From Ilumatobacteraceae bacterium (GTDB lineage: Bacteria > Actinomycetota > Acidimicrobiia > Acidimicrobiales > Ilumatobacteraceae): a DNA stretch of 55,786 nt. Each line of letters starts with the position of its first letter. The first letter of the stretch is position 1. The stretch is from the NCBI GenBank assembly GCA_009691255.1, contig SHUT01000009.1:1-55786 (forward strand), read 5' to 3'. The position numbers were made by a program, and so were the translations under genes. Shown here one piece after another: positions 1-55,786 of the stretch. Under the pieces are notes generated by a model. That model had not been told where the DNA came from. It was given only the letters and a program-made list of their open reading frames with translations, and did no database searches.

Positions 1-149
1 CACACCCCAGCAGCACCCGCCCGGCGGACGAGGTCAAAGAGACGCAATCGGACTGGGTCGCTGAGTGCCCCAAAGATTGCAGCCATGGCGACCGCATTTT
101 TCTGTAGAAGGGGACCTTTTCGTAATGCAATAATTTTGGGCGCTGTCAT
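1..149 (-). CDS. arsR: ArsR-family arsenic-responsive repressor (partial, C-terminus outside window)
   Basis: Reading the minus strand from the ATG at 149 gives about 49 residues containing ALSDPVRLRLFDLVRR, the start of the winged-helix DNA-binding domain of ArsR/SmtB regulators. The metal-binding cysteines would lie beyond the window edge. It is divergent from arsI-aqpS-arsC, as expected for an autoregulated ars repressor that releases DNA when As(III) binds. The start is supported by a perfect TATAAT (161 to 156 on the minus strand) six bases before the ATG with no SD, the leaderless arrangement seen repeatedly in this window. Family is clear; the inducer (arsenite, methylarsenite or another metal) is inferred from the neighbours. 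Confidence 0.88.
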   Translation of the reverse strand, partial: MTAPKIIALRKGPLLQKNAVAMAAIFGALSDPVRLRLFDLVRRAGAAGV

Positions 150-162
150 GCCTCGATTATAC

Positions 163-203
163 ATTGATGCATGTCAATATCTGATATATTGATGGATGTC
201 AAA
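163..203. promoter_or_regulatory. Tandem ArsR-type operator repeats between arsR and arsI
   Basis: Two near-identical elements lie 25 bp apart: ATTGATGCATGTCAAT at 163-178 and ATTGATGGATGTCAAA at 188-203. The first has perfect ATTGA...TCAAT arms around a 6-bp centre, resembling the imperfect dyads bound by ArsR/SmtB repressors. The first lies just upstream of the arsR -10 (TATAAT, minus strand, 161-156). A TATATT at 185-190 that overlaps the second copy could be the arsI -10. A repressor bound here would shut off both divergent promoters. Operator function is inferred from sequence and position. Confidence 0.65.
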
Positions 204-229
204 GTATCTATGTCAGCCATGGAGGCAAC

Positions 230-673
230 ATGTCAAGAGTTCAGTTAGCCCTTAATGTCGGAAATCTCGAAGAGTCCATCGCGTATTACACGAAGATGTT
301 CGGTGTGGGGCCAGCAAAAATTCGGGAGGGTTATGCCAATTTCGCAATTGATGAACCTCCATTAAAGCTCGTTCTCATCAAAGGCCACGGTGAAGCAGGA
401 ACTCTTAATCATGTGGGTGTTGAAGTGGAAGATGCAGGCCAAGTCGCCGCAAAAATTGCTTCTGCGACGCGCGAAGGTTTACCGATTGAAATTCAAGAAA
501 GCACAACATGTTGCTTTGCAGTGCAAGACAAGGTGTGGGTGAGTGGCGGAGAACTGGCGTGGGAGTGGTACACGGTTCTTGCCGATGCGCCACAGGACAC
601 GTCGTTGCATTCAATGCCGATCATGCTCGGAGTTCCCGCGTCTGACAACTGCTGTGGTCCTCAGGGATGCTGA
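230..673 (+). CDS. arsI: ArsI-type C-As lyase (vicinal oxygen chelate fold)
   Basis: The 147-residue protein of the glyoxalase/dioxygenase superfamily opens with MSRVQLALNV like ArsI/CadI proteins. Family ArsI enzymes are Fe(II)-dependent and split the carbon-arsenic bond of trivalent organoarsenicals such as methylarsenite. Candidate metal ligands are Gln5, His61 and Glu112. The vicinal Cys94-Cys95 pair in TTCCFAVQDKVWV matches the substrate-binding pair. The tail is cysteine-rich (NCCGPQGC). An SD GGAGG at 221-225 precedes the ATG. It overlaps aqpS by 7 nt (ATGCTGA), so the two are probably translationally coupled. CadI, a cadmium-induced paralogue, is the alternative label; the arsenic context favours ArsI. 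Confidence 0.87.
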   Translation: MSRVQLALNVGNLEESIAYYTKMFGVGPAKIREGYANFAIDEPPLKLVLIKGHGEAGTLNHVGVEVEDAGQVAAKIASATREGLPIEIQESTTCCFAVQDKVWVSGGELAWEWYTVLADAPQDTSLHSMPIMLGVPASDNCCGPQGC

Positions 674-1326
674 CAAACCGCCGCCATCTAGGCGAATTTT
701 TGGGTACGGCGTTGCTGGTGATGGCAGTGGTCGGATCAGGAATCATGGCGCAGAATATGTCAGACGACGCTGGAGTGCAGTTGCTGGCAAATGCAATCGC
801 CACCGGAGGAGCGCTCTTTGCGCTGATTACAATTTTTGGTCCAGTGTCGGGGGCATCTTTTAATCCCCTCGTGTCAATTATTGGATACATACGAAACAAA
901 AGTTCGATTACTGAGTTGTTTGCGGACATAGTCGCCCAAACATTGGGCGCAATAAGTGGTTGTATTTTGGCGAATGCCATGTTTGGCCTGGCGACACTAC
1001 AGACATCGACGAGGATTCGTTCAGGCGGACCACTTTGGTTGTCAGAAACTGTTGCCACGGCGACATTGATCGTCATTATTTTTGCGGCAATTGAAACGCA
1101 GCAATCCCATAAAATTGCAGCACTCGTCGCAGGTTGGATTACTGGTGCTTATTGGTTTACATCGTCCACAAGTTTGGCTAATCCGGCAGTCACAGTCGGA
1201 CGAATGTTCTCAGACTCATTCGCTGGCATTGCTCCACGTTCAACCCCAATGTTTGTCGTGATGCAAATTCTTGGCGCGGTCGTCGGATGGGGACTCATTC
1301 GTGCCATTTGGCAAGAGCGAAAATAG
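667..1326 (+). CDS. aqpS: AqpS-like aquaglyceroporin (arsenite channel)
   Basis: This 219-residue membrane protein of the MIP family has about six hydrophobic segments. The first pore motif is NPL (residues 66-68, SGASFNPLVS) and the second NPA (172-174, SLANPAVTVGR). The Arg that usually follows the second NPA is Val, as in channels that favour larger neutral solutes. In ars operons such channels let As(OH)3 leave the cell after arsenate reduction, replacing an active ArsB/Acr3 pump. No pump gene is seen here. It sits between arsI and arsC with a 7-nt overlap upstream. Substrate is inferred from the operon; family membership is firm. Confidence 0.87.
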   Translation: MLTNRRHLGEFLGTALLVMAVVGSGIMAQNMSDDAGVQLLANAIATGGALFALITIFGPVSGASFNPLVSIIGYIRNKSSITELFADIVAQTLGAISGCILANAMFGLATLQTSTRIRSGGPLWLSETVATATLIVIIFAAIETQQSHKIAALVAGWITGAYWFTSSTSLANPAVTVGRMFSDSFAGIAPRSTPMFVVMQILGAVVGWGLIRAIWQERK

Positions 1327-1331
1327 TCGTC

Positions 1332-1721
1332 GTGACTGGAATCTTGTTTCTGTGCGTGCATAACGCTGGTCGATCGCAAATGGCGGCTGGTTTCGCACGA
1401 CGCTTTGGTGGAGTAAATACGCAGATCTACTCAGGCGGAAGTGAACCGCGAGAAACAATCAATCCCATTGCAGTTGAAGCGATGAACGAGGTAGGCATTG
1501 ATATCTCTTCGTTTCAACCTCAAAAGTTCACCATGGAGATGCTCAATGCGGTAGATGTGGTCGTCACAATGGGTTGCGGAGATGCATGCCCGTATATTCC
1601 GGGAAAAATATATATCGATTGGCCTCTTGACGACCCAGCAGGTCAACCACTCGAAGTCGTACGACCGATTCGCGATGCCATTAAGCGAAATGTGGAGAAA
1701 CTGTTATTGGACTACTCGTAA
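1332..1721 (+). CDS. arsC: Arsenate reductase, low-molecular-weight phosphatase fold
   Basis: Reduces As(V) to As(III), the form exported by the neighbouring channel. With the GTG at 1332, five bases after the aqpS stop, the product is 129 residues. It carries the P-loop C8-V-H-N-A-G-R14-S, two further cysteines in GCGDACP (82 and 86) and the acidic DWPLDDP region near 96-102. The GCGDACP motif resembles actinobacterial ArsC enzymes linked to mycothiol/mycoredoxin or thioredoxin. A longer reading from 1287 would run into aqpS and adds non-conserved residues. Its 3' end overlaps the convergent oxidoreductase gene by 10 bp. Confidence 0.88.
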   Translation: MTGILFLCVHNAGRSQMAAGFARRFGGVNTQIYSGGSEPRETINPIAVEAMNEVGIDISSFQPQKFTMEMLNAVDVVVTMGCGDACPYIPGKIYIDWPLDDPAGQPLEVVRPIRDAIKRNVEKLLLDYS

Positions 1722-2626
1722 AGAGAAAACAATTCATTGATTGCTTTGGCTTGACCCCCGGTTGTTGATGACATCACCGCGATGGGTGTAACGCCTCTCT
1801 GCGCCCATGCCCAAAGACCATCGCGTACTTGCGGTGCAGAACCGCTAAGCGTGCAGTCGTGTAGCCAATCATCTGTCATCAATTGAGGCAGAGCATCTCG
1901 ATCGCCAGCATCGAGGGCAGTTTCGATGGCGTCCATTTCGTCGTTATATCCTGCAGCGCGCCAGTAATTTCTATAGTTCGGCAGTGACACGTATCCAGTC
2001 AGAGTGCGTCGGTGGATGGCATCGGCAGCCTGGCGGTCTTCGTCAATCACGGTCGGAATCATGTTGGCAAAAAATAATGACTCACGTTGATCCGCCGTGA
2101 GTGTTGATAGTTGCGTGGTCATGTGGCTTAGCGATGCGTTAGCCCAAATTGCTCCCTCAGAAATATCAGCGGCTAACTTCAGCATCTTGTCTCGCAATGT
2201 CGCTAAATAAATTGGTGGTAATGCGCCGCCAAAGCGTTCGTTCTCACGCATCGTGGCGACATATGACGAGATGTCAGAGAGTGGCTTGCCAGTCGATACA
2301 CCGAGTCGCTGCACGACTGGTCCGTGGCTGACACCAAGACCTAGTCGAAATCGTCCATTGGAGACTTCGTGGATGTGTGCCGCCACGTTGGCGGTTTCAA
2401 CTGGATGGCTGTAATAGATCGGTTGGATTGACGTCCAATACGAAATCGTGTTCGTAGTGTGGGCAAGCGAGACACATAAACCCAATGTTCCGCCCAGACT
2501 TGGACACGCCAGCCCCGTGAACCCGCGGCGCTCAGCTTCGGCGGCGAGTTCTAAAATAACGCCTCGTTTTTTGGGACTCGCCACGATGGAGAGTGCCGGG
2601 CGAAAGGTTGTTGGATCAATGTTCAT
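1712..2626 (-). CDS. Luciferase-like F420-type oxidoreductase
   Basis: A 304-residue TIM-barrel protein of the luciferase-like monooxygenase family, the type that in actinobacteria usually uses F420. Family features are RPALSIVASPKKRG near the N-terminus, GLACPSLGG, and NGRFRLGLGVSHGPVV in the middle, followed by the RxPIYLATLRDKMLKLAAD-like segment. The substrate cannot be told from sequence. The ATG at 2626 is preferred over a 68-residue longer reading because conserved sequence begins there and TACGGT (2638-2633, minus strand) stands exactly 6 nt upstream, a leaderless signal. It is convergent with arsC and divergent from the glycosyltransferase. Confidence 0.8.
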   Translation of the reverse strand: MNIDPTTFRPALSIVASPKKRGVILELAAEAERRGFTGLACPSLGGTLGLCVSLAHTTNTISYWTSIQPIYYSHPVETANVAAHIHEVSNGRFRLGLGVSHGPVVQRLGVSTGKPLSDISSYVATMRENERFGGALPPIYLATLRDKMLKLAADISEGAIWANASLSHMTTQLSTLTADQRESLFFANMIPTVIDEDRQAADAIHRRTLTGYVSLPNYRNYWRAAGYNDEMDAIETALDAGDRDALPQLMTDDWLHDCTLSGSAPQVRDGLWAWAQRGVTPIAVMSSTTGGQAKAINELFSLYE

Positions 2627-2632
2627 GAACCA

Positions 2633-2664
2633 ACCGTAGTGGGCAAGTCTGTACGGTCTACGGT
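2633..2664. promoter_or_regulatory. Back-to-back TACGGT -10 boxes in the divergent oxidoreductase/pimA region
   Basis: TACGGT reads on the minus strand at 2638-2633 (for the oxidoreductase, start at 2626) and on the plus strand at 2652-2657 and 2659-2664 (toward pimA). The last plus-strand box would place transcription start near 2672, where an in-frame ATG also lies. These are inferred promoters by analogy with the same hexamer before other starts in this window. Confidence 0.5.
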
Positions 2665-2728
2665 AGAGGGGATGAGTAGCGGTGTGGGCGGTAAAAACTC
2701 TGACATGAATCTGGAGCGAGGCGTCAAC

Positions 2729-3901
2729 ATGTTGCGGATCGGAATGATTTGCCCCTACAGCCTCACTATTCCAGGTGGCGTGCAGCATCAGGTGCTTGGG
2801 TTGGCTCGCAGTTTGCGGGCCAAAGGTCACGAGGTTCGTGTGCTGGGACCCTGCGACGGACCACCACCTGAATCATTTGTTACACCGCTCGGAAACAGTT
2901 TCTTAAATGCCACCAATGGTTCGGTTGCTCCACTTGCGCCAGATCCATCTGCCACATTGCGCACGATTCGTGCTCTCAATGATGAGGCATTTGATGTTCT
3001 TCATATTCACGAACCACTTGCGCCCGGACCACCAATGACTTCGCTGTTGCTCAAACTCGCACCCATTGTCGGCACATTCCATAGTGCTGGTGAGTCAGTG
3101 GGCTATCGCACGCTTCAGCGCCAGTTGAATTGGCTCATCAAGCGTTGCGATGTGCGCACAGCCGTCTCAAAGGATGCCCTTGAATTGGCGCAACGCTATT
3201 TTCCTGGTGAGTACGAGGTTCTGTATAACGGAATCGAACTTGAGCGTTACAAGTCAACTGAAATTGTGAGCCGAGAAAATGCAATCTTTTTCATCGGACG
3301 ACATGAGCCCCGCAAAGGACTTGAAGTTTTAATCAAGGCAGTGATACAAATGCCTGACGATGTGGTGCTATGGATCGCCTCTGATGGTTCGGAGACCGCT
3401 GATTTGATGCAGCGATACGGTCATCTCACAAAGGTGAAGTGGCTTGGACGCATCAGCGACACCGAGAAATATCTTCGACTGCGGAGCTGTGCGGTTTTTT
3501 GTGCGCCGTCATTGCATGGTGAATCATTTGGCGTGGTATTGCTTGAAGCAATGGCAGCCGGAGCACCGGTTGTGGCAAGTGCACTCGATGGCTACAAAAA
3601 TGTTGCGACTCATGATGTTGATGCCTTGTTGGTTGAGCCCGGAAACGTCACCCAATTAGCATCAGCCCTAGCACGCGTGATCGCAGACCCACGACTCTCT
3701 GCTCGCTTGGTACAGGCTGGAATCCTGCAGGCCGATGGGCATTCGATGGCGTCATTATCGACAAAGTTTGAAGATTTGTACTACCAAGCACTAACCATTG
3801 AGGCCGCTGACGGATCTGTACACCGAACACCACGTATGCTCAAGATGTTCGAGAGTCGTATCTTGAGGCGTTCATACTCGGCGATAAAAAGAAAGGTTTA
3901 A
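2729..3901 (+). CDS. pimA: PimA-like GT4 glycosyltransferase (phosphatidylinositol mannosyltransferase type)
   Basis: A GT-B glycosyltransferase of 390 residues from ATG 2729. The N-terminus MLRIGMICPYSLTIPGGVQ closely matches mycobacterial PimA, which adds the first mannose to phosphatidylinositol at the inner membrane face. Other features are GTFHSA (116-121), GRHEPRKG (190-197, donor-domain loop) and ESFGVVLLE (265-273), which holds the EX7E pair. The start at 2729 has an SD-like GAGCGAGG upstream. An in-frame ATG at 2672, 7 nt after a TACGGT box, could be a leaderless start that adds 19 non-conserved residues. Acceptor specificity is not proven by sequence, and no acyltransferase or PI synthase gene is adjacent. 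Confidence 0.72.
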   Translation: MLRIGMICPYSLTIPGGVQHQVLGLARSLRAKGHEVRVLGPCDGPPPESFVTPLGNSFLNATNGSVAPLAPDPSATLRTIRALNDEAFDVLHIHEPLAPGPPMTSLLLKLAPIVGTFHSAGESVGYRTLQRQLNWLIKRCDVRTAVSKDALELAQRYFPGEYEVLYNGIELERYKSTEIVSRENAIFFIGRHEPRKGLEVLIKAVIQMPDDVVLWIASDGSETADLMQRYGHLTKVKWLGRISDTEKYLRLRSCAVFCAPSLHGESFGVVLLEAMAAGAPVVASALDGYKNVATHDVDALLVEPGNVTQLASALARVIADPRLSARLVQAGILQADGHSMASLSTKFEDLYYQALTIEAADGSVHRTPRMLKMFESRILRRSYSAIKRKV

Positions 3902-3904
3902 AGC

Positions 3905-4450
3905 ATGATCTATGCACTTGGAGCACTTGTTGTAATCGTGGTGGTCTTTATTTTTATTTATAACTCTCTTGTTCGCCGCCGTAATGGAGTCGACAATGCA
4001 TGGGCGCAGGTCGACGTTCAACTCAAAAGACGCCTTGACCTGATCCCTAATCTTGTGGAGTCCGTAAAAGGCTACGCAGCGCACGAAAAATCAACTTTTG
4101 AAGCGGTGATTGCCGCACGACAAGCAGCAATGTCGGCCGCATCAACGCCAGCAGCGCAATCGGTTACCGACAATCAAATCACGGGCGCGCTTCGCCAGTT
4201 GTTCGCATTGAGTGAGGCATACCCAGACCTCAAGGCGAATCAGAACTTTTTGGCGTTGCAAGAAGAATTAAGTGCAACAGAGGGCCGCGTGTCTTATGCA
4301 CGACAATTTTATAATGACGAAGTCTTGAGCCTTAACGAAGGAATCCAGAAGTTTCCGGCCGTTCTGGTTGCTCGTATGTTTGGTTTTACGGCCCGCGAGT
4401 ATTTTGAAGCCGAGCCCGAGGCACAAACGCCCCCTAAGGTTCAGTTTTGA
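3905..4450 (+). CDS. lemA: LemA family membrane protein
   Basis: The 181-residue protein has one N-terminal membrane segment (about residues 3-20) followed by a helical domain. LRRRNGVDNAWAQVDVQLKRR-type sequence and DLIPNLVESVKGY are hallmark LemA segments. Biochemical role is not established; the family is repeatedly found beside membrane metallopeptidases, as here with htpX 28 bp downstream. It begins 3 bp after the pimA stop with an AAAGG SD-like element, so it is probably cotranscribed with pimA. Confidence 0.85.
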   Translation: MIYALGALVVIVVVFIFIYNSLVRRRNGVDNAWAQVDVQLKRRLDLIPNLVESVKGYAAHEKSTFEAVIAARQAAMSAASTPAAQSVTDNQITGALRQLFALSEAYPDLKANQNFLALQEELSATEGRVSYARQFYNDEVLSLNEGIQKFPAVLVARMFGFTAREYFEAEPEAQTPPKVQF

Positions 4451-4478
4451 GGCTTGGGTTCTCTAGCCTAAGTGTCTT

Positions 4479-5384
4479 ATGCGCGACCTGATTGCTTCTA
4501 ATAAACGACGCTCAATTTATTTAATCGCTTCATTTACTGCCTTATTGGCGCTTGTCGGACTGGCTGTGGGTGTCTTGCTCGGTAACGGCCTCATCGGAAC
4601 GATGATTGCGCTTATTTTTTCTGGAGTGATGTCATTCGTGTCTTACTGGAAAGCCGACGCCATTGCTTTGCGCGTCAGCCGAGCAGTTCCTGCTGATCCA
4701 CAGGAGTATCAACGGCTCCACAATCTGGTCGAAGGTCTTTGTATTGCCGGTGGTTTGCCAAAACCTGGGATATATATCATGCATGATGTCGCGCCTAACG
4801 CTTTCGCCACAGGTCGAAATCCCAACCACGCCGCTATTGCCGTCACAACTGGACTCCTAGAAAAAATGAATCGCGTTGAACTTGAGGGTGTTCTTGCTCA
4901 CGAACTATCTCATATTCGCAATTACGACATCTTGGTGTCGACATTGGCGGTCACATTGGTCGGTGCAATTGCATTAATTGCCGATATGTCAATCCGGATG
5001 ATGTGGTGGAACGGTGGGCGTGTCTCGCGCGACAACGACCGCGATAATGGTTCTAATCCGTTAGCAATCATCGGTTTTGTGCTGATCATTTTTGCTCCAA
5101 TAGCGGCGCGATTGATGCAGGCATCTATTAGCCGTCGTCGCGAGACCCTCGCTGATCTCTCGGCGTGTCAGATGACCAGGTATCCGCCGGGGTTGATTGC
5201 AGCACTCGAAAAACTTAAAGAAGACTCAACTGTGACGCATGCCGCAACTACTGCTACTGCTCATTTGTGGATCGAACAACCACTATCTGGCGTCGGTGAC
5301 GCCGGAAAATTCTCCAGACTGCATAGCCTGTTTAATACACACCCTCCGCTCGAAGAGCGGATTGCCTTATTGAGGGAGATCTAA
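4479..5384 (+). CDS. htpX: HtpX-type M48 zinc metalloprotease
   Basis: Membrane-bound protease of 301 residues involved in membrane protein quality control in characterised relatives. Two hydrophobic segments (about 14-34 and 38-55) precede the catalytic HELSH (141-145). Further hydrophobic segments lie near 152-170 and 195-212, and the likely third zinc ligand is Glu222 in SRRRETLADLSA. A -10-like TAGCCT (4464-4469) lies 9 nt before the ATG without an SD, suggesting its own leaderless transcript. The downstream lipoprotein gene starts 1 bp after its stop. Confidence 0.88.
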   Translation: MRDLIASNKRRSIYLIASFTALLALVGLAVGVLLGNGLIGTMIALIFSGVMSFVSYWKADAIALRVSRAVPADPQEYQRLHNLVEGLCIAGGLPKPGIYIMHDVAPNAFATGRNPNHAAIAVTTGLLEKMNRVELEGVLAHELSHIRNYDILVSTLAVTLVGAIALIADMSIRMMWWNGGRVSRDNDRDNGSNPLAIIGFVLIIFAPIAARLMQASISRRRETLADLSACQMTRYPPGLIAALEKLKEDSTVTHAATTATAHLWIEQPLSGVGDAGKFSRLHSLFNTHPPLEERIALLREI

Positions 5385-5385
5385 A

Positions 5386-6504
5386 ATGTCCAAGAAATCA
5401 AAGATATTTCAGCCGATTGCTGCTTGTGCTCTCTTGTCTTTCATGCTCGTGGCATGTGGTGGTGGTGGTGGTAGTAGTAGTAGTGACTCGGACTCCACAA
5501 CCACTGAGAGCGCACCTGCAAGCGAGACAATCGCTCCGACTCCAACGCTTCCACTCAATGAAGCGATTTATCCACTCACCGGATTGCCCCGACCAGAGAT
5601 GGATATCAGCGTCCTCACCAGACCAGCATTGGTTGCAAAGATCGACAATCATCCACTTGCACGACCTTCAACAGGTCTTAACAAAGCAGACATTGTCTTT
5701 GAAGAAAACGTTGAAGGCTTGACGCGCTTTGCGGCGGTATTTCATTCTCAAGGGAGCGACCCAGTTGGGCCGTTGCGCAGTGGGCGAACCCAGGATGTTG
5801 ACATCTTGAGCGCGTATAACAAACCACTGTTTGTCTGGAGTGGCGGAAATGGTGGCGTGACTCAAGCCATCAACAAATCTGCTCTTGTCAATGTCGGATA
5901 CCTAACTTCAATAGGTCAAGGAAAATATTTTCGGGACAAAGCCTACAAAGCGCCTCATAACCTGTACTCAAAAACCAGCGTGATCTGGAAACTTGCCCCT
6001 AAAACTGCGGCAGCACCTCCACAACAGTTTTTATATCGCACGACAAGTGACGCCACGCCTGCCACGTCCTTGCCGGCGATCGGCGTCAAAGTCAAAATGG
6101 ATAGCGTCAAAGTGTTTTGGCAATGGGACTCTGCTACGGCGACCTACTTGCGCAATACCGAGAACAGAAAACTCCTTCTTGATAAAGAAAAAGATAGAGA
6201 CGGAAAGTATCTCAGCGCCACCAACGTCGTGGTCTTAGTTGTCAAGTATCTGCGCAGCAAGGCAGACCCCCGCAGTCCAGAAGCCCAGACAATCGGCACG
6301 GGCAATGCCATGGTGTTTACCAATGGAGAAGTGATTAGGGGTACATGGGCACGAAGCGAACGCACTAGGTCCTTCGTCTTAACCGACACAGCAGGCGCAG
6401 TAATCAAATTGACCCCTGGACGAACCTGGGTCGAACTGGCACGCTGGAAAACCACCTCTATCGTGCCATTTGGCTCAGATCCAGCCAAAGTATTATGGCG
6501 ATAA
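5386..6504 (+). CDS. DUF3048 (YerB-like) lipoprotein
   Basis: Exported lipoprotein of 372 residues. The signal peptide ends in a lipobox MLVAC with the lipidated Cys at residue 24, followed by a Gly5-Ser4-Asp linker and a Ser/Thr-rich tether to about residue 55. The globular part (YPLTGLPRPEMD, GPLRSGRTQDVDIL, FVWSGGNGGV, KAPHNLYSK) matches the DUF3048 domain, whose function is unknown. The SD GAGGGAGA overlaps the end of htpX, so it is read as part of the lemA-htpX cluster. The linker is encoded by a short trinucleotide repeat (5458-5484). Confidence 0.8.
   Translation: MSKKSKIFQPIAACALLSFMLVACGGGGGSSSSDSDSTTTESAPASETIAPTPTLPLNEAIYPLTGLPRPEMDISVLTRPALVAKIDNHPLARPSTGLNKADIVFEENVEGLTRFAAVFHSQGSDPVGPLRSGRTQDVDILSAYNKPLFVWSGGNGGVTQAINKSALVNVGYLTSIGQGKYFRDKAYKAPHNLYSKTSVIWKLAPKTAAAPPQQFLYRTTSDATPATSLPAIGVKVKMDSVKVFWQWDSATATYLRNTENRKLLLDKEKDRDGKYLSATNVVVLVVKYLRSKADPRSPEAQTIGTGNAMVFTNGEVIRGTWARSERTRSFVLTDTAGAVIKLTPGRTWVELARWKTTSIVPFGSDPAKVLWR
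5458..5484 (+). repeat. Trinucleotide microsatellite (GGT)5(AGT)4 in the lipoprotein linker
   Basis: Five GGT units run directly into four AGT units, coding Gly5-Ser4 immediately after the lipidated cysteine. Changes in copy number would stay in frame and only alter linker length. Confidence 0.9.
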
Positions 6505-6545
6505 AGAGTCGACACGCTAAGGCGTGAACTCGGTACGCTAAAGAT

Positions 6546-7454
6546 ATGGCCCAGAACAACCAAGACTCTCAGACTGAGCATGGGACGATGCGTGTCAAAC
6601 GCGGACTTGCCGAAATGATGAAAGGCGGCGTCATTATGGACGTCGTTACTGCCGAGCAAGCCCGCATTGCTGAAGACGCCGGAGCCTGCGCCGTAATGGC
6701 TCTTGAGCGCGTACCCGCAGATATTCGTCGCGATGGTGGCGTCGCACGAATGAGCGACCCCGAGATGATCGAGTCGATCCAAGCAGCGGTTCGAATTCCG
6801 GTTATGGCCAAAGCACGAATCGGTCATTTTGTAGAGGCCCAAATTCTGGAAGCCTTAGGCGTTGATTTCGTTGACGAGTCAGAAGTACTGACGCCCGCCG
6901 ACGAGGCTCATCACATTGACAAGTTCGCTTTTACAGTGCCCTTTGTTTGTGGAGCAACTAATTTAGGAGAAGCATTGCGTCGCATTTCAGAAGGCGCTTG
7001 CATGATTCGTTCAAAGGGTGAAGCTGGAACTGGCAACATCGTAGAAGCAGTTCGTCATCTGCGCTCAATCTTGGGAGACATTCGCCGTCTTTCGCAAGCC
7101 GATTCTGCAGAGCAGTTTGACTGGGCAAAAAAACTACAAGCACCGTTGCCACTGGTTCAAGAAGTTGCCCGCACGGGTCGCTTGCAAGTGCCATTATTTT
7201 GTGCGGGCGGAATCGCAACTCCTGCTGACGCTGCATTGGCGATGCAACTCGGAGCCGAGGCCGTGTTTGTCGGGTCCGGAATTTTTAAGAGTGATAATCC
7301 GGCTCCGCGCGCCAAAGCAATTGTTGAAGCAACAACGCATTTTCGTGATGCACATATTCTTGCCAAAGTCAGCCGCGGCTTAGGAGCTCCAATGATCGGA
7401 ATAGGGATGGACGAAATCAACGAGAGCCAGCGATACGCCTCTCGCGGCTGGTAG
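6546..7454 (+). CDS. pdxS: Pyridoxal 5'-phosphate synthase subunit PdxS
   Basis: The synthase subunit of the two-protein PLP synthase, making PLP from ribose 5-phosphate, glyceraldehyde 3-phosphate and ammonia from PdxT. The 302 residues form a TIM barrel with the family segments [44 protein letters not shown] and FVGSGIFKS. The phosphate-binding KGEAGTGN loop is present. TACGCT (6534-6539) stands 6 nt before the ATG with no SD: a leaderless start and the probable promoter for pdxS-pdxT-yebC. Confidence 0.97.
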
Positions 7455-7487
7455 ATCGTGCGTTCCGCATGAATGCGAGGCCTCCGG

Positions 7488-8072
7488 GTGAACAAACAAA
7501 TCGGAATTCTTGCTCTTCAAGGCGCATTTGCATCTCACGCATCCTACATTACTGAGCTCGGGCATTCGCCCCAAGAAGTGCGCACACCACGTGACCTCGG
7601 AGGTCTGGATGCACTCATCATGCCTGGCGGGGAGTCCAGCACAATGTCTCAGTTGCTCGAATCGAGTGGCCTATTTGAACCAATCCAGGCGGCAATTGTG
7701 GGTGGTTTGCCCACATTTGGGACGTGTGCTGGCATGATTTTGCTAGCTCGCGAAATTGTGGATGGCAGGCTAGATCAGTGCTGCTTTGACGCCATCGACA
7801 TCACTGTTCGTCGTAACGCATTTGGACGCCAGATAGATAGTTTTGAAGCAGATATAGACACTGTCATGGGGGATTTTCACGGCGTATTTATTCGGGCACC
7901 ACGAATAGAGTCAGTGGGTGAAAAGGTAGAGGTTTTAGGAACCTATGGTGGGGAGCCAGTTCTTGTTCGTCAAGCAAATGTTTTAGCGGCGTCGTTTCAT
8001 CCCGAACTTACAGGGGATGCCCGATTGCACGAGTATTTTATAAATAGTGTCGTCACAACAAAGGAGAAGTGA
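7488..8072 (+). CDS. pdxT: Pyridoxal 5'-phosphate synthase glutaminase subunit PdxT
   Basis: Class I glutaminase that feeds ammonia to PdxS. From GTG 7488 it has 194 residues with GGES (47-50), nucleophile Cys80 in TFGTCAGM, and His171/Glu173 in SFHPEL. The GTG start is chosen over the in-frame ATG at 7473 because VNKQIGILALQGAF matches family N-termini and CGAGG (7476-7480) gives a well-spaced SD. It lies 33 bp after pdxS. Confidence 0.95.
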   Translation: MNKQIGILALQGAFASHASYITELGHSPQEVRTPRDLGGLDALIMPGGESSTMSQLLESSGLFEPIQAAIVGGLPTFGTCAGMILLAREIVDGRLDQCCFDAIDITVRRNAFGRQIDSFEADIDTVMGDFHGVFIRAPRIESVGEKVEVLGTYGGEPVLVRQANVLAASFHPELTGDARLHEYFINSVVTTKEK

Positions 8073-8075
8073 GCA

Positions 8076-8822
8076 ATGTCAGGTCACTCAAAATGGGCAA
8101 CAATCAAACACAAAAAAGGTGCGATCGATAAGGCGCGCGGCAAATTATTTGCCAAACTAGCGCGACAAATTGAAGTTGCTGTGCGAGCGGGTGGCGGAGA
8201 TATCGACACTAATGCAACGTTGCGCACAATGGTTTTAAAAGCCAAGGCCGGACAAATGACCAAAGACGCAATCGAACGCGCCATCAAACGTGGCATGGGA
8301 GAAAACAACGGCGCCCACTACGAATCAATTACCTATGAGGGATACGCCCCTGGCGGAGTAGCGCTTTTGGTTGATGTACTAACAGATAATCGCAATCGAA
8401 CGGCATCAGATGTTCGGATGGCGTTCAGCAAACACGGTGGTGCGATGGCTGAGCCAGGTGCAGTTGGTTGGCAGTTCTCGCGATGCGGTGTCATCTTGCT
8501 CGATGGTGCAGCAGACGAAGACACGGTGATGACCGTTGCTCTTGAAGCGGGGGCTGACGATGTTGGACGCGATGGTGATTCATGGCGCATCACCACTAGT
8601 GCGCATTCGGTCTATGAGGTTAAAGAAGCAGTCGAAGCATCTGGACTTGTTGTGACGTCGGCTGAGACCACCATGGTGTCGTCCACAATTATTGAGGTCT
8701 CCGATGCCCGTGATGCGAAGTCGATTTTGCGCATCATGGACGCACTTGAGGACAATGATGACGTGCAAGACGTCTATGCCAACTTTGATATTGATGATGC
8801 CCTGATGGAGAGTCTGGACTAG
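8076..8822 (+). CDS. yebC: YebC/TACO1-family protein
   Basis: The 248-residue protein begins MSGHSKWATIKHKKGAID, the diagnostic YebC N-terminus. Relatives act as transcriptional regulators or help ribosomes translate proline stretches; which applies here is not visible. An AAGGAGAAG SD overlaps the pdxT stop, and the gap is 3 bp, so it belongs to the pdxST unit. It precedes ruvCAB, a common bacterial arrangement. Confidence 0.95.
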   Translation: MSGHSKWATIKHKKGAIDKARGKLFAKLARQIEVAVRAGGGDIDTNATLRTMVLKAKAGQMTKDAIERAIKRGMGENNGAHYESITYEGYAPGGVALLVDVLTDNRNRTASDVRMAFSKHGGAMAEPGAVGWQFSRCGVILLDGAADEDTVMTVALEAGADDVGRDGDSWRITTSAHSVYEVKEAVEASGLVVTSAETTMVSSTIIEVSDARDAKSILRIMDALEDNDDVQDVYANFDIDDALMESLD

Positions 8823-8902
8823 GTCAAGCCAACAGGGAACCTCGTTCTGGCTGCCATGGCAATCGTGGGGCCTAAATACCCACATCTCCTCGTCGAGGTC
8901 GG

Positions 8903-8908
8903 TACAAT
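8903..8908 (+). promoter_or_regulatory. Probable -10 of the ruvCAB promoter (TACAAT)
   Basis: TACAAT lies in the 129-bp gap between yebC and ruvC, 7 nt before an in-frame ATG at 8916 and 43 nt before the GTG chosen for ruvC. It either drives a leaderless message from 8916 or a short leader that carries the AGGGGG SD at 8942-8947. Confidence 0.5.
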
Positions 8909-8951
8909 GGAACATATGTTCGCTTCGCGCCGAGGTCATCTAGGGGGTCTT

Positions 8952-9470
8952 GTGGTCTTGGGTATCGATCCTGGCCTAACTCGCTGTGGATACGCCGTAT
9001 TGCAAGCACAGTCGGCCACCAAGATTTCCGCTTTGTCGCTGGGGGTTCTACGTACTTCACCAACATGCTCACTTCCTGATCGTTTGGCCGAATTGCATGA
9101 TGAGATCGAGGGACTTCTTAGAGAGTTCACCCCAGATGCAGTAGCGGTCGAGCAAGTTTTTTTTCAGGCCAATGTCCGAACTGCGATGAGCGTTGGTCAA
9201 GCAAGCGGAATCGCTTTGGCGTTAGCGGCACGCGATGGCGCAGATGTTGCGCAATACACACCAAGCCAAATGAAAAATGCCGTAGCCGGTTGGGGCGGCG
9301 CCAACAAAGTTCAAATCCAGCGCATGGTGCAAATTCGGTTGGGATTGTTGGTTCTTCCAGAACCACCAGATGCTGCTGACGCAGCTGCGATTGCTCTGTG
9401 TCATATTGCGTGTGCACCGTTGATGTCGTTGCAAAACGCTGCTCTCAACGAAAGGCAATCGGCAATATGA
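8952..9470 (+). CDS. ruvC: Holliday-junction resolvase RuvC
   Basis: Endonuclease that cuts Holliday junctions moved by RuvAB. From GTG 8952 it is 172 residues, the usual size. The four catalytic acids are visible as Asp6 (VVLGIDPGLT), Glu67 (AVEQVF) and Asp140/Asp143 (PPDAADAAAIALCH). AGGGGG at 8942-8947 supports GTG 8952. An in-frame ATG at 8916 placed 7 nt after TACAAT is the main alternative and would add 12 residues. It overlaps ruvA by 4 nt (ATGA). Confidence 0.93.
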   Translation: MVLGIDPGLTRCGYAVLQAQSATKISALSLGVLRTSPTCSLPDRLAELHDEIEGLLREFTPDAVAVEQVFFQANVRTAMSVGQASGIALALAARDGADVAQYTPSQMKNAVAGWGGANKVQIQRMVQIRLGLLVLPEPPDAADAAAIALCHIACAPLMSLQNAALNERQSAI

Positions 9471-10060
9471 TCGGATCACTGCGCGGAGTCGTCCTTGAAC
9501 GGAGTCAGTCGGGAACTGTCCTGATAGAAGTCGCCGGCGTTGGTTATGTGTGTTCTGTGACGCCGTCAACATTGGCCGAACTTGAGCCCACGGTGCAGAC
9601 ATATCTTTACATCCATCATCATGTCCGCGAAGACGCTCAGACATTGTATGCGTTTGCTACACGTGATGAACGAGATATCTTCGAGACGTTAATCGCCACA
9701 CATGGAATTGGGCCTTCGATGGCTCTGGCAATATTGTCCGTATATAGCCCTCGGGCACTTGTTGACATCATCGCAACATCTGACGCCACATCACTGACAC
9801 TTGTTTCGGGCGTGGGCAAAAAGACCGCCGAGCGCATACTCATCGAACTCAAGGACAGATTGTCATTGAACAATCTCTCGACGCCTATGTTGAACGGAGA
9901 ACAATCCTCCAGCAGTGTTGGCAACGTACGCGAAGCACTTGCTGGACTCGGATACGCACAAGACGAAATTAGGGATGTATTGCGCAATCTCGATGGATCA
10001 CTTCCGGCTGAACTGTTGTTGCGCGAATCACTCGCAATGTTAGGAGCATCTCGTGCGTGA
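9467..10060 (+). CDS. ruvA: Holliday-junction branch-migration protein RuvA
   Basis: Junction-binding tetramer that recruits the RuvB motor. 197 residues: an N-terminal OB-fold ([11 protein letters not shown] ... [10 protein letters not shown]), helix-hairpin-helix segments ([19 protein letters not shown] and [19 protein letters not shown]), and a C-terminal RuvB-interacting domain ([14 protein letters not shown]). The start is the ATG in the ATGA overlap with ruvC. It overlaps ruvB by 8 nt. Confidence 0.95.
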
Positions 10061-11045
10061 AGAATTTCTAGACCCAAATATCGCCCAAGCGCATGAAGTT
10101 AGCGAAGAAACGGGTCTTCGTCCTCGTCGACTAGATGACTTCGTCGGGCAACGCGAACTCAAAGAACACCTTGACATCATGCTCGGTGCTGCTCGACAAC
10201 GAGGACAAGCGGCCGATCATATATTGCTGGCAGGGCCACCTGGACTCGGAAAAACAACTATGGCTGGAATCGTGGCCACAGAGATGGCTGTCACAATGCA
10301 TGTGACATCTGGTCCTGCACTAGAACGTGCTGGTGATCTGGCGGCGATCTTGGCCAAACTTGGCGAGCACGATGTTTTGTTTATCGACGAGATTCACAGA
10401 CTTTCACGAGCAGTCGAAGAAATCCTGTATCCAGCGATGGAAGATTTTCAAATCGACATTGTTGTCGGCAAAGGCCCAGCAGCATCATCTATCCGCTTAA
10501 CACTGGCGCCGTTCACTTTGATCGGCGCTACAACGCGCACAGGAATGATTACGGGTCCTCTTAGGGATCGATTTGGTTTGGTGGCTCGCCTTGATTATTA
10601 CGAAATCAATGAACTGGAGTCCATCGTCACGAGAGCATCCGGAATCCTCAACGTACCTTTGGATGCTGATGCCGCTCATGAAATCGCACGGCGTAGTCGC
10701 GGAACACCGCGCATCGGAAACAGACTCTTGCGACGAGTTCGAGACTTTGCCGAAGTTCGTGCCGACGGCAACATCACTCATGCCATCGCCAATGAGGCGT
10801 TGCTTGTGTTTGGTGTCGACGAGAAAGGTCTTGACAAAGTTGACAGAGCCATCCTGGCGGCACTGTGCAACCAATTTAAGGGTGGTCCAGTTGGGCTTAC
10901 GACATTGGCAATTGCCGTAGGGGAGCAACCAGAGACCATTGAAGACATGTATGAGCCGTTTTTAATCCAGCAGGGCATGCTGGTGCGCACTCCACGGGGT
11001 CGTGTGGCTACCGATGCTGCGTGGGCACACATCTCTAACCCGTAG
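10053..11045 (+). CDS. ruvB: Holliday-junction branch-migration ATPase RuvB
   Basis: AAA+ hexameric motor of 330 residues. Walker A is GPPGLGKTT (61-69), Walker [10 protein letters not shown] (about 109-117), and sensor 1 GATTRTG follows at about 164-170. A C-terminal winged helix is present ([14 protein letters not shown]). GTG start with TAGGAGC upstream inside ruvA; 8-nt overlap (GTGCGTGA). Confidence 0.96.
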
Positions 11046-11054
11046 CCTGCCAAT

Positions 11055-12062
11055 GTGCAACTTAGCGATATCGACTACGAACTCCCCGAGACTCGCATCG
11101 CACAACGACCCATTGAACCACGTGATGCGTCAAAACTTTTAGTTGATCGCGGTTCGGCGTCGCCTGGGCACAGCACAATGTCGCAATTGGTCGACCTTGT
11201 CGAGCCTGGAGATTTGTTAGTTGTAAACGATACAAAAGTTCTTCCTGCGCGATTGCGACTTCAGCGCCGCTCTGGTGGTTCAGCAGAAGTGTTGTTGCTA
11301 GAACCACTCAATGACACTCGTACTTGCTGGGAAGCAATGGTGCGACCTGCCCGAAAATTAAGACAAGATGAAGTATTGGAATACTTTGGCAAGCCCATGG
11401 TGCGTGTCGCAAGACGTACTGAGGCAGGCGACACCTTTGAGATTGAAATTTTGGACGATGCTCCACTTGAGCGCATTACAAAAATAGGGACAATGCCGTT
11501 GCCTCCCTATATTCGTGCAGATCTTGCTGATCATGATCGCTATCAGACCGTATATGCCAACCGCGTAGCGTCGGCGGCTGCACCGACTGCAGGTTTGCAC
11601 TTTACGCCTGAGCTAATCGCGGCACTTGAACTAAAAGGCGTGCACCTCGAGCGCGTCGAGTTAGTCGTTGGGCTCGCCACATTTAAACCCGTCACATCGC
11701 TTGATCCGACTGACCATACAATTCATACCGAGAGCTATTTTGTGCCAGAAGGTTTATTACAAAAATGCGCAGACGCACAAAGAGTGATCGCAGTTGGCAC
11801 AACATCAGCACGTGCACTCGAGTCTGCCGCCACTACCGGAGTACTGTCCGGAAGAACCGGTCTGTTTATTACCAGGGGTTACGACTGGAAAGTAGTAGAT
11901 TTGCTACTAACAAATTTTCATATGCCGCGCACTTCACTTTTGCTCATGGTTGATGCGTTGATTGGCCCTCGATGGCGAACTTTGTACGAAGAAGCACTCA
12001 ATGGCGATTACAGATTTTTGTCATTTGGCGATGCAATGTTGCTGAATCGGCACCTGTCGTGA
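11055..12062 (+). CDS. queA: S-adenosylmethionine:tRNA ribosyltransferase-isomerase QueA
   Basis: Makes epoxyqueuosine from preQ1-modified tRNA using the ribosyl group of SAM. The 335-residue protein shows the family segments DYELPETRIAQRP, LLVVNDTKVLPARL, AAPTAGLHFTPELI and TNFHMPRTSLLLMVDA. TAGCCT (11043-11048) lies 6 nt before the GTG, so a leaderless start is likely despite the 9-bp gap to ruvB. It is followed by tgt, which performs the preceding base exchange. Confidence 0.95.
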   Translation: MQLSDIDYELPETRIAQRPIEPRDASKLLVDRGSASPGHSTMSQLVDLVEPGDLLVVNDTKVLPARLRLQRRSGGSAEVLLLEPLNDTRTCWEAMVRPARKLRQDEVLEYFGKPMVRVARRTEAGDTFEIEILDDAPLERITKIGTMPLPPYIRADLADHDRYQTVYANRVASAAAPTAGLHFTPELIAALELKGVHLERVELVVGLATFKPVTSLDPTDHTIHTESYFVPEGLLQKCADAQRVIAVGTTSARALESAATTGVLSGRTGLFITRGYDWKVVDLLLTNFHMPRTSLLLMVDALIGPRWRTLYEEALNGDYRFLSFGDAMLLNRHLS

Positions 12063-12087
12063 GCAATCTAAGAGAACAGGAAGCAAT

Positions 12088-13185
12088 GTGTACAAAGTTC
12101 ATTTAGAGATTGCTGCCCGACACGGAGCAGCACGTACCGGAGTGGCACACACGCATCGTGGCGAGTATCAGACCCCGTGCTTTATGCCAGTCGGAACCCG
12201 TGGCGCCGTGAAATATTTGAGTGCTGCCGACTACGCGGCGTTAGGCGCTCGCATTGTGCTGGGCAACACCTATCATTTAATGCTTCGCCCTGGGGCAGAT
12301 GTTGTGGCACATTTTGGTGGGCTCGGAAAGTTTGCAGGGTGGGACGGCTTGACTCTTACCGACTCAGGCGGCTTTCAGATTTTTTCTCTTGATCCAAAAG
12401 TTGACGACGATGGAGTTACTTTTCGTTCTACTTATGACGGTTCATCTCATCGGTTCACCCCCGAAATAGCAGTTGCCACACAAGAACTGATCGGGGCAGA
12501 TATTCAGATGGTGCTTGATATTTGTGTATCGCTGCCAGCACCAACCGATGTGATTAGACAAGCGCTCGAACGCACTACAGCATGGGCTGCGCGAGCAAAA
12601 AGTGCGCATACGCGCGAGGACCAGAGTCTCTTTGGCATCGTGCAAGGAGGTGTCGATGAATCGATGCGGCGTGAGAGCGCCCAACGCATACACGAAATCG
12701 GATTCGACGGATACGCAATAGGGGGTTTGTCAGTAGGTGAGACTCGCGCTGAGATGCTGCCGGCGTTGGCGGCTGCAATCCAAGAACTCCCAGAAGACCA
12801 GCCGCGATATCTCATGGGTGTGGGGGACCCTGCTTCGCTTGTGGAGGCCGTTGCGCTTGGCGTGGATCAATTTGATTGTGTCTTACAGACTCGGCTTGGT
12901 CGTCATGGAACCGCCCTGACATCTCAAGGTCGATTGAATATGAAAAATGCCGTCCATCGATTGTCTGATGAACCACTCGATCAATCCTGTTCTTGCTGGG
13001 TATGTGCCCAACACTCACGGGGCTACATAAGGCATTTGTTTCAGGTCACCGAGCCTTCGGCCTCGCGATTGGTCTCCATCCATAACATTTCTTGGACTCT
13101 CCAGCTCATGGAATCCATCCGCAATGCGATTAAGGATGGCTCCTTTGGCGTTTTGCGGGAACAAATCTTGGCTGTTTGGGGCTAG
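12088..13185 (+). CDS. tgt: Queuine/preQ1 tRNA-guanine transglycosylase
   Basis: Exchanges guanine 34 for preQ1 in tRNAs with GUN anticodons. 365 residues with the active-site segment LTDSGGFQIFS (Asp92), GIVQGGVDESMR, GYAIGGLSVGE and DQFDCVLQTR, plus the zinc site CSCWVC. A GTG start follows an AGGAAG SD. With queA this gives two steps of queuosine synthesis; no preQ1 biosynthesis genes are in the window, so preQ1 may come from elsewhere or be salvaged. Confidence 0.95.
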   Translation: MYKVHLEIAARHGAARTGVAHTHRGEYQTPCFMPVGTRGAVKYLSAADYAALGARIVLGNTYHLMLRPGADVVAHFGGLGKFAGWDGLTLTDSGGFQIFSLDPKVDDDGVTFRSTYDGSSHRFTPEIAVATQELIGADIQMVLDICVSLPAPTDVIRQALERTTAWAARAKSAHTREDQSLFGIVQGGVDESMRRESAQRIHEIGFDGYAIGGLSVGETRAEMLPALAAAIQELPEDQPRYLMGVGDPASLVEAVALGVDQFDCVLQTRLGRHGTALTSQGRLNMKNAVHRLSDEPLDQSCSCWVCAQHSRGYIRHLFQVTEPSASRLVSIHNISWTLQLMESIRNAIKDGSFGVLREQILAVWG

Positions 13186-13196
13186 GATTCCGTCTC

Positions 13197-13550
13197 GTGC
13201 TTATCACTCTGCTCGCCGCTGAAAAGGCTTCAAAAAATGGCGGTAGCGCCATCTTCCAATTGGTCTTCTTCGGAGCCATCTTCGCTGCAATGTATTTTTT
13301 GCTCCTTCGACCCCAACGACGTCGCGTCCGCGATGCCCAAGGTCTGCAAAAAAGCATTGCCGAAGACGACGAAGTTGTCCTTAACTCTGGAGTTTTGGGT
13401 TTTGTGTCGGCTATTGACGGAGACATTGTCTGGCTCGATATTGCTGACGGCGTAGAGATTCGAGTTTTGCGCAGCGCGATAGCGCGCAAGATTGATCCTT
13501 CAAAAGAAGCAGCAGGTGGACAACCACTTGCCGACACAGACGAAAAATAG
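13197..13550 (+). CDS. yajC: Preprotein translocase accessory subunit YajC
   Basis: Single-pass membrane protein of 117 residues associated with SecDF. One hydrophobic segment (IFQLVFFGAIFAAMYFLLL) is followed by RPQRRR and a small cytoplasmic domain. GTG 13197 is preferred to an upstream reading inside tgt. TAGGAT (13183-13188), overlapping the tgt stop, stands 8 nt before this GTG. It lies directly before secD, the conserved order. Confidence 0.88.
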   Translation: MLITLLAAEKASKNGGSAIFQLVFFGAIFAAMYFLLLRPQRRRVRDAQGLQKSIAEDDEVVLNSGVLGFVSAIDGDIVWLDIADGVEIRVLRSAIARKIDPSKEAAGGQPLADTDEK

Positions 13551-13555
13551 AATTC

Positions 13556-15169
13556 ATGCGTCGACGTTTGTTGTGGTCTCTCATTGGCGTCCTCGTAGTG
13601 GCGCTGGTGGGTTTTGGCGGAAATCTTGCTGCTGGCAACCACCCGTCTTTGGGTCTAGACCTGCAAGGCGGAGCATCAGTCACCCTTGAACCAATCGGCA
13701 CCTTTGATCCTGCGGCTCTTGACGTGGCAGTTGACATTATTCGCAAGCGCGTTGACTCGATTGGTGTGTCCGAACCTGAAATTATCCGTCAAGGAAACAC
13801 CGTTGTCGTCAATCTTCCTGGCGTCAAAGATCAAAAGGCAGCGCTTGAATTAGTCGGCAGCTCTGGGGAGGTCTTGTTGCGGCCCGTCAAGCAGATGGGC
13901 ACAGCTGCAACAACTACAACTTTGCCAGCAGGCGTGACTACAACTTTGCCAGCAGGCGTGACTACAACTTTGCCAGCAGGCGTGACTACAACTTTGCCAG
14001 CAGGCGTGACTACAACGACACCTACGGCAACATCAGGTGGCCCCGGCAGTGTTCGCCTTGCGGCGGCTACAACTATTCCGGCTACTACTAGTGCCAGCGA
14101 CACAACTATTCCGTCGTTAACAGAGTCAACCGCTCCAACAACAACGGTGGTTGGAGTAACGGATACAGTAACTCTCACTGAAGACGATCGCGATCGTGAT
14201 GCAGTTTTGCCGGGAGAAAAAGATGATTTTATTTACCTGGTAGGACCAACTGGCGCCACCGGAAAAGTATTTAATAACAATGCCAAGGCAGAAATCAACA
14301 ATGGCGCATGGGCGGTTGTTGTGAGTTTGCGGGATGGCGAGCAAGGTGCAGATAAATGGAACGCATTGGCTACGGCTTGCTTCAACGCCACTGATGTCTG
14401 TCCAACAAAGCAACTTGCAATCGTTCTTGATGGCAAAGTCATTTCTGCGCCAACAGTACAAGAGCCAGTTTTTTCTGGTGGCAACGTACAAATAACTGGG
14501 TCTTTCACCGAAAAAGAAGCCACGCAGTTGGCTAAGTATTTGCAGTTTGGCGCTGTTCCCGTTCGATTCAGCGCACCGACTGTGCAAACTGTTTCAGCAT
14601 CGCTCGGAAAAGACTCTCTTAAAGCAGCAATCGTCAGCGGTCTCGTCGGCATCTTGCTGGTGCTGTTATTTCTATTGTTCTATTACCGTGTGATGGCCCT
14701 TGTCGTGTTTGCTGGTCTTACGGTTTCTGGTTTGTTGCTGTGGAGCATTATCTCCTGGCTGTCCAAGACAAACGGTTTGGCACTCACTTTGTCCGGAACC
14801 GCCGGAATTATCGTCTCGATTGGTGTCACGGTTGACTCGTATGTTGTGTTTTTTGAGCGTCTCAAAGACGATGTGCAAAGCGGACGAACTCTTAAAAACT
14901 CGGCGCAACGAGGCTTTGAGAGCGCATGGCGAACAATTCTTGCAGCAGACACGGTTTCGCTCATCGGTGCGCTAGTGCTGTGGTGGCTAACGGTGGGCTC
15001 CGTGCGTGGATTCGCATTCTTCTTGGGGCTTTCAACATTGACCGACATCGTTGTGTCGTATTTCTTCACAAGACCTACAGTGTTGCTGTTGTCGCGAACA
15101 AGATTTCTTAACAGCGGTCGGGTGCTCGGAGTCAGGCGTGCGCCAACCATTGCGACAGGAGACCAGTGA
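13556..15169 (+). CDS. secD: Protein translocase subunit SecD
   Basis: Proton-driven accessory subunit of the Sec translocon, 537 residues. It has an N-terminal membrane segment, LGLDLQGGASVTLE, the P1 region (DIIRKRVDSIGVSEPEI), then a Thr-rich insertion at about residues 115-210, the P1 base (SAPTVQEPVFSGGNVQITGSFT) and C-terminal membrane segments with GIIVSIGVTVDSYVVFFERLKD. The insertion contains four copies of an octapeptide from a perfect 24-bp DNA repeat. It follows yajC by 5 bp and overlaps secF by 1 nt. Long low-complexity insertions occur in actinobacterial SecD, but a perfect repeat is unusual. Confidence 0.94.
   Translation: MRRRLLWSLIGVLVVALVGFGGNLAAGNHPSLGLDLQGGASVTLEPIGTFDPAALDVAVDIIRKRVDSIGVSEPEIIRQGNTVVVNLPGVKDQKAALELVGSSGEVLLRPVKQMGTAATTTTLPAGVTTTLPAGVTTTLPAGVTTTLPAGVTTTTPTATSGGPGSVRLAAATTIPATTSASDTTIPSLTESTAPTTTVVGVTDTVTLTEDDRDRDAVLPGEKDDFIYLVGPTGATGKVFNNNAKAEINNGAWAVVVSLRDGEQGADKWNALATACFNATDVCPTKQLAIVLDGKVISAPTVQEPVFSGGNVQITGSFTEKEATQLAKYLQFGAVPVRFSAPTVQTVSASLGKDSLKAAIVSGLVGILLVLLFLLFYYRVMALVVFAGLTVSGLLLWSIISWLSKTNGLALTLSGTAGIIVSIGVTVDSYVVFFERLKDDVQSGRTLKNSAQRGFESAWRTILAADTVSLIGALVLWWLTVGSVRGFAFFLGLSTLTDIVVSYFFTRPTVLLLSRTRFLNSGRVLGVRRAPTIATGDQ
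13913..14008 (+). repeat. Four perfect 24-bp tandem repeats inside secD
   Basis: The unit starting ACTACAACTTTGCC at 13913 occurs at 13913, 13937, 13961 and 13985 with no mismatches, followed by the first 8 bases of a fifth copy. Each unit codes TTTLPAGV. Because the unit is a multiple of three, gain or loss of copies keeps the frame. Confidence 0.96.
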
Positions 15170-16308
15170 TGTCAGGCAGACTCAGGCGTTTGTATCGCGG
15201 AGAAACCACAGTCGATTTTTATGGTCGCCGCAAATTTGGTTTTGCTCTATCGCTTTTGATTGGCGTCATCACGGTTGTGTCTCTTATCTCACAAGGTATC
15301 AACTTGGGGATTGACTTCAAAGGTGGCGTGGCGTGGGAAGTGCCAGCTTCAAAAACTTTTGGAGTTGATGAGGCGAGGGCCACGTTGACTGCCAACAGCG
15401 TTACGGCCAAGGATGCCAAGATCCAGACTTTGACATCTGGCATTGACAGACGAATTCGCATTCAGGTCGGAGACCAACCCACGGAAAAAATCGATGCGTT
15501 GAAGCAAGCCTTTGCCAAGGATGCGGGTGTAGATGCAGATCAAGTGAGCGTTGCGGCGGTTAGTTCAACATGGGGACGAAGCATCACCGAAAAAGCGCTT
15601 CGCGCCCTCATCGTGTTTTTTGCATTGGTGTCGTTGTATATTGCTTTTCGTTTTGAGTGGAAGATGGCGCTGGCGGCCATCATCGCAATGGTGCATGACG
15701 TACTCGTCAGTGTCGGCGTGTATTCACTTCTTGGCCTAGAGGTAACGCCTGCAACCGTCGTTGCCTTCTTGACGATTTTGGGTTTCAGTTTGTACGACAC
15801 CATCGTTGTATTTGACAAAGTACAAGAGAACAATGAACGTTTTAAAACCACCCGTGCGTCTTACGGCGATATCGTCAATGTGTCAATGAATCAAGTGCTG
15901 ATGCGATCTCTGAATACAAGTATTGCTGCAATTTTGCCGGTACTTAGTTTGCTAGTGCTTGGTTCGTGGGTAATGGGCGCTGTTGCTCTTCAGGAGTTTG
16001 CCGTGGCGTTGCTAGTGGGTCTCATCACGGGAGCGTATTCTTCGATCTATATCGCAACTCCGTTGCTCGGAATGTTCAAAGAGCGAGAGCCCAAGTTTGC
16101 GAGCTTGCGCGGACAACGGGCCCTGGGAGAAGAAATGACACGACTGATTCTCACTGGCGCTGTCTCGGGTCGCAGGGCGACGGCACAGCGCTCGGAAGTC
16201 TCTGGCGATACTGAGCCAGGTGGCCAGGGTTCATCAGGCCAAGATCTATTGACCGCAGCCAGCGTGTTGAGTCATCCGCCGCGACCTCGCAAAAAGGGTC
16301 GCCGCTAG
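15169..16308 (+). CDS. secF: Protein translocase subunit SecF
   Basis: Partner of SecD, 379 residues with six predicted membrane segments. Family marks are RRKFGFALSLLIGV, GIDFKGGVAWEV, and the conserved membrane block LTILGFSLYDTIVVFDKVQEN. The ATG at 15169 overlaps the secD stop by one base (TGATG) and follows an AGGAGA SD; the GTG one codon earlier is less likely. The C-terminal tail of about 50 residues is polar and ends in a basic stretch. Confidence 0.95.
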   Translation: MSGRLRRLYRGETTVDFYGRRKFGFALSLLIGVITVVSLISQGINLGIDFKGGVAWEVPASKTFGVDEARATLTANSVTAKDAKIQTLTSGIDRRIRIQVGDQPTEKIDALKQAFAKDAGVDADQVSVAAVSSTWGRSITEKALRALIVFFALVSLYIAFRFEWKMALAAIIAMVHDVLVSVGVYSLLGLEVTPATVVAFLTILGFSLYDTIVVFDKVQENNERFKTTRASYGDIVNVSMNQVLMRSLNTSIAAILPVLSLLVLGSWVMGAVALQEFAVALLVGLITGAYSSIYIATPLLGMFKEREPKFASLRGQRALGEEMTRLILTGAVSGRRATAQRSEVSGDTEPGGQGSSGQDLLTAASVLSHPPRPRKKGRR

Positions 16309-16337
16309 CTGAACAGGTATTTCGGTAGCCTTGGTAT

Positions 16338-18557
16338 ATGGGCACCGTCGACAGAGTTCTTCCGTGGAGAAGACATCACAACGCCCCAGTTGATGAGTTG
16401 GGCTCTCTTTTGCTGAGTTATCGCCAGCGGCATCCAAAAGCGTCTGTCTCGCTCATTAACAAGGCGTATGAAACAGCTCGAGAAGCGCATCGTAGCCAGG
16501 TGCGATCAAGCGGCGAGTCATATATCAACCATCCCATCGCAGTTGCTCGCATCGTGGCTGATATTGGTCTTGATGAGATATCCCTAGCAGCGGCCCTGTT
16601 GCATGACGCAGTAGAAGACACAGAAATCACAGTTGCCGATGTTGAACGTGACTTCGGCAAAGAGGTTGCCTCGATTGTCGATGGTGTCACCAAACTTGAG
16701 CGCCTCCATTTTGATTCTCACGAAGAACAACAAGCAGCGACAATGCGCAAAATGCTCGTCTCGATGGCCAAGGACTTGCGTGTTCTTGTCATTAAACTCG
16801 CTGACCGCCTGCACAACATGCGCACTCTTGCCGGAGTGCCGCTTGACAAACAACAAAGAGTTGCCCAAGAGACACTCGACATCTATGCACCCTTGGCTCA
16901 TCGCCTGGGCATGCAAGAAATGAAGCAAGAGCTCGAAGATCTTGCCTTTGCTGCTATCTATCCCAAGCGATATGCCGAACTAGACCAACTGGTCTCAACT
17001 CGATCCCCAGAACGAGATGTTTTTTTAGCCCGATCGGTGGCAGAGGTACTTGCTCGCTTGACAGATGTACATATACAGGCTGAGGTCACGGGTCGCGGTA
17101 AGCACCTATGGAGCATCTATGAAAAAATGGTGCAAAAAGAACGTGACTTTGATGAAATTTTTGATCTTGCCGCAATCCGCATCATTGTTGACAACGTTCG
17201 AGATTGTTATGCCGCACTCGGATGTATTCACGGAAAATTCAAACCGGTCGTTGGTCGGTTCAAGGATTACATCGCGATGCCTAAATTTAATCTCTATCAG
17301 TCCTTGCATACGACAGTCATTGGACCAGGCGGTAAACCTCTTGAAGTTCAAATTCGGACCCGAGAGATGCACGACCGTGCTGAACGCGGAGTAGCAGCAC
17401 ACTGGGCATACAAAGACAGTTCTGATGTTTCAGATATGGATTGGCTGAGCAGTATTATTGATTGGCAATCAGAAATTAGTGACCCATCACAATTTATGGA
17501 AAGTCTCAAGACCGACCTTGAACAAGACGAGATATTTGCTTTCACTCCTAAAGGTCGCGTCGTGACTTTGCCGCTAAAAGCGACTCCTGTTGACTTTGCA
17601 TACGCTGTACATACAGAGGTTGGGCACGCCTGCATTGGAGCTCGAGTTAACGGTCGCCTTGTAGCGCTTGATTCAGAATTACGCTCGGGGGATACATGTG
17701 AGATCTTCACCTCAAAGGTAGAAGACTCGGCGCCATCTCGTGACTGGCTTGGCTTTGTTGAGTCACCACGCGCAAAGAACAAGATTCGCCAGTGGTTCTC
17801 GCGTGAACGCCGCGAAGACATGATTGAACTAGGTCGTGATGAATTAACAGCGGAGCTACGCCGCGAAGCATTGCCAGTGCAAAGAATCTGGACATCAGAA
17901 GCATTTCTTCATGAACTCGATGCATTGAGTTATGTTGACACCGATACGCTGCTGGCCGCAATTGGCGAGCATCATGTTTCAGCTCGTGGTTTTGCCCAAC
18001 GAATTGCTCGCATTGTGCGTGGAGGCACTACCGATGAGCAGATGTCTGTCTCAAGTCGCATCAATCAACCCGAAACACATCGCCGTACTTCTCCTGGCAT
18101 TCATGTTGACGGCATTGACGATGTTTTGGTGAGACTCTCTCGATGCTGCACGCCCGTGCCTGGAGACGACATCATTGGATTCGTGACCAAAGGTCGGGGA
18201 GTCAGCGTCCATCGTTCGGACTGCGCTAATGCGATCTCGTTAATGAACGAACAGGCAGCTCGCTTGATCGATGTTGAATGGTCCGGAACAGGAGAAGGCG
18301 CAGTCTTTCGAGCCGGTGTTGAGGTGGTGGCACTTGACCGAAATCGACTATTGCGTGATGTTGCCAATGCGCTATCGGAACAGCATGTCAATATCGTGTC
18401 GTGCACCACCAATACAGGCGTTGATCGCGTGGCCAAAATGCGTTTTGAATTCGAACTCGCCGACCCCAACCATCTTGACGCGGTTCTTCGCACTATCAAG
18501 TCGATTGAAGCCGTATACGACGCATATCGCATCGTTCCGGGCGTGAACGCCGACTAG
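16338..18557 (+). CDS. rel: Bifunctional (p)ppGpp synthetase/hydrolase (Rel/SpoT)
   Basis: Long RSH enzyme, 739 residues, controlling the stringent response. The HD hydrolase domain has the HD (89-90) and ED (93-94) metal and catalytic residues (LLHDAVEDTE), so hydrolysis should be active. The synthetase domain has GRGKHLWSIYEKM and RFKD (307-310), the motif of bifunctional enzymes. TGS (FTPKGRVVTLPLKATPVDFAYAVH), a zinc-finger-like region with SRCCTPVPGDDIIG, and a C-terminal ACT domain follow. TAGCCT (16326-16331) lies 6 nt before the ATG with no SD: leaderless. Confidence 0.96.
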   Translation: MGTVDRVLPWRRHHNAPVDELGSLLLSYRQRHPKASVSLINKAYETAREAHRSQVRSSGESYINHPIAVARIVADIGLDEISLAAALLHDAVEDTEITVADVERDFGKEVASIVDGVTKLERLHFDSHEEQQAATMRKMLVSMAKDLRVLVIKLADRLHNMRTLAGVPLDKQQRVAQETLDIYAPLAHRLGMQEMKQELEDLAFAAIYPKRYAELDQLVSTRSPERDVFLARSVAEVLARLTDVHIQAEVTGRGKHLWSIYEKMVQKERDFDEIFDLAAIRIIVDNVRDCYAALGCIHGKFKPVVGRFKDYIAMPKFNLYQSLHTTVIGPGGKPLEVQIRTREMHDRAERGVAAHWAYKDSSDVSDMDWLSSIIDWQSEISDPSQFMESLKTDLEQDEIFAFTPKGRVVTLPLKATPVDFAYAVHTEVGHACIGARVNGRLVALDSELRSGDTCEIFTSKVEDSAPSRDWLGFVESPRAKNKIRQWFSRERREDMIELGRDELTAELRREALPVQRIWTSEAFLHELDALSYVDTDTLLAAIGEHHVSARGFAQRIARIVRGGTTDEQMSVSSRINQPETHRRTSPGIHVDGIDDVLVRLSRCCTPVPGDDIIGFVTKGRGVSVHRSDCANAISLMNEQAARLIDVEWSGTGEGAVFRAGVEVVALDRNRLLRDVANALSEQHVNIVSCTTNTGVDRVAKMRFEFELADPNHLDAVLRTIKSIEAVYDAYRIVPGVNAD

Positions 18558-18568
18558 CCTGACTTGTC

Positions 18569-19846
18569 GTGCCTACGTTTCAGACCAGTCCCGGAACTCG
18601 GGACATCTTGCCCCCAGACGCCGCCCGCTGGCGCCAATTCAACGCCATTTTTGCGGACACCGTTGAGGCTGCTGGCTATGGATGCATTATCCCCCCAATA
18701 TTTGAAGATGCCACAGTGTTCCACCGAATCGGAGAAGCAACTGATGTGGTCTCAAAAGAGATGTACGACTTTGAAGACAAAGGTGGTCGACATGTCTCTT
18801 TGCGGCCTGAACAAACTGCGAGCGTGTGTCGTGCCTTCGCCCAACATCGACCAACCACTCCTTGGAAGGTTTGGTACACGGGCCCAAATTTTCGGTATGA
18901 AAAAGCCCAAGCAGGTCGCTATCGACAATTCGATCAAGTGGGCATTGAGGCACTAGGCGTTCATGACTCCGATCTAGATGTTGAAGTGATTGCACTTGCC
19001 TGGAAGTTTTATCAACGACTTGGTCTTTCAAATGTGCAGTTAGTTATCAACTCTTTGGGTGATGACGGAGATCGAGCAAGATATGTTGATGCACTTCGTC
19101 AATATTTGCAATCTCATCAAGATGCCTTAACGCCAGAAGCGCGACAGACACTTGAACGAAATCCGCTACGTGTTCTTGACTCCAAGCGTCAAGGCGACCT
19201 AGATGTAATCGCCAGTGCTCCAACGATCAAGGCGTTCTTGAGCGTTGAGGCAAACGAGCACTTTGAAAAAGTACTAACAGGCTTACGCGCATTGGCGATT
19301 CCGTTCACACAGAACGAATATCTAGTTCGTGGACTCGATTACTACCGTCGTACATCTTTTGAGTTTGTGTCAACAGCGCTCGAGTCAGCACAAAACGCAA
19401 TTGGTGGCGGCGGTCGATATGACGGACTCGTACAGAGTCTGGGTGGTCCTGATACTCCCGGGATTGGATTTGCATTGGGCCTGGATCGCACATTGCTGGC
19501 ATGTGACGCTGAGGGCGTTTTTGGAGCACCAAAATCTTCAGTGGATGTCTTTGTTGTTGACGTCATTGATGGGACACATGCGCTAGCTGTTACAAACAAT
19601 ATTCAGGATGCCGGATACAGCGCTGATCGCGCATTTGATGGACGCAGCATGAAGGCACAAATGAAATCTGCTGATCGTAGCGGTGCTCGGTTTGCCATCA
19701 TCATCGCCCAAGACGAAGTAGCAAGCGGGTCATACACAATTCGCGATATGGCATCAGCACAACAACAACTCGTTGCCAAGAGTGACCTTGTAGAATTTCT
19801 TACTCGCAATCTCGGAAAAAGAACCCCACGGAGATCCCCCTCATGA
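18569..19846 (+). CDS. hisS: Histidyl-tRNA synthetase
   Basis: Class II synthetase of 425 residues. Motif 2 is FRYEKAQAGRYRQFDQVGIEA, the HisRS signature is LVRGLDYYRRTSFEF, and the C-terminal anticodon-binding domain begins near VDVFVVDV. RPEQTASVCRAFAQH is also typical. A GTG start lies 8 nt after TAGCCT (18555-18560), a leaderless arrangement. The stop overlaps the aspS start (ATGA). Confidence 0.96.
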   Translation: MPTFQTSPGTRDILPPDAARWRQFNAIFADTVEAAGYGCIIPPIFEDATVFHRIGEATDVVSKEMYDFEDKGGRHVSLRPEQTASVCRAFAQHRPTTPWKVWYTGPNFRYEKAQAGRYRQFDQVGIEALGVHDSDLDVEVIALAWKFYQRLGLSNVQLVINSLGDDGDRARYVDALRQYLQSHQDALTPEARQTLERNPLRVLDSKRQGDLDVIASAPTIKAFLSVEANEHFEKVLTGLRALAIPFTQNEYLVRGLDYYRRTSFEFVSTALESAQNAIGGGGRYDGLVQSLGGPDTPGIGFALGLDRTLLACDAEGVFGAPKSSVDVFVVDVIDGTHALAVTNNIQDAGYSADRAFDGRSMKAQMKSADRSGARFAIIIAQDEVASGSYTIRDMASAQQQLVAKSDLVEFLTRNLGKRTPRRSPS

Positions 19847-21606
19847 GCAGTACATCAATGCGCACACACCTTTGCGGTTCGTTGCGCGATTCTGATATTG
19901 GCCAGACCATCACGGTCTGCGGCTGGGTGGGTCGACGTCGTGAACATGGTGAGCATTTGGCATTTTTAGATATACGCGATCACTCCGGCATTATTCAGTG
20001 TGTTGTTGATAATGACGTAGATGTGCGAAGCGAATACGTAGTACAGGTAACAGGAGTTGTTCGCGCCAGACCAGACGGCACTATCAACGCCACTATCCCT
20101 ACTGGCATAGTTGAAATCGGGGAATGCGTTGTGACCGTGCTCAATAGCGCTGAGCCGCCACCATTTGCTATTGATGCTCGTGCTGACGATGTGGACGAAC
20201 TGATCCGTCTGAAGTTTCGATACTTAGACATACGTCGGGAGCGCCTCCAAAAGAACCTGCGCCTGCGCGCAGCAATTAACTCAGCTATCAGAGATGCCAT
20301 GGAGTCGCAAGGATTTGTTGAAGTAGAAACACCCATGTTGATGCCCTCAACTCCAGAAGGTGCAAGAGAATTTTTGGTTCCATCACGCAAAGAGCCAGGC
20401 TCGTTCTATGCGTTGCCTCAATCACCTCAACTATGGAAACAGCTATTGATGGTTGCTGGCATTGATAGGTATTACCAGATTGCGCGGTGTTTGCGCGACG
20501 AAGACCTGCGCGCAGACCGTCAGTATGAGTTCATGCAACTAGATGCAGAGATGTCTTTTGTTAATCAAGATGACGTCTTGTCGGCAATTGGCGCGGCAGT
20601 AACTGCCGCTACAACGGCGGCGACCGGAAACGCCCCGCCCGAGATTGAGCGAATGACATGGCGTGATGCGATGGAACAATATGGCGTCGATAAGCCAGAC
20701 CTGCGGTTTGGAATGAAGTTAATTGAGGTGACGTCAATTTTTAACGCGACCGAATTCAAAGCCTTTGCTGGAGCAGAGTCAATTAAGGCTATTTGTATTG
20801 ATGGTGTTACTTATCCAGATGCTGCGGCGTCGGGCCGCAACAAACTCGATGCGTTTACTGATCGTGCCAAAAAAATGGGGGCTAAAGGCCTGGTGTGGAT
20901 AAAAGTTGGAGCCGATTCAGCGTTTGATTCGCCGGTTGCCAAGTTTTTGTCAGATCAAGAAAAGACAGCGCTTCTTTTAGCGACCAAAGCCGTGCAGGGC
21001 GATTTGATTTTAATTGTGGCAGATGAGTGGTCAACTACGTGCGAAGTTCTGGGCCAACTGCGCAATGACATCGGACGTCCACCAGTGCATCAAGGGCCGT
21101 ATCGGTATGTGTGGGTGATGGATTTCCCCCTATTTGTCGGAGTCGATCCAGTGAGCGGAGCGCCCAGACCAGGCCATCATCCGTTCTGTCATCCGCACCC
21201 AGAAGACATTCACTTGATGGAGACAGATCCACTCAAGGTGCGGGCCTTGGCTTATGACCTTGTGCTGAATGGATGGGAGTTGGGGAGTGGTTCGATCCGA
21301 ATTCATGACTCCGAATTACAGCGCCGAGTATTTAATTTGCTCGGCATATCAGACGAAGAAGCCGATCAGAAGTTTGGATTTTTCTTACAACCATTTAAGT
21401 ACGGAGCTCCTCCTCATGGTGGTTTTGCTTTTGGTATTGATCGTCTTGCGGCGGTGCTCGCTGGAGAAGAAAACATTCGCGAGGTAATTGCATTCCCCAA
21501 GACCCAAAGTGGTGCCGACCCAATGACAAATGCGCCCACAAATGTTGATCCTAAGCACCTCGCAGAACTAGGCCTGCGCGTTCTTCCACCTCCAGCATCG
21601 GCATAG
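19843..21606 (+). CDS. aspS: Aspartyl-tRNA synthetase, probably non-discriminating
   Basis: Class IIb synthetase, 587 residues: N-terminal OB-fold (CGWVGRRREHGEHLAFLDIRDHSG), catalytic core with motif 2 (YYQIARCLRDEDLRADRQYEFMQLD), a GAD-type insertion, and motif 3 (HGGFAFGIDRLAAVL). His35 in RREHG occupies the position that is Leu in E. coli AspRS and His in non-discriminating enzymes that also charge tRNA-Asn; GatCAB would then be needed. It overlaps hisS by 4 nt. The specificity call is inference. Confidence 0.95.
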   Translation: MSSTSMRTHLCGSLRDSDIGQTITVCGWVGRRREHGEHLAFLDIRDHSGIIQCVVDNDVDVRSEYVVQVTGVVRARPDGTINATIPTGIVEIGECVVTVLNSAEPPPFAIDARADDVDELIRLKFRYLDIRRERLQKNLRLRAAINSAIRDAMESQGFVEVETPMLMPSTPEGAREFLVPSRKEPGSFYALPQSPQLWKQLLMVAGIDRYYQIARCLRDEDLRADRQYEFMQLDAEMSFVNQDDVLSAIGAAVTAATTAATGNAPPEIERMTWRDAMEQYGVDKPDLRFGMKLIEVTSIFNATEFKAFAGAESIKAICIDGVTYPDAAASGRNKLDAFTDRAKKMGAKGLVWIKVGADSAFDSPVAKFLSDQEKTALLLATKAVQGDLILIVADEWSTTCEVLGQLRNDIGRPPVHQGPYRYVWVMDFPLFVGVDPVSGAPRPGHHPFCHPHPEDIHLMETDPLKVRALAYDLVLNGWELGSGSIRIHDSELQRRVFNLLGISDEEADQKFGFFLQPFKYGAPPHGGFAFGIDRLAAVLAGEENIREVIAFPKTQSGADPMTNAPTNVDPKHLAELGLRVLPPPASA

Positions 21607-21609
21607 ATC

Positions 21610-22851
21610 GTGCCGGCGCCTGACTTGTTCTCCGCAGCAGCGCAAGAACGCCTGAAGTCACGCGCACCTCTTGCAGCACGGTTGCGTCCGCGCACCCTTG
21701 ATGAGATCGTCGGGCAAAAACATTTAGTTGGACCAGGAAGTGTCTTGCGTCTGCTTGTCGAGAAAGATGCATTGTCCTCGGTCATCTTGTGGGGTCCACC
21801 CGGAACAGGGAAAACAACTCTCGCTGAAGTGATTGCGCAATCCACCTCTCGTGATTTTCATCGCCTTTCTGCAGCGTCGGCTGGCGTCAAAGATGTCCGC
21901 GAGGTAATTGAGCAGGCTCGGCAGAGGCTTGGTGAAGTAGGCAAATCCTCAATTGTTTTTATAGATGAGATTCATCGTTTTTCTAAGTCGCAACAAGATG
22001 CACTTCTTCCTGCGGTAGAAAGCGGAATAATTACGCTGATAGGTGCAACTACAGAGAACCCCATGTTCGAGGTAAATGCACCATTGCGCAGTCGTTCCAC
22101 TTTGTTTCGCCTCGAACCACTTGACGCCAGCGACATAGAAACATTGTTACGTCGCGGATTAGAGTGTCTTGACCAAAGTGCAACTTCCGAGGCACTTTCG
22201 CTTTTAGTTTTGCGCTGTGTGGGGGATGGTCGTCAAGCACTGACATCGCTAGAAGTGGCGGCTGCAATTGCGGGCGACGACATAATTTCAGTTACCCATG
22301 CGGAAGCCGCGCTAAGCACGTCGTCACTGCGATACGGGCGCGACGATCACTACGATGTTATTTCGGCATTTATCAAAAGCATTCGGGGCTCCGATGTCAA
22401 CGCTGGAATCCACTGGTTAGCCCGCATGCTCGAGGCGGGGGAGGATGCACGGTTTATTGCCAGACGTTTAATTATTCTGGCCAGCGAAGATATCGGAATG
22501 GCTGATCCAATGTCGCTGCTTGTGGCTACAGCAGCAGCGCAGGCTGTTGAATATGTAGGACTTCCCGAAGCCCAACTGAACCTGGCGCAAGCGGTTGTGC
22601 ATCTTGCTCGAGCGCCTAAAAACAATGCTGCAGCGCGTGCGATCTGGACTGCTCGTGCAGACGTTCGAGATGGCCTGATCGGTGAGGTGCCCCCGTTTCT
22701 TCGCGATGCCCACTACGGCGGGTCTTTCGAACTAGGGCATGGCATCGGATATGTCTCGCCCCATGACGACCCCACCGTAAAACAGCAGTATTTACCTGAT
22801 TCAGTTGCTGATGTGAACTATTACCGAGAGAATGGTGGCGTTGACGAATAG
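21610..22851 (+). CDS. rarA: Replication-associated recombination protein RarA (MgsA)
   Basis: AAA+ ATPase of 413 residues that acts at stalled replication forks. LRPRTLDEIVGQKHLVGPG precedes Walker A GPPGTGKTT (about 60-68). Walker B is VFIDEIHRFSKSQQDALLP and sensor 1 GATTENP. The C-terminal tetramerisation region (VEYVGLPEAQLNLAQAVVHLARAPKNN) is intact. GTG start 4 bp after aspS with no clear SD. Confidence 0.94.
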   Translation: MPAPDLFSAAAQERLKSRAPLAARLRPRTLDEIVGQKHLVGPGSVLRLLVEKDALSSVILWGPPGTGKTTLAEVIAQSTSRDFHRLSAASAGVKDVREVIEQARQRLGEVGKSSIVFIDEIHRFSKSQQDALLPAVESGIITLIGATTENPMFEVNAPLRSRSTLFRLEPLDASDIETLLRRGLECLDQSATSEALSLLVLRCVGDGRQALTSLEVAAAIAGDDIISVTHAEAALSTSSLRYGRDDHYDVISAFIKSIRGSDVNAGIHWLARMLEAGEDARFIARRLIILASEDIGMADPMSLLVATAAAQAVEYVGLPEAQLNLAQAVVHLARAPKNNAAARAIWTARADVRDGLIGEVPPFLRDAHYGGSFELGHGIGYVSPHDDPTVKQQYLPDSVADVNYYRENGGVDE

Positions 22852-22875
22852 CGACCAAAGGAAGTGATTGCCGTG

Positions 22876-23085
22876 ATGAAAAGATTATTTTGGTTTGCCG
22901 TCGGAGCCTTGTGTGGAGTTTTTGGATACCAACGCACAAAACGCACAGTGACGGAATTTTCCGAGCGTCTCACGCCAACAAATGTGGCAAGCAACGTGAT
23001 GGAGCAGGCGCTCAAAGTCGTTGGGCGCCTTGGAAAAGCCTTGCGTGCAGCCACTGATGTCTTGCTCGGCGACGACACTCCCTAG
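22876..23085 (+). CDS. Small membrane protein, DUF6167-like
   Basis: A 69-residue protein with one N-terminal hydrophobic segment (FWFAVGALCGVFGY), a basic stretch and an amphipathic tail. Size, the N-terminal pattern and position between rarA and alaS match small DUF6167-type proteins of actinobacteria; no function is known. AAAGGAAG at 22857-22864 serves as SD. A GTG at 22873 has slightly better spacing and would add one residue. Confidence 0.7.
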   Translation: MKRLFWFAVGALCGVFGYQRTKRTVTEFSERLTPTNVASNVMEQALKVVGRLGKALRAATDVLLGDDTP

Positions 23086-23119
23086 CCAACTTGGGTTGAG
23101 GCAATAGGATTCAACCGGT

Positions 23120-25750
23120 ATGGCCGTGACCCCAAGTACTCCTTCATCTCCGCGTTCGGCTGACGATCTTCGCTCAATATTCACATCATTTTTTGCAAAA
23201 AGGCAACACACCATTGTGCCGTCTGCGAGCCTGATTCCCCATGATCCGAGTTTGCTTTTTACCGTTGCTGGGATGGTCCCGTTTAAGCCTTATTTCGTAG
23301 GCGATGAGGTTGCCCCATACCAACGAGCAGTCAGTGTGCAAAAGTGTGCGCGTGCTGGCGGCAAGCACAACGACCTTGACGAGGTGGGCAGGACCACTCG
23401 GCATCTTGTTTTTTTCGAGATGCTCGGAAATTTTAGTTTCGGCGACTATTTTAAAAATGATGCGATTCCATGGTCATGGGAATTAGCAACAGAGGGTTTT
23501 GGATTTGATGGCGATCGTTTATGGATCACCGTTCACGAGAGCGACGATGAGGCCGAACAAATCTGGCACGACGTAGTGGGCGTGCCAATGAATCGGATTC
23601 AGCGTCTCAGTGACAAGGATAATTTTTGGCAAGCTGGCGATACAGGCCCATGTGGACCGTGTTCAGAAATTTACATTGATCGTGGTTCCTCGTTTGGTCC
23701 AGAAGGTGGTCCGCTCAATGACCCAACTGGCGATCGCTTTCTTGAGTTTTGGAACCTCGTTTTCATGCAGTACAACCAGGCACCAGATGGGACGCGAACC
23801 CCATTGCCAAAACCCAGTATCGACACCGGAGCCGGGCTCGAACGAATATTGGCGTTGGCTCAAAATGTTGGCTCGGTTTGGGAGACGGATGTGCTCTATC
23901 CGTTAATTGAAGAAGCCAGATCAGCAACAGGTGCGGCGTATCAAGTGGGTGATTACAAAGATCGACCAAGTTTTAGTTTGCGCGTGCTTGCCGAACATGC
24001 TCGGTCAGCGACCATGTTGGTCAATGATGGCGTTTTCCCGTCAAACGAAAATCGCGGATACGTGTTGCGTCGCATAATTCGGCGTGCTGTTCGGCACGCA
24101 TACTTATTGGGGACAGAAAAACTCGTCATGCCTGGTCTGGCGCGAACAGCAATCGACATTATGGGAAATGCCTACCCAGATTTACATAAGAACGCCGATT
24201 TTATTTTGGGGGTCATTACAAAAGAAGAGGAACGTTTTCGCCACACTCTTAAAAATGGCCTAGGGATACTCGAGTCTGATCTAGCAAGCGGCCAACAAGT
24301 ACTTTCAGGTAAGGCTACTTTCTTGTTGCACGATACATATGGATTCCCGCTTGAACTGACTCAAGAAATTGCTGATGAACGCGGAGTAACACTTGATATC
24401 GCTGGGTTTGAATCCGAGATGGCAGCACAGCGCAAACGCGCCAAGGATGCGCATAAAACCGGCAGATCCGATGCCGATCGCGTTGAGGACTATCGAGAAA
24501 TCATGGAAACGGGTACAACTGAGTTTGTTGGATACACACATGACGTCGCAGAGGCCACAATCATCGCCATCATCGAAGGTGATGATGGGCAAATTGAAAT
24601 CTTTCTGGATCGGACGCCCTTCTATGCAGAAAGCGGCGGTCAAGTCGGAGACATTGGCCGGCTTGAATCCACAAATGCATCGTTGCGCGTTGTTGACACG
24701 ACATTTGCACTTCCTGGACTACGTCGTCATATTGCAGTACTAGAAAAAGGTGTGGTTGAGGTTGGGCAAACAGTCACGGCATCAATCGACACTGAATCTC
24801 GATTGGCAACACGTAGAAATCACACCGCAACGCATATTTTACACTGGGCCTTGCGTACCGTCTTGGGCGAACATGTCAAACAGGCTGGGTCAATGGTGTC
24901 TCCCGACAGGCTTAGGTTTGACTTCAGTCACTACGACGCCGTTACAAATGATGAAATACGCCAGATTGAGATTTTGGCAAATCAAGAAGTTCTCAATAAT
25001 ACGAATGTGACTGCCATAGAAACGAATAGAGAAGAAGCGTTGGCTGCTGGAGCAATCGCGTTTTTTGGAGATAAGTACGGAGATCTTGTGCGTGTATTGA
25101 GCGCTGGTTCATCGACTGAACTGTGTGGCGGAACACATGTGAAGGCCACTGGTGACATCGGTGCGATCAAAGTTGTGTCGGAAGGATCAATCGGATCAAA
25201 TTTACGTCGCATTGAGGCTGTGACAGGCAAACAGACTGTTGCCTATGTGCAGCGCCTAGACGCAATGGCTATGCAAGTAGCCGAACTTGTGGGCGGCAGA
25301 CCAGATGATATTGCAGCCGGAGTTGAGCGCCGACTTGACGAGATAAAAAATCTTCAGGATGAAATAAAATCTTTGCGCTCTAAAGTCAATGCGATGAGAG
25401 CTGCTGAGTTGGCAAGCCAGGCGAGTGATGGCGTAGTGGTTGGTCGTGTAGATGGATTATCGGCGGCTGATTTGCGTGAACTTGGTGTAGCAGTGCGACA
25501 GCAACCACATGTGTCAGTTGTTGTTTTGGCTGGTATTGCCGACACCGGGGGCGTGTCTCTGGTTGCCGCTGTCGCGACGGGCATCAAAACAACAGCGCAA
25601 GAGATCATCAAGGACGCGGCCAAGGCCGTTGGCGGAGGCGGAGGCGGCAAGGGTGATGTTGCGACGGCGGGTGGCAAAAATATTGGAGCGATTGACCAAG
25701 CCCTCGAGATAGCGCGACAACATGCAATGGCTGCTGTCGCTGGTCGCTAA
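23120..25750 (+). CDS. alaS: Alanyl-tRNA synthetase
   Basis: Full-length 876-residue class II synthetase with the catalytic domain (FFEMLGNFSFGDYFK, GCGPCSEIYIDRG-type region, NLVFMQYNQ), tRNA-binding domain, editing domain with HTATHILHWALR and the CGGTH zinc-site motif, and a C-Ala domain ending in GGGGGGKGDVATAGGK. TAGGAT (23105-23110) lies 9 nt before the ATG with no SD. It heads the alaS-ruvX-mltG-aroE run with gaps of 5 bp or overlaps. Confidence 0.97.
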   Translation: MAVTPSTPSSPRSADDLRSIFTSFFAKRQHTIVPSASLIPHDPSLLFTVAGMVPFKPYFVGDEVAPYQRAVSVQKCARAGGKHNDLDEVGRTTRHLVFFEMLGNFSFGDYFKNDAIPWSWELATEGFGFDGDRLWITVHESDDEAEQIWHDVVGVPMNRIQRLSDKDNFWQAGDTGPCGPCSEIYIDRGSSFGPEGGPLNDPTGDRFLEFWNLVFMQYNQAPDGTRTPLPKPSIDTGAGLERILALAQNVGSVWETDVLYPLIEEARSATGAAYQVGDYKDRPSFSLRVLAEHARSATMLVNDGVFPSNENRGYVLRRIIRRAVRHAYLLGTEKLVMPGLARTAIDIMGNAYPDLHKNADFILGVITKEEERFRHTLKNGLGILESDLASGQQVLSGKATFLLHDTYGFPLELTQEIADERGVTLDIAGFESEMAAQRKRAKDAHKTGRSDADRVEDYREIMETGTTEFVGYTHDVAEATIIAIIEGDDGQIEIFLDRTPFYAESGGQVGDIGRLESTNASLRVVDTTFALPGLRRHIAVLEKGVVEVGQTVTASIDTESRLATRRNHTATHILHWALRTVLGEHVKQAGSMVSPDRLRFDFSHYDAVTNDEIRQIEILANQEVLNNTNVTAIETNREEALAAGAIAFFGDKYGDLVRVLSAGSSTELCGGTHVKATGDIGAIKVVSEGSIGSNLRRIEAVTGKQTVAYVQRLDAMAMQVAELVGGRPDDIAAGVERRLDEIKNLQDEIKSLRSKVNAMRAAELASQASDGVVVGRVDGLSAADLRELGVAVRQQPHVSVVVLAGIADTGGVSLVAAVATGIKTTAQEIIKDAAKAVGGGGGGKGDVATAGGKNIGAIDQALEIARQHAMAAVAGR

Positions 25751-25755
25751 ACCTG

Positions 25756-26184
25756 ATGCGTGTCTTGGGCCTTGATCTTGGGACAAAGCGCATTGGTATT
25801 GCGGTGAGCGATCGCAGTGGGACGATTGCCACGCCATTGCTGGTTTTGCAACGGTCAAAAACAAAAACTCAAGACCATGCTGAAATCCGTCGCTTGGTGC
25901 TGGAAGAAGAAGCGGTGGCCATAGTGGTTGGAATGCCCTACACATTGCGCGGAGAAATGGGTGCGACGGCAAAGGCTGCAGAGGCAGAGTGCAATCAACT
26001 AACAAAGACAGTCGGAGTGCCCGTGTATCTCCATGATGAACGCTTCACTACAGTGACAGCAGATAGAACCTTGATGGAAGCTCGCATGAAAGCAGACGCC
26101 AGACGACGCGTGGTCGATAAAGTTGCGGCGGCAGTGATGTTGCAATCGTGGCTTGATGCAAGACCAAAGCCAGAGTCGCCATGA
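25756..26184 (+). CDS. ruvX: RuvX/YqgF RNase H-fold putative pre-16S rRNA nuclease
   Basis: A 142-residue RNase H-like protein with the opening MRVLGLDLGTKRIGIAVSD (first catalytic Asp), VVGMPYTLRGE, and VYLHDERFTTVTA (catalytic Glu region). Relatives mature the 5' end of 16S rRNA; a recombination role was also proposed. It starts 5 bp after alaS and overlaps mltG by 4 nt, an order conserved in many bacteria. Confidence 0.93.
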   Translation: MRVLGLDLGTKRIGIAVSDRSGTIATPLLVLQRSKTKTQDHAEIRRLVLEEEAVAIVVGMPYTLRGEMGATAKAAEAECNQLTKTVGVPVYLHDERFTTVTADRTLMEARMKADARRRVVDKVAAAVMLQSWLDARPKPESP

Positions 26185-27407
26185 GTAACTCAACCGGAGA
26201 CCCACTAATCGATAAAGAGTCCGACGTGCTGGGCGGTGTTAACGAACTTGCCGCTGACTGGGAGCAAGATCCGTGGGATATAGAGCCCGTTGTGTCACTC
26301 GATGATGTTGGGGTCACTCCCACTTTGGTCCCTAAAAGTTTTCGACTGCTGGTGCGTGCTGTCTTTCTTGCTTCTCTTGCGCTGGTGCTTGTTGTGGGTC
26401 TCGCTGGCCTATGGTTTGTTCGGCAAATCAATCCAGGTGGTGTCGCTAGTGTTCCTGGGAACTTTACAATCAATGAAGGCGACACGCTTACGAGCGTCAC
26501 CGAACGTCTGGAAAACGACGGGATTATTGTTAATGCCGGTGTTTTTAGATGGTATGTGGCGCGCAAAGGCGGAATTGTTTTGCTGCCAGGGTATTACTCG
26601 TTAAAGCCTCACGATACAGCCGGGAACATTATCCGCGCACTTAATACGCCTCCAGCGCAAACGTTCGTCAAAGTAACTTTTCCGGAAGGTTTCACTATCG
26701 ACCAGATGGCCGAACGGCTCGGGTTAAAAGTGCCTTACCTGTCAACTGAAGATTTCACATTGGCGGCAGCAGATAAAACTATTCGTTCTGAATTTCAACC
26801 TGACGATGTGACGAGTCTCGAAGGTTTGTTATTTCCAGACACGTATCAAGTATCTGGCGATGACGACGAGACGCGAGTCATTAAGCGGATGATTCAACTA
26901 ATGGAACGAGTCGGTCGTCAAGAAAAAATAAATGAGTCTCAATCTCGTGTCGGATACTCGGCCTACAAGGTCTTGATTATTGCATCAATGATTGAGCGTG
27001 AAGCAAAAGTGCCACAAGATAGAGCCAAGATCGCCAGAGTGATTTACAACCGTCTTGCCTTGGGAATGCCTCTTGAGATTGACGCCACTTTGCTCTATGG
27101 CACAGACCCACAAGCGACTTTTGCGGACTTAAAAGCAGTAGATGGCCCGTACAACACCTATGCCCGCAAGGGTCTACCCCCAACGCCTATTGCAAATCCA
27201 GGACGCGCCTCGATTTCGGCTGCCCTAGCTCCTGCGCCAGACCCTCCACTGAGTGACGCAATATGTCAGGGTGCTCCACGGGGCACAAAGTGTCAGTATT
27301 TGTACTATGTACTCGCCGATGCTGAAGGTCGCCATGTCTTTGCCGCAACATATAACCAGCATCTCGCCAACGTGGAAAAAGCCCGCGTTGCGGGATTGCT
27401 GAAATGA
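26181..27407 (+). CDS. mltG: Endolytic murein transglycosylase MltG
   Basis: Membrane-anchored enzyme of 408 residues that cuts nascent peptidoglycan strands. An acidic cytoplasmic tail of about 50 residues precedes one membrane segment (about 58-78). A LysM-like region and the YceG domain follow, with FPEGFTIDQMAERL, GLLFPDTYQV and the catalytic-Glu segment LIIASMIEREAK; YNRLALGMPLEIDATLLY and GLPPTPIANPG are also conserved. ATGA overlaps on both sides couple it to ruvX and aroE. Confidence 0.94.
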   Translation: MSNSTGDPLIDKESDVLGGVNELAADWEQDPWDIEPVVSLDDVGVTPTLVPKSFRLLVRAVFLASLALVLVVGLAGLWFVRQINPGGVASVPGNFTINEGDTLTSVTERLENDGIIVNAGVFRWYVARKGGIVLLPGYYSLKPHDTAGNIIRALNTPPAQTFVKVTFPEGFTIDQMAERLGLKVPYLSTEDFTLAAADKTIRSEFQPDDVTSLEGLLFPDTYQVSGDDDETRVIKRMIQLMERVGRQEKINESQSRVGYSAYKVLIIASMIEREAKVPQDRAKIARVIYNRLALGMPLEIDATLLYGTDPQATFADLKAVDGPYNTYARKGLPPTPIANPGRASISAALAPAPDPPLSDAICQGAPRGTKCQYLYYVLADAEGRHVFAATYNQHLANVEKARVAGLLK

Positions 27408-28255
27408 GCGTCGCCCATCGACCGGTAGCTGCCGTAATAGGTTCGCCTATTCGACAGAGTTTGTCACCAGCAATTTTTAATGCTGCATTCGCTCAGGCTG
27501 GTGATGAGCGGTTGTATGTCGGCATTGACGTCGATCTCGAATCGGTCCAACAGGCAGTCAGCGATGCGATTGCCCAGAACTTTATTGGTCTGTCGGTCAC
27601 GATGCCATTGAAGGAGGCAGTGATTGATTCTCTTGACGAGATAGACCCTGTTGCTAACACCTTGCGTGCTGTCAACTCAATTCGCATCGTTCATGGACGC
27701 ACTTATGGATTCAATACTGATGGCGATGGTTGTTGTGATGCGTTGGTGGCCAAAGGCAACGCAACTATCAAGGGCGCACAGGCCGTGGTGCTAGGAGCAG
27801 GCGGCACCGCTCGATCAGTTGCGCTCGCCCTTGCATGCAGGGGCGCATCGGTGAAGATTATTAATCGCACCTCCCAGAATGCTCAACGAGCAGTAGAACT
27901 TGTGCGAGCACATCCAGATGCAGACACATTTGATGTTGATATCGGCAACGAGCAGGCCATTGCGTTGGCAACGATAGTCGTCAACTGCACGTCAGTCGGT
28001 ATGTCATCAACCGAAGTCTCCCTGATTGATGCCCAAAGCATTAGGCCTGACGCGGTGGTATTGGATGCGGTATACCAACCACTACAAACAGAGTTACTGC
28101 GATCTGCACAAGCACGAGGGTGCACGGTGGTTGATGGACTATGGATGTTGATTTATCAAGCAGCGCGGCAACATGAGGCATGGTGCGGAACGATTCCTGA
28201 CGTATCCGTGATGAGAACCGCTGCCAAACAAGAACTCAGTCGGCGGGAGCAGTAA
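27404..28255 (+). CDS. aroE: Shikimate dehydrogenase
   Basis: NADPH-dependent reduction of 3-dehydroshikimate to shikimate. 283 residues with the substrate site GSPIRQSLSPAIFNAAF and LSVTMPLKEAV (catalytic Lys), FNTDGDG, and the dinucleotide fold VLGAGGTARSVALAL. ATGA overlap with mltG. The gene starts the shikimate cluster. Confidence 0.94.
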   Translation: MSVAHRPVAAVIGSPIRQSLSPAIFNAAFAQAGDERLYVGIDVDLESVQQAVSDAIAQNFIGLSVTMPLKEAVIDSLDEIDPVANTLRAVNSIRIVHGRTYGFNTDGDGCCDALVAKGNATIKGAQAVVLGAGGTARSVALALACRGASVKIINRTSQNAQRAVELVRAHPDADTFDVDIGNEQAIALATIVVNCTSVGMSSTEVSLIDAQSIRPDAVVLDAVYQPLQTELLRSAQARGCTVVDGLWMLIYQAARQHEAWCGTIPDVSVMRTAAKQELSRREQ

Positions 28256-28265
28256 CCTAGGCATG

Positions 28266-29432
28266 GTGTTGCGCTACTTAACCGCCGGAGAATCGCATGG
28301 ACGAGCCTTGACAGTTATTGTCGAGGGATTGCCAGCCGGCATGCCGGTGTTGGCCTCTGACATCGAGTCGGAAATGGCGCGCCGTCGCTTGGGATACGGA
28401 CGTGGTCCACGACAACGGTTCGAACAAGATGTCATCACTTTGGTCGGCGGAGTTCGGCACGGCAAGACATTGGGTTCTCCGGTCTCAATTGAAATTCAAA
28501 ACTCTGAATGGTTTCGCAGCGACAAGTGGCATGCCGAGATGTCTCCAGAACCAGGTGCTACCCAAACACCTTTGACGCAGCCGCGTCCCGGTCATGCTGA
28601 CCTGACCGGAATGCAGAAGTACGGTTTTTCTGATGCGCGTGATGTGCTCGAACGGGCAAGTGCGCGCGAGACGGCAGCAAGAGTGGCAGCAGGTGCGCTG
28701 GCAAAACTTCTGCTATCTCATCTTGGCGTCTCGATCTTTAGTCATGTCATTCAAATTGGTGCAGTGCGAGCAACAGGGGAAACGGTTCCGCGCCCTGAAG
28801 ACTTGCCCGCAATAGACGCGTCCGAAGTGCGATGTTTTTACACGGATGCTGAGAAGCAGATGATTACTCAAATCGAAGACGCGGCCCGTGACGGCGACAG
28901 CCTTGGAGGAATAGTTGAGGTGCTGGCATATGGCGTGCCCATTGGATTGGGAAGTTATGTGCACTGGGATCGCAAAATAGACGCGTTGCTGGCGCAATCC
29001 GTCATGAGCATTCAAGCTGTCAAAGGAGTTGAAATTGGCGACGGCTTTGAAGTTGCCGGATTGCGCGGAAGCCTCGCTCATGATGCCATTACGTGGGATG
29101 CGGGGCAGGGGACATATCGTCGCGAAACAATGAAGGCGGGCGGCACAGAAGGCGGCATGACAACGGGTGAGCCACTTGTCGTGCGCGCTGCAATGAAACC
29201 ACTCGCCACGCTAAACCGGCCCACGCTCAAAACAGTTGACACCGTGACGAAGCAAGAGACCGTAAGTTTCAAAGAGCGCACTGATGTCACTGCTGTTCCG
29301 GCTCTGGGCGTGGTTGCCGAAACAATGGTGGCCCTTGTTTTGGCCACCGAGGCACAACGTAAGTTTGGCGGAGACTCACTTAGCGAATTCGTACGTAATG
29401 CGCGCGCCTTCTCTGACAACCTGACGCTATGA
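28266..29432 (+). CDS. aroC: Chorismate synthase
   Basis: Last step of the shikimate pathway, forming chorismate with reduced FMN. From GTG 28266 it has 388 residues starting (M)LRYLTAGESHGRAL, like most family members. The ATG one codon earlier (28263) is an alternative. TAACCT (28253-28258) lies 7 nt before the GTG, favouring a leaderless message. Conserved segments include RRRLGYGRGPRQRFEQD, GHADLTGMQKYGF, RASARETAARVAAGA and GTEGGMTTGEPL. It overlaps aroK by 4 nt. Confidence 0.95.
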   Translation: MLRYLTAGESHGRALTVIVEGLPAGMPVLASDIESEMARRRLGYGRGPRQRFEQDVITLVGGVRHGKTLGSPVSIEIQNSEWFRSDKWHAEMSPEPGATQTPLTQPRPGHADLTGMQKYGFSDARDVLERASARETAARVAAGALAKLLLSHLGVSIFSHVIQIGAVRATGETVPRPEDLPAIDASEVRCFYTDAEKQMITQIEDAARDGDSLGGIVEVLAYGVPIGLGSYVHWDRKIDALLAQSVMSIQAVKGVEIGDGFEVAGLRGSLAHDAITWDAGQGTYRRETMKAGGTEGGMTTGEPLVVRAAMKPLATLNRPTLKTVDTVTKQETVSFKERTDVTAVPALGVVAETMVALVLATEAQRKFGGDSLSEFVRNARAFSDNLTL

Positions 29433-29980
29433 ATCAACCCTCATCAACCCATCTCGTGTTGATTGGCCTCATGGGAAGCGGAAAAACAACAATCGGTCGC
29501 CGTGTTGCGGCGCAGACAGGTCGGCACTTTTACGATACTGATGCGATGGTTGAAGCTGATTGCGGACTAAAAGTGCGTCAAATATTTGCGCAATGGGGTG
29601 AACCTGAATTTCGGCGACTTGAACACATCGCCCTAATAACTGCATTGGCAGTGAAGGAGCCAGGAGTAATTGCGGCAGCAGGTGGGGTCGTTTTATCTGA
29701 TCAAAATAGGGAAGCCCTACAGACGGCGCGTGATGAAGGTCGCGCGCGCATCGTGTGGTTAAAAGCCCAAACGGCAACACTTCTTTCAAGAGTGCAAAAT
29801 GGGGTTCATCGCCCTTTGCTTGACGCCAATCCCGCAGTAGCCATGCAGGCCATGCACGATCAACGCACCCAGTGGTACCAGGACTTGGCGACAGCTGTTG
29901 TATCAACAGACGAACTATCTGCGTCACGAGTTGTGGCGGCCGTAGTGTCTGTAATAAACGAAGGGAGTTCGCATGTCTGA
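29429..29980 (+). CDS. aroK: Shikimate kinase
   Basis: Phosphorylates shikimate at the 3-hydroxyl using ATP. 183 residues with P-loop GLMGSGKTTIG, shikimate-binding FYDTDAMVE and FRRLE, the GG pair in AAGGVVL, and the lid arginine in HRPLLD. It overlaps aroC by 4 nt and aroB by 8 nt. Confidence 0.95.
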   Translation: MNQPSSTHLVLIGLMGSGKTTIGRRVAAQTGRHFYDTDAMVEADCGLKVRQIFAQWGEPEFRRLEHIALITALAVKEPGVIAAAGGVVLSDQNREALQTARDEGRARIVWLKAQTATLLSRVQNGVHRPLLDANPAVAMQAMHDQRTQWYQDLATAVVSTDELSASRVVAAVVSVINEGSSHV

Positions 29981-31007
29981 CATACAGACTGTTCGAGTCG
30001 ACCTCGCTGACCGTTCGTATCCAGTTTTTGTTGGTCGAGGGGCGCGCCATGAGTTGGCAACACACATCGGCTCACAGGTTCGTCGTATCGCCGTGGTAAC
30101 TCAACAGGATGTTCCTGCTGCACTCATTCCAGACTTCAGCCCGTTCGAAACCCACACGTTTATTATTGGCAACGGAGAAACCCACAAGACACTCGAGACA
30201 GTGCAACAACTCTGTCGATCTTTTTCTGATGCCGGAATAACGCGCTCCGATCTAGTGATCGGAGTTGGCGGGGGGTTAGTGACTGATGTCGCTGGATTCA
30301 CGGCAGCGGTGTATCACCGAGGTCTTGGGGTGATGCATGTTGCCACCACTTTGTTGGGGATGATTGATGCTGCAATCGGGGGTAAAACAGGAGTCAATAT
30401 CCCAGAAGGCAAAAATCTCATTGGCACTTATTGGCAACCACAAGCAGTTGCCTGCGACATGGATGCACTCCTGACGCTTAGCACTCAAGATCTGCAATGT
30501 GGTTACGGCGAAATGGCCAAGTACCACTTCATTGCTCGGCAGGATCTTTCGTTATTGCCACTTGGTCAACGAATCGCTCGTTGTGTTGAAATCAAAGGAG
30601 ACATCGTTGCGAGTGACGAACGTGAGTCAGGGCAGCGAGCGTTACTTAATTACGGTCACACGTTGGCCCATGCTCTAGAAATTGCGACTGATTTGACGAT
30701 GCCTCACGGAGTTGCAGTGTCGGTAGGCATCTTGTATGCCGCCCATCTTGCTCAGGTGATGGGACGAATCACATCCAAGAGAGTGCAAGAGCACTACGAC
30801 ATTATTCACGGGGTCTACAACTTGCAAACAAGTTTGCCTGATGGGCTTGATTCGTCGGCTGCTATCAATTTGATGCGGCGAGATAAAAAGGCGTTGTCGT
30901 CGCTGACATTCGTGCTGGATTCAAGTGACGGACTACAGGTCGTGGACGGAATCATTGAGCAAGACCTCGAAAGGGCCTTGGATTTGCTCCGACGTCGCCA
31001 GGGTTAG
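29973..31007 (+). CDS. aroB: 3-Dehydroquinate synthase
   Basis: NAD- and metal-dependent cyclisation of DAHP to 3-dehydroquinate. 344 residues with GNGETHKTLETV, the NAD-binding GVGGGLVTDVAGF, ATTLLGMIDAAIGGKTGVN, KNLIGTYWQP, and metal ligands in LLNYGHTLAHALE and MPHGVAVSVG. SD GAAGGGAG precedes the ATG inside aroK. Confidence 0.96.
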   Translation: MSDIQTVRVDLADRSYPVFVGRGARHELATHIGSQVRRIAVVTQQDVPAALIPDFSPFETHTFIIGNGETHKTLETVQQLCRSFSDAGITRSDLVIGVGGGLVTDVAGFTAAVYHRGLGVMHVATTLLGMIDAAIGGKTGVNIPEGKNLIGTYWQPQAVACDMDALLTLSTQDLQCGYGEMAKYHFIARQDLSLLPLGQRIARCVEIKGDIVASDERESGQRALLNYGHTLAHALEIATDLTMPHGVAVSVGILYAAHLAQVMGRITSKRVQEHYDIIHGVYNLQTSLPDGLDSSAAINLMRRDKKALSSLTFVLDSSDGLQVVDGIIEQDLERALDLLRRRQG

Positions 31008-31060
31008 AGGTTGGGCAATATCGCCATGTTGGCGCGTCGGACTCGGACTACGGTAGTGAT

Positions 31061-31504
31061 GTGAGCCTCATCAAAACCGTCCTGTTGATCCACGGCCCGA
31101 ATCTAAATTTGTTGGGGCAACGTGAACCTGATGTCTACGGAGCAGCAACGCTGTCTGAGCACATCAAAACCACCCAAGACGCACTTGCCAAGCAAGGAGC
31201 ATCTCTGCAGTCTCTGCAGTCAAACTCAGAGGCTCAGATTGTTGACGCGATTCATGAAGCCCGCGGATCTGTTGACGCGATTATTATTAATCCAGGTGCG
31301 TTTACTCACTACAGTTGGGCGATTCATGACGCCCTTAAGTCGTTCTCGGGACCGATAGTCGAAGTGCATCTTTCTAATCCAGCAGCACGCGAAACATTTC
31401 GACACACTAGTGTCGTTGCACCCGTTGCGATTGGAACCATCGCTGGCTTTGGGGGACATGGCTACGAACTCGCAGTACAAGCGCTCTTTCGTCACGGGCA
31501 ATAA
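31061..31504 (+). CDS. aroQ: Type II 3-dehydroquinate dehydratase
   Basis: Converts 3-dehydroquinate to 3-dehydroshikimate. 147 residues with LLIHGPNLNLLGQREPDVYG (catalytic Tyr at its end), QSNSEAQIVDAIHEA, INPGAFTHYSWAIHDAL and EVHLSNPAARETFRHTSV. TACGGT (31049-31054) lies exactly 6 nt before the GTG, a leaderless start. The 53-bp gap to aroB also holds a small CGCCA/TGGCG hairpin without a T run. Confidence 0.96.
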   Translation: MSLIKTVLLIHGPNLNLLGQREPDVYGAATLSEHIKTTQDALAKQGASLQSLQSNSEAQIVDAIHEARGSVDAIIINPGAFTHYSWAIHDALKSFSGPIVEVHLSNPAARETFRHTSVVAPVAIGTIAGFGGHGYELAVQALFRHGQ

Positions 31505-31510
31505 GGTTTT

Positions 31511-32653
31511 GTGATAAAGCAAAAAGAGTTTGCACCAATTGATGTTCGAGACCGTGTGTTGCGAACAAGCCAAGCACTGACATCACATAATCTGCGCTGG
31601 ATCCTGCTGCACGACCTCACCAACATTCAATGGCTGACCGGTTTTAGCGGAAGTGCTGCCACTGTGTTGATGGATACCCAAAGTGCAACGCTGCATCTTT
31701 TTACGGATGGTCGATATGTAGAGCAAGCCCAACAACAAACTAAAGACGCCCAAGCAGTTGTGCAAGTGCACCGGGTTTCTACTGTCGCTGAGCGATGTCA
31801 ACTGATTGCAACACTTGTCACTGGAGCGACGGTTTATGTTGGTTCTACTGATGTCACAATTGCTCTGTTTGACACTATTCAAGAACATCTTTTAGTTGAG
31901 GCAACTCAACAACACCTCGTCTTTGCAGAACTACGCAGAGTAAAAGACGCGCCCGAAATGGAGCGCATCAATCATGCAGCAGCGATTGCAGATCGGGCTC
32001 TGCAAAGTGTTGTATCGGCAGGCCTCTGTGGATTAACAGAGAAACAAATCCGCAATGAAATTGACAGAACCATGCAAGACCTTGGCGCTGATGGTGCTTC
32101 GTTTGACACAATTGTTGCGACCGGCGCCAATGCTGCTTTGCCGCATCATCGACCCGACGCCACAGTTGTATTGCCAGGGCACTTGGTGGTCATTGACATG
32201 GGAGCACTCGTTGACGGCTATCACTCCGACATGACGCGAACAATTAAAGTCGGCGAACCCAGTCCTGATGATCTAGTCGTATTTGACGTGGTCTGTAGAT
32301 CTCAGGCCGCCGGAGTGGAAGCTGTCGCTGCGGGGGTGACGGCGCTTGATATCGATTCGGTTTGTCGCTCTGTTATTAACGAGGCTGGTTATGGCCAGTA
32401 TTTCACACATGGCACAGGGCATGGAGTTGGCCTAGTAATCCACGAAGAACCTTTCATCAATGACCGGTCTCGGCAGGTCTTATTGGCTGGCGAAGTAGTG
32501 ACTGTCGAGCCTGGGGTCTATCGTGGTGGGGTCAGCGGCGTCCGCATCGAAGATCTAGTGGAAGTCACTAGTAACGGATGTCGCATAGTTAGCCAAACTC
32601 CCAAGGATTTGTCATGCCCGCCATTTCAACGAACGATCTCAAAAACGGCATAA
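31511..32653 (+). CDS. pepQ: M24 family Xaa-Pro peptidase
   Basis: Two-domain dinuclear metallopeptidase of 380 residues: a creatinase-like N-terminal domain and a pita-bread catalytic domain. Metal ligands are the two Asp in [17 protein letters not shown], His in [15 protein letters not shown], and Glu in VTVEPGVY and [11 protein letters not shown] start 6 bp after aroQ with a weak AAGG. Its last 40 nt overlap the start of efp. Whether it acts as aminopeptidase P or prolidase cannot be told. Confidence 0.87.
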
Positions 32654-33177
32654 GCCTGTTACTCGATAACGGCCTTTTTACGGTCATCGAGTTTCAGCAC
32701 GTCAAGCCAGGCAAAGGTGGTGCTTTCGTTCGTACCAAATTGCGAAATCTTCGCAACGGAAACGTTATCGAGAAAACATTTAATGCTGGAATCAGGGTTG
32801 AGCAAGCAATTCTTGACAAGAGAGACATGCAATTTTTATACAAGGACGGAGATGACTTCGTCTTTATGGACACCGAGACCTACGACCAGATGACTGTTGT
32901 GCCTGTTGCGCTTGGGGATGCAGCTGATTATCTCATCGAGTCCGCAACGGCAGTGATCGCCCTTTTTGGCGACGAGATCGTCAGTGTTGAGATTCCGGCA
33001 TCAGCAGAACTTACGATTACTGACACCGAGCCAGGAATACAGGGTGACCGGGTGTCGGGAGCACGCAAACCGGCAACTTTGCAAACTGGCAAGGTTATTC
33101 AAGTTCCGCTATTCGTCGTCATTGGTGACAAGGTCAAAGTAGATACACGCTCTGGCGATTACATAACGCGGGTCTGA
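32614..33177 (+). CDS. efp: Translation elongation factor P
   Basis: Relieves ribosome stalling at polyproline. 187 residues, three beta-barrel domains: [20 protein letters not shown], the tip loop KPGKGGAF with Lys34, and a C-terminal OB domain ending SGDYITRV. No EpmA or EarP modification genes are nearby. The start lies 40 nt inside pepQ and is fixed by family N-termini. One-base overlap with nusB (TGATG). Confidence 0.95.
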
Positions 33178-33611
33178 TGACGAATCCAGAACCACTTGAC
33201 GTGCGTAAGCGCAGCGACGATCGATCCGATGCCCGGGAACAAGCACTGATTGCGTTGTACGAAGCAGAACAACGCGGAGTATCTCTTGTAGAAATAATGC
33301 AAGACCGCCCAAAGTCGACAGAAGATCTTGCTCGTGTTATTGCGTTGGGTGTTGCCCAAAATGCTGAAGCTATCGATTCGTTGATTACGGCACACTCCAA
33401 AGGCTGGGCTCTTGATCGAATGCCGGCGTTAGATCGTGCTGTTTTGCGGATGGGCGTTTTCGAACTCCTCCACAGATCCGATACTCCCATTGCAGTCGTT
33501 ATTGACGAAGCAGTTGAATTAGCGAAGCGTTTTTCAACGGATGACTCTGGACGATTTGTAAACGGTGTGCTCGCTGCAGTCGCCAGAGCATCGCGACCCA
33601 CTGAGAAATAA
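33177..33611 (+). CDS. nusB: Transcription antitermination factor NusB
   Basis: All-helical RNA-binding protein of 144 residues that acts with NusE (S10) on boxA during rRNA transcription. RSDAREQALIALYEAEQRG, the central LDRMPALDRAVLRMGVFELL and PIAVVIDEAVELAKRFSTDDSGRFVNGVL-type segments are canonical. It starts on the efp stop (TGATG). The efp-nusB pairing before the pyr operon is typical of actinobacteria and firmicutes. Confidence 0.95.
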   Translation: MTNPEPLDVRKRSDDRSDAREQALIALYEAEQRGVSLVEIMQDRPKSTEDLARVIALGVAQNAEAIDSLITAHSKGWALDRMPALDRAVLRMGVFELLHRSDTPIAVVIDEAVELAKRFSTDDSGRFVNGVLAAVARASRPTEK

Positions 33612-33630
33612 ATTACCCTAAGATAGCGGG

Positions 33631-35091
33631 GTGGACATGTCGAAGTTGCGGAATAAAATTCCACGGCTTTCTGGTCGTGGTTGGTCAGTTGTGGCAATAC
33701 TCGGAGTCGTTGCATTTTATGTTTGGTGGTTCTCGGCGGTCACGATTGATACTCATCGCGGACTCGGTACATCGGCATATGACTTGGGTTTATACGACCA
33801 AGGGGTTTGGCTGCTATCAAGATTCAAGGCCCCATTTGTCACACTGATGGGCCGAAACATGTTTGGGGATCACGCCTCACTGATATTGGTTTTCTTTGCG
33901 CCGTTGTATTGGTTTCATGCGGGACCAGAAACACTTCTTGTCGTGCAGTCAATGGCGATTGCCGCAGGATCCATCCCTTTGTATTTGTATGCCAGGCGGC
34001 GCCTTGACAACGATTGGCTTGCAGTGATGGCAGGCATGTGCTGGTTGTTACATCCAGCAGTGGGCTTGAGCAATCTTGAAAACTTCCACCCTGATTCGAT
34101 GCTCGGGTTGTTTGTGCCCTTGGCGCTGTACGCAGCACTCGAAAGAAAATGGCGCTTGTATATCGTTGCCGTAGTTTTTAGTGCGTTAGTCAAAGAGGAC
34201 GTTCTCCTCGTGCTCGTTCCGCTTGGGGCATGGGTGGCGGTGAGGCGCGATCGGCGAATCGGGTACGCAACCATTGCTGCAAGTGTGATTGCGACTCTGG
34301 TTGGCATGTTTGTATTGATGCGCAGTCTGATTGGCGTTCCAACGCGCAATGGTTGGCGTATCCCGTATGGGGGAGTAGATGGATTTATTAAAGAGTCACT
34401 GACGAATCCATCAACAGTTCTGAAATATCTCACGAGTGAAGGTCGACTTTTTTATATCTGGCAAATGGTTTCTCCTGTAGGGGTTTTGTTTCTATTGATG
34501 CCAGATCTTGCCCTGGTGAGTGGCTTGGTGTTGCTCGGAAATATCGTCAGCACATTTTGGTATCAGTTTCATTTGGGATATCACTACTCACTCGTTGCAG
34601 TGCCCGCGCTTGTTTTTGGTTCCGTGTACGCGATTGGTCGCATGCCAAAAATAAATCGTATAGTGCTGTGCAGTGTGATGCTGGTATGCAGTGTCACAAC
34701 TTCGGTGATGTGGGGGTCGTTTGGTTTTTCACGACACCCTGGATACCACTGGCCAGCCTCTCATCCGATGGCAGTGGCCGCCCGTGAGATCATCAAAGAT
34801 GTTCCTGACGACGCGGTTATCTCGGTTTACCACAGCCTTGCTCCGCACCTCTCCCATCGAGAAAAGATCTACATGTTTCCGAATCCGTTTAGGGTTGTTT
34901 TGTATGGGGCTGATATCGCGCTGGAGGGATCTCAACTACCTGAATCGGCGTTAGTTGGGTATGTCTTATTGCCAATTCAAAAGGATGAGGAAATGACCAA
35001 GGACTGGCAAACGTTTGGTGCTGGATTTGAGTTGCTCCGGGCCAATGAAGGTTTTGAGGTGTACCAGCGAATCAGCGGCTTGGGGTCATAG
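33631..35091 (+). CDS. DUF2079 polytopic membrane protein
   Basis: A 486-residue protein with about nine or ten hydrophobic segments. FYVWWFSAVTIDTHRGLGTSAYDLGLYDQGVWLL near the N-terminus, GDHASLILVFFAPLYW and LENFHPDSM fit DUF2079, a family with a glycosyltransferase-like membrane fold of unknown substrate. The first loop acidic residues (YDLGLYDQ) recall GT-C enzymes. TAAGAT (33619-33624) is 6 nt before the GTG: leaderless. It stands alone between nusB and the pyr operon. A role in cell-envelope glycosylation is only a guess. Confidence 0.78.
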   Translation: MDMSKLRNKIPRLSGRGWSVVAILGVVAFYVWWFSAVTIDTHRGLGTSAYDLGLYDQGVWLLSRFKAPFVTLMGRNMFGDHASLILVFFAPLYWFHAGPETLLVVQSMAIAAGSIPLYLYARRRLDNDWLAVMAGMCWLLHPAVGLSNLENFHPDSMLGLFVPLALYAALERKWRLYIVAVVFSALVKEDVLLVLVPLGAWVAVRRDRRIGYATIAASVIATLVGMFVLMRSLIGVPTRNGWRIPYGGVDGFIKESLTNPSTVLKYLTSEGRLFYIWQMVSPVGVLFLLMPDLALVSGLVLLGNIVSTFWYQFHLGYHYSLVAVPALVFGSVYAIGRMPKINRIVLCSVMLVCSVTTSVMWGSFGFSRHPGYHWPASHPMAVAAREIIKDVPDDAVISVYHSLAPHLSHREKIYMFPNPFRVVLYGADIALEGSQLPESALVGYVLLPIQKDEEMTKDWQTFGAGFELLRANEGFEVYQRISGLGS

Positions 35092-35100
35092 AAGTCTCAC

Positions 35101-35136
35101 GAGGGGGCCAAAAAAGAAATTCTTGCCTCCCTCTTG
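35101..35136 (+). terminator. Possible weak terminator after the DUF2079 gene
   Basis: GAGGGGGC at 35101-35108 can pair with GCCTCCCTC at 35125-35133 (one bulge) around an A-rich loop, followed only by TTG. Position just after the gene and before the pyr promoter fits a terminator, but the loop is large and the T run short. Confidence 0.3.
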
Positions 35137-35162
35137 TAATGTCGAGCGCTACGCTGTAATCT
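35134..35162 (+). promoter_or_regulatory. Promoter of the pyrimidine operon
   Basis: TTGTAA (35134-35139) and TAATCT (35157-35162) are separated by 17 bp, a good sigma-70-type match. Transcription would begin near 35169, placing the PyrR-binding hairpin at the very 5' end of the message. Confidence 0.7.
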
Positions 35163-35170
35163 GTCAATGA

Positions 35171-35201
35171 CCGTGAAGTGAGTCCTGTGAGGCTCACACG
35201 G
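35171..35201 (+). promoter_or_regulatory. PyrR-binding RNA hairpin in the pyr leader
   Basis: A hairpin forms from CCGT (35171-35174) with ACGG (35198-35201) and GTGAG (35178-35182) with CTCAC (35193-35197), with a purine bulge GAA (35175-35177) on the 5' side. The loop and flank read TCCTGTGAGGCT (35183-35194), matching the known PyrR binding-loop consensus UCCNGNGAGGCU. The 3' foot of the stem touches the SD AAGGA at 35202-35206, so PyrR bound with UMP would be expected to block ribosome loading on the leader ORF. Confidence 0.85.
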
Positions 35202-35213
35202 AAGGAAAACTAT

Positions 35214-35297
35214 ATGACGGCAGTCAAATTTAATTCGCTTCGCCCCGCGGTAGGGGCGTTTTTGCTGTCTGGGGTCAGATACGGGTGGGTGAACTGA
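35214..35297 (+). CDS. 27-codon leader ORF of the pyr operon
   Basis: An ATG at 35214 follows the SD AAGGA (35202-35206) at ideal spacing and opens a frame of 27 codons (MTAVKFNSLRPAVGAFLLSG...). Codons 10-15 run through both arms of the intrinsic terminator. The TGA stop (35295-35297) overlaps the pyrR ATG as TGATG. The strong SD, the absence of stops and the junction argue that it is translated. By analogy with the enterobacterial pyrBI leader peptide, its translation could prevent termination. The peptide itself shows no recognisable domain. Confidence 0.65.
   Translation: MTAVKFNSLRPAVGAFLLSGVRYGWVN
35241..35263 (+). terminator. Intrinsic terminator (attenuator) in the pyr leader
   Basis: CGCCCC (35241-35246) pairs perfectly with GGGGCG (35253-35258) around the loop GCGGTA, followed by five T (35259-35263). 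It lies inside the leader ORF, downstream of the PyrR hairpin and upstream of pyrR. No clear antiterminator pairing with the PyrR stem was found, unlike the Bacillus arrangement. Confidence 0.8.
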
Positions 35298-35854
35298 TGT
35301 CGTCAGCCGGATCACTAGGCGGTGCGGTCGTGCTGACCAGTCAAGATATTTCTCGCGCCATTACGCGTATTGCCCATGAGATTTTAGAGCGCAACCGCGG
35401 CGTCGACGATGTCGTTTTGGTGGGGATGCAACGAGGAGGCGTCTGGATTGCTGATGCAATCAAGGCAGCGCTAGAGCGTGTTGAGCCTGGTGTGTCGGTG
35501 GGGGCAGGATCAATAGATGTCTCGATGTATCGCGACGATATTGGAATACGGCCCATCGTTCCGGCAGCGGCAACCGATATCACGGTTGATTTGTCGGGGC
35601 GCACAGTTGTGCTTGTGGATGATGTGCTCTACACGGGTCGCACCGTCAGAGCAGCCCTCGAGGCCTTAAACGACTACGGCCGTCCGCGCGCCGTACAACT
35701 GGCTGTTCTTGTCGATCGTGGACACCGAGAGCTACCTATTCGACCTGACTACGTTGGCAAAAATATTCCGACACATTTCGATGATGAGGTCGCAGTTGAT
35801 GAGTCGGGCGTTGTGATTACGCTCGCTAAACATACAAAAGAAAATGCCTCATGA
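35297..35854 (+). CDS. pyrR: PyrR regulator / uracil phosphoribosyltransferase
   Basis: RNA-binding regulator that senses UMP/UTP versus PRPP. From ATG 35297 it is 185 residues with the PRPP loop VLVDDVLYTGRTVRAAL (about 105-121), DVSMYRDD, and the C-terminal ELPIRPDYVGKNIPT. The ATG is chosen because it forms a TGATG junction with the leader ORF; the GTG at 35285 in the same frame lacks a good SD. Its target hairpin lies about 100 nt upstream. It overlaps pyrB by 4 nt. Confidence 0.95.
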   Translation: MSSAGSLGGAVVLTSQDISRAITRIAHEILERNRGVDDVVLVGMQRGGVWIADAIKAALERVEPGVSVGAGSIDVSMYRDDIGIRPIVPAAATDITVDLSGRTVVLVDDVLYTGRTVRAALEALNDYGRPRAVQLAVLVDRGHRELPIRPDYVGKNIPTHFDDEVAVDESGVVITLAKHTKENAS

Positions 35855-36801
35855 AGCATCTTCTTTCTGCACAAGATCTGACGCAAAATGACATCATCGC
35901 GTTGCTTGACATGGCAGATCATATGGCTGAGATCAATACGCGACCTGTTCCAAAGGTGCCAGCCCTGAGGGGTAAAACAGTTGTTAGCGTTTTTTTTGAA
36001 GACAGCACGCGCACTCGACTCAGTTTTGAAACAGCCGCTAAGCGTTTGTCGGCAGACACAATGACATTTAGTGCCAGCACATCTAGTCTCAATAAGGGTG
36101 AGAGCTTGCGAGACACCATTGAAACATTGTCGGCCATGCGCGTTGACGCATTTGTGGTGCGGCACAAGTCAAGTGGCGTGCCACTTCAGATTACGGAGTG
36201 GACAGACGCCAGTGTCATAAATGCCGGAGATGGATGGCATCAACACCCAACACAAGCATTGACCGACGCCTTCACGATCACTCGGTCGTTTGGAACGCCA
36301 CACACGCTTGAGGGCAGAACAATCGCGATTGTTGGAGACGTCCTGCATAGCCGAGTAGCGCGCAGCAACATTGCGGTCCTAACCAAGTTGGGGGCCAAGG
36401 TGGTGCTGGTCGGACCTAGCACGCTGATTCCCATACAAGCACAACAGTGGCCTGTAGAAATTCTCCACTCACTAGATGAAGTCGTGGCAGAAGTAGACGT
36501 TGTGTACATGTTGCGGATGCAACGAGAACGGATGGAGACAGCGTTCGTTCCGTCACTCGGGGAATACACAGCACGTTTTGGTCTGACGCCTGATCGTGTC
36601 TCACGCATGTTGGCACATGCGTTAGTGATGCACCCTGGCCCAATGAATCGAGGAATAGACATGGTCGTAGATCCAGCCCAAGTTTCCGGAAGCCGCATTC
36701 TGCAACAAGTCACTAACGGAATCCCAGTTCGAATGGCTGTGCTATTCACACTGCTTGGCAGCGGTGGCTCAACTGCGCTAGCAACGGGAGCAGATCTATG
36801 A
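35851..36801 (+). CDS. pyrB: Aspartate carbamoyltransferase catalytic chain
   Basis: Condenses carbamoyl phosphate and aspartate, the first committed step of pyrimidine synthesis. 316 residues with FFEDSTRTRLSFETAAKRL (carbamoyl-phosphate binding), GDGWHQHPTQALTDAFTI and VYMLRMQRERM. No regulatory PyrI chain is present, so control is through the PyrR leader. ATGA overlaps on both sides. Confidence 0.96.
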   Translation: MKHLLSAQDLTQNDIIALLDMADHMAEINTRPVPKVPALRGKTVVSVFFEDSTRTRLSFETAAKRLSADTMTFSASTSSLNKGESLRDTIETLSAMRVDAFVVRHKSSGVPLQITEWTDASVINAGDGWHQHPTQALTDAFTITRSFGTPHTLEGRTIAIVGDVLHSRVARSNIAVLTKLGAKVVLVGPSTLIPIQAQQWPVEILHSLDEVVAEVDVVYMLRMQRERMETAFVPSLGEYTARFGLTPDRVSRMLAHALVMHPGPMNRGIDMVVDPAQVSGSRILQQVTNGIPVRMAVLFTLLGSGGSTALATGADL

Positions 36802-38087
36802 CCAAATCAATTCCAGAGCTCGTGTTTCAAAATGCATCAGTAGTTCATCCCACGGGCATTGTTGTCGCCGATGTCGCAATATCTAAAGGAATAATCGTGG
36901 GTGTCGGAACGGGGTTGACAGGAGCAAGACTGATTGATGCGACCGGCTTGCACCTGTCATCTGGCTTTGTTGATCTGCATACGCACTTGCGTGAACCCGG
37001 CAAGGAAGAAGCAGAAACAATCCAAACCGGAAGCAGGGCAGCAGCCCTTGGCGGCTACACCGCAGTAATCGCCATGCCAAACACAGACCCATCTCAAGAC
37101 TGTGTGGCAGTTGTGAGATTTGTTCAAGAAAAAGCAAAAGAGGTGGGACTGTGTGAAGTGGTCCCATCGGCTTGCATCACGGTAGGGCGACGAGGTGAGC
37201 AGTTGGTGCCATTTGCAGCCTTGCACGAAGCAGGGGTAAGAATTTTCACGGACGACGGTAACGGAGTTCAAGACCCGCTCATCATGCGCAGGGCACTTGA
37301 GTATTCTCGGGATCTTGACATTGTGTTGGCTCAGCACTGTGAAGTCGCTCGACTTACACAAGGCGCAGTGATGCACGAAGGCGAGTGCTGTTCATCACTT
37401 GGAGTGCCAGGATGGCCCGCAATTGCTGAAGAACTGATGTTGCATCGGGATATTGAGCTCGTGCGACTAACCGGAGCGCCGATGCACTTTTTGCATTTGT
37501 CGACGGCAGGCAGCGTAGAACTCGTACGACGAGCCAAGGCCGACGGATTGCCAGTCACCGCTGAAGTCACGCCGCACCACTTGGCTTTGACTGACGAATT
37601 ACTTGGCGGGTTTGACACGGTCTTCAAAGTAAATCCACCACTCAGAACTTGGGCAGATATTCAAGCACTTAAAGACGGTGTTGCCGACGGAACAATCGAT
37701 GCAATCGCCACAGATCATGCGCCGCATGCCGCACCAGCAAAAGATGTTCCTATTGATGTCGCTCCACCAGGGATGCTGGGTCTCGAAACGGCACTCGGAG
37801 TCGCGAATACCGCTCTTGATGTTTCAGAAGTGCGACTAGTCGAATTGTTGTCATGGAATCCTGCTCGGATTGCCGGAATCCAAGATCGCCATGGTCGTCC
37901 AATCGCTGTTGGCGAAGTTGCCAATATCGCCGTGTGGTCTAGTACCAAAACATGGGATGTGTCACGCGACGCTTTGGCAAGTAAGAGCAAGAATACGCCC
38001 TATCACGGCATGACGATTAGAGGAAAAGTGAAATACACAGTTTTTAATGGCGAACTTGTTGTCAACGACGAAAGAGCAGTTCGATGA
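36798..38087 (+). CDS. pyrC: Dihydroorotase
   Basis: Zinc amidohydrolase of 429 residues that closes carbamoyl aspartate to dihydroorotate. The metal site begins with DLHTHLREPGKEEAETI (HxH), followed by MPNTDPSQD, IVLAQHCE, FLHLSTAGSVELVRRAK and IATDHAPHA. It is of the longer type I (actinobacterial/Bacillus) class. ATGA overlaps with pyrB and carA. Confidence 0.96.
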   Translation: MTKSIPELVFQNASVVHPTGIVVADVAISKGIIVGVGTGLTGARLIDATGLHLSSGFVDLHTHLREPGKEEAETIQTGSRAAALGGYTAVIAMPNTDPSQDCVAVVRFVQEKAKEVGLCEVVPSACITVGRRGEQLVPFAALHEAGVRIFTDDGNGVQDPLIMRRALEYSRDLDIVLAQHCEVARLTQGAVMHEGECCSSLGVPGWPAIAEELMLHRDIELVRLTGAPMHFLHLSTAGSVELVRRAKADGLPVTAEVTPHHLALTDELLGGFDTVFKVNPPLRTWADIQALKDGVADGTIDAIATDHAPHAAPAKDVPIDVAPPGMLGLETALGVANTALDVSEVRLVELLSWNPARIAGIQDRHGRPIAVGEVANIAVWSSTKTWDVSRDALASKSKNTPYHGMTIRGKVKYTVFNGELVVNDERAVR

Positions 38088-39181
38088 CTACGTCTCTAAA
38101 GAAACCCATTGCTGGAGCACTTGTCTTAGAAGATGGCTCCGTCTTTGAAGGGGAGTCACTCGGGCATCAACCCAAGAGCGGCATTGCCTCAGGAGAGGTC
38201 GTATTTAATACGGTGATGACCGGCTATCAAGAAGTAATCACAGATCCTTCGTATGCGGGTCAAATTATCACCTTCACTACTGCACATGTAGGCAACTACG
38301 GAGTCAACGCATTTGATAACGAGTCGTCACGACCCTACGCACGAGGGGTAATCATGCGCGACATGGCTCGTCGTCGAAGCAACTGGCGTAGTGAAAATGA
38401 TCTGGATGCGATGTTGCGAGCACACAAACTGCCAGCAATTGGCGGAATTGATACTCGACGACTCACGCGACTTTTGCGTGATAGCGGTTCGTTGCAAGGG
38501 GCATTTGGAACGGCATCAGAGTCTGAGTTGTTGGCTGCGGCGGCAACAGAAAAAGGAACAGGTGGCACTGATTTAGTGTCAACGGTGACAACAGACAAAC
38601 CCTACGAATATGGCTCCGGGAAGTTTCGCGTTGTCGCTTTTGATTTTGGAATCAAAACCACAATCCTGCGTTGTTTGGCTGAGTTTGCAACAGTCACTGT
38701 GGTGCCTGCGTCCACGACTGCGGCCCAAATCCAAGCAATGTCAGTTGACGGTGTCTTTTTATCAAATGGTCCTGGTGACCCCGAAATGGTGCTTGGTGCC
38801 CCAGACAATATTCGCCAAATCGCAGAAAGCGGTATAGCAATATTTGGAATCTGCCTTGGGCATCAGTTGCTTTCTCTTGCATACGGAGGCAAAACTTTTA
38901 AACTTCCGTTTGGACATCACGGCGGAAACCATCCTGTTCGACGCATCGCTACTGGAACAGTAGAGATAACGAGCCAGAATCACAATTATTGCGTTGATCC
39001 CGACTCTTTATCAGGTGTTGCCGATATCACGCACATCAATCTTAATGACCAAACCAATGAGGGAATGCGAATTCGAGACACGCGCGCGTTCAGCGTGCAG
39101 TATCACCCCGAAGCAGGGCCAGGTCCACATGACAGTCGTTACTTGTTTGGGGAATTTATAGCAATGATGGAAGGTAAGTAA
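38084..39181 (+). CDS. carA: Carbamoyl-phosphate synthase small subunit
   Basis: Glutaminase subunit of 365 residues. The N-terminal CPSase domain has [13 protein letters not shown] and [24 protein letters not shown]. The class I amidotransferase domain carries the nucleophile Cys in [19 protein letters not shown], and the His/Glu pair in YHPEAGPGP. Unlike mycobacteria, no extra membrane-protein gene intervenes between pyrC and carA. Confidence 0.96.
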
Positions 39182-42100
39182 TGCCCAAGCGCCAAGACAT
39201 TCACAGTATTTTGGTCATTGGCTCTGGCCCAATCGTGATTGGTCAAGCCTGCGAGTTTGACTACTCCGGAACGCAAGCATGTCGTGTGTTGCGCGACGAG
39301 GGCTATCGCGTCATTCTTGCAAACTCAAACCCTGCAACGATAATGACCGACCCAGATTTTGCTGACCGCACGTACATCGAGCCTTTGACGCCAGAAATCA
39401 TGGAACTGATTATTGCTCGAGAAAAACCTGACGCAGTGCTTCCCACTTTGGGTGGCCAAACGGGCCTCAACCTAGCGATGGAGTTGTTTGCGCGAGGAGT
39501 TGTCGGAGTTCCAGGAACCCCCGAACTCATTGGCGCCAACGCCGAGGCGATTGCTACTGCCGAAGATCGAGATCGTTTCAAAAAAGCGATGATCGAGATC
39601 GGTCTGAATGTTCCAAATAGTGGCGTGGCACATGACATGGATGAATCTATGGTCGTGGTGGCCCAAATCGGATTGCCAGTAATCATTCGTCCTGCATATA
39701 TTCTGGGAGGAAAGGGAACTGGCATTGCATCAACGATGGAAGAGTTTGTTCACATCGCGCGCAAGGGATTAGATGCCAGTCCGATTCGTGAAATTTTGAT
39801 AGAGACATCTATTGCTGGCTGGAAAGAGTACGAGCTCGAAGTCATGCGCGATCGGGCAGATAACTGCGTTGTCATCTGTAGTATCGAGAACTTCGACCCA
39901 ATGGGTGTGCATACCGGGGATTCGATCACGGTCGCTCCGGCGCAAACTCTGTCAGATGTGGAATACCAACGAATGCGTGATGCCGCATTTGCCTGTATTA
40001 GGCGAGTCGGCGTCGAAACAGGCGGATCCAATGTGCAGTTTGCAGTGAATCCGGCAAATGGTGACCAGGTTGTCATCGAGATGAACCCACGAGTGTCGCG
40101 TTCATCGGCGCTCGCTTCAAAAGCAACAGGTTTTCCGATTGCCAAGATTGCAGCCAAACTTGCGGTTGGGTACACCCTTGATGAAATACCAAACGACATC
40201 ACGCGGATGACGCCAGCAAGTTTTGAGCCATCAATTGACTACGTTGTTACCAAGATTCCGCGTTGGGCATTTGAGAAATTCCCAGGTACATCCGAAATCC
40301 TTGGGACGCAAATGCAAAGCGTCGGAGAAGCTATGTCAATCGGCAGAACATTTCCGGAGAGTTTGCAAAAAGCACTCCGATCACTCGAACAAGGACGCTT
40401 TGGCTTGAACTGCGATCCCGCCGAAAAGCAATATGACTCGTTTTCTGATTCAGAACTTCTGATCAAGTGCGGCATCGCCACACCAGAGCGAATCTTCTAT
40501 GTTGGGGAGGCCTTGCAAAGAGGCTTGGGAGTAGACGTTGTACACGGCGCAACACAGATTGATCCGTGGTTCTTGGATGAGATACAAATGATTATTGATG
40601 AACGAGCAAGTCTGCAGGGACTGTCGCTACCAGACATTGAGCCAACTCATTGGCGCCGACTTAAGCGTCTGGGATTCTCAGATGTTCAGATCGGATACGC
40701 AGTTGTAGCCAGTGAGCTCGAAGTGCGCAGTGCGCGAGAAGCAGCTGGAGTTATGCCTACATACAAAACAGTCGACACATGTGCTGCCGAGTTTGATGCA
40801 ACGACGCCGTATCACTACTCCACCTATGAAGATGAAACAGAAGTACGGCATTCATCTAAGCCACGAGTCATTATTTTAGGATCTGGACCCAACCGTATTG
40901 GGCAAGGAATTGAGTTTGACTATTGCTGCGTTCATGCCAGTTTTGCGTTGCGTGAAGCTGGGTTTGAAACAGTGATGGTGAACTGCAACCCTGAGACAGT
41001 GTCAACCGACTACGACACATCTGATCGTTTGTACTTTGAGCCACTCACACAAGAAGACGTTTTAAATGTTATCGCTGCAGAGACCGCTGCTTCAGGTGGA
41101 GTCGCGCCCAAAGTAATAGTCAGTCTTGGCGGGCAAACGCCACTCAAATTATCTGGATTGATTCCACCAGAACTTGTCGCCGGCACATCTCCACGTTCGA
41201 TTGACTTAGCAGAAGATCGGGAGAAATGGAACACGCTTTGCAACTCATTGCAGATTCCTCAGCCTCCAGGCGGAACCGCAGCAACTGTTGAAGATGCTCA
41301 AAAAATCACGAACATGGTTGGCTATCCAGTGCTGGTTCGGCCTAGTTATGTGTTGGGTGGCCGCGGGATGCAAATAGTGCATGATGATGAACATCTCAAA
41401 CTGGCAATGAAAGAACTCGCAGGTTTTGGAACTCTTGGCAAAGAGGGTGGCTTGTCGGTCGAGCGACCCGTGTTGATTGACAGGTTTCTTGAAGAAGCGA
41501 CAGAAGTAGACGTCGATGCTATTCGCGATGCTTCAGGTGAAGTTCTTATCGGTGGAGTAATGGAGCATGTCGAAGAAGCCGGTGTTCATTCCGGAGACAG
41601 CGCGTGCACGATTCCACCACAAACATTGCCGTCGTGGGTGATTGAGGTGATTGAGGCTTACACGAAATCAATTGCTGACGCGCTTGAAGTCGTTGGTCTC
41701 GTCAATGTGCAATATGCAGTTGTCGGACACACCGTGTATGTGATTGAAGCCAACCCCCGTGCGTCGCGCACTGTGCCGTTTGTTGCCAAGGCAACAGGTG
41801 TTCCGTTGGCCAAGGTTGCAAGTCGGGTCATGCTGGGGGCCACTCTGCAAGAGCTGCGTATTGAGGGTCTCTTAACACTTCCAGTTACAGGTGGTCATGT
41901 GTCCGTCAAAGAAGCAGTTCTGCCGTTTAATCGATTTCCCGATGTTGATACCGCGCTTGGGCCAGAGATGCGCTCGACAGGCGAAGTCATGGGCATCGAT
42001 CGAACTTTTGGTCGCGCTTTCATTAAGGCAGAGACTGCAGCGGGCACGGTATTGCCCACTTCCGGAACGGTATTTTTGTCACTCGCTGATGCCGATAAGC

Positions 42101-42471
42101 CTGCTGGTCTAGTGGTTGCAAAACGGCTCCGCGATCTGGGTCTTGGAATTGCCGCCACCACTGGAACCGCACAATATCTAGAAAGATTTGGGCAACGGGT
42201 CGACAGAGTGATTGGGAAATTGTCAGAATCACACATGGACATCGATAATGCAGTCGATCTTATTGCTCAAGGAGAAATCAGTTTTGTCGTGAACACGCCA
42301 CAGGGCAGAGGGTCTCGTTCAGATGGCGAAGCAATTCGTAAAGCCGCGAACGCTCATCGCGTGTCGTCTGTAACGACAGTCAAAGCAGCTCTTGCAGCGA
42401 TGAACGGCTTGGCAGAACAACGCGACCATGATGTTGAAGTGAGATCTTTGCAGGAGTATCACGGCCGATGA
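39181..42471 (+). CDS. carB: Carbamoyl-phosphate synthase large subunit
   Basis: 1096-residue synthetase with two homologous ATP-grasp halves (first from [19 protein letters not shown], second from [18 protein letters not shown]) and a C-terminal allosteric MGS domain (from about residue 940). ATP-grasp loops [14 protein letters not shown] and [13 protein letters not shown] are intact. The ATG overlaps the carA stop by one base (TAATG). The 4-nt overlap with pyrD follows. Confidence 0.97.
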
Positions 42472-43436
42472 GGGACAAGCCTGTCTTGCGTGACAAAAAA
42501 GAGTCGCTGTGGCGTTCTCTTGGTGATGTCACAACAGCGGGCGTAACTTTTAAGAATCCAATTCTGACGGCAAGTGGTACCGCTGGTCACGGCGCTGAAC
42601 TCGCTCCATATTTTGCATTGTCGTCACTTGGTGCTGTTGTAGTGAAATCTCTGTATCCGACTCCGTGGCCAGGAAATCCGGCACCGCGAGTGCACAACAC
42701 GCCAAGTGGAATGATCAATGCAGTTGGTTTGCAGGGACCAGGCATTGATGCATGGATCCAACACGACCTACCAGCGTTGCGAGCCGTAGATGCCACTGTG
42801 GTTGCCAGCATTTGGGGTCGCACAGTCGATGATTACGCCAAGGCCGCCGATCAACTAGTTAGTTCTCTATCGGCGCTTGCCGCTATTGAAGTGAATCTGT
42901 CGTGCCCAAACATTGAAGGTCGTTCTGCAATTTTTGCCCATGACGCCGAACTGAGCGCTCAAGTCATGCGAGTTGTGGTGGAGCGACTCGGCCCACACGG
43001 TGTTGCTATTTGGGCCAAGTTGAGCCCAAACACAGACCGCATTTTGCATGTTGTTGAATCAGTTGAAAAAGCCGGAGCAACTGCCGTGACCCTGATTAAT
43101 ACTTTGCTGGGAATGCAATTAGATATCTCAACTCGACGGGCAACGTTGGGAAATGGTGGGGGAGGATTATCCGGAAGGGCAATTCATCCAGTTGCGGTGC
43201 GGACAATATTTGATGTTCGACACGCTTTTGCTGGTCTACCCATTATCGGAGTGGGTGGTGTCTCCAATGGCTCTGATGTGATTGAAATGATGATGGCGGG
43301 GGCGTCACTCGTGCAGATCGGAACGGCAACATTTGCCGATCCACGAGCACCGCAAAAAATCCTGCACGAGGCCTCGCGATTAATGGGCACGCTTGGCGCC
43401 ACGAAATGGGGAGACGTTTTAAATGCAGCCCATTAG
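42468..43436 (+). CDS. pyrD: Class 1 dihydroorotate dehydrogenase (probably 1B type)
   Basis: FMN enzyme of 322 residues oxidising dihydroorotate to orotate. The catalytic base is Cys in EVNLSCPNI, the class 1 hallmark (class 2 has Ser). [50 protein letters not shown] and [27 protein letters not shown]-type blocks are present. Sequence style is 1B, which normally needs the FAD/2Fe-2S partner PyrK; no pyrK is in this operon. pyrF and pyrE are also absent from the window. Confidence 0.93.
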
Positions 43437-43445
43437 GATTATGTG

Positions 43446-43748
43446 ATGGCACTCTCAGACGCTCAACGAGATTTCGTCGCGAGCGTACGAGATCGGCGCC
43501 ATGCAATCTGTAAAGACGTTGCCAGTGGTCGGTTATCGGTAAGCCAGGCAGTTCAGATTGCGCGCCAAGAAGTGCAAGTCCGAGATCTTTATGCAGTAAA
43601 AGTCCTTGATGTGCATCCTTGGCTCGGCAAGGTTGCAGGCCGACGACTGCTAGCAAGTGTCGGCGCCCATCAGTTCAGTACGTTGGCTTCTCTTGACGAT
43701 CAGATGCTCGAAGGCATCGAACAAGCGATTCAAAAGAGGCCCCAATGA
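43446..43748 (+). CDS. mihF: Actinobacterial integration host factor mIHF
   Basis: Nucleoid-associated DNA-binding protein of 100 residues found essentially only in actinobacteria. The C-terminal S13-like helix-two-turn-helix shows LDVHPWLGKVAGRRLLASVG. TAGGAT (43434-43439), which overlaps the pyrD stop, lies 6 nt before the ATG, so a leaderless transcript separates this gene from the pyr operon; a GTG one codon earlier is in frame. It overlaps gmk by 4 nt. Confidence 0.92.
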   Translation: MALSDAQRDFVASVRDRRHAICKDVASGRLSVSQAVQIARQEVQVRDLYAVKVLDVHPWLGKVAGRRLLASVGAHQFSTLASLDDQMLEGIEQAIQKRPQ

Positions 43749-44299
43749 GCGAGCCTCTAATAATTGTGGTCTCTGGTCCTGGCGGGGCGGGCAAAGGCAC
43801 ACTTGTGGACGCATTGCTGGAGCGTGATTCGGCATTGTGGTTGAGCCGTTCCTGGACAACTAGAGCTCAGCGAGAAGGCGAGCCAGATGATGCATATGTG
43901 TTTGTGTCACGAGATCAGTTCCACAGAAGAATTGGAGACAAAGGGTTTTTGGAATGGACAGAATTCTTGGGCAATCTCTATGGTTCGCCTCTTCCTGGTG
44001 CCGATATTGGCAACGACATTGTTTTAGAAATAGAACTGCATGGTGCCAAACAGGTCAAAGAACAGCACCCGGAGGCCTTTTTGGTCTTTGTTCGGCCACC
44101 GTCTCGCGAGGAACAACAGCGCCGACTCCAAGAGCGCGGGGACCCCTACCACCATGTATTACAGCGCCTCAAAAAGGCCGAAAGCGAAGAGCGAGAGGGT
44201 ACGGCTTTGGCTGACATAGTGATTATCAATGACGATCTTGAGCGGGCAGTGGCAGAACTGTTGGCGGCAATCGGTGTGGCACGCTCCTTGCGCGGCTAG
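43745..44299 (+). CDS. gmk: Guanylate kinase
   Basis: Phosphorylates GMP to GDP. 184 residues with P-loop VVSGPGGAGKGTL, SRSWTTRAQREGEPDDAYVFVS (GMP site), FLEWTEFLGNLYGSP and LEIELHGAKQVKEQHPEAFLVFVRPPS. ATGA overlap with mihF; the mihF-gmk-rpoZ order is conserved in actinobacteria. Confidence 0.96.
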   Translation: MSEPLIIVVSGPGGAGKGTLVDALLERDSALWLSRSWTTRAQREGEPDDAYVFVSRDQFHRRIGDKGFLEWTEFLGNLYGSPLPGADIGNDIVLEIELHGAKQVKEQHPEAFLVFVRPPSREEQQRRLQERGDPYHHVLQRLKKAESEEREGTALADIVIINDDLERAVAELLAAIGVARSLRG

Positions 44300-44325
44300 C
44301 CTGACAGGGTCCTACGGAGGTCCCC
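44297..44325 (+). promoter_or_regulatory. rpoZ promoter -10 and SD
   Basis: TAGCCT (44297-44302) overlaps the gmk stop and would start transcription near 44309. A strong SD ACGGAGGT follows at 44314-44321, well spaced from the ATG at 44329. Unlike most promoters here this one gives a short leader with an SD. Confidence 0.55.
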
Positions 44326-44328
44326 CAT

Positions 44329-44697
44329 ATGTCCCGACAAAATGATTCAATGATCGATCCCAAGATTGAGGAACTCCTCGATCGCGTGGATTCCAAGTTC
44401 AGCCTCGTCACCCTGGCTGCGTATCGCGCACGGCAGATCAATTCATACTTTGGTCAACTGGGTGATGGTCTTGGCCACATGATTCCACCACAAGTATCTT
44501 CAGTTGCTCGCAAGCCATTGTCAATCGCCTTTGAAGAAATCGCTGCGAACAAGATTGTCAAGGTGGCTCGTCCTGACTACGAAGAAATGCAAGACGAAGC
44601 GATTGCAATCTTTGGAGAGATGCCAGATGATGTCGATGCAGCCACGATTGCAATGTTGCAGGGCTCAAGTGTTGACGAAGTCCCGGCGAGCGAGTAA
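44329..44697 (+). CDS. rpoZ: RNA polymerase omega subunit
   Basis: Small RNA polymerase assembly subunit, 122 residues. LLDRVDSKFSLVTLAAYRARQIN and KPLSIAFEEIAANKI are the conserved omega segments. The SD GGAGG is strong. The acidic C-terminal tail is not conserved. Confidence 0.93.
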   Translation: MSRQNDSMIDPKIEELLDRVDSKFSLVTLAAYRARQINSYFGQLGDGLGHMIPPQVSSVARKPLSIAFEEIAANKIVKVARPDYEEMQDEAIAIFGEMPDDVDAATIAMLQGSSVDEVPASE

Positions 44698-44716
44698 GTC
44701 TCGCTAGATAATTGCC

Positions 44717-45928
44717 ATGTCGCAATTAGCCTCACGGCGAATAGTTCTTGGAGTCTCTGGCGGAATCGCTGCCTACAAGTCAGTTGAGTTATGCCGACGA
44801 CTTGTCGATCTCGGCGCACATGTGGTGCCAGTGATGACCGCTGATGCACATCGATTTATTGGACCCGTCACATTGTCGGCGCTCGCATCTGAGCCAGTCC
44901 ATACAAGTTTGTGGGATGACGCGTCGGTGATACCACATACGCAATTAGGTCAGACAGCAGACATCATTGTCGTAGCGCCAGCAACTGCGCGAGTGTTGTC
45001 GTCATACGCCACTGGCTCTTCAGAAGATCTGTTGACTGCAACCCTGATCGCCACTCGTGCACCAGTTGTGGTGTGTCCTGCGATGCATACAGAGATGTGG
45101 GAACACGCCGCTGTACAGGACAACATCAAGATTTTACGCTCACGCGGGGTTCATATCGTTGAGCCAGAAACCGGAAGACTTGCAGGCGGTGACGTTGGTG
45201 CTGGTCGGCTGGCATCAACAGAGCGAATTTGTGCAGAAATTATTCGAGTGCTCGGAATATCTCAGGACCTAGTTGGCGTTGACATTGTCGTGACGGCTGG
45301 CGGAACACGCGAGCCAATCGATGCGGTTCGCGTGATTGCCAATCGTTCGAGCGGAAAACAAGGATACGCGGTGGCAGCAGTGGCAGCTCAACGCGGTGCT
45401 CGAGTCACACTGATCACTACTGTCGATCGTGTAGCGCCAGTTGGCGTTGTTGAAATTCAAGTCGAAACGGCGCAACAAATGAAAGATGCCGTTGACACTG
45501 CAGCTCTGTCAGCAGACGTCGTGATTATGGCTGCCGCTGTCGCTGATTTTCGGCCAGTGATCCGCGCTGACCAAAAACTCAAGAAAGCAGATGGCATCCC
45601 CAATATCGTGCTCGAACCAACGCCAGATATTCTGGCGAGTCTTGGTCAACGCAAGCGCCCCGGTCAGATTCTGGTCGGATTCGCTGCTGAGACGAGCAGT
45701 CTTGTTGCGCATGCCACCGCAAAATTAACTTCTAAGTGCTTAGACCTGATTGTGGCCAATGACGTCAGTGCCCTAGGGGTGGGCTTTGGTTATGACACCA
45801 ACGCCGTCGTGCTACTGAGCCCCTATGCACCGCCCGTCAACGTGGCACTAGCCGACAAACATACTGTTGCCCACGCGCTATTAGATAGCGTGGTAGAGAT
45901 TCGTAATCAAAAACAGGAGACCAAGTGA
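44717..45928 (+). CDS. coaBC: Bifunctional phosphopantothenoylcysteine decarboxylase/synthetase
   Basis: Two consecutive coenzyme A steps in one 403-residue protein. The N-terminal FMN-dependent CoaC domain has [18 protein letters not shown] and [10 protein letters not shown]. The C-terminal CTP-dependent CoaB domain has [26 protein letters not shown] and GFAAET. TAGATA (44705-44710) lies 6 nt before the ATG. It overlaps metK as GTGA. Confidence 0.95.
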
Positions 45929-47118
45929 AGAAGTATGCATTTACATCAGAGAGCGTTACCGAGGGTCATCCTGACAAGATGGCAGACCAGGTTTCAGATG
46001 CAGTTCTTGATGCATTGCTAGCCCAAGACCCCGATAGTCGGGTGGCGTGCGAAACACTTCTGACGACTGGACTGTGCATTGTCTCTGGCGAGATTACGAC
46101 AAAGGGATATGTCGATATCCCCACAATCGCGCGCGAGACAATCATGGGAATTGGTTACGACAACGCAACGTATGGTTTTGATGGCAAGACATGTGCGGTC
46201 GGCGTATACCTTGACGCACAAAGTGCCGATATCGCTCAAGGCGTTGATGCCAGTGAAGAAATGCGTCGCGGTAAAAGCGGCGAAGACATTCTCAATAGCC
46301 AAGGTGCCGGTGACCAAGGAATGATGTTCGGTTATGCGTGCGATGAAACTCCAGAACTGATGCCGTTGCCCATTTGGTTGGCGCATCGCATGGCAGAGAG
46401 GCTTACTGAAGTTCGTAAGTCTGGACAGATTCCTTACTTGCGCCCTGATGGCAAGACACAAGTAACTTTTGAATACGAAGACGGTCGTCCAGTGCGCTTA
46501 AGCACGGTACTCATTTCGACTCAGCACGGAGATCGTGTCGACCGCGACACGCAGATTCGTCCAGACCTCATCGAACAAGTCATCATGCCCACGATCCCTG
46601 AAGCATTCAGAGGAGACAAGCCCGAGATACATATCAACCCAACCGGAAAATTTGTTTTGGGTGGACCTCATGCTGATACAGGTCTCACAGGGCGCAAGAT
46701 TATTGTCGACACATATGGTGGCATGGGTCGCCACGGTGGTGGTGCATTTTCTGGAAAAGACCCATCCAAGGTTGACCGCTCTGCTGCATACGCCGCACGA
46801 TGGGTAGCTAAGCATGTAGTCGCTAGCGGTGCTGCCGCAAAGTGTGAAGTGCAAGTTGCCTACGCAATCGGAATGGCTCAGCCAATCAGTATTTTGGTTG
46901 AAACATTTGGGACAAATAAAGTTCCTGAAGATCAGATCGAAGCCGCAGTTCGCGCCACATTCGATCTTCGTCCTGCAGCAATTGTTCGCGATCTCAACTT
47001 GAAGCGTCCGATTTATCAGCAGACTGCTGCGTACGGACATTTTGGGCGCAATAATCCAGACTTCACTTGGGAAATACTTTCCAGACTCGATGCGTTTAAG
47101 GCTGCTGTCAAACTCTGA
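45925..47118 (+). CDS. metK: S-adenosylmethionine synthetase
   Basis: Makes SAM from ATP and methionine. 397 residues with [43 protein letters not shown] and [21 protein letters not shown], all signature segments. The GTG start overlaps the coaBC stop (GTGA) after an AGGAGA SD. Its TGA stop lies in a CTGA tetramer that appears to hold the priA start. Confidence 0.97.
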
Positions 47119-48908
47119 GTTCTGCGCCTGTTCATGTTGCACGAGTCGTCACAGACGTCTCGGGTATCGACAAGGTTTTTGATTACTCAATCCCAGCAAT
47201 CCTGGTTGGGACAGCTCTCGTTGGCACAAGAGTACGAGTCAATCTCAACGGACGCCGCGTGGGTGGGTGGGTTGTCGCTGTTGGCGAGCTGGCAACTCCA
47301 GGCTTTGATAGCACCATTGAATCCAAATTGGCGCCAATCGTTTCGGTTTCTGGCGTCGGAGTTGAACCCCATCTTGTAGATCTTGCGACCTGGGTGGCAA
47401 CTATGTGGTGCGGACCCATTCGAGCGGTCTTGAGTTCGGCCACGGCACCGTCGGTTCGGGTTAGTCGTGGTTCAGCTCAGCGCAGCCGCAGTATCAAACC
47501 AATCGATGATGATGTAGCGACCTCCACTCGCGCGTTGTTAGCGCAAGGTGGTGGCGTGCTCGTGGTTCCACCTCTGCAATCAGCGCTATCGGTGATTGCA
47601 GCCGCAGCCGAGAGTGGTCCAGTGTTGGCACTATGCCCAACGATCCGGATGTGCATCTTGGGTGCTGCAAGTTTGCGCCGACGTGGTCTCGTTGTGGCTG
47701 TTATGCCCGATGATTGGTCTCGTGCTGCCAGTGGTGTCGACGTTGTCATCGGGGCTCGGTCTGGAGTTTGGGCTCCATGTCGGGATATGTCGTCAGTTGT
47801 GGTGATAGACGAGCATGATGAGTCGTATTGGGAAGAACGCGTTCCCACATGGAACGCCCCCGAAGTTGCCAAAGAACGTGCTCGCCGTGCGGGCGTTGCA
47901 TATGTTGCCGTGTCATCTGTTCCGTCACTGCGAACTTTGTCAATCACTGCTTCTGTCAAACTGCATGCCGCTCCAGTGGCACTGCACGCGTGGCCACAGT
48001 TTGTAGTTGAAGACCTGGCTGCGCAGCCGATCAAAACATCGCTCGTCACAACATCGCTCGTAGATGAGTTGCGTGACTCTAAAAAATCAGTCCTAGCAAT
48101 CTTGAATACCACCGGAAGTGGCCGATTGCTGGCATGCAAGCAATGTCGAGCGATTGCTAAATGCGACACCTGCGCGGCAGCCCTAAGGCAAGATCAAGTC
48201 GGTGTCTTGTTGTGTGGTGTCTGTGAGTCATCTGTCCCAGCGGTGTGTAGGTCATGCGGTCGCACCGTATTTTCAGTGTTGCGGGCTGGTACAGCACAAC
48301 TTCAGCGAGAGTTCTCAGCAATGGCTGCAAGAACTGTTGTCGAAGTTACAAAAGCTACATCACTGGATAATCTTGACTTAAGTTGCGCTTATGTCGGAAC
48401 AGAGGTATTGCTATATCGAGTCTCGTCTGCTGATGTTGTCGTGTTTTTGGACATTGACGCAGAACTAATGGCTCCACGTTTGTCGGCATTGGCTGACACT
48501 TTGGCTTTGTTGGTGCGCGCTGCAAGAGTGGTCGGAACAAATGGGCGAATAATCGTGCAGACGCGCGAACTAAACCACCCGCTGATCCAGGCGATACAAA
48601 AACCAGATTCTACCCAGATCCAAGAGGCCATCATGACAATGTTGCAATCCGAAGTACACCGTCGGAGTTCCATGGGCTTGCCCCCCGTTGCATACTGCTC
48701 GCTTGTAGAAGGACTGATAAACGAACCGCCTCAAGCGTCTGGTATTCAGATTGGGACATTTGGCAATGTTCAAAAGAAGCGTGACGATGTTGGCAGTGTT
48801 TATCTGATTAAGTCTGCGTCACGCAACGATCTGGTTACATATCTTGTGCAACTACGGCAAATAGTGGCTGAAAAAATTCGCGTTCGTATAGACCCTGCTC
48901 GGATGTAG
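47115..48908 (+). CDS. priA: PriA-like primosome protein, helicase-degenerate, CTG start
   Basis: Replication-restart protein of 597 residues from CTG 47115. The N-terminal DNA-binding domain ([38 protein letters not shown]) needs this upstream start. The first conventional start in the frame, GTG 47259, would cut that domain away, and an in-frame TAA at 47097 leaves no other option. Walker A is missing ([14 protein letters not shown]) and the DEAH box reads IDEHDES, as in other actinobacterial PriA proteins thought to lack helicase activity. The zinc-binding cysteines ([22 protein letters not shown]) are kept. Confidence 0.88.
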
Positions 48909-49547
48909 TTAGATTGAGTGAGGGCTCACTTGCAGTATTCGAAATCCAGATCTGCTTAAGACACGCTTGGTCGGGTAATGTTCATTTTCTAACCATTTTT
49001 GCAGTGAGTCACTGCCAAGGTTTTTATTGACAACAAGACGGCCATAACCATTGGGGTCTAAACAGACAAGCCAACGCAAGAGCATTGCATGCAACTCGGG
49101 TTTGCCAACATGAATCGGAGGGTTTGACCAGATGCCGGCAAACTGCGACGGCCCAGAACGAAGTGCCAACTGGTCTGGATGACAGACCCTTACATTGTCA
49201 AGCGAGTTAATCCGAGCATTTCGCTCACACAACGCCAATGCTCGTTCGTTGACGTCAATCGCCCAAATAGTGCGGTTTGGGTTTCGAAGTGCCAAAGTCA
49301 GCGCAAGTGGGCCGACTCCACAACCCAGGTCAAGTAAATCTCCGTCAGGGAGTGCTGAAGTGTCGCCGATATTTTCTAAAAGAATCTTTGTTCCGCGATC
49401 AAGAGAGCCATGACTAAAAGTGGCTCGATCACTCGTTAGCGTCAGATGGCGTATCGGACCACGCACCACAAAAGTTGATTCGGCACTAGGAGTGGCGGGC
49501 TTTTCGTCGAAATAGTGAGAGGGAGGAGTGGGGGTTGGTTCTGGCAT
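48909..49547 (-). CDS. RsmC-like class I SAM-dependent methyltransferase
   Basis: The 212-residue protein carries the SAM-binding motif LLDLGCGVGPLALTLAL, the acidic end of strand 2 (IDVNERALALCERNA), and SNPPIHVGK, the NPP motif of RsmC/RlmG enzymes that methylate guanine N2 in rRNA. Only a single MTS domain is present. An upstream in-frame ATG at 49580 would share the same CATG with def; ATG 49547 is preferred because an AGAAAG-like site precedes it and the added residues are not conserved. Its stop abuts the priA stop with no gap. Confidence 0.78.
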   Translation of the reverse strand: MPEPTPTPPSHYFDEKPATPSAESTFVVRGPIRHLTLTSDRATFSHGSLDRGTKILLENIGDTSALPDGDLLDLGCGVGPLALTLALRNPNRTIWAIDVNERALALCERNARINSLDNVRVCHPDQLALRSGPSQFAGIWSNPPIHVGKPELHAMLLRWLVCLDPNGYGRLVVNKNLGSDSLQKWLENEHYPTKRVLSRSGFRILQVSPHSI

Positions 49548-49578
49548 CGGTGTCTTTCTTCTAGATAGCCTGTCAGAC

Positions 49579-50103
49579 ATGGCCTATGACATACGAACAT
49601 ACGGCGACCCAGTGCTTGCTTCCAAGGCGGCGGTCGTTGACAACATTGATGGCAAATTGGTTCGTCTGGTTGACAACATGCTGCAAGCCATGTATCGGGC
49701 ACCGGGGCTGGGCTTAGCGGCGCCCCAGATCGGAGTGCAAAAACAAATCTTTGTCTATGACGTTGACGAACACCCAATGGCCCTGATCAACCCACGTATC
49801 GTCGAATCAAGTGGCGAGTGGGTATATGACGAAGGATGTTTATCAATTCCTGGTTTGTATGTAGAGATCCTTCGCCCCAAAGAAGTTCTTCTAGAAGCTC
49901 TCGACCTTGAAGGCAACACCGTCAGTATCGAAGCAGACGAACTGCTCGCTCGTTTGTTTCTGCATGAACTCGACCACTTAGACGGAATCTTGATGTTTGA
50001 TCGCATGTCAGCAGAACAACGAAAAGAAGGCCTTATCGAATATCGCAAGATGGCGCAAGATTCGACGTCTTTGGGCGAATCCAAACACATCGGCTTGAAG
50101 TAG
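49579..50103 (+). CDS. def: Peptide deformylase
   Basis: Metalloenzyme removing the N-formyl group from new proteins. 174 residues with GLGLAAPQIG (43-52), EGCLSIPG (Cys87 ligand) and HELDHLDG (His129, Glu130 and His133). TAGCCT (49566-49571) lies 7 nt before the ATG, a leaderless start. It is followed by fmt, which adds the formyl group, after 12 bp. Confidence 0.96.
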   Translation: MAYDIRTYGDPVLASKAAVVDNIDGKLVRLVDNMLQAMYRAPGLGLAAPQIGVQKQIFVYDVDEHPMALINPRIVESSGEWVYDEGCLSIPGLYVEILRPKEVLLEALDLEGNTVSIEADELLARLFLHELDHLDGILMFDRMSAEQRKEGLIEYRKMAQDSTSLGESKHIGLK

Positions 50104-50115
50104 AGCGTTGTCGCA

Positions 50116-51009
50116 GTGGCGGGATCAAAAAAAAGCAATCTTCCGACACTTGTATTTCTTGGGTCACCTGAGCCAGCCGTTGTCGTGCTGGATGCTCTGG
50201 TCTCAGCTGGTGCGCACATAGAGGCCGTCGTCACGCAACCAGACGCCAAGCGAGGCAGAGGATCATTGCTTAGTCCAACGCCGGTCAAACTACGCGCGCT
50301 AGAGCACGGTCTCGCTGTGACGCACAATATTGCCGACCTTGCCACATTGACGCAAAGCACTCTTGGAGTGGTTGTTGCCTATGGTCGCATTATTTCAGCC
50401 GACATCTTGCAGCGTCTTCCGATGCTCAATGTCCACTTCTCTCTTTTACCGAGGTGGCGTGGTGCAGCACCAGTGGAGCGCGCAATTTTGGCGGGGGATA
50501 GTCATACCGGAGTTTGCATTATGGATGTTGAAGCAACGCTCGATACTGGGGCGGTGTTTGCCCAATCTGACACACCAATTGCAGATGACGACACATCTAG
50601 TTCACTCACAACGCGTCTGGCACTGCTTGGTGCCGATGCATTGATAGATGTCTTAACGCGTTGGCCAGTTGTTGGCATCGCTCAAAGCGGAGAATCAACG
50701 TATGCGCATAAAATTTCTGCAGCAGAGGGATTAATTGATTGGCGCCAATCCAGCGAACAAATCTGTCGCCAAGTGCGAGCTTTGCCGGCCTACTGTGAGT
50801 TCAACGGACAACGCTTGCGTATTCTTGAAGTCTCCCAACAGCCACACCAAGATGCTGCGGTGGGCGAGTTCATTACACCTGACACCATTGCTACCCCCAA
50901 CGGCTCTGTTCAAATTCTTCGGGTGCAGCCTGCTGGCAAGGCTGCGATGTCAGCCTCGGACTGGGTGCGTGGAGCACGCATTGGTGTTGGCGACAACATA
51001 AGCAAGTAA
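50116..51009 (+). CDS. fmt: Methionyl-tRNA formyltransferase
   Basis: Formylates initiator Met-tRNA using 10-formyl-THF. 297 residues with LVFLGSPEPAVVVLDAL, AYGRIISADIL, the catalytic NVHFSLLPRWRGAAPVERAI, GVCIMDVEATLDTGAVF, and a C-terminal OB domain. GTG start with no strong SD, 12 bp after def. Confidence 0.94.
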   Translation: MAGSKKSNLPTLVFLGSPEPAVVVLDALVSAGAHIEAVVTQPDAKRGRGSLLSPTPVKLRALEHGLAVTHNIADLATLTQSTLGVVVAYGRIISADILQRLPMLNVHFSLLPRWRGAAPVERAILAGDSHTGVCIMDVEATLDTGAVFAQSDTPIADDDTSSSLTTRLALLGADALIDVLTRWPVVGIAQSGESTYAHKISAAEGLIDWRQSSEQICRQVRALPAYCEFNGQRLRILEVSQQPHQDAAVGEFITPDTIATPNGSVQILRVQPAGKAAMSASDWVRGARIGVGDNISK

Positions 51010-51028
51010 CAAAAGGTACGGTTCAGGG

Positions 51029-51502
51029 ATGGCACAAACACAAGCAAAAGTACTGACAGTCAGTGACGGCGTGATGGCTCGCACGCGCGACGATGTGTCA
51101 GGACGCGCTCTCGTTGAATTTTTGCAAACATCAGGTTTTGATGTTCAAGAACATCGTGTTTGCAGCGACGGCATCGAAGCAGTTGCTCAGGCGTTAAAAG
51201 AGATGGCTGACAAGTTTTCTGGAGTCATTGTGACAACTGGCGGAACAGGTTTTGCTCCGCGAGACGTCACCCCAGAGGCAACACTGACAGTGCTTGAACG
51301 CCATGCGCCCGGGTTGGCTGAAGCGATGCGGGCCGTTAATCCACTTGGTCGATTGTCGCGCGGAATAGCGGGCATTGTTCAGAACGCTGTCATCATCAAC
51401 ACTCCAGGATCACCAGCCGGATGCGTTGAGCAATTGGCTTCAATCATTGATGTATTGCCACACGCTGTATCACTGTTAAATCAAATACCCACAGAGCATT
51501 AG
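51029..51502 (+). CDS. moaB: MoaB/MogA-family molybdopterin protein
   Basis: The 157-residue protein has the molybdopterin-binding fold motifs VLTVSDGVMARTRDDVSG, VIVTTGGTGFAPRDVTPEAT and INTPGSPAGCVEQL. Relatives adenylylate molybdopterin before metal insertion. No other molybdenum cofactor genes are in the window, so whether it is MoaB or Mog is open. TACGGT (51017-51022) lies exactly 6 nt before the ATG: leaderless and independent of fmt. Confidence 0.88.
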   Translation: MAQTQAKVLTVSDGVMARTRDDVSGRALVEFLQTSGFDVQEHRVCSDGIEAVAQALKEMADKFSGVIVTTGGTGFAPRDVTPEATLTVLERHAPGLAEAMRAVNPLGRLSRGIAGIVQNAVIINTPGSPAGCVEQLASIIDVLPHAVSLLNQIPTEH

Positions 51503-51557
51503 GTAGGTTGGGTTTAATTCCTAGTGAGCAGGCTTGAGACATCGGTAGTCTTGCTGT

Positions 51558-52430
51558 GTGCTTCGTATCGTCATTCCTAAAGGCTCACTAGAGAAGGCAA
51601 CCTTTGAGTTGTTTGAGGCGGCCGACCTACAAATCAGGCGTTCGTCTTCTGTTGACTACAAGGCCACAATCGACGATCCCCGCGTGGCCGACGTGCGCAT
51701 CTTGCGACCTCAAGAGATTCCGGTGTATGTAGCTGAAGGACTGTTTGATATCGGCATCACTGGACGTGATTGGATCGAAGAAACTTCAAGCAACGTGGTG
51801 AGTCTTGGAGAACTGAAATATTCCAAACTCACCGATAATCCAGTGCGCATCGTCGTGGCTGTAGCTCAAGATTCGCCTGCTCAGACCGTGGGTGATCTTG
51901 GTGCAGGAGTTCGCGTCAGCACCGAGTACCCAGAATTGACGAAGCGATTTTTTGCAGAACGCGGAGTACAAGCAGATATTCGATTAAGTTATGGCGCAAG
52001 TGAAGCAAAGATTCCAGATATTGCCGATTGTGTCGTTGATATCACCGAGACCGGAAGAGCATTGCGTGCGGCTGGACTGCGAGTTATTGACACGATATTG
52101 ACGAGCTATACCGAACTAATAGCGCATCCCGAGGCGGCTCAGAATCCTCAAAAGCGTCATGCCATGTCGCAACTTTTGACACTGCTTAACGGAACACTTG
52201 AAGCACGGGGACGCGTGCTAGTAAAACTCAATGTGTCTGAGGCGCAGTTAGAAGCAGTGCTTAAGGTTTTGCCGTCAGCAAAATCACCAACGGTTTCGCG
52301 GCTTGCGTCTGGTGATTATGCAGTCGAGTCAGTCGTGCCCAAGCAAACCATCAACGTCTTAATCCCAGACCTAAAAGATGCCGGCGCCACAGACCTGCTC
52401 GAAATACCTATCTCCAAAATCGTTCACTAA
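51558..52430 (+). CDS. hisG: ATP phosphoribosyltransferase, long form
   Basis: First step of histidine synthesis. 290 residues, the long type with a C-terminal ACT-like regulatory domain (AQLEAVLKVLPSAKSPTVSRLA), so HisZ is not needed. VIPKGSLEKATFELFEAADL, FDIGITGRDWIEE and the PRPP-site region DCVVDITETGRALRAAGL are present. TAGTCT (51546-51551) lies 6 nt before the GTG: leaderless. hisE, often adjacent in actinobacteria, is absent. Confidence 0.95.
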   Translation: MLRIVIPKGSLEKATFELFEAADLQIRRSSSVDYKATIDDPRVADVRILRPQEIPVYVAEGLFDIGITGRDWIEETSSNVVSLGELKYSKLTDNPVRIVVAVAQDSPAQTVGDLGAGVRVSTEYPELTKRFFAERGVQADIRLSYGASEAKIPDIADCVVDITETGRALRAAGLRVIDTILTSYTELIAHPEAAQNPQKRHAMSQLLTLLNGTLEARGRVLVKLNVSEAQLEAVLKVLPSAKSPTVSRLASGDYAVESVVPKQTINVLIPDLKDAGATDLLEIPISKIVH

Positions 52431-52451
52431 CTCACGATCTGAGCACCGTAT

Positions 52452-52673
52452 ATGCCTCAATCTTTTTTTGACGTCAGCGGCCAAGTCAGCCAGTTTGATT
52501 CGGCCTCAGGGCTAGGGCAGATTCGGACGGCATCAGGAGAGACCTATCGATTCCATTGCATTGAGATCAACGATGATTCTCGTTCGATTGCAATTGGCGC
52601 CCAAGTGACTTGTGATATCTGGCCGATACTGGGTGGCTACGAAGCAATCAACATTGCAACGGCAAACAAATAA
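52452..52673 (+). CDS. Small cold-shock-domain-like protein
   Basis: A 73-residue single-domain protein: GQVSQFDSASGLGQIRTASGETYRFHC followed by VTCDIWPILGGYEAINI reads as a divergent five-stranded OB fold like cold-shock proteins, but without the usual aromatic RNP1/RNP2 residues. It begins 21 bp after hisG. No SD or clear -10 was found. Nucleic-acid binding is only inferred from the fold. Confidence 0.6.
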   Translation: MPQSFFDVSGQVSQFDSASGLGQIRTASGETYRFHCIEINDDSRSIAIGAQVTCDIWPILGGYEAINIATANK

Positions 52674-52688
52674 GCCTTACGTCGCTGA

Positions 52689-53039
52689 CTAGCTATCGGT
52701 ATCGGCGCCGACACTTCCCTTGACTTGTACAAATGCCAGGCGGATATTGCTCAGCGCGGTCAATAAAGTTTTGGATTCTTCACCGAGTCGCGCACCAAGA
52801 CCATCCACCAAACAGGCAACTGCATCAATGGCAAGTGCTGCTTCGTGAAGGCGTGGCGGAGACGCAGAGAGGTGGATCGCGGCGAGCTCGTAAAGGCCCA
52901 TCACATGGTTCACCACTACGATTTCGGCTGGAGCCTCGGATAGTCGTTCGCGAGCCTCAGACAGGGCGGCATCAGCCTCGGCGACGGCTGCCTGCATCTC
53001 AGGATCTGTTGCTGGGGAAAAGGTGTCATCTGTACTCAT
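52689..53039 (-). CDS. DUF1844-type conserved protein
   Basis: A 116-residue acidic, helical protein. EIVVVNHVMGLYELAAIHLS ... IDAVACLVDGLGARLGEESKTLLTALSNIRLAFVQVKG follows the pattern of DUF1844 proteins, which in actinobacteria are found beside infC. TAGGGT (53053-53048, minus strand) is 8 nt from the ATG at 53039, a leaderless signal. Function unknown. The opposite strand reads open for 167 codons but looks like a shadow. Confidence 0.7.
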   Translation of the reverse strand: MSTDDTFSPATDPEMQAAVAEADAALSEARERLSEAPAEIVVVNHVMGLYELAAIHLSASPPRLHEAALAIDAVACLVDGLGARLGEESKTLLTALSNIRLAFVQVKGSVGADTDS

Positions 53040-53242
53040 TAGGCTGTACCCTACAGGGGGTTAATCGAGCGAAGCGGGGTGCAGCAGTGCCTCCACCTTT
53101 CCACCCGGTTCATGTTGCAAGTCATCATGGCGGAGTTGACAGGTTGTGTGCAGGTGGCGTTCACGCCCTCTCATGGCTTTGTGCGTGCGACGCAGGAATC
53201 CAAAGAAGGAGGGTCAAACCCATTGCATCAGAGTAGACAGTC
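53040..53242 (+). promoter_or_regulatory. infC operon leader (about 203 nt)
   Basis: TACCCT (53047-53052) on the plus strand overlaps TAGGGT (53053-53048) on the minus strand, giving a possible shared divergent -10. A TTGACA occurs at 53136-53141 without a matching -10. A small frame from ATG 53112 (44 codons, or 55 from GTG 53079) ends at TAG 53244-53246, overlapping the proposed infC ATA. A very strong SD AAGGAGGG (53206-53213) sits 8 nt before an ATT (53222) that is in the infC frame but followed by TAG four codons later. infC leaders in other bacteria carry L20-binding structures; none could be proven here. Confidence 0.5.
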
Positions 53243-53977
53243 ATAGCTCCGCCAACGTCAGAGCCTCGCTACAACGAACGTATTCGTGCACGCGAGGTTC
53301 GCCTCATTGGACCGGATGGTAGCCAGATGGGTGTTCGCAATACTGCGGACGCTCTCGTGTTAGCCCGTGAAATCGATCTTGATTTGGTCGAAGTAGCACC
53401 TTTGGCGAATCCGCCAGTGTGCCGCATCATGGATTACGGCAAATTTCGGTACGAAGAAGCACAAAAGGCAAAAGAGTCTCGCAAGAAGACAACTCACGTC
53501 ACCATCAAAGAGGTGAAATTCCGTCCCAAAATCGGCAAGGGCGACTTTGATACCAAAGTTCGTCATATGCATGTGTTTTTGCAAGATGGTCACAAAGTGA
53601 AAGTCACCTTGCAATTCCGTGGTCGCGAGATGGCACACCCCGAGTTAGGTTCCCGAATTCTTGATGCAGTCATCGAGCAACTCGGAGACGTTGCCAAGGT
53701 TGACACCCAGGCACGACTAGAAGGACGCAATATGACTTTGGTCTTGTCGCCAGACAAAAAACCAACTAAAAAAGCTGCAAATAAGGATCCCAAAAGTTCT
53801 ACAGCGATAAAAGCACCGACAAATGTTGATGCTGTTACAAGTAATACGAACGAGACAGTCACAGAAAGCCAAGTACATGCCAAAGATGAAGACCAGCAAG
53901 ACCGCAGCGAAGCGGTTCAAGAAAACGGGGACGGGCAAGTTGCGTCGCCAGCACGCGAACCGACAACACCTGTTTGA
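53243..53977 (+). CDS. infC: Translation initiation factor IF-3, probable ATA start
   Basis: Proofreads start-codon choice on the 30S subunit. The N-domain opens [23 protein letters not shown] and continues [24 protein letters not shown]; the C-domain has [17 protein letters not shown] and [16 protein letters not shown]. This conserved N-terminus lies upstream of the first ATG (53327), and an in-frame TAG at 53234 limits the start to ATA 53243 ([12 protein letters not shown]). Use of non-AUG starts is an established infC autoregulation feature, usually AUU. The protein (244 residues) has an acidic tail of about 70 residues whose last 33 codons overlap rpmI. Confidence 0.88.
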
Positions 53978-54074
53978 AAAGAAGTCGAGCGTAGTAACTC
54001 GTCGTCTAGCCGGAACAGCCGACGTACACCCTGGAGACGCTCGCAAGATCAAGCGTCTGCTGTGTGAGCGATAG
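53877..54074 (+). CDS. rpmI: Ribosomal protein bL35
   Basis: 65 residues, [20 protein letters not shown] at the N-terminus, highly basic, typical of bL35. The ATG lies 101 nt inside infC in a different frame. Only a weak AGAAAG precedes it, so translation may be coupled to ribosomes moving through the infC tail. rplT follows after 43 bp. Confidence 0.95.
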
Positions 54075-54117
54075 TCAAGTATTCACAAGCGTTTAATTTC
54101 TACGAGAGGATCATCAG

Positions 54118-54474
54118 ATGGCACGTGTAAAAAGAGCAGTGCACGCTCGCAAAAAACATAAAGAAGTTCTAGAAAAGGCCAAGGGTTACTACGGCAACAA
54201 GAGCCGTTCATTTCGGGCCGCTAACGAGCAGGTCATGCACTCGGGGCAGTATGCCTTTCGTGACCGTCGTGCAAAAAAGGGCGAGTTTCGTCGCCTCTGG
54301 ATTCAGAGAATCAATGCGGGTTGTCGCATCAACGATTTGTCGTACAGTCGTTTCATTGCTGGGCTTAATGCAGCAGGCATTGAAGTAGACCGCAAGATTC
54401 TGGCTGAATTGGCTGTTAGCGACGCGGCGGCTTTTGCCAGTCTTGTTGCAGCGGCAAAGGCTGCCCTCAACTGA
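54118..54474 (+). CDS. rplT: Ribosomal protein bL20
   Basis: 118 residues, [26 protein letters not shown] with the basic N-terminal arm, then [31 protein letters not shown] upstream. In characterised bacteria L20 represses its own operon through the infC-rpmI leader. The TGA stop is in a CTGA tetramer that appears to hold the start of the next gene. Confidence 0.96.
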
Positions 54475-55247
54475 CTCGAGAGCTAGTTTCTGTCACGAAC
54501 CCAAAGGTTCAACGTCTGCGGCGCCTTTTGGGGCGCCGCAGTTCTCGTTATGAAGAAGGTCTCTTTGTCGTAGAAGGAGAGTTGCTTCTAGCCCAAGCAT
54601 TTGACGCAGGCTGGAACGTAATCGAGCAGTTTCAAAGCATTGATGCTCGTGATCAATTTCGTGATGGTCCACCAGTTTCTTTTTTGGACGGCAACGATTT
54701 CAAAAAAATTAGTGATGTGATGTCACCTCAAGGTGTTGCCGCGATTGTGTCAATGGAGCCACCTTCTAGATTGACAAATAGCATTATGTCGTGGTGCGTG
54801 GTCTGCGACTCCATCGCTGATCCTGGAAACCTGGGAACCATTATGCGCTCTGCGGAGGCAGCTGGCGCATCAACAATCTCGCTCGTGGGCACTTGTGTCG
54901 ACCCGTTCTCACCCAAGGTTGTTCGTGCCAGTGCGGGAGCAATTTTTCATGTTCAGATGAGACTCGCTGACACGTTTGAGCAATTGTTGGCACAAAAGGT
55001 ACGTCTTGTGGGCTTGACGTCACATGACACGGTGTCAGGCAAGTCTCCAAAGTCGCTCTATGACCTGACAACATCTGGCCGATTAGGACTCGTGGTCGGA
55101 AGTGAATCCCACGGTATTTCCAAGAATGCCCCGATTGATGAGTGGATCACGATCGCCCATGTGGGGCGTTCAGAGAGTCTCAACGCGGCCATGGCGGCCA
55201 CGGTTGCGTGCATGTACGTCGCCCACAATAGAGAAGCGATGCGTTAA
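54471..55247 (+). CDS. TrmH/SpoU-type RNA 2'-O-methyltransferase, probable CTG start
   Basis: SPOUT methyltransferase of 258 residues from CTG 54471. The substrate-binding domain starts [19 protein letters not shown] and [11 protein letters not shown]. The knotted catalytic domain has [36 protein letters not shown] and [16 protein letters not shown] (motifs 1-3). Only CTG, overlapping the rplT TGA as CTGA, gives the full N-terminus: the preceding in-frame stop is TAG 54417 and the next usual start, TTG 54528, falls in the loop of a hairpin after conserved residues. It resembles TsnR/RlmB-like enzymes; the target nucleotide is unknown. Confidence 0.86.
54516..54541 (+). terminator. Strong hairpin after rplT, within the methyltransferase 5' end
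   Basis: CTGCGGCGCC (54516-54525) pairs perfectly with GGCGCCGCAG (54532-54541) around TTTTGG. The 3' flank TTCTCGTT is only partly T-rich. It could attenuate read-through from infC-rpmI-rplT or slow early elongation of the methyltransferase. Confidence 0.4.
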
Positions 55248-55292
55248 GCGCCCCGTCTTGGGCACCGTACTCCACTAGCGTCTACATCGGTT

Positions 55293-55786
55293 ATGGCTTC
55301 TGATACTTCTTCCTCGAGCGCTGCGCATAATGCGCTGAGCGCAGTCGTGGCAGGGGCGTTAGCGGCTATGAAATCAGCTCCAACGAGCGATGCTTTAAAA
55401 GTGGCACTTGCACAGGCATTGGGGAAAAAAGGAGAACTGAGCATTCTCAAAGCGTCCCTTGGGAAAATAGCTGATGCTGATGAGCGTCGTGAGTTTGGTC
55501 AACTCATTAACTCAGCAACAGAGGCGATTACAGCGGCATCAAATGAGCGTCGTTCCGAGCTAGAACATGTTGAGCGTGATGCCCAAATCGGCCGAGAGCG
55601 CCTTGACATCACAGAGTTGTTGTTAGCGCCATCTGCAACACAACGCCGGGGGCGCATGCACCTTGTCACGCAGTCAACAGAGCGTCTAGAGGATGTGTTT
55701 ATTGGACTCGGTTTTCAAATTGCAGAAGGCCCCGAGGTTGAGTCTGACTTTTACAACTTTGAAGCACTCAACATGCCACCCACACA
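55293..55786 (+). CDS. pheS: Phenylalanyl-tRNA synthetase alpha subunit (partial, 3' end outside window)
   Basis: About 164 codons from ATG 55293. An N-terminal coiled-coil arm (ALAAMKSAPTSDALKVALAQALGKKGELSIL ... ERRSELEHVERD) is followed by the start of the catalytic domain with MHLVTQSTERLEDVFIGLGFQIAEGPEVESDFYNFEALNMP, diagnostic for PheS. The catalytic motifs 2 and 3 lie outside. TAGCGT at 55276-55281 is 11 nt before the ATG; no SD is seen. The infC-rpmI-rplT-methyltransferase-pheS order is a common bacterial arrangement. Confidence 0.95.
   Translation, partial: MASDTSSSSAAHNALSAVVAGALAAMKSAPTSDALKVALAQALGKKGELSILKASLGKIADADERREFGQLINSATEAITAASNERRSELEHVERDAQIGRERLDITELLLAPSATQRRGRMHLVTQSTERLEDVFIGLGFQIAEGPEVESDFYNFEALNMPPT

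Follow-up and report, generated by a model that had tools for sequence, protein, structure and literature searches.

A pyrR leader in Ilumatobacteraceae with a predicted PyrR hairpin and an intrinsic terminator inside a leader reading frame: a probable ribosome-dependent attenuator

Results and Discussion

The pyr operon and its leader

The window analyzed here, a 55,786-nucleotide stretch of an Ilumatobacteraceae bacterium (assembly GCA_009691255.1, contig SHUT01000009.1), encodes on its forward strand a pyrimidine operon in the order pyrR-pyrB-pyrC-carA-(carB)-pyrD. The pyrR gene (35297..35854) matched NF003549 (207.5 bits, cutoff 138) as well as PDB PyrR chains, and could instead start at a GTG in frame at 35285. 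It is followed by pyrB (35851..36801; NF002032, 394.7 bits, cutoff 263), which overlaps pyrR by ATGA, pyrC (36798..38087; TIGR00857, 384.9 bits, cutoff 279.05, and below the cutoffs of the listed dihydroorotase equivalog models), carA (38084..39181; TIGR01368, 444 bits, cutoff 307.35) and pyrD (42468..43436; NF005574, 324.3 bits, cutoff 269). Each of these five genes reached the cutoff of at least one NCBIfam model. The 1096-aa ORF that follows carA (39181..42471) is named probable carB by its size and position.

Upstream of pyrR, the initial annotation had described a hairpin with the PyrR loop consensus, a strong Shine-Dalgarno sequence (SD) touching its 3' foot, a 27-codon ORF running through an intrinsic terminator and a TGATG junction with pyrR. 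The observation is real, and every one of these sequence elements is present, all on the forward strand. The predicted PyrR-binding hairpin (35171..35201) reads CCGT-GAA-GTGAG-TCCTGTGAGG-CTCAC-ACGG, with the hairpin pattern matching at 35171; its assignment draws on that pattern, on pairing in relatives and on the Rfam PyrR model RF00515, which aligned to 35167-35266 with 38.4 bits (E 0.00099), short of the gathering score of 54. A scan of the window at the Rfam gathering threshold gave no match. The leader SD, AAGGA (35202..35206), starts at the next base and is thus flush with the hairpin's 3' foot. Downstream lies the leader ORF (35214..35297), which encodes MTAVKFNSLRPAVGAFLLSGVRYGWVN in 27 codons from an ATG at 35214 to a TGA at 35295-35297, the last base of which is shared with the pyrR ATG at 35297. 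Within this ORF is the intrinsic terminator (35241..35263), a stem-loop at 35241-35258 of six G-C pairs and a loop of six (-12.6 kcal/mol) followed by a U tract, TTTTT, at 35259-35263. With 6 bp and 5 U it is a short terminator.

A putative -10 element, TAATCT (35157..35162), was taken from the column profile of the 28 genus loci described below, which gives a TATAGT-like consensus ending 8 nt upstream of the hairpin; a sigma-70 scan of the window leader region found no full promoter. Given the position of this consensus, transcription probably starts close to the hairpin's 5' foot.

Taken by itself, the window sequence is less telling. A terminator scan of 601 bases found one site where shuffles gave 0.5 on average, so the window terminator alone is not beyond chance, and the whole leader folded no more stably than shuffled sequence (z -1.1). 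In the MFE fold of the window, the leader start region might sequester the pyrR start, with no clear effect of this kind across the 28 genus leaders: the pyrR start region had a mean unpaired probability of 0.43 in the full leader and 0.47 once the part upstream of the terminator end was removed (27 loci). What clearly lifts the window terminator above chance, judging from comparative sequence, is its conservation in the genus.

Conservation within the genus

PyrR was matched in 29 of 32 genomes of the window's genus. The counts given here are for 28 uncut loci; L009 was set aside as it is cut by the contig end and the hairpin caller scored a false site there (its own sequence does contain the terminator). 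The hairpin is present in all 28 loci with 8 or 9 of 9 pairs formed, and the gap between it and the SD is 0 in 25 loci and -1 in three. All 28 also have a leader frame of 25-27 codons that ends on an in-frame pyrR start: stop and start share 4 nt in 20 loci and 1 nt in 8. A terminator by the strict rule was found in 27 of these 28 loci, and in each of the 27 the leader ORF crosses it. The distance from the leader ATG to the terminator stem varies (20, 24, 27 or 28 nt; median 27 nt). The conservation of hairpin, leader frame and terminator that the initial annotation had proposed to look for in relatives was found.

The one exception to the terminator, L029 (genome G015), keeps the hairpin, the leader and the ATGA overlap, and the hairpin that then follows has a poor T tract. 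This is a possible step toward purely translational control.

The hairpin pattern occurs once per genome in 29 of the 32 genus genomes. Twenty-eight of these matches are directly upstream of the PyrR match, and the 29th is in G023, a genome without a PyrR match. Genome G005 of this genus, which is 97% complete, gave no PyrR match and no match to the hairpin pattern, a possible joint loss of the regulator and its site.

Across the genus, family, order and class, 208 hairpins were located by their loop core, 158 of them distinct. These 158 are 93.9% paired compared with 80% in column shuffles, and 179 of their cells show double changes where shuffles reached at most 65, in a shuffle that ignores kinship. 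As hairpin starts came from an earlier pairing-based step, location by loop core is not fully independent of pairing.

Across the genus leaders, the pyrR frame is open in 22 of 28 loci and the third frame in 13 of 28. No run of codons for a regulating amino acid was seen by eye in the genus leader peptides. The SD of pyrR itself, described as only weak in the initial annotation, is indeed so in the window, though this is no rule in the genus, where 12 of 28 loci have no match and 8 of 28 have a match of 5-6 nt. Coupling of pyrR to the leader may therefore be partial, and an exclusive coupling, as first envisaged, is doubtful with pyrR's own SD often not weak.

The terminator in the family, the order and beyond

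Outside the genus, PyrR was matched in 184 of 200 family genomes, 111 of 118 from the order, 89 of 100 from the class and 115 of 119 in the phylum sample. Upstream regions from the same phylum amounted to 289 loci: 29 from the genus, 99 from the rest of the family, 86 from the rest of the order, 32 labelled class (one of which is of the order) and 43 from the phylum. L030, a 3' fragment, was left out. A named scan with a Thermus PyrR added 80 loci, in 41 of which the caller, with a geometry fitted to hairpins of the window's relatives, found the hairpin. The strict terminator rule requires 5 T and the relaxed version 4 T.

Elsewhere in the family, the hairpin was called in 95 of 99 loci and a strict-rule terminator in 10 of 99. 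These terminators are confined to three of the 23 other genera (g12, g22 and g24), leaving 20 with none; with 4 T required, some loci of g4 (4/9) and g23 (1/13) also pass. Genera g12, g22 and g24 carry the terminator within the first part of the pyrR gene, and all ten terminator loci have a start between the hairpin and the terminator from which the pyrR frame reads across the latter. In g3, two loci (L053 and L054) have a separate 31-codon leader, a TGATG junction and an imperfect hairpin followed by T's.

The fused arrangement is widespread in the order. Of its 86 loci, two lack the hairpin and three a called start; among the remaining 81, 54 have a strict-rule terminator, and in 54/54 the pyrR frame crosses it from a start between the hairpin and the terminator. 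At least one locus with a terminator was found in 40 of the 54 other order families that were read here and bear the hairpin. The embedded terminator lies within the first ~20 codons of pyrR, which in the order commonly starts M/V/L-AERERR..TPP.GGVFVAR, where TPP..GGVFV is encoded by DNA resembling ACGCCCCC-NNNN-GGGGGCGTTTTTGTT. Here the SD is not flush with the hairpin: it starts -1 to 8 nt past it in 79 of 81 loci, mostly 2-7 nt. The start caller was wrong in the terminator-bearing order loci L131, L133, L134, L152 and L179 and also in L085 and L128, which are covered by the pyrR-frame test.

A separate leader of at least 12 codons with a stop-start overlap of -8 to +2 occurs in 28 of 29 loci of the window's genus (the 29th is cut). 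The same combination was found in 2/99 loci elsewhere in the family, 1/86 in the order, 5/32 in the class, 15/43 in the phylum and, in the named scan, 5/18 non-Bacillota and 1/62 Bacillota loci.

In six loci (L085, L114, L115, L116, L117 and L128), there is a second, out-of-frame ORF of 8-9 codons nearer the SD, which ends just before the terminator or its remnant (partly by eye). This ORF might influence the choice of reading frame. Leaders of 15-27 codons, again separate from pyrR, were also seen in distant members of the phylum, at loci L324-L327, L329, L333, L335, L337, L341, L342, L367, L369, L371 and L379; in these 14 the leader stop overlaps an in-frame pyrR start, and several have terminators.

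The initial annotation had held that relatives with a broken frame and a kept terminator would speak against its reading. None were found in the genus, the family or the order, where the frame is open in 27/27, 10/10 and 54/54 loci, respectively. Among the distant loci of the named scan, a called ORF spans the terminator in 17 of 22; of the five where none does, L221 is spanned from a GTG. With permissive ORF calling, however, even Bacillota loci often have a frame through the terminator (6 separate and 6 in the pyrR frame, of 13). Given these frames, and a third frame often open in the genus, an open frame alone is weak evidence. The case is therefore built on four other features: the exact overlap of leader stop and pyrR start, an SD that abuts the hairpin, the lack of an antiterminator, and constraint on synonymous codons.

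This class of leader is probably under-annotated, since RF00515 at E 0.1 reported two (L219 and L277) of ten test loci, the others being L003, L006, L011, L032, L132, L170, L173 and L223.

A probable autoregulatory attenuator

We consider it likely that this leader is a two-step autoregulatory attenuator: PyrR controls translation, and translation in turn controls transcription. UMP is an established ligand of the PyrR family. PyrR, with UMP, would bind the 5'-terminal hairpin of the transcript and, because the leader SD is flush with that hairpin, would keep ribosomes off the leader. The untranslated leader would then fold the terminator, and RNA polymerase would stop before pyrR-pyrB-pyrC-carA-carB-pyrD. 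At low UMP, with the hairpin free, a ribosome would start on the leader, translate a few codons and melt the terminator stem, allowing read-through; it would end on the pyrR start, where it could reinitiate. In the fused relatives, the same ribosome would simply run on into pyrR. Direct support comes from the anatomy, its conservation, the absence of a detectable antiterminator and, in relatives, the RNA-level constraint on the terminator. Other parts of the model are inferred: that PyrR binds and needs UMP to do so, where transcription starts, that read-through depends on the ribosome, and that pyrR is coupled to the leader.

The terminator as RNA inside coding sequence

A simpler possibility is that PyrR represses translation only and that the terminator hairpin is a chance or leftover feature that does not regulate read-through. 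The family lends this some weight: 20 of its 23 other genera have no strict-rule terminator, yet the hairpin lies by the SD in 95 of 99 loci, and L029 likewise lacks a terminator by the rule. Translational control alone may suffice in those genera. As an account of the window's leader, however, it is unlikely given how terminators have been kept against synonymous drift in the order. When order loci were recoded synonymously, with the same peptides and background codon use, a terminator was expected in 3.9 of 74 loci and is present in 49 (nominal P ~1e-51, a value that ignores kinship). The 74 are drawn from the 86 order loci; a further 7 with a called start that is not in the pyrR frame were left out.

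The codons point the same way. At the terminator U tract, Val is GTT in 45 of 61 cases versus 10 of 455 in the background (downstream codons of 26 order loci), and Phe is TTT in 25/61 versus 4/75. Order loci without the terminator show ordinary codon use at this position, Val being GTC or GTG in 12 of 13. Terminator-like sites were found in 9 of 926 downstream windows. The embedded terminator thus appears, from these sequence comparisons, to be under constraint as RNA inside the coding sequence of relatives.

Among terminator-less order loci, 14 of 25 keep a GVF-like motif and the N-terminal AERERR..GVF.R is largely kept; those keeping the peptide include L137, L145, L163, L171, L180 and L182. 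As it is kept without the terminator, the N-terminal extension may also have a role at the protein level.

Polymerase pausing as a sensor

In E. coli pyrBI, the terminator is within the leader frame and leader translation through the terminator region permits read-through. The window's leader is alike in having its terminator inside a translated leader frame. It differs in that the sensor of pyrBI is UTP-dependent pausing of RNA polymerase, not an RNA-binding protein that blocks the SD. Were the window's leader to work as pyrBI does, a polymerase pausing at A+U-rich sequence would sense UTP while the ribosome catches up, and PyrR would be secondary. The initial annotation had suggested that an A+T-rich tract before the terminator might help pausing. 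A nearly exact copy of this tract is shared by the two closest relatives of the window species. At least 9 A/T of the 13 nt before the stem were counted in 10 of 27 genus leaders, a measure of composition only and without a background control, and three of those ten (L005, L010 and L028) have TTTTTT there. The other 17 leaders fall below 9 of 13, whereas the PyrR hairpin is present in 28 of 28 uncut loci. A pause tract may contribute in some leaders, and UTP sensing as the principal mechanism seems improbable.

An antiterminator was not detected

PyrR of Bacillus is an antiterminator switch. The window shares with the PyrR attenuation of B. subtilis (RF00515) a homologous PyrR, the loop sequence and an intrinsic terminator before pyr genes. 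It would be of the Bacillus type if PyrR switched an antiterminator formed by the hairpin region and the 5' arm of the terminator, with the leader ORF irrelevant. The Rfam PyrR model, including its middle helix and terminator, does align end to end, and by eye GTGAAG of the hairpin could pair with CTTCGC near the terminator. The energy of pairing between the upstream region and the terminator 5' arm was therefore compared with dinucleotide shuffles. The best pairing in the window was no better than in shuffles (z -0.4 for the whole upstream region and -0.61 for the hairpin region), and the same was true of L011 (z 0.69 and 0.31).

Among relatives, z fell below -2 in 0/27 genus, 0/10 other family and 0/55 order loci, the last including one terminator locus without a called start in addition to the 54 counted elsewhere. 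Of the Bacillota loci, used as a positive control since antiterminators are well established there, 6 of 17 were below -2 (4 of 17 with the hairpin region alone), and one of nine other scan loci was. Mean z was 0.08 for the genus, 0.22 for the ten family loci outside it, 0.95 for order loci and -1.82 for Bacillota. The test thus sees antiterminators in part of its positive control and none here. A conserved antiterminator pairing, which the initial annotation had named as evidence against its reading, was not detected, and Bacillus-type pairing was found in neither the window's genus nor its order. In place of an antiterminator, translation would do the switching here, and we regard a Bacillus-type switch as highly improbable.

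Finally, a chance open frame over the terminator of an upstream unit, to which the single terminator-like site against 0.5 expected in 601 bases and the third frame open in 13 of 28 loci might point, has next to no likelihood and is refuted by conservation: the stop overlaps the pyrR start by 1 or 4 nt in 28/28 loci, and the terminator is embedded in pyrR in 40 of 54 families.

Relation to known systems

The initial annotation knew of no described system with all of these features. That claim is not supported, for Van de Casteele et al. are said to have proposed in 1997 an attenuator at pyrR-pyrB of Thermus ZO5 with a PyrR site and no antiterminator, in which a translating ribosome would reportedly prevent the terminator from forming. 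In the Thermus and Meiothermus loci found here, the hairpin is followed by an SD and a leader ORF that runs through the terminator to a stop at or inside the pyrR start; in the Thermus locus L221, an ATG is followed by an immediate stop and a GTG opens the frame through the terminator. The same anatomy is present in loci of Thermus/Meiothermus, Thermaceae, Truepera and Chloroflexota (Roseiflexaceae and Dehalococcoidia), with a strict-rule terminator in 8 of 10, the other two (L277 and L278) having only an imperfect one by eye. The features reportedly defining the Thermus type (SD at the hairpin, ORF through the terminator and no antiterminator) are likewise found in the window. The mode is therefore known as a proposal, and its occurrence here is not a first. 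Of the mechanism as initially put forward, then, the part that rests on the kept frame and the missing antiterminator is supported, and the novelty is not.

There are differences from the Thermus ZO5 type. The stop-start overlap is 11-25 nt in the Thermus loci L219-L221 and exactly 1 or 4 nt in the window's genus, and the pyrR gene itself contains the terminator in most of the other order families read here.

PyrR of Mycobacterium smegmatis represses translation, as Fields and Switzer reportedly found in 2007. There too the PyrR hairpin adjoins the SD. The window's leader differs by the intrinsic terminator in its translated leader, shared by 27 of the 28 uncut genus loci, whereas the terminator-less, mycobacterial-like form is common in other genera of the window's family.

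Two further systems share parts of the design. In M. tuberculosis ppe2, a B12 riboswitch precedes a uORF with an AUGA overlap with the main gene, and expression depends on uORF translation, mainly through termination-reinitiation; in the parts of that report covered, no extensive premature termination is described for this leader (PMC11260477). The likeness lies in an upstream RNA switch together with a uORF overlapping the main gene, and the difference in the ligand, which for ppe2 is B12 bound by RNA, according to the same parts of the report (PMC11260477). The B. subtilis rplJL leader, in the sections of its report covered here, has an autoregulatory RNA-binding protein complex and an intrinsic terminator, and translation of its leader peptide raises expression; unlike the window's leader, it uses an antiterminator, and Rho-dependent termination is the presumed target of its leader peptide (PMC4538822).

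In the portion of the literature covered, no description was found of this leader type in Acidimicrobiia or of a terminator embedded in pyrR. What appears to be new is the spread of this leader in the phylum, the preservation of a terminator within the pyrR gene and, in the window's genus, the form with an overlap of 1 or 4 nt.

Evolution of the leader

The separate leader of the window's genus may have been acquired from a fused form. We lean slightly toward a scenario in which, across the order, the first ~20 codons of pyrR double as a terminator that is crossed by the ribosome and gated by PyrR, and the leader of the window's genus is a derived split-off. Under this scenario, the N-terminal piece in the genus would have become a separate, out-of-frame leader ORF with a stop overlapping a new pyrR start. 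Measured against the pyrR frame, the phase of the T tract is the same in 22 of 27 genus loci and in 50 of the 51 order loci scored, and in 25 of 27 genus loci no stop interrupts the pyrR frame across the terminator. Both observations fit, without proving, a genus leader that would be the frame-shifted N-terminus of an ancestral fused pyrR. In the PyrR tree, the 28 genus rows form one group (support 96/62), placed among family loci with either the fused form or no terminator.

Implications

If the proposed mechanism is true, PyrR in these bacteria would be a translational repressor amplified by ribosome-dependent termination, and no alternative RNA fold would be needed. An intrinsic terminator would likewise be preserved inside coding sequence over many families, where screens of untranslated regions would miss it. 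As a single family includes loci with no terminator, with an embedded terminator and with a separate leader, the evolution between these modes of control would be directly testable.
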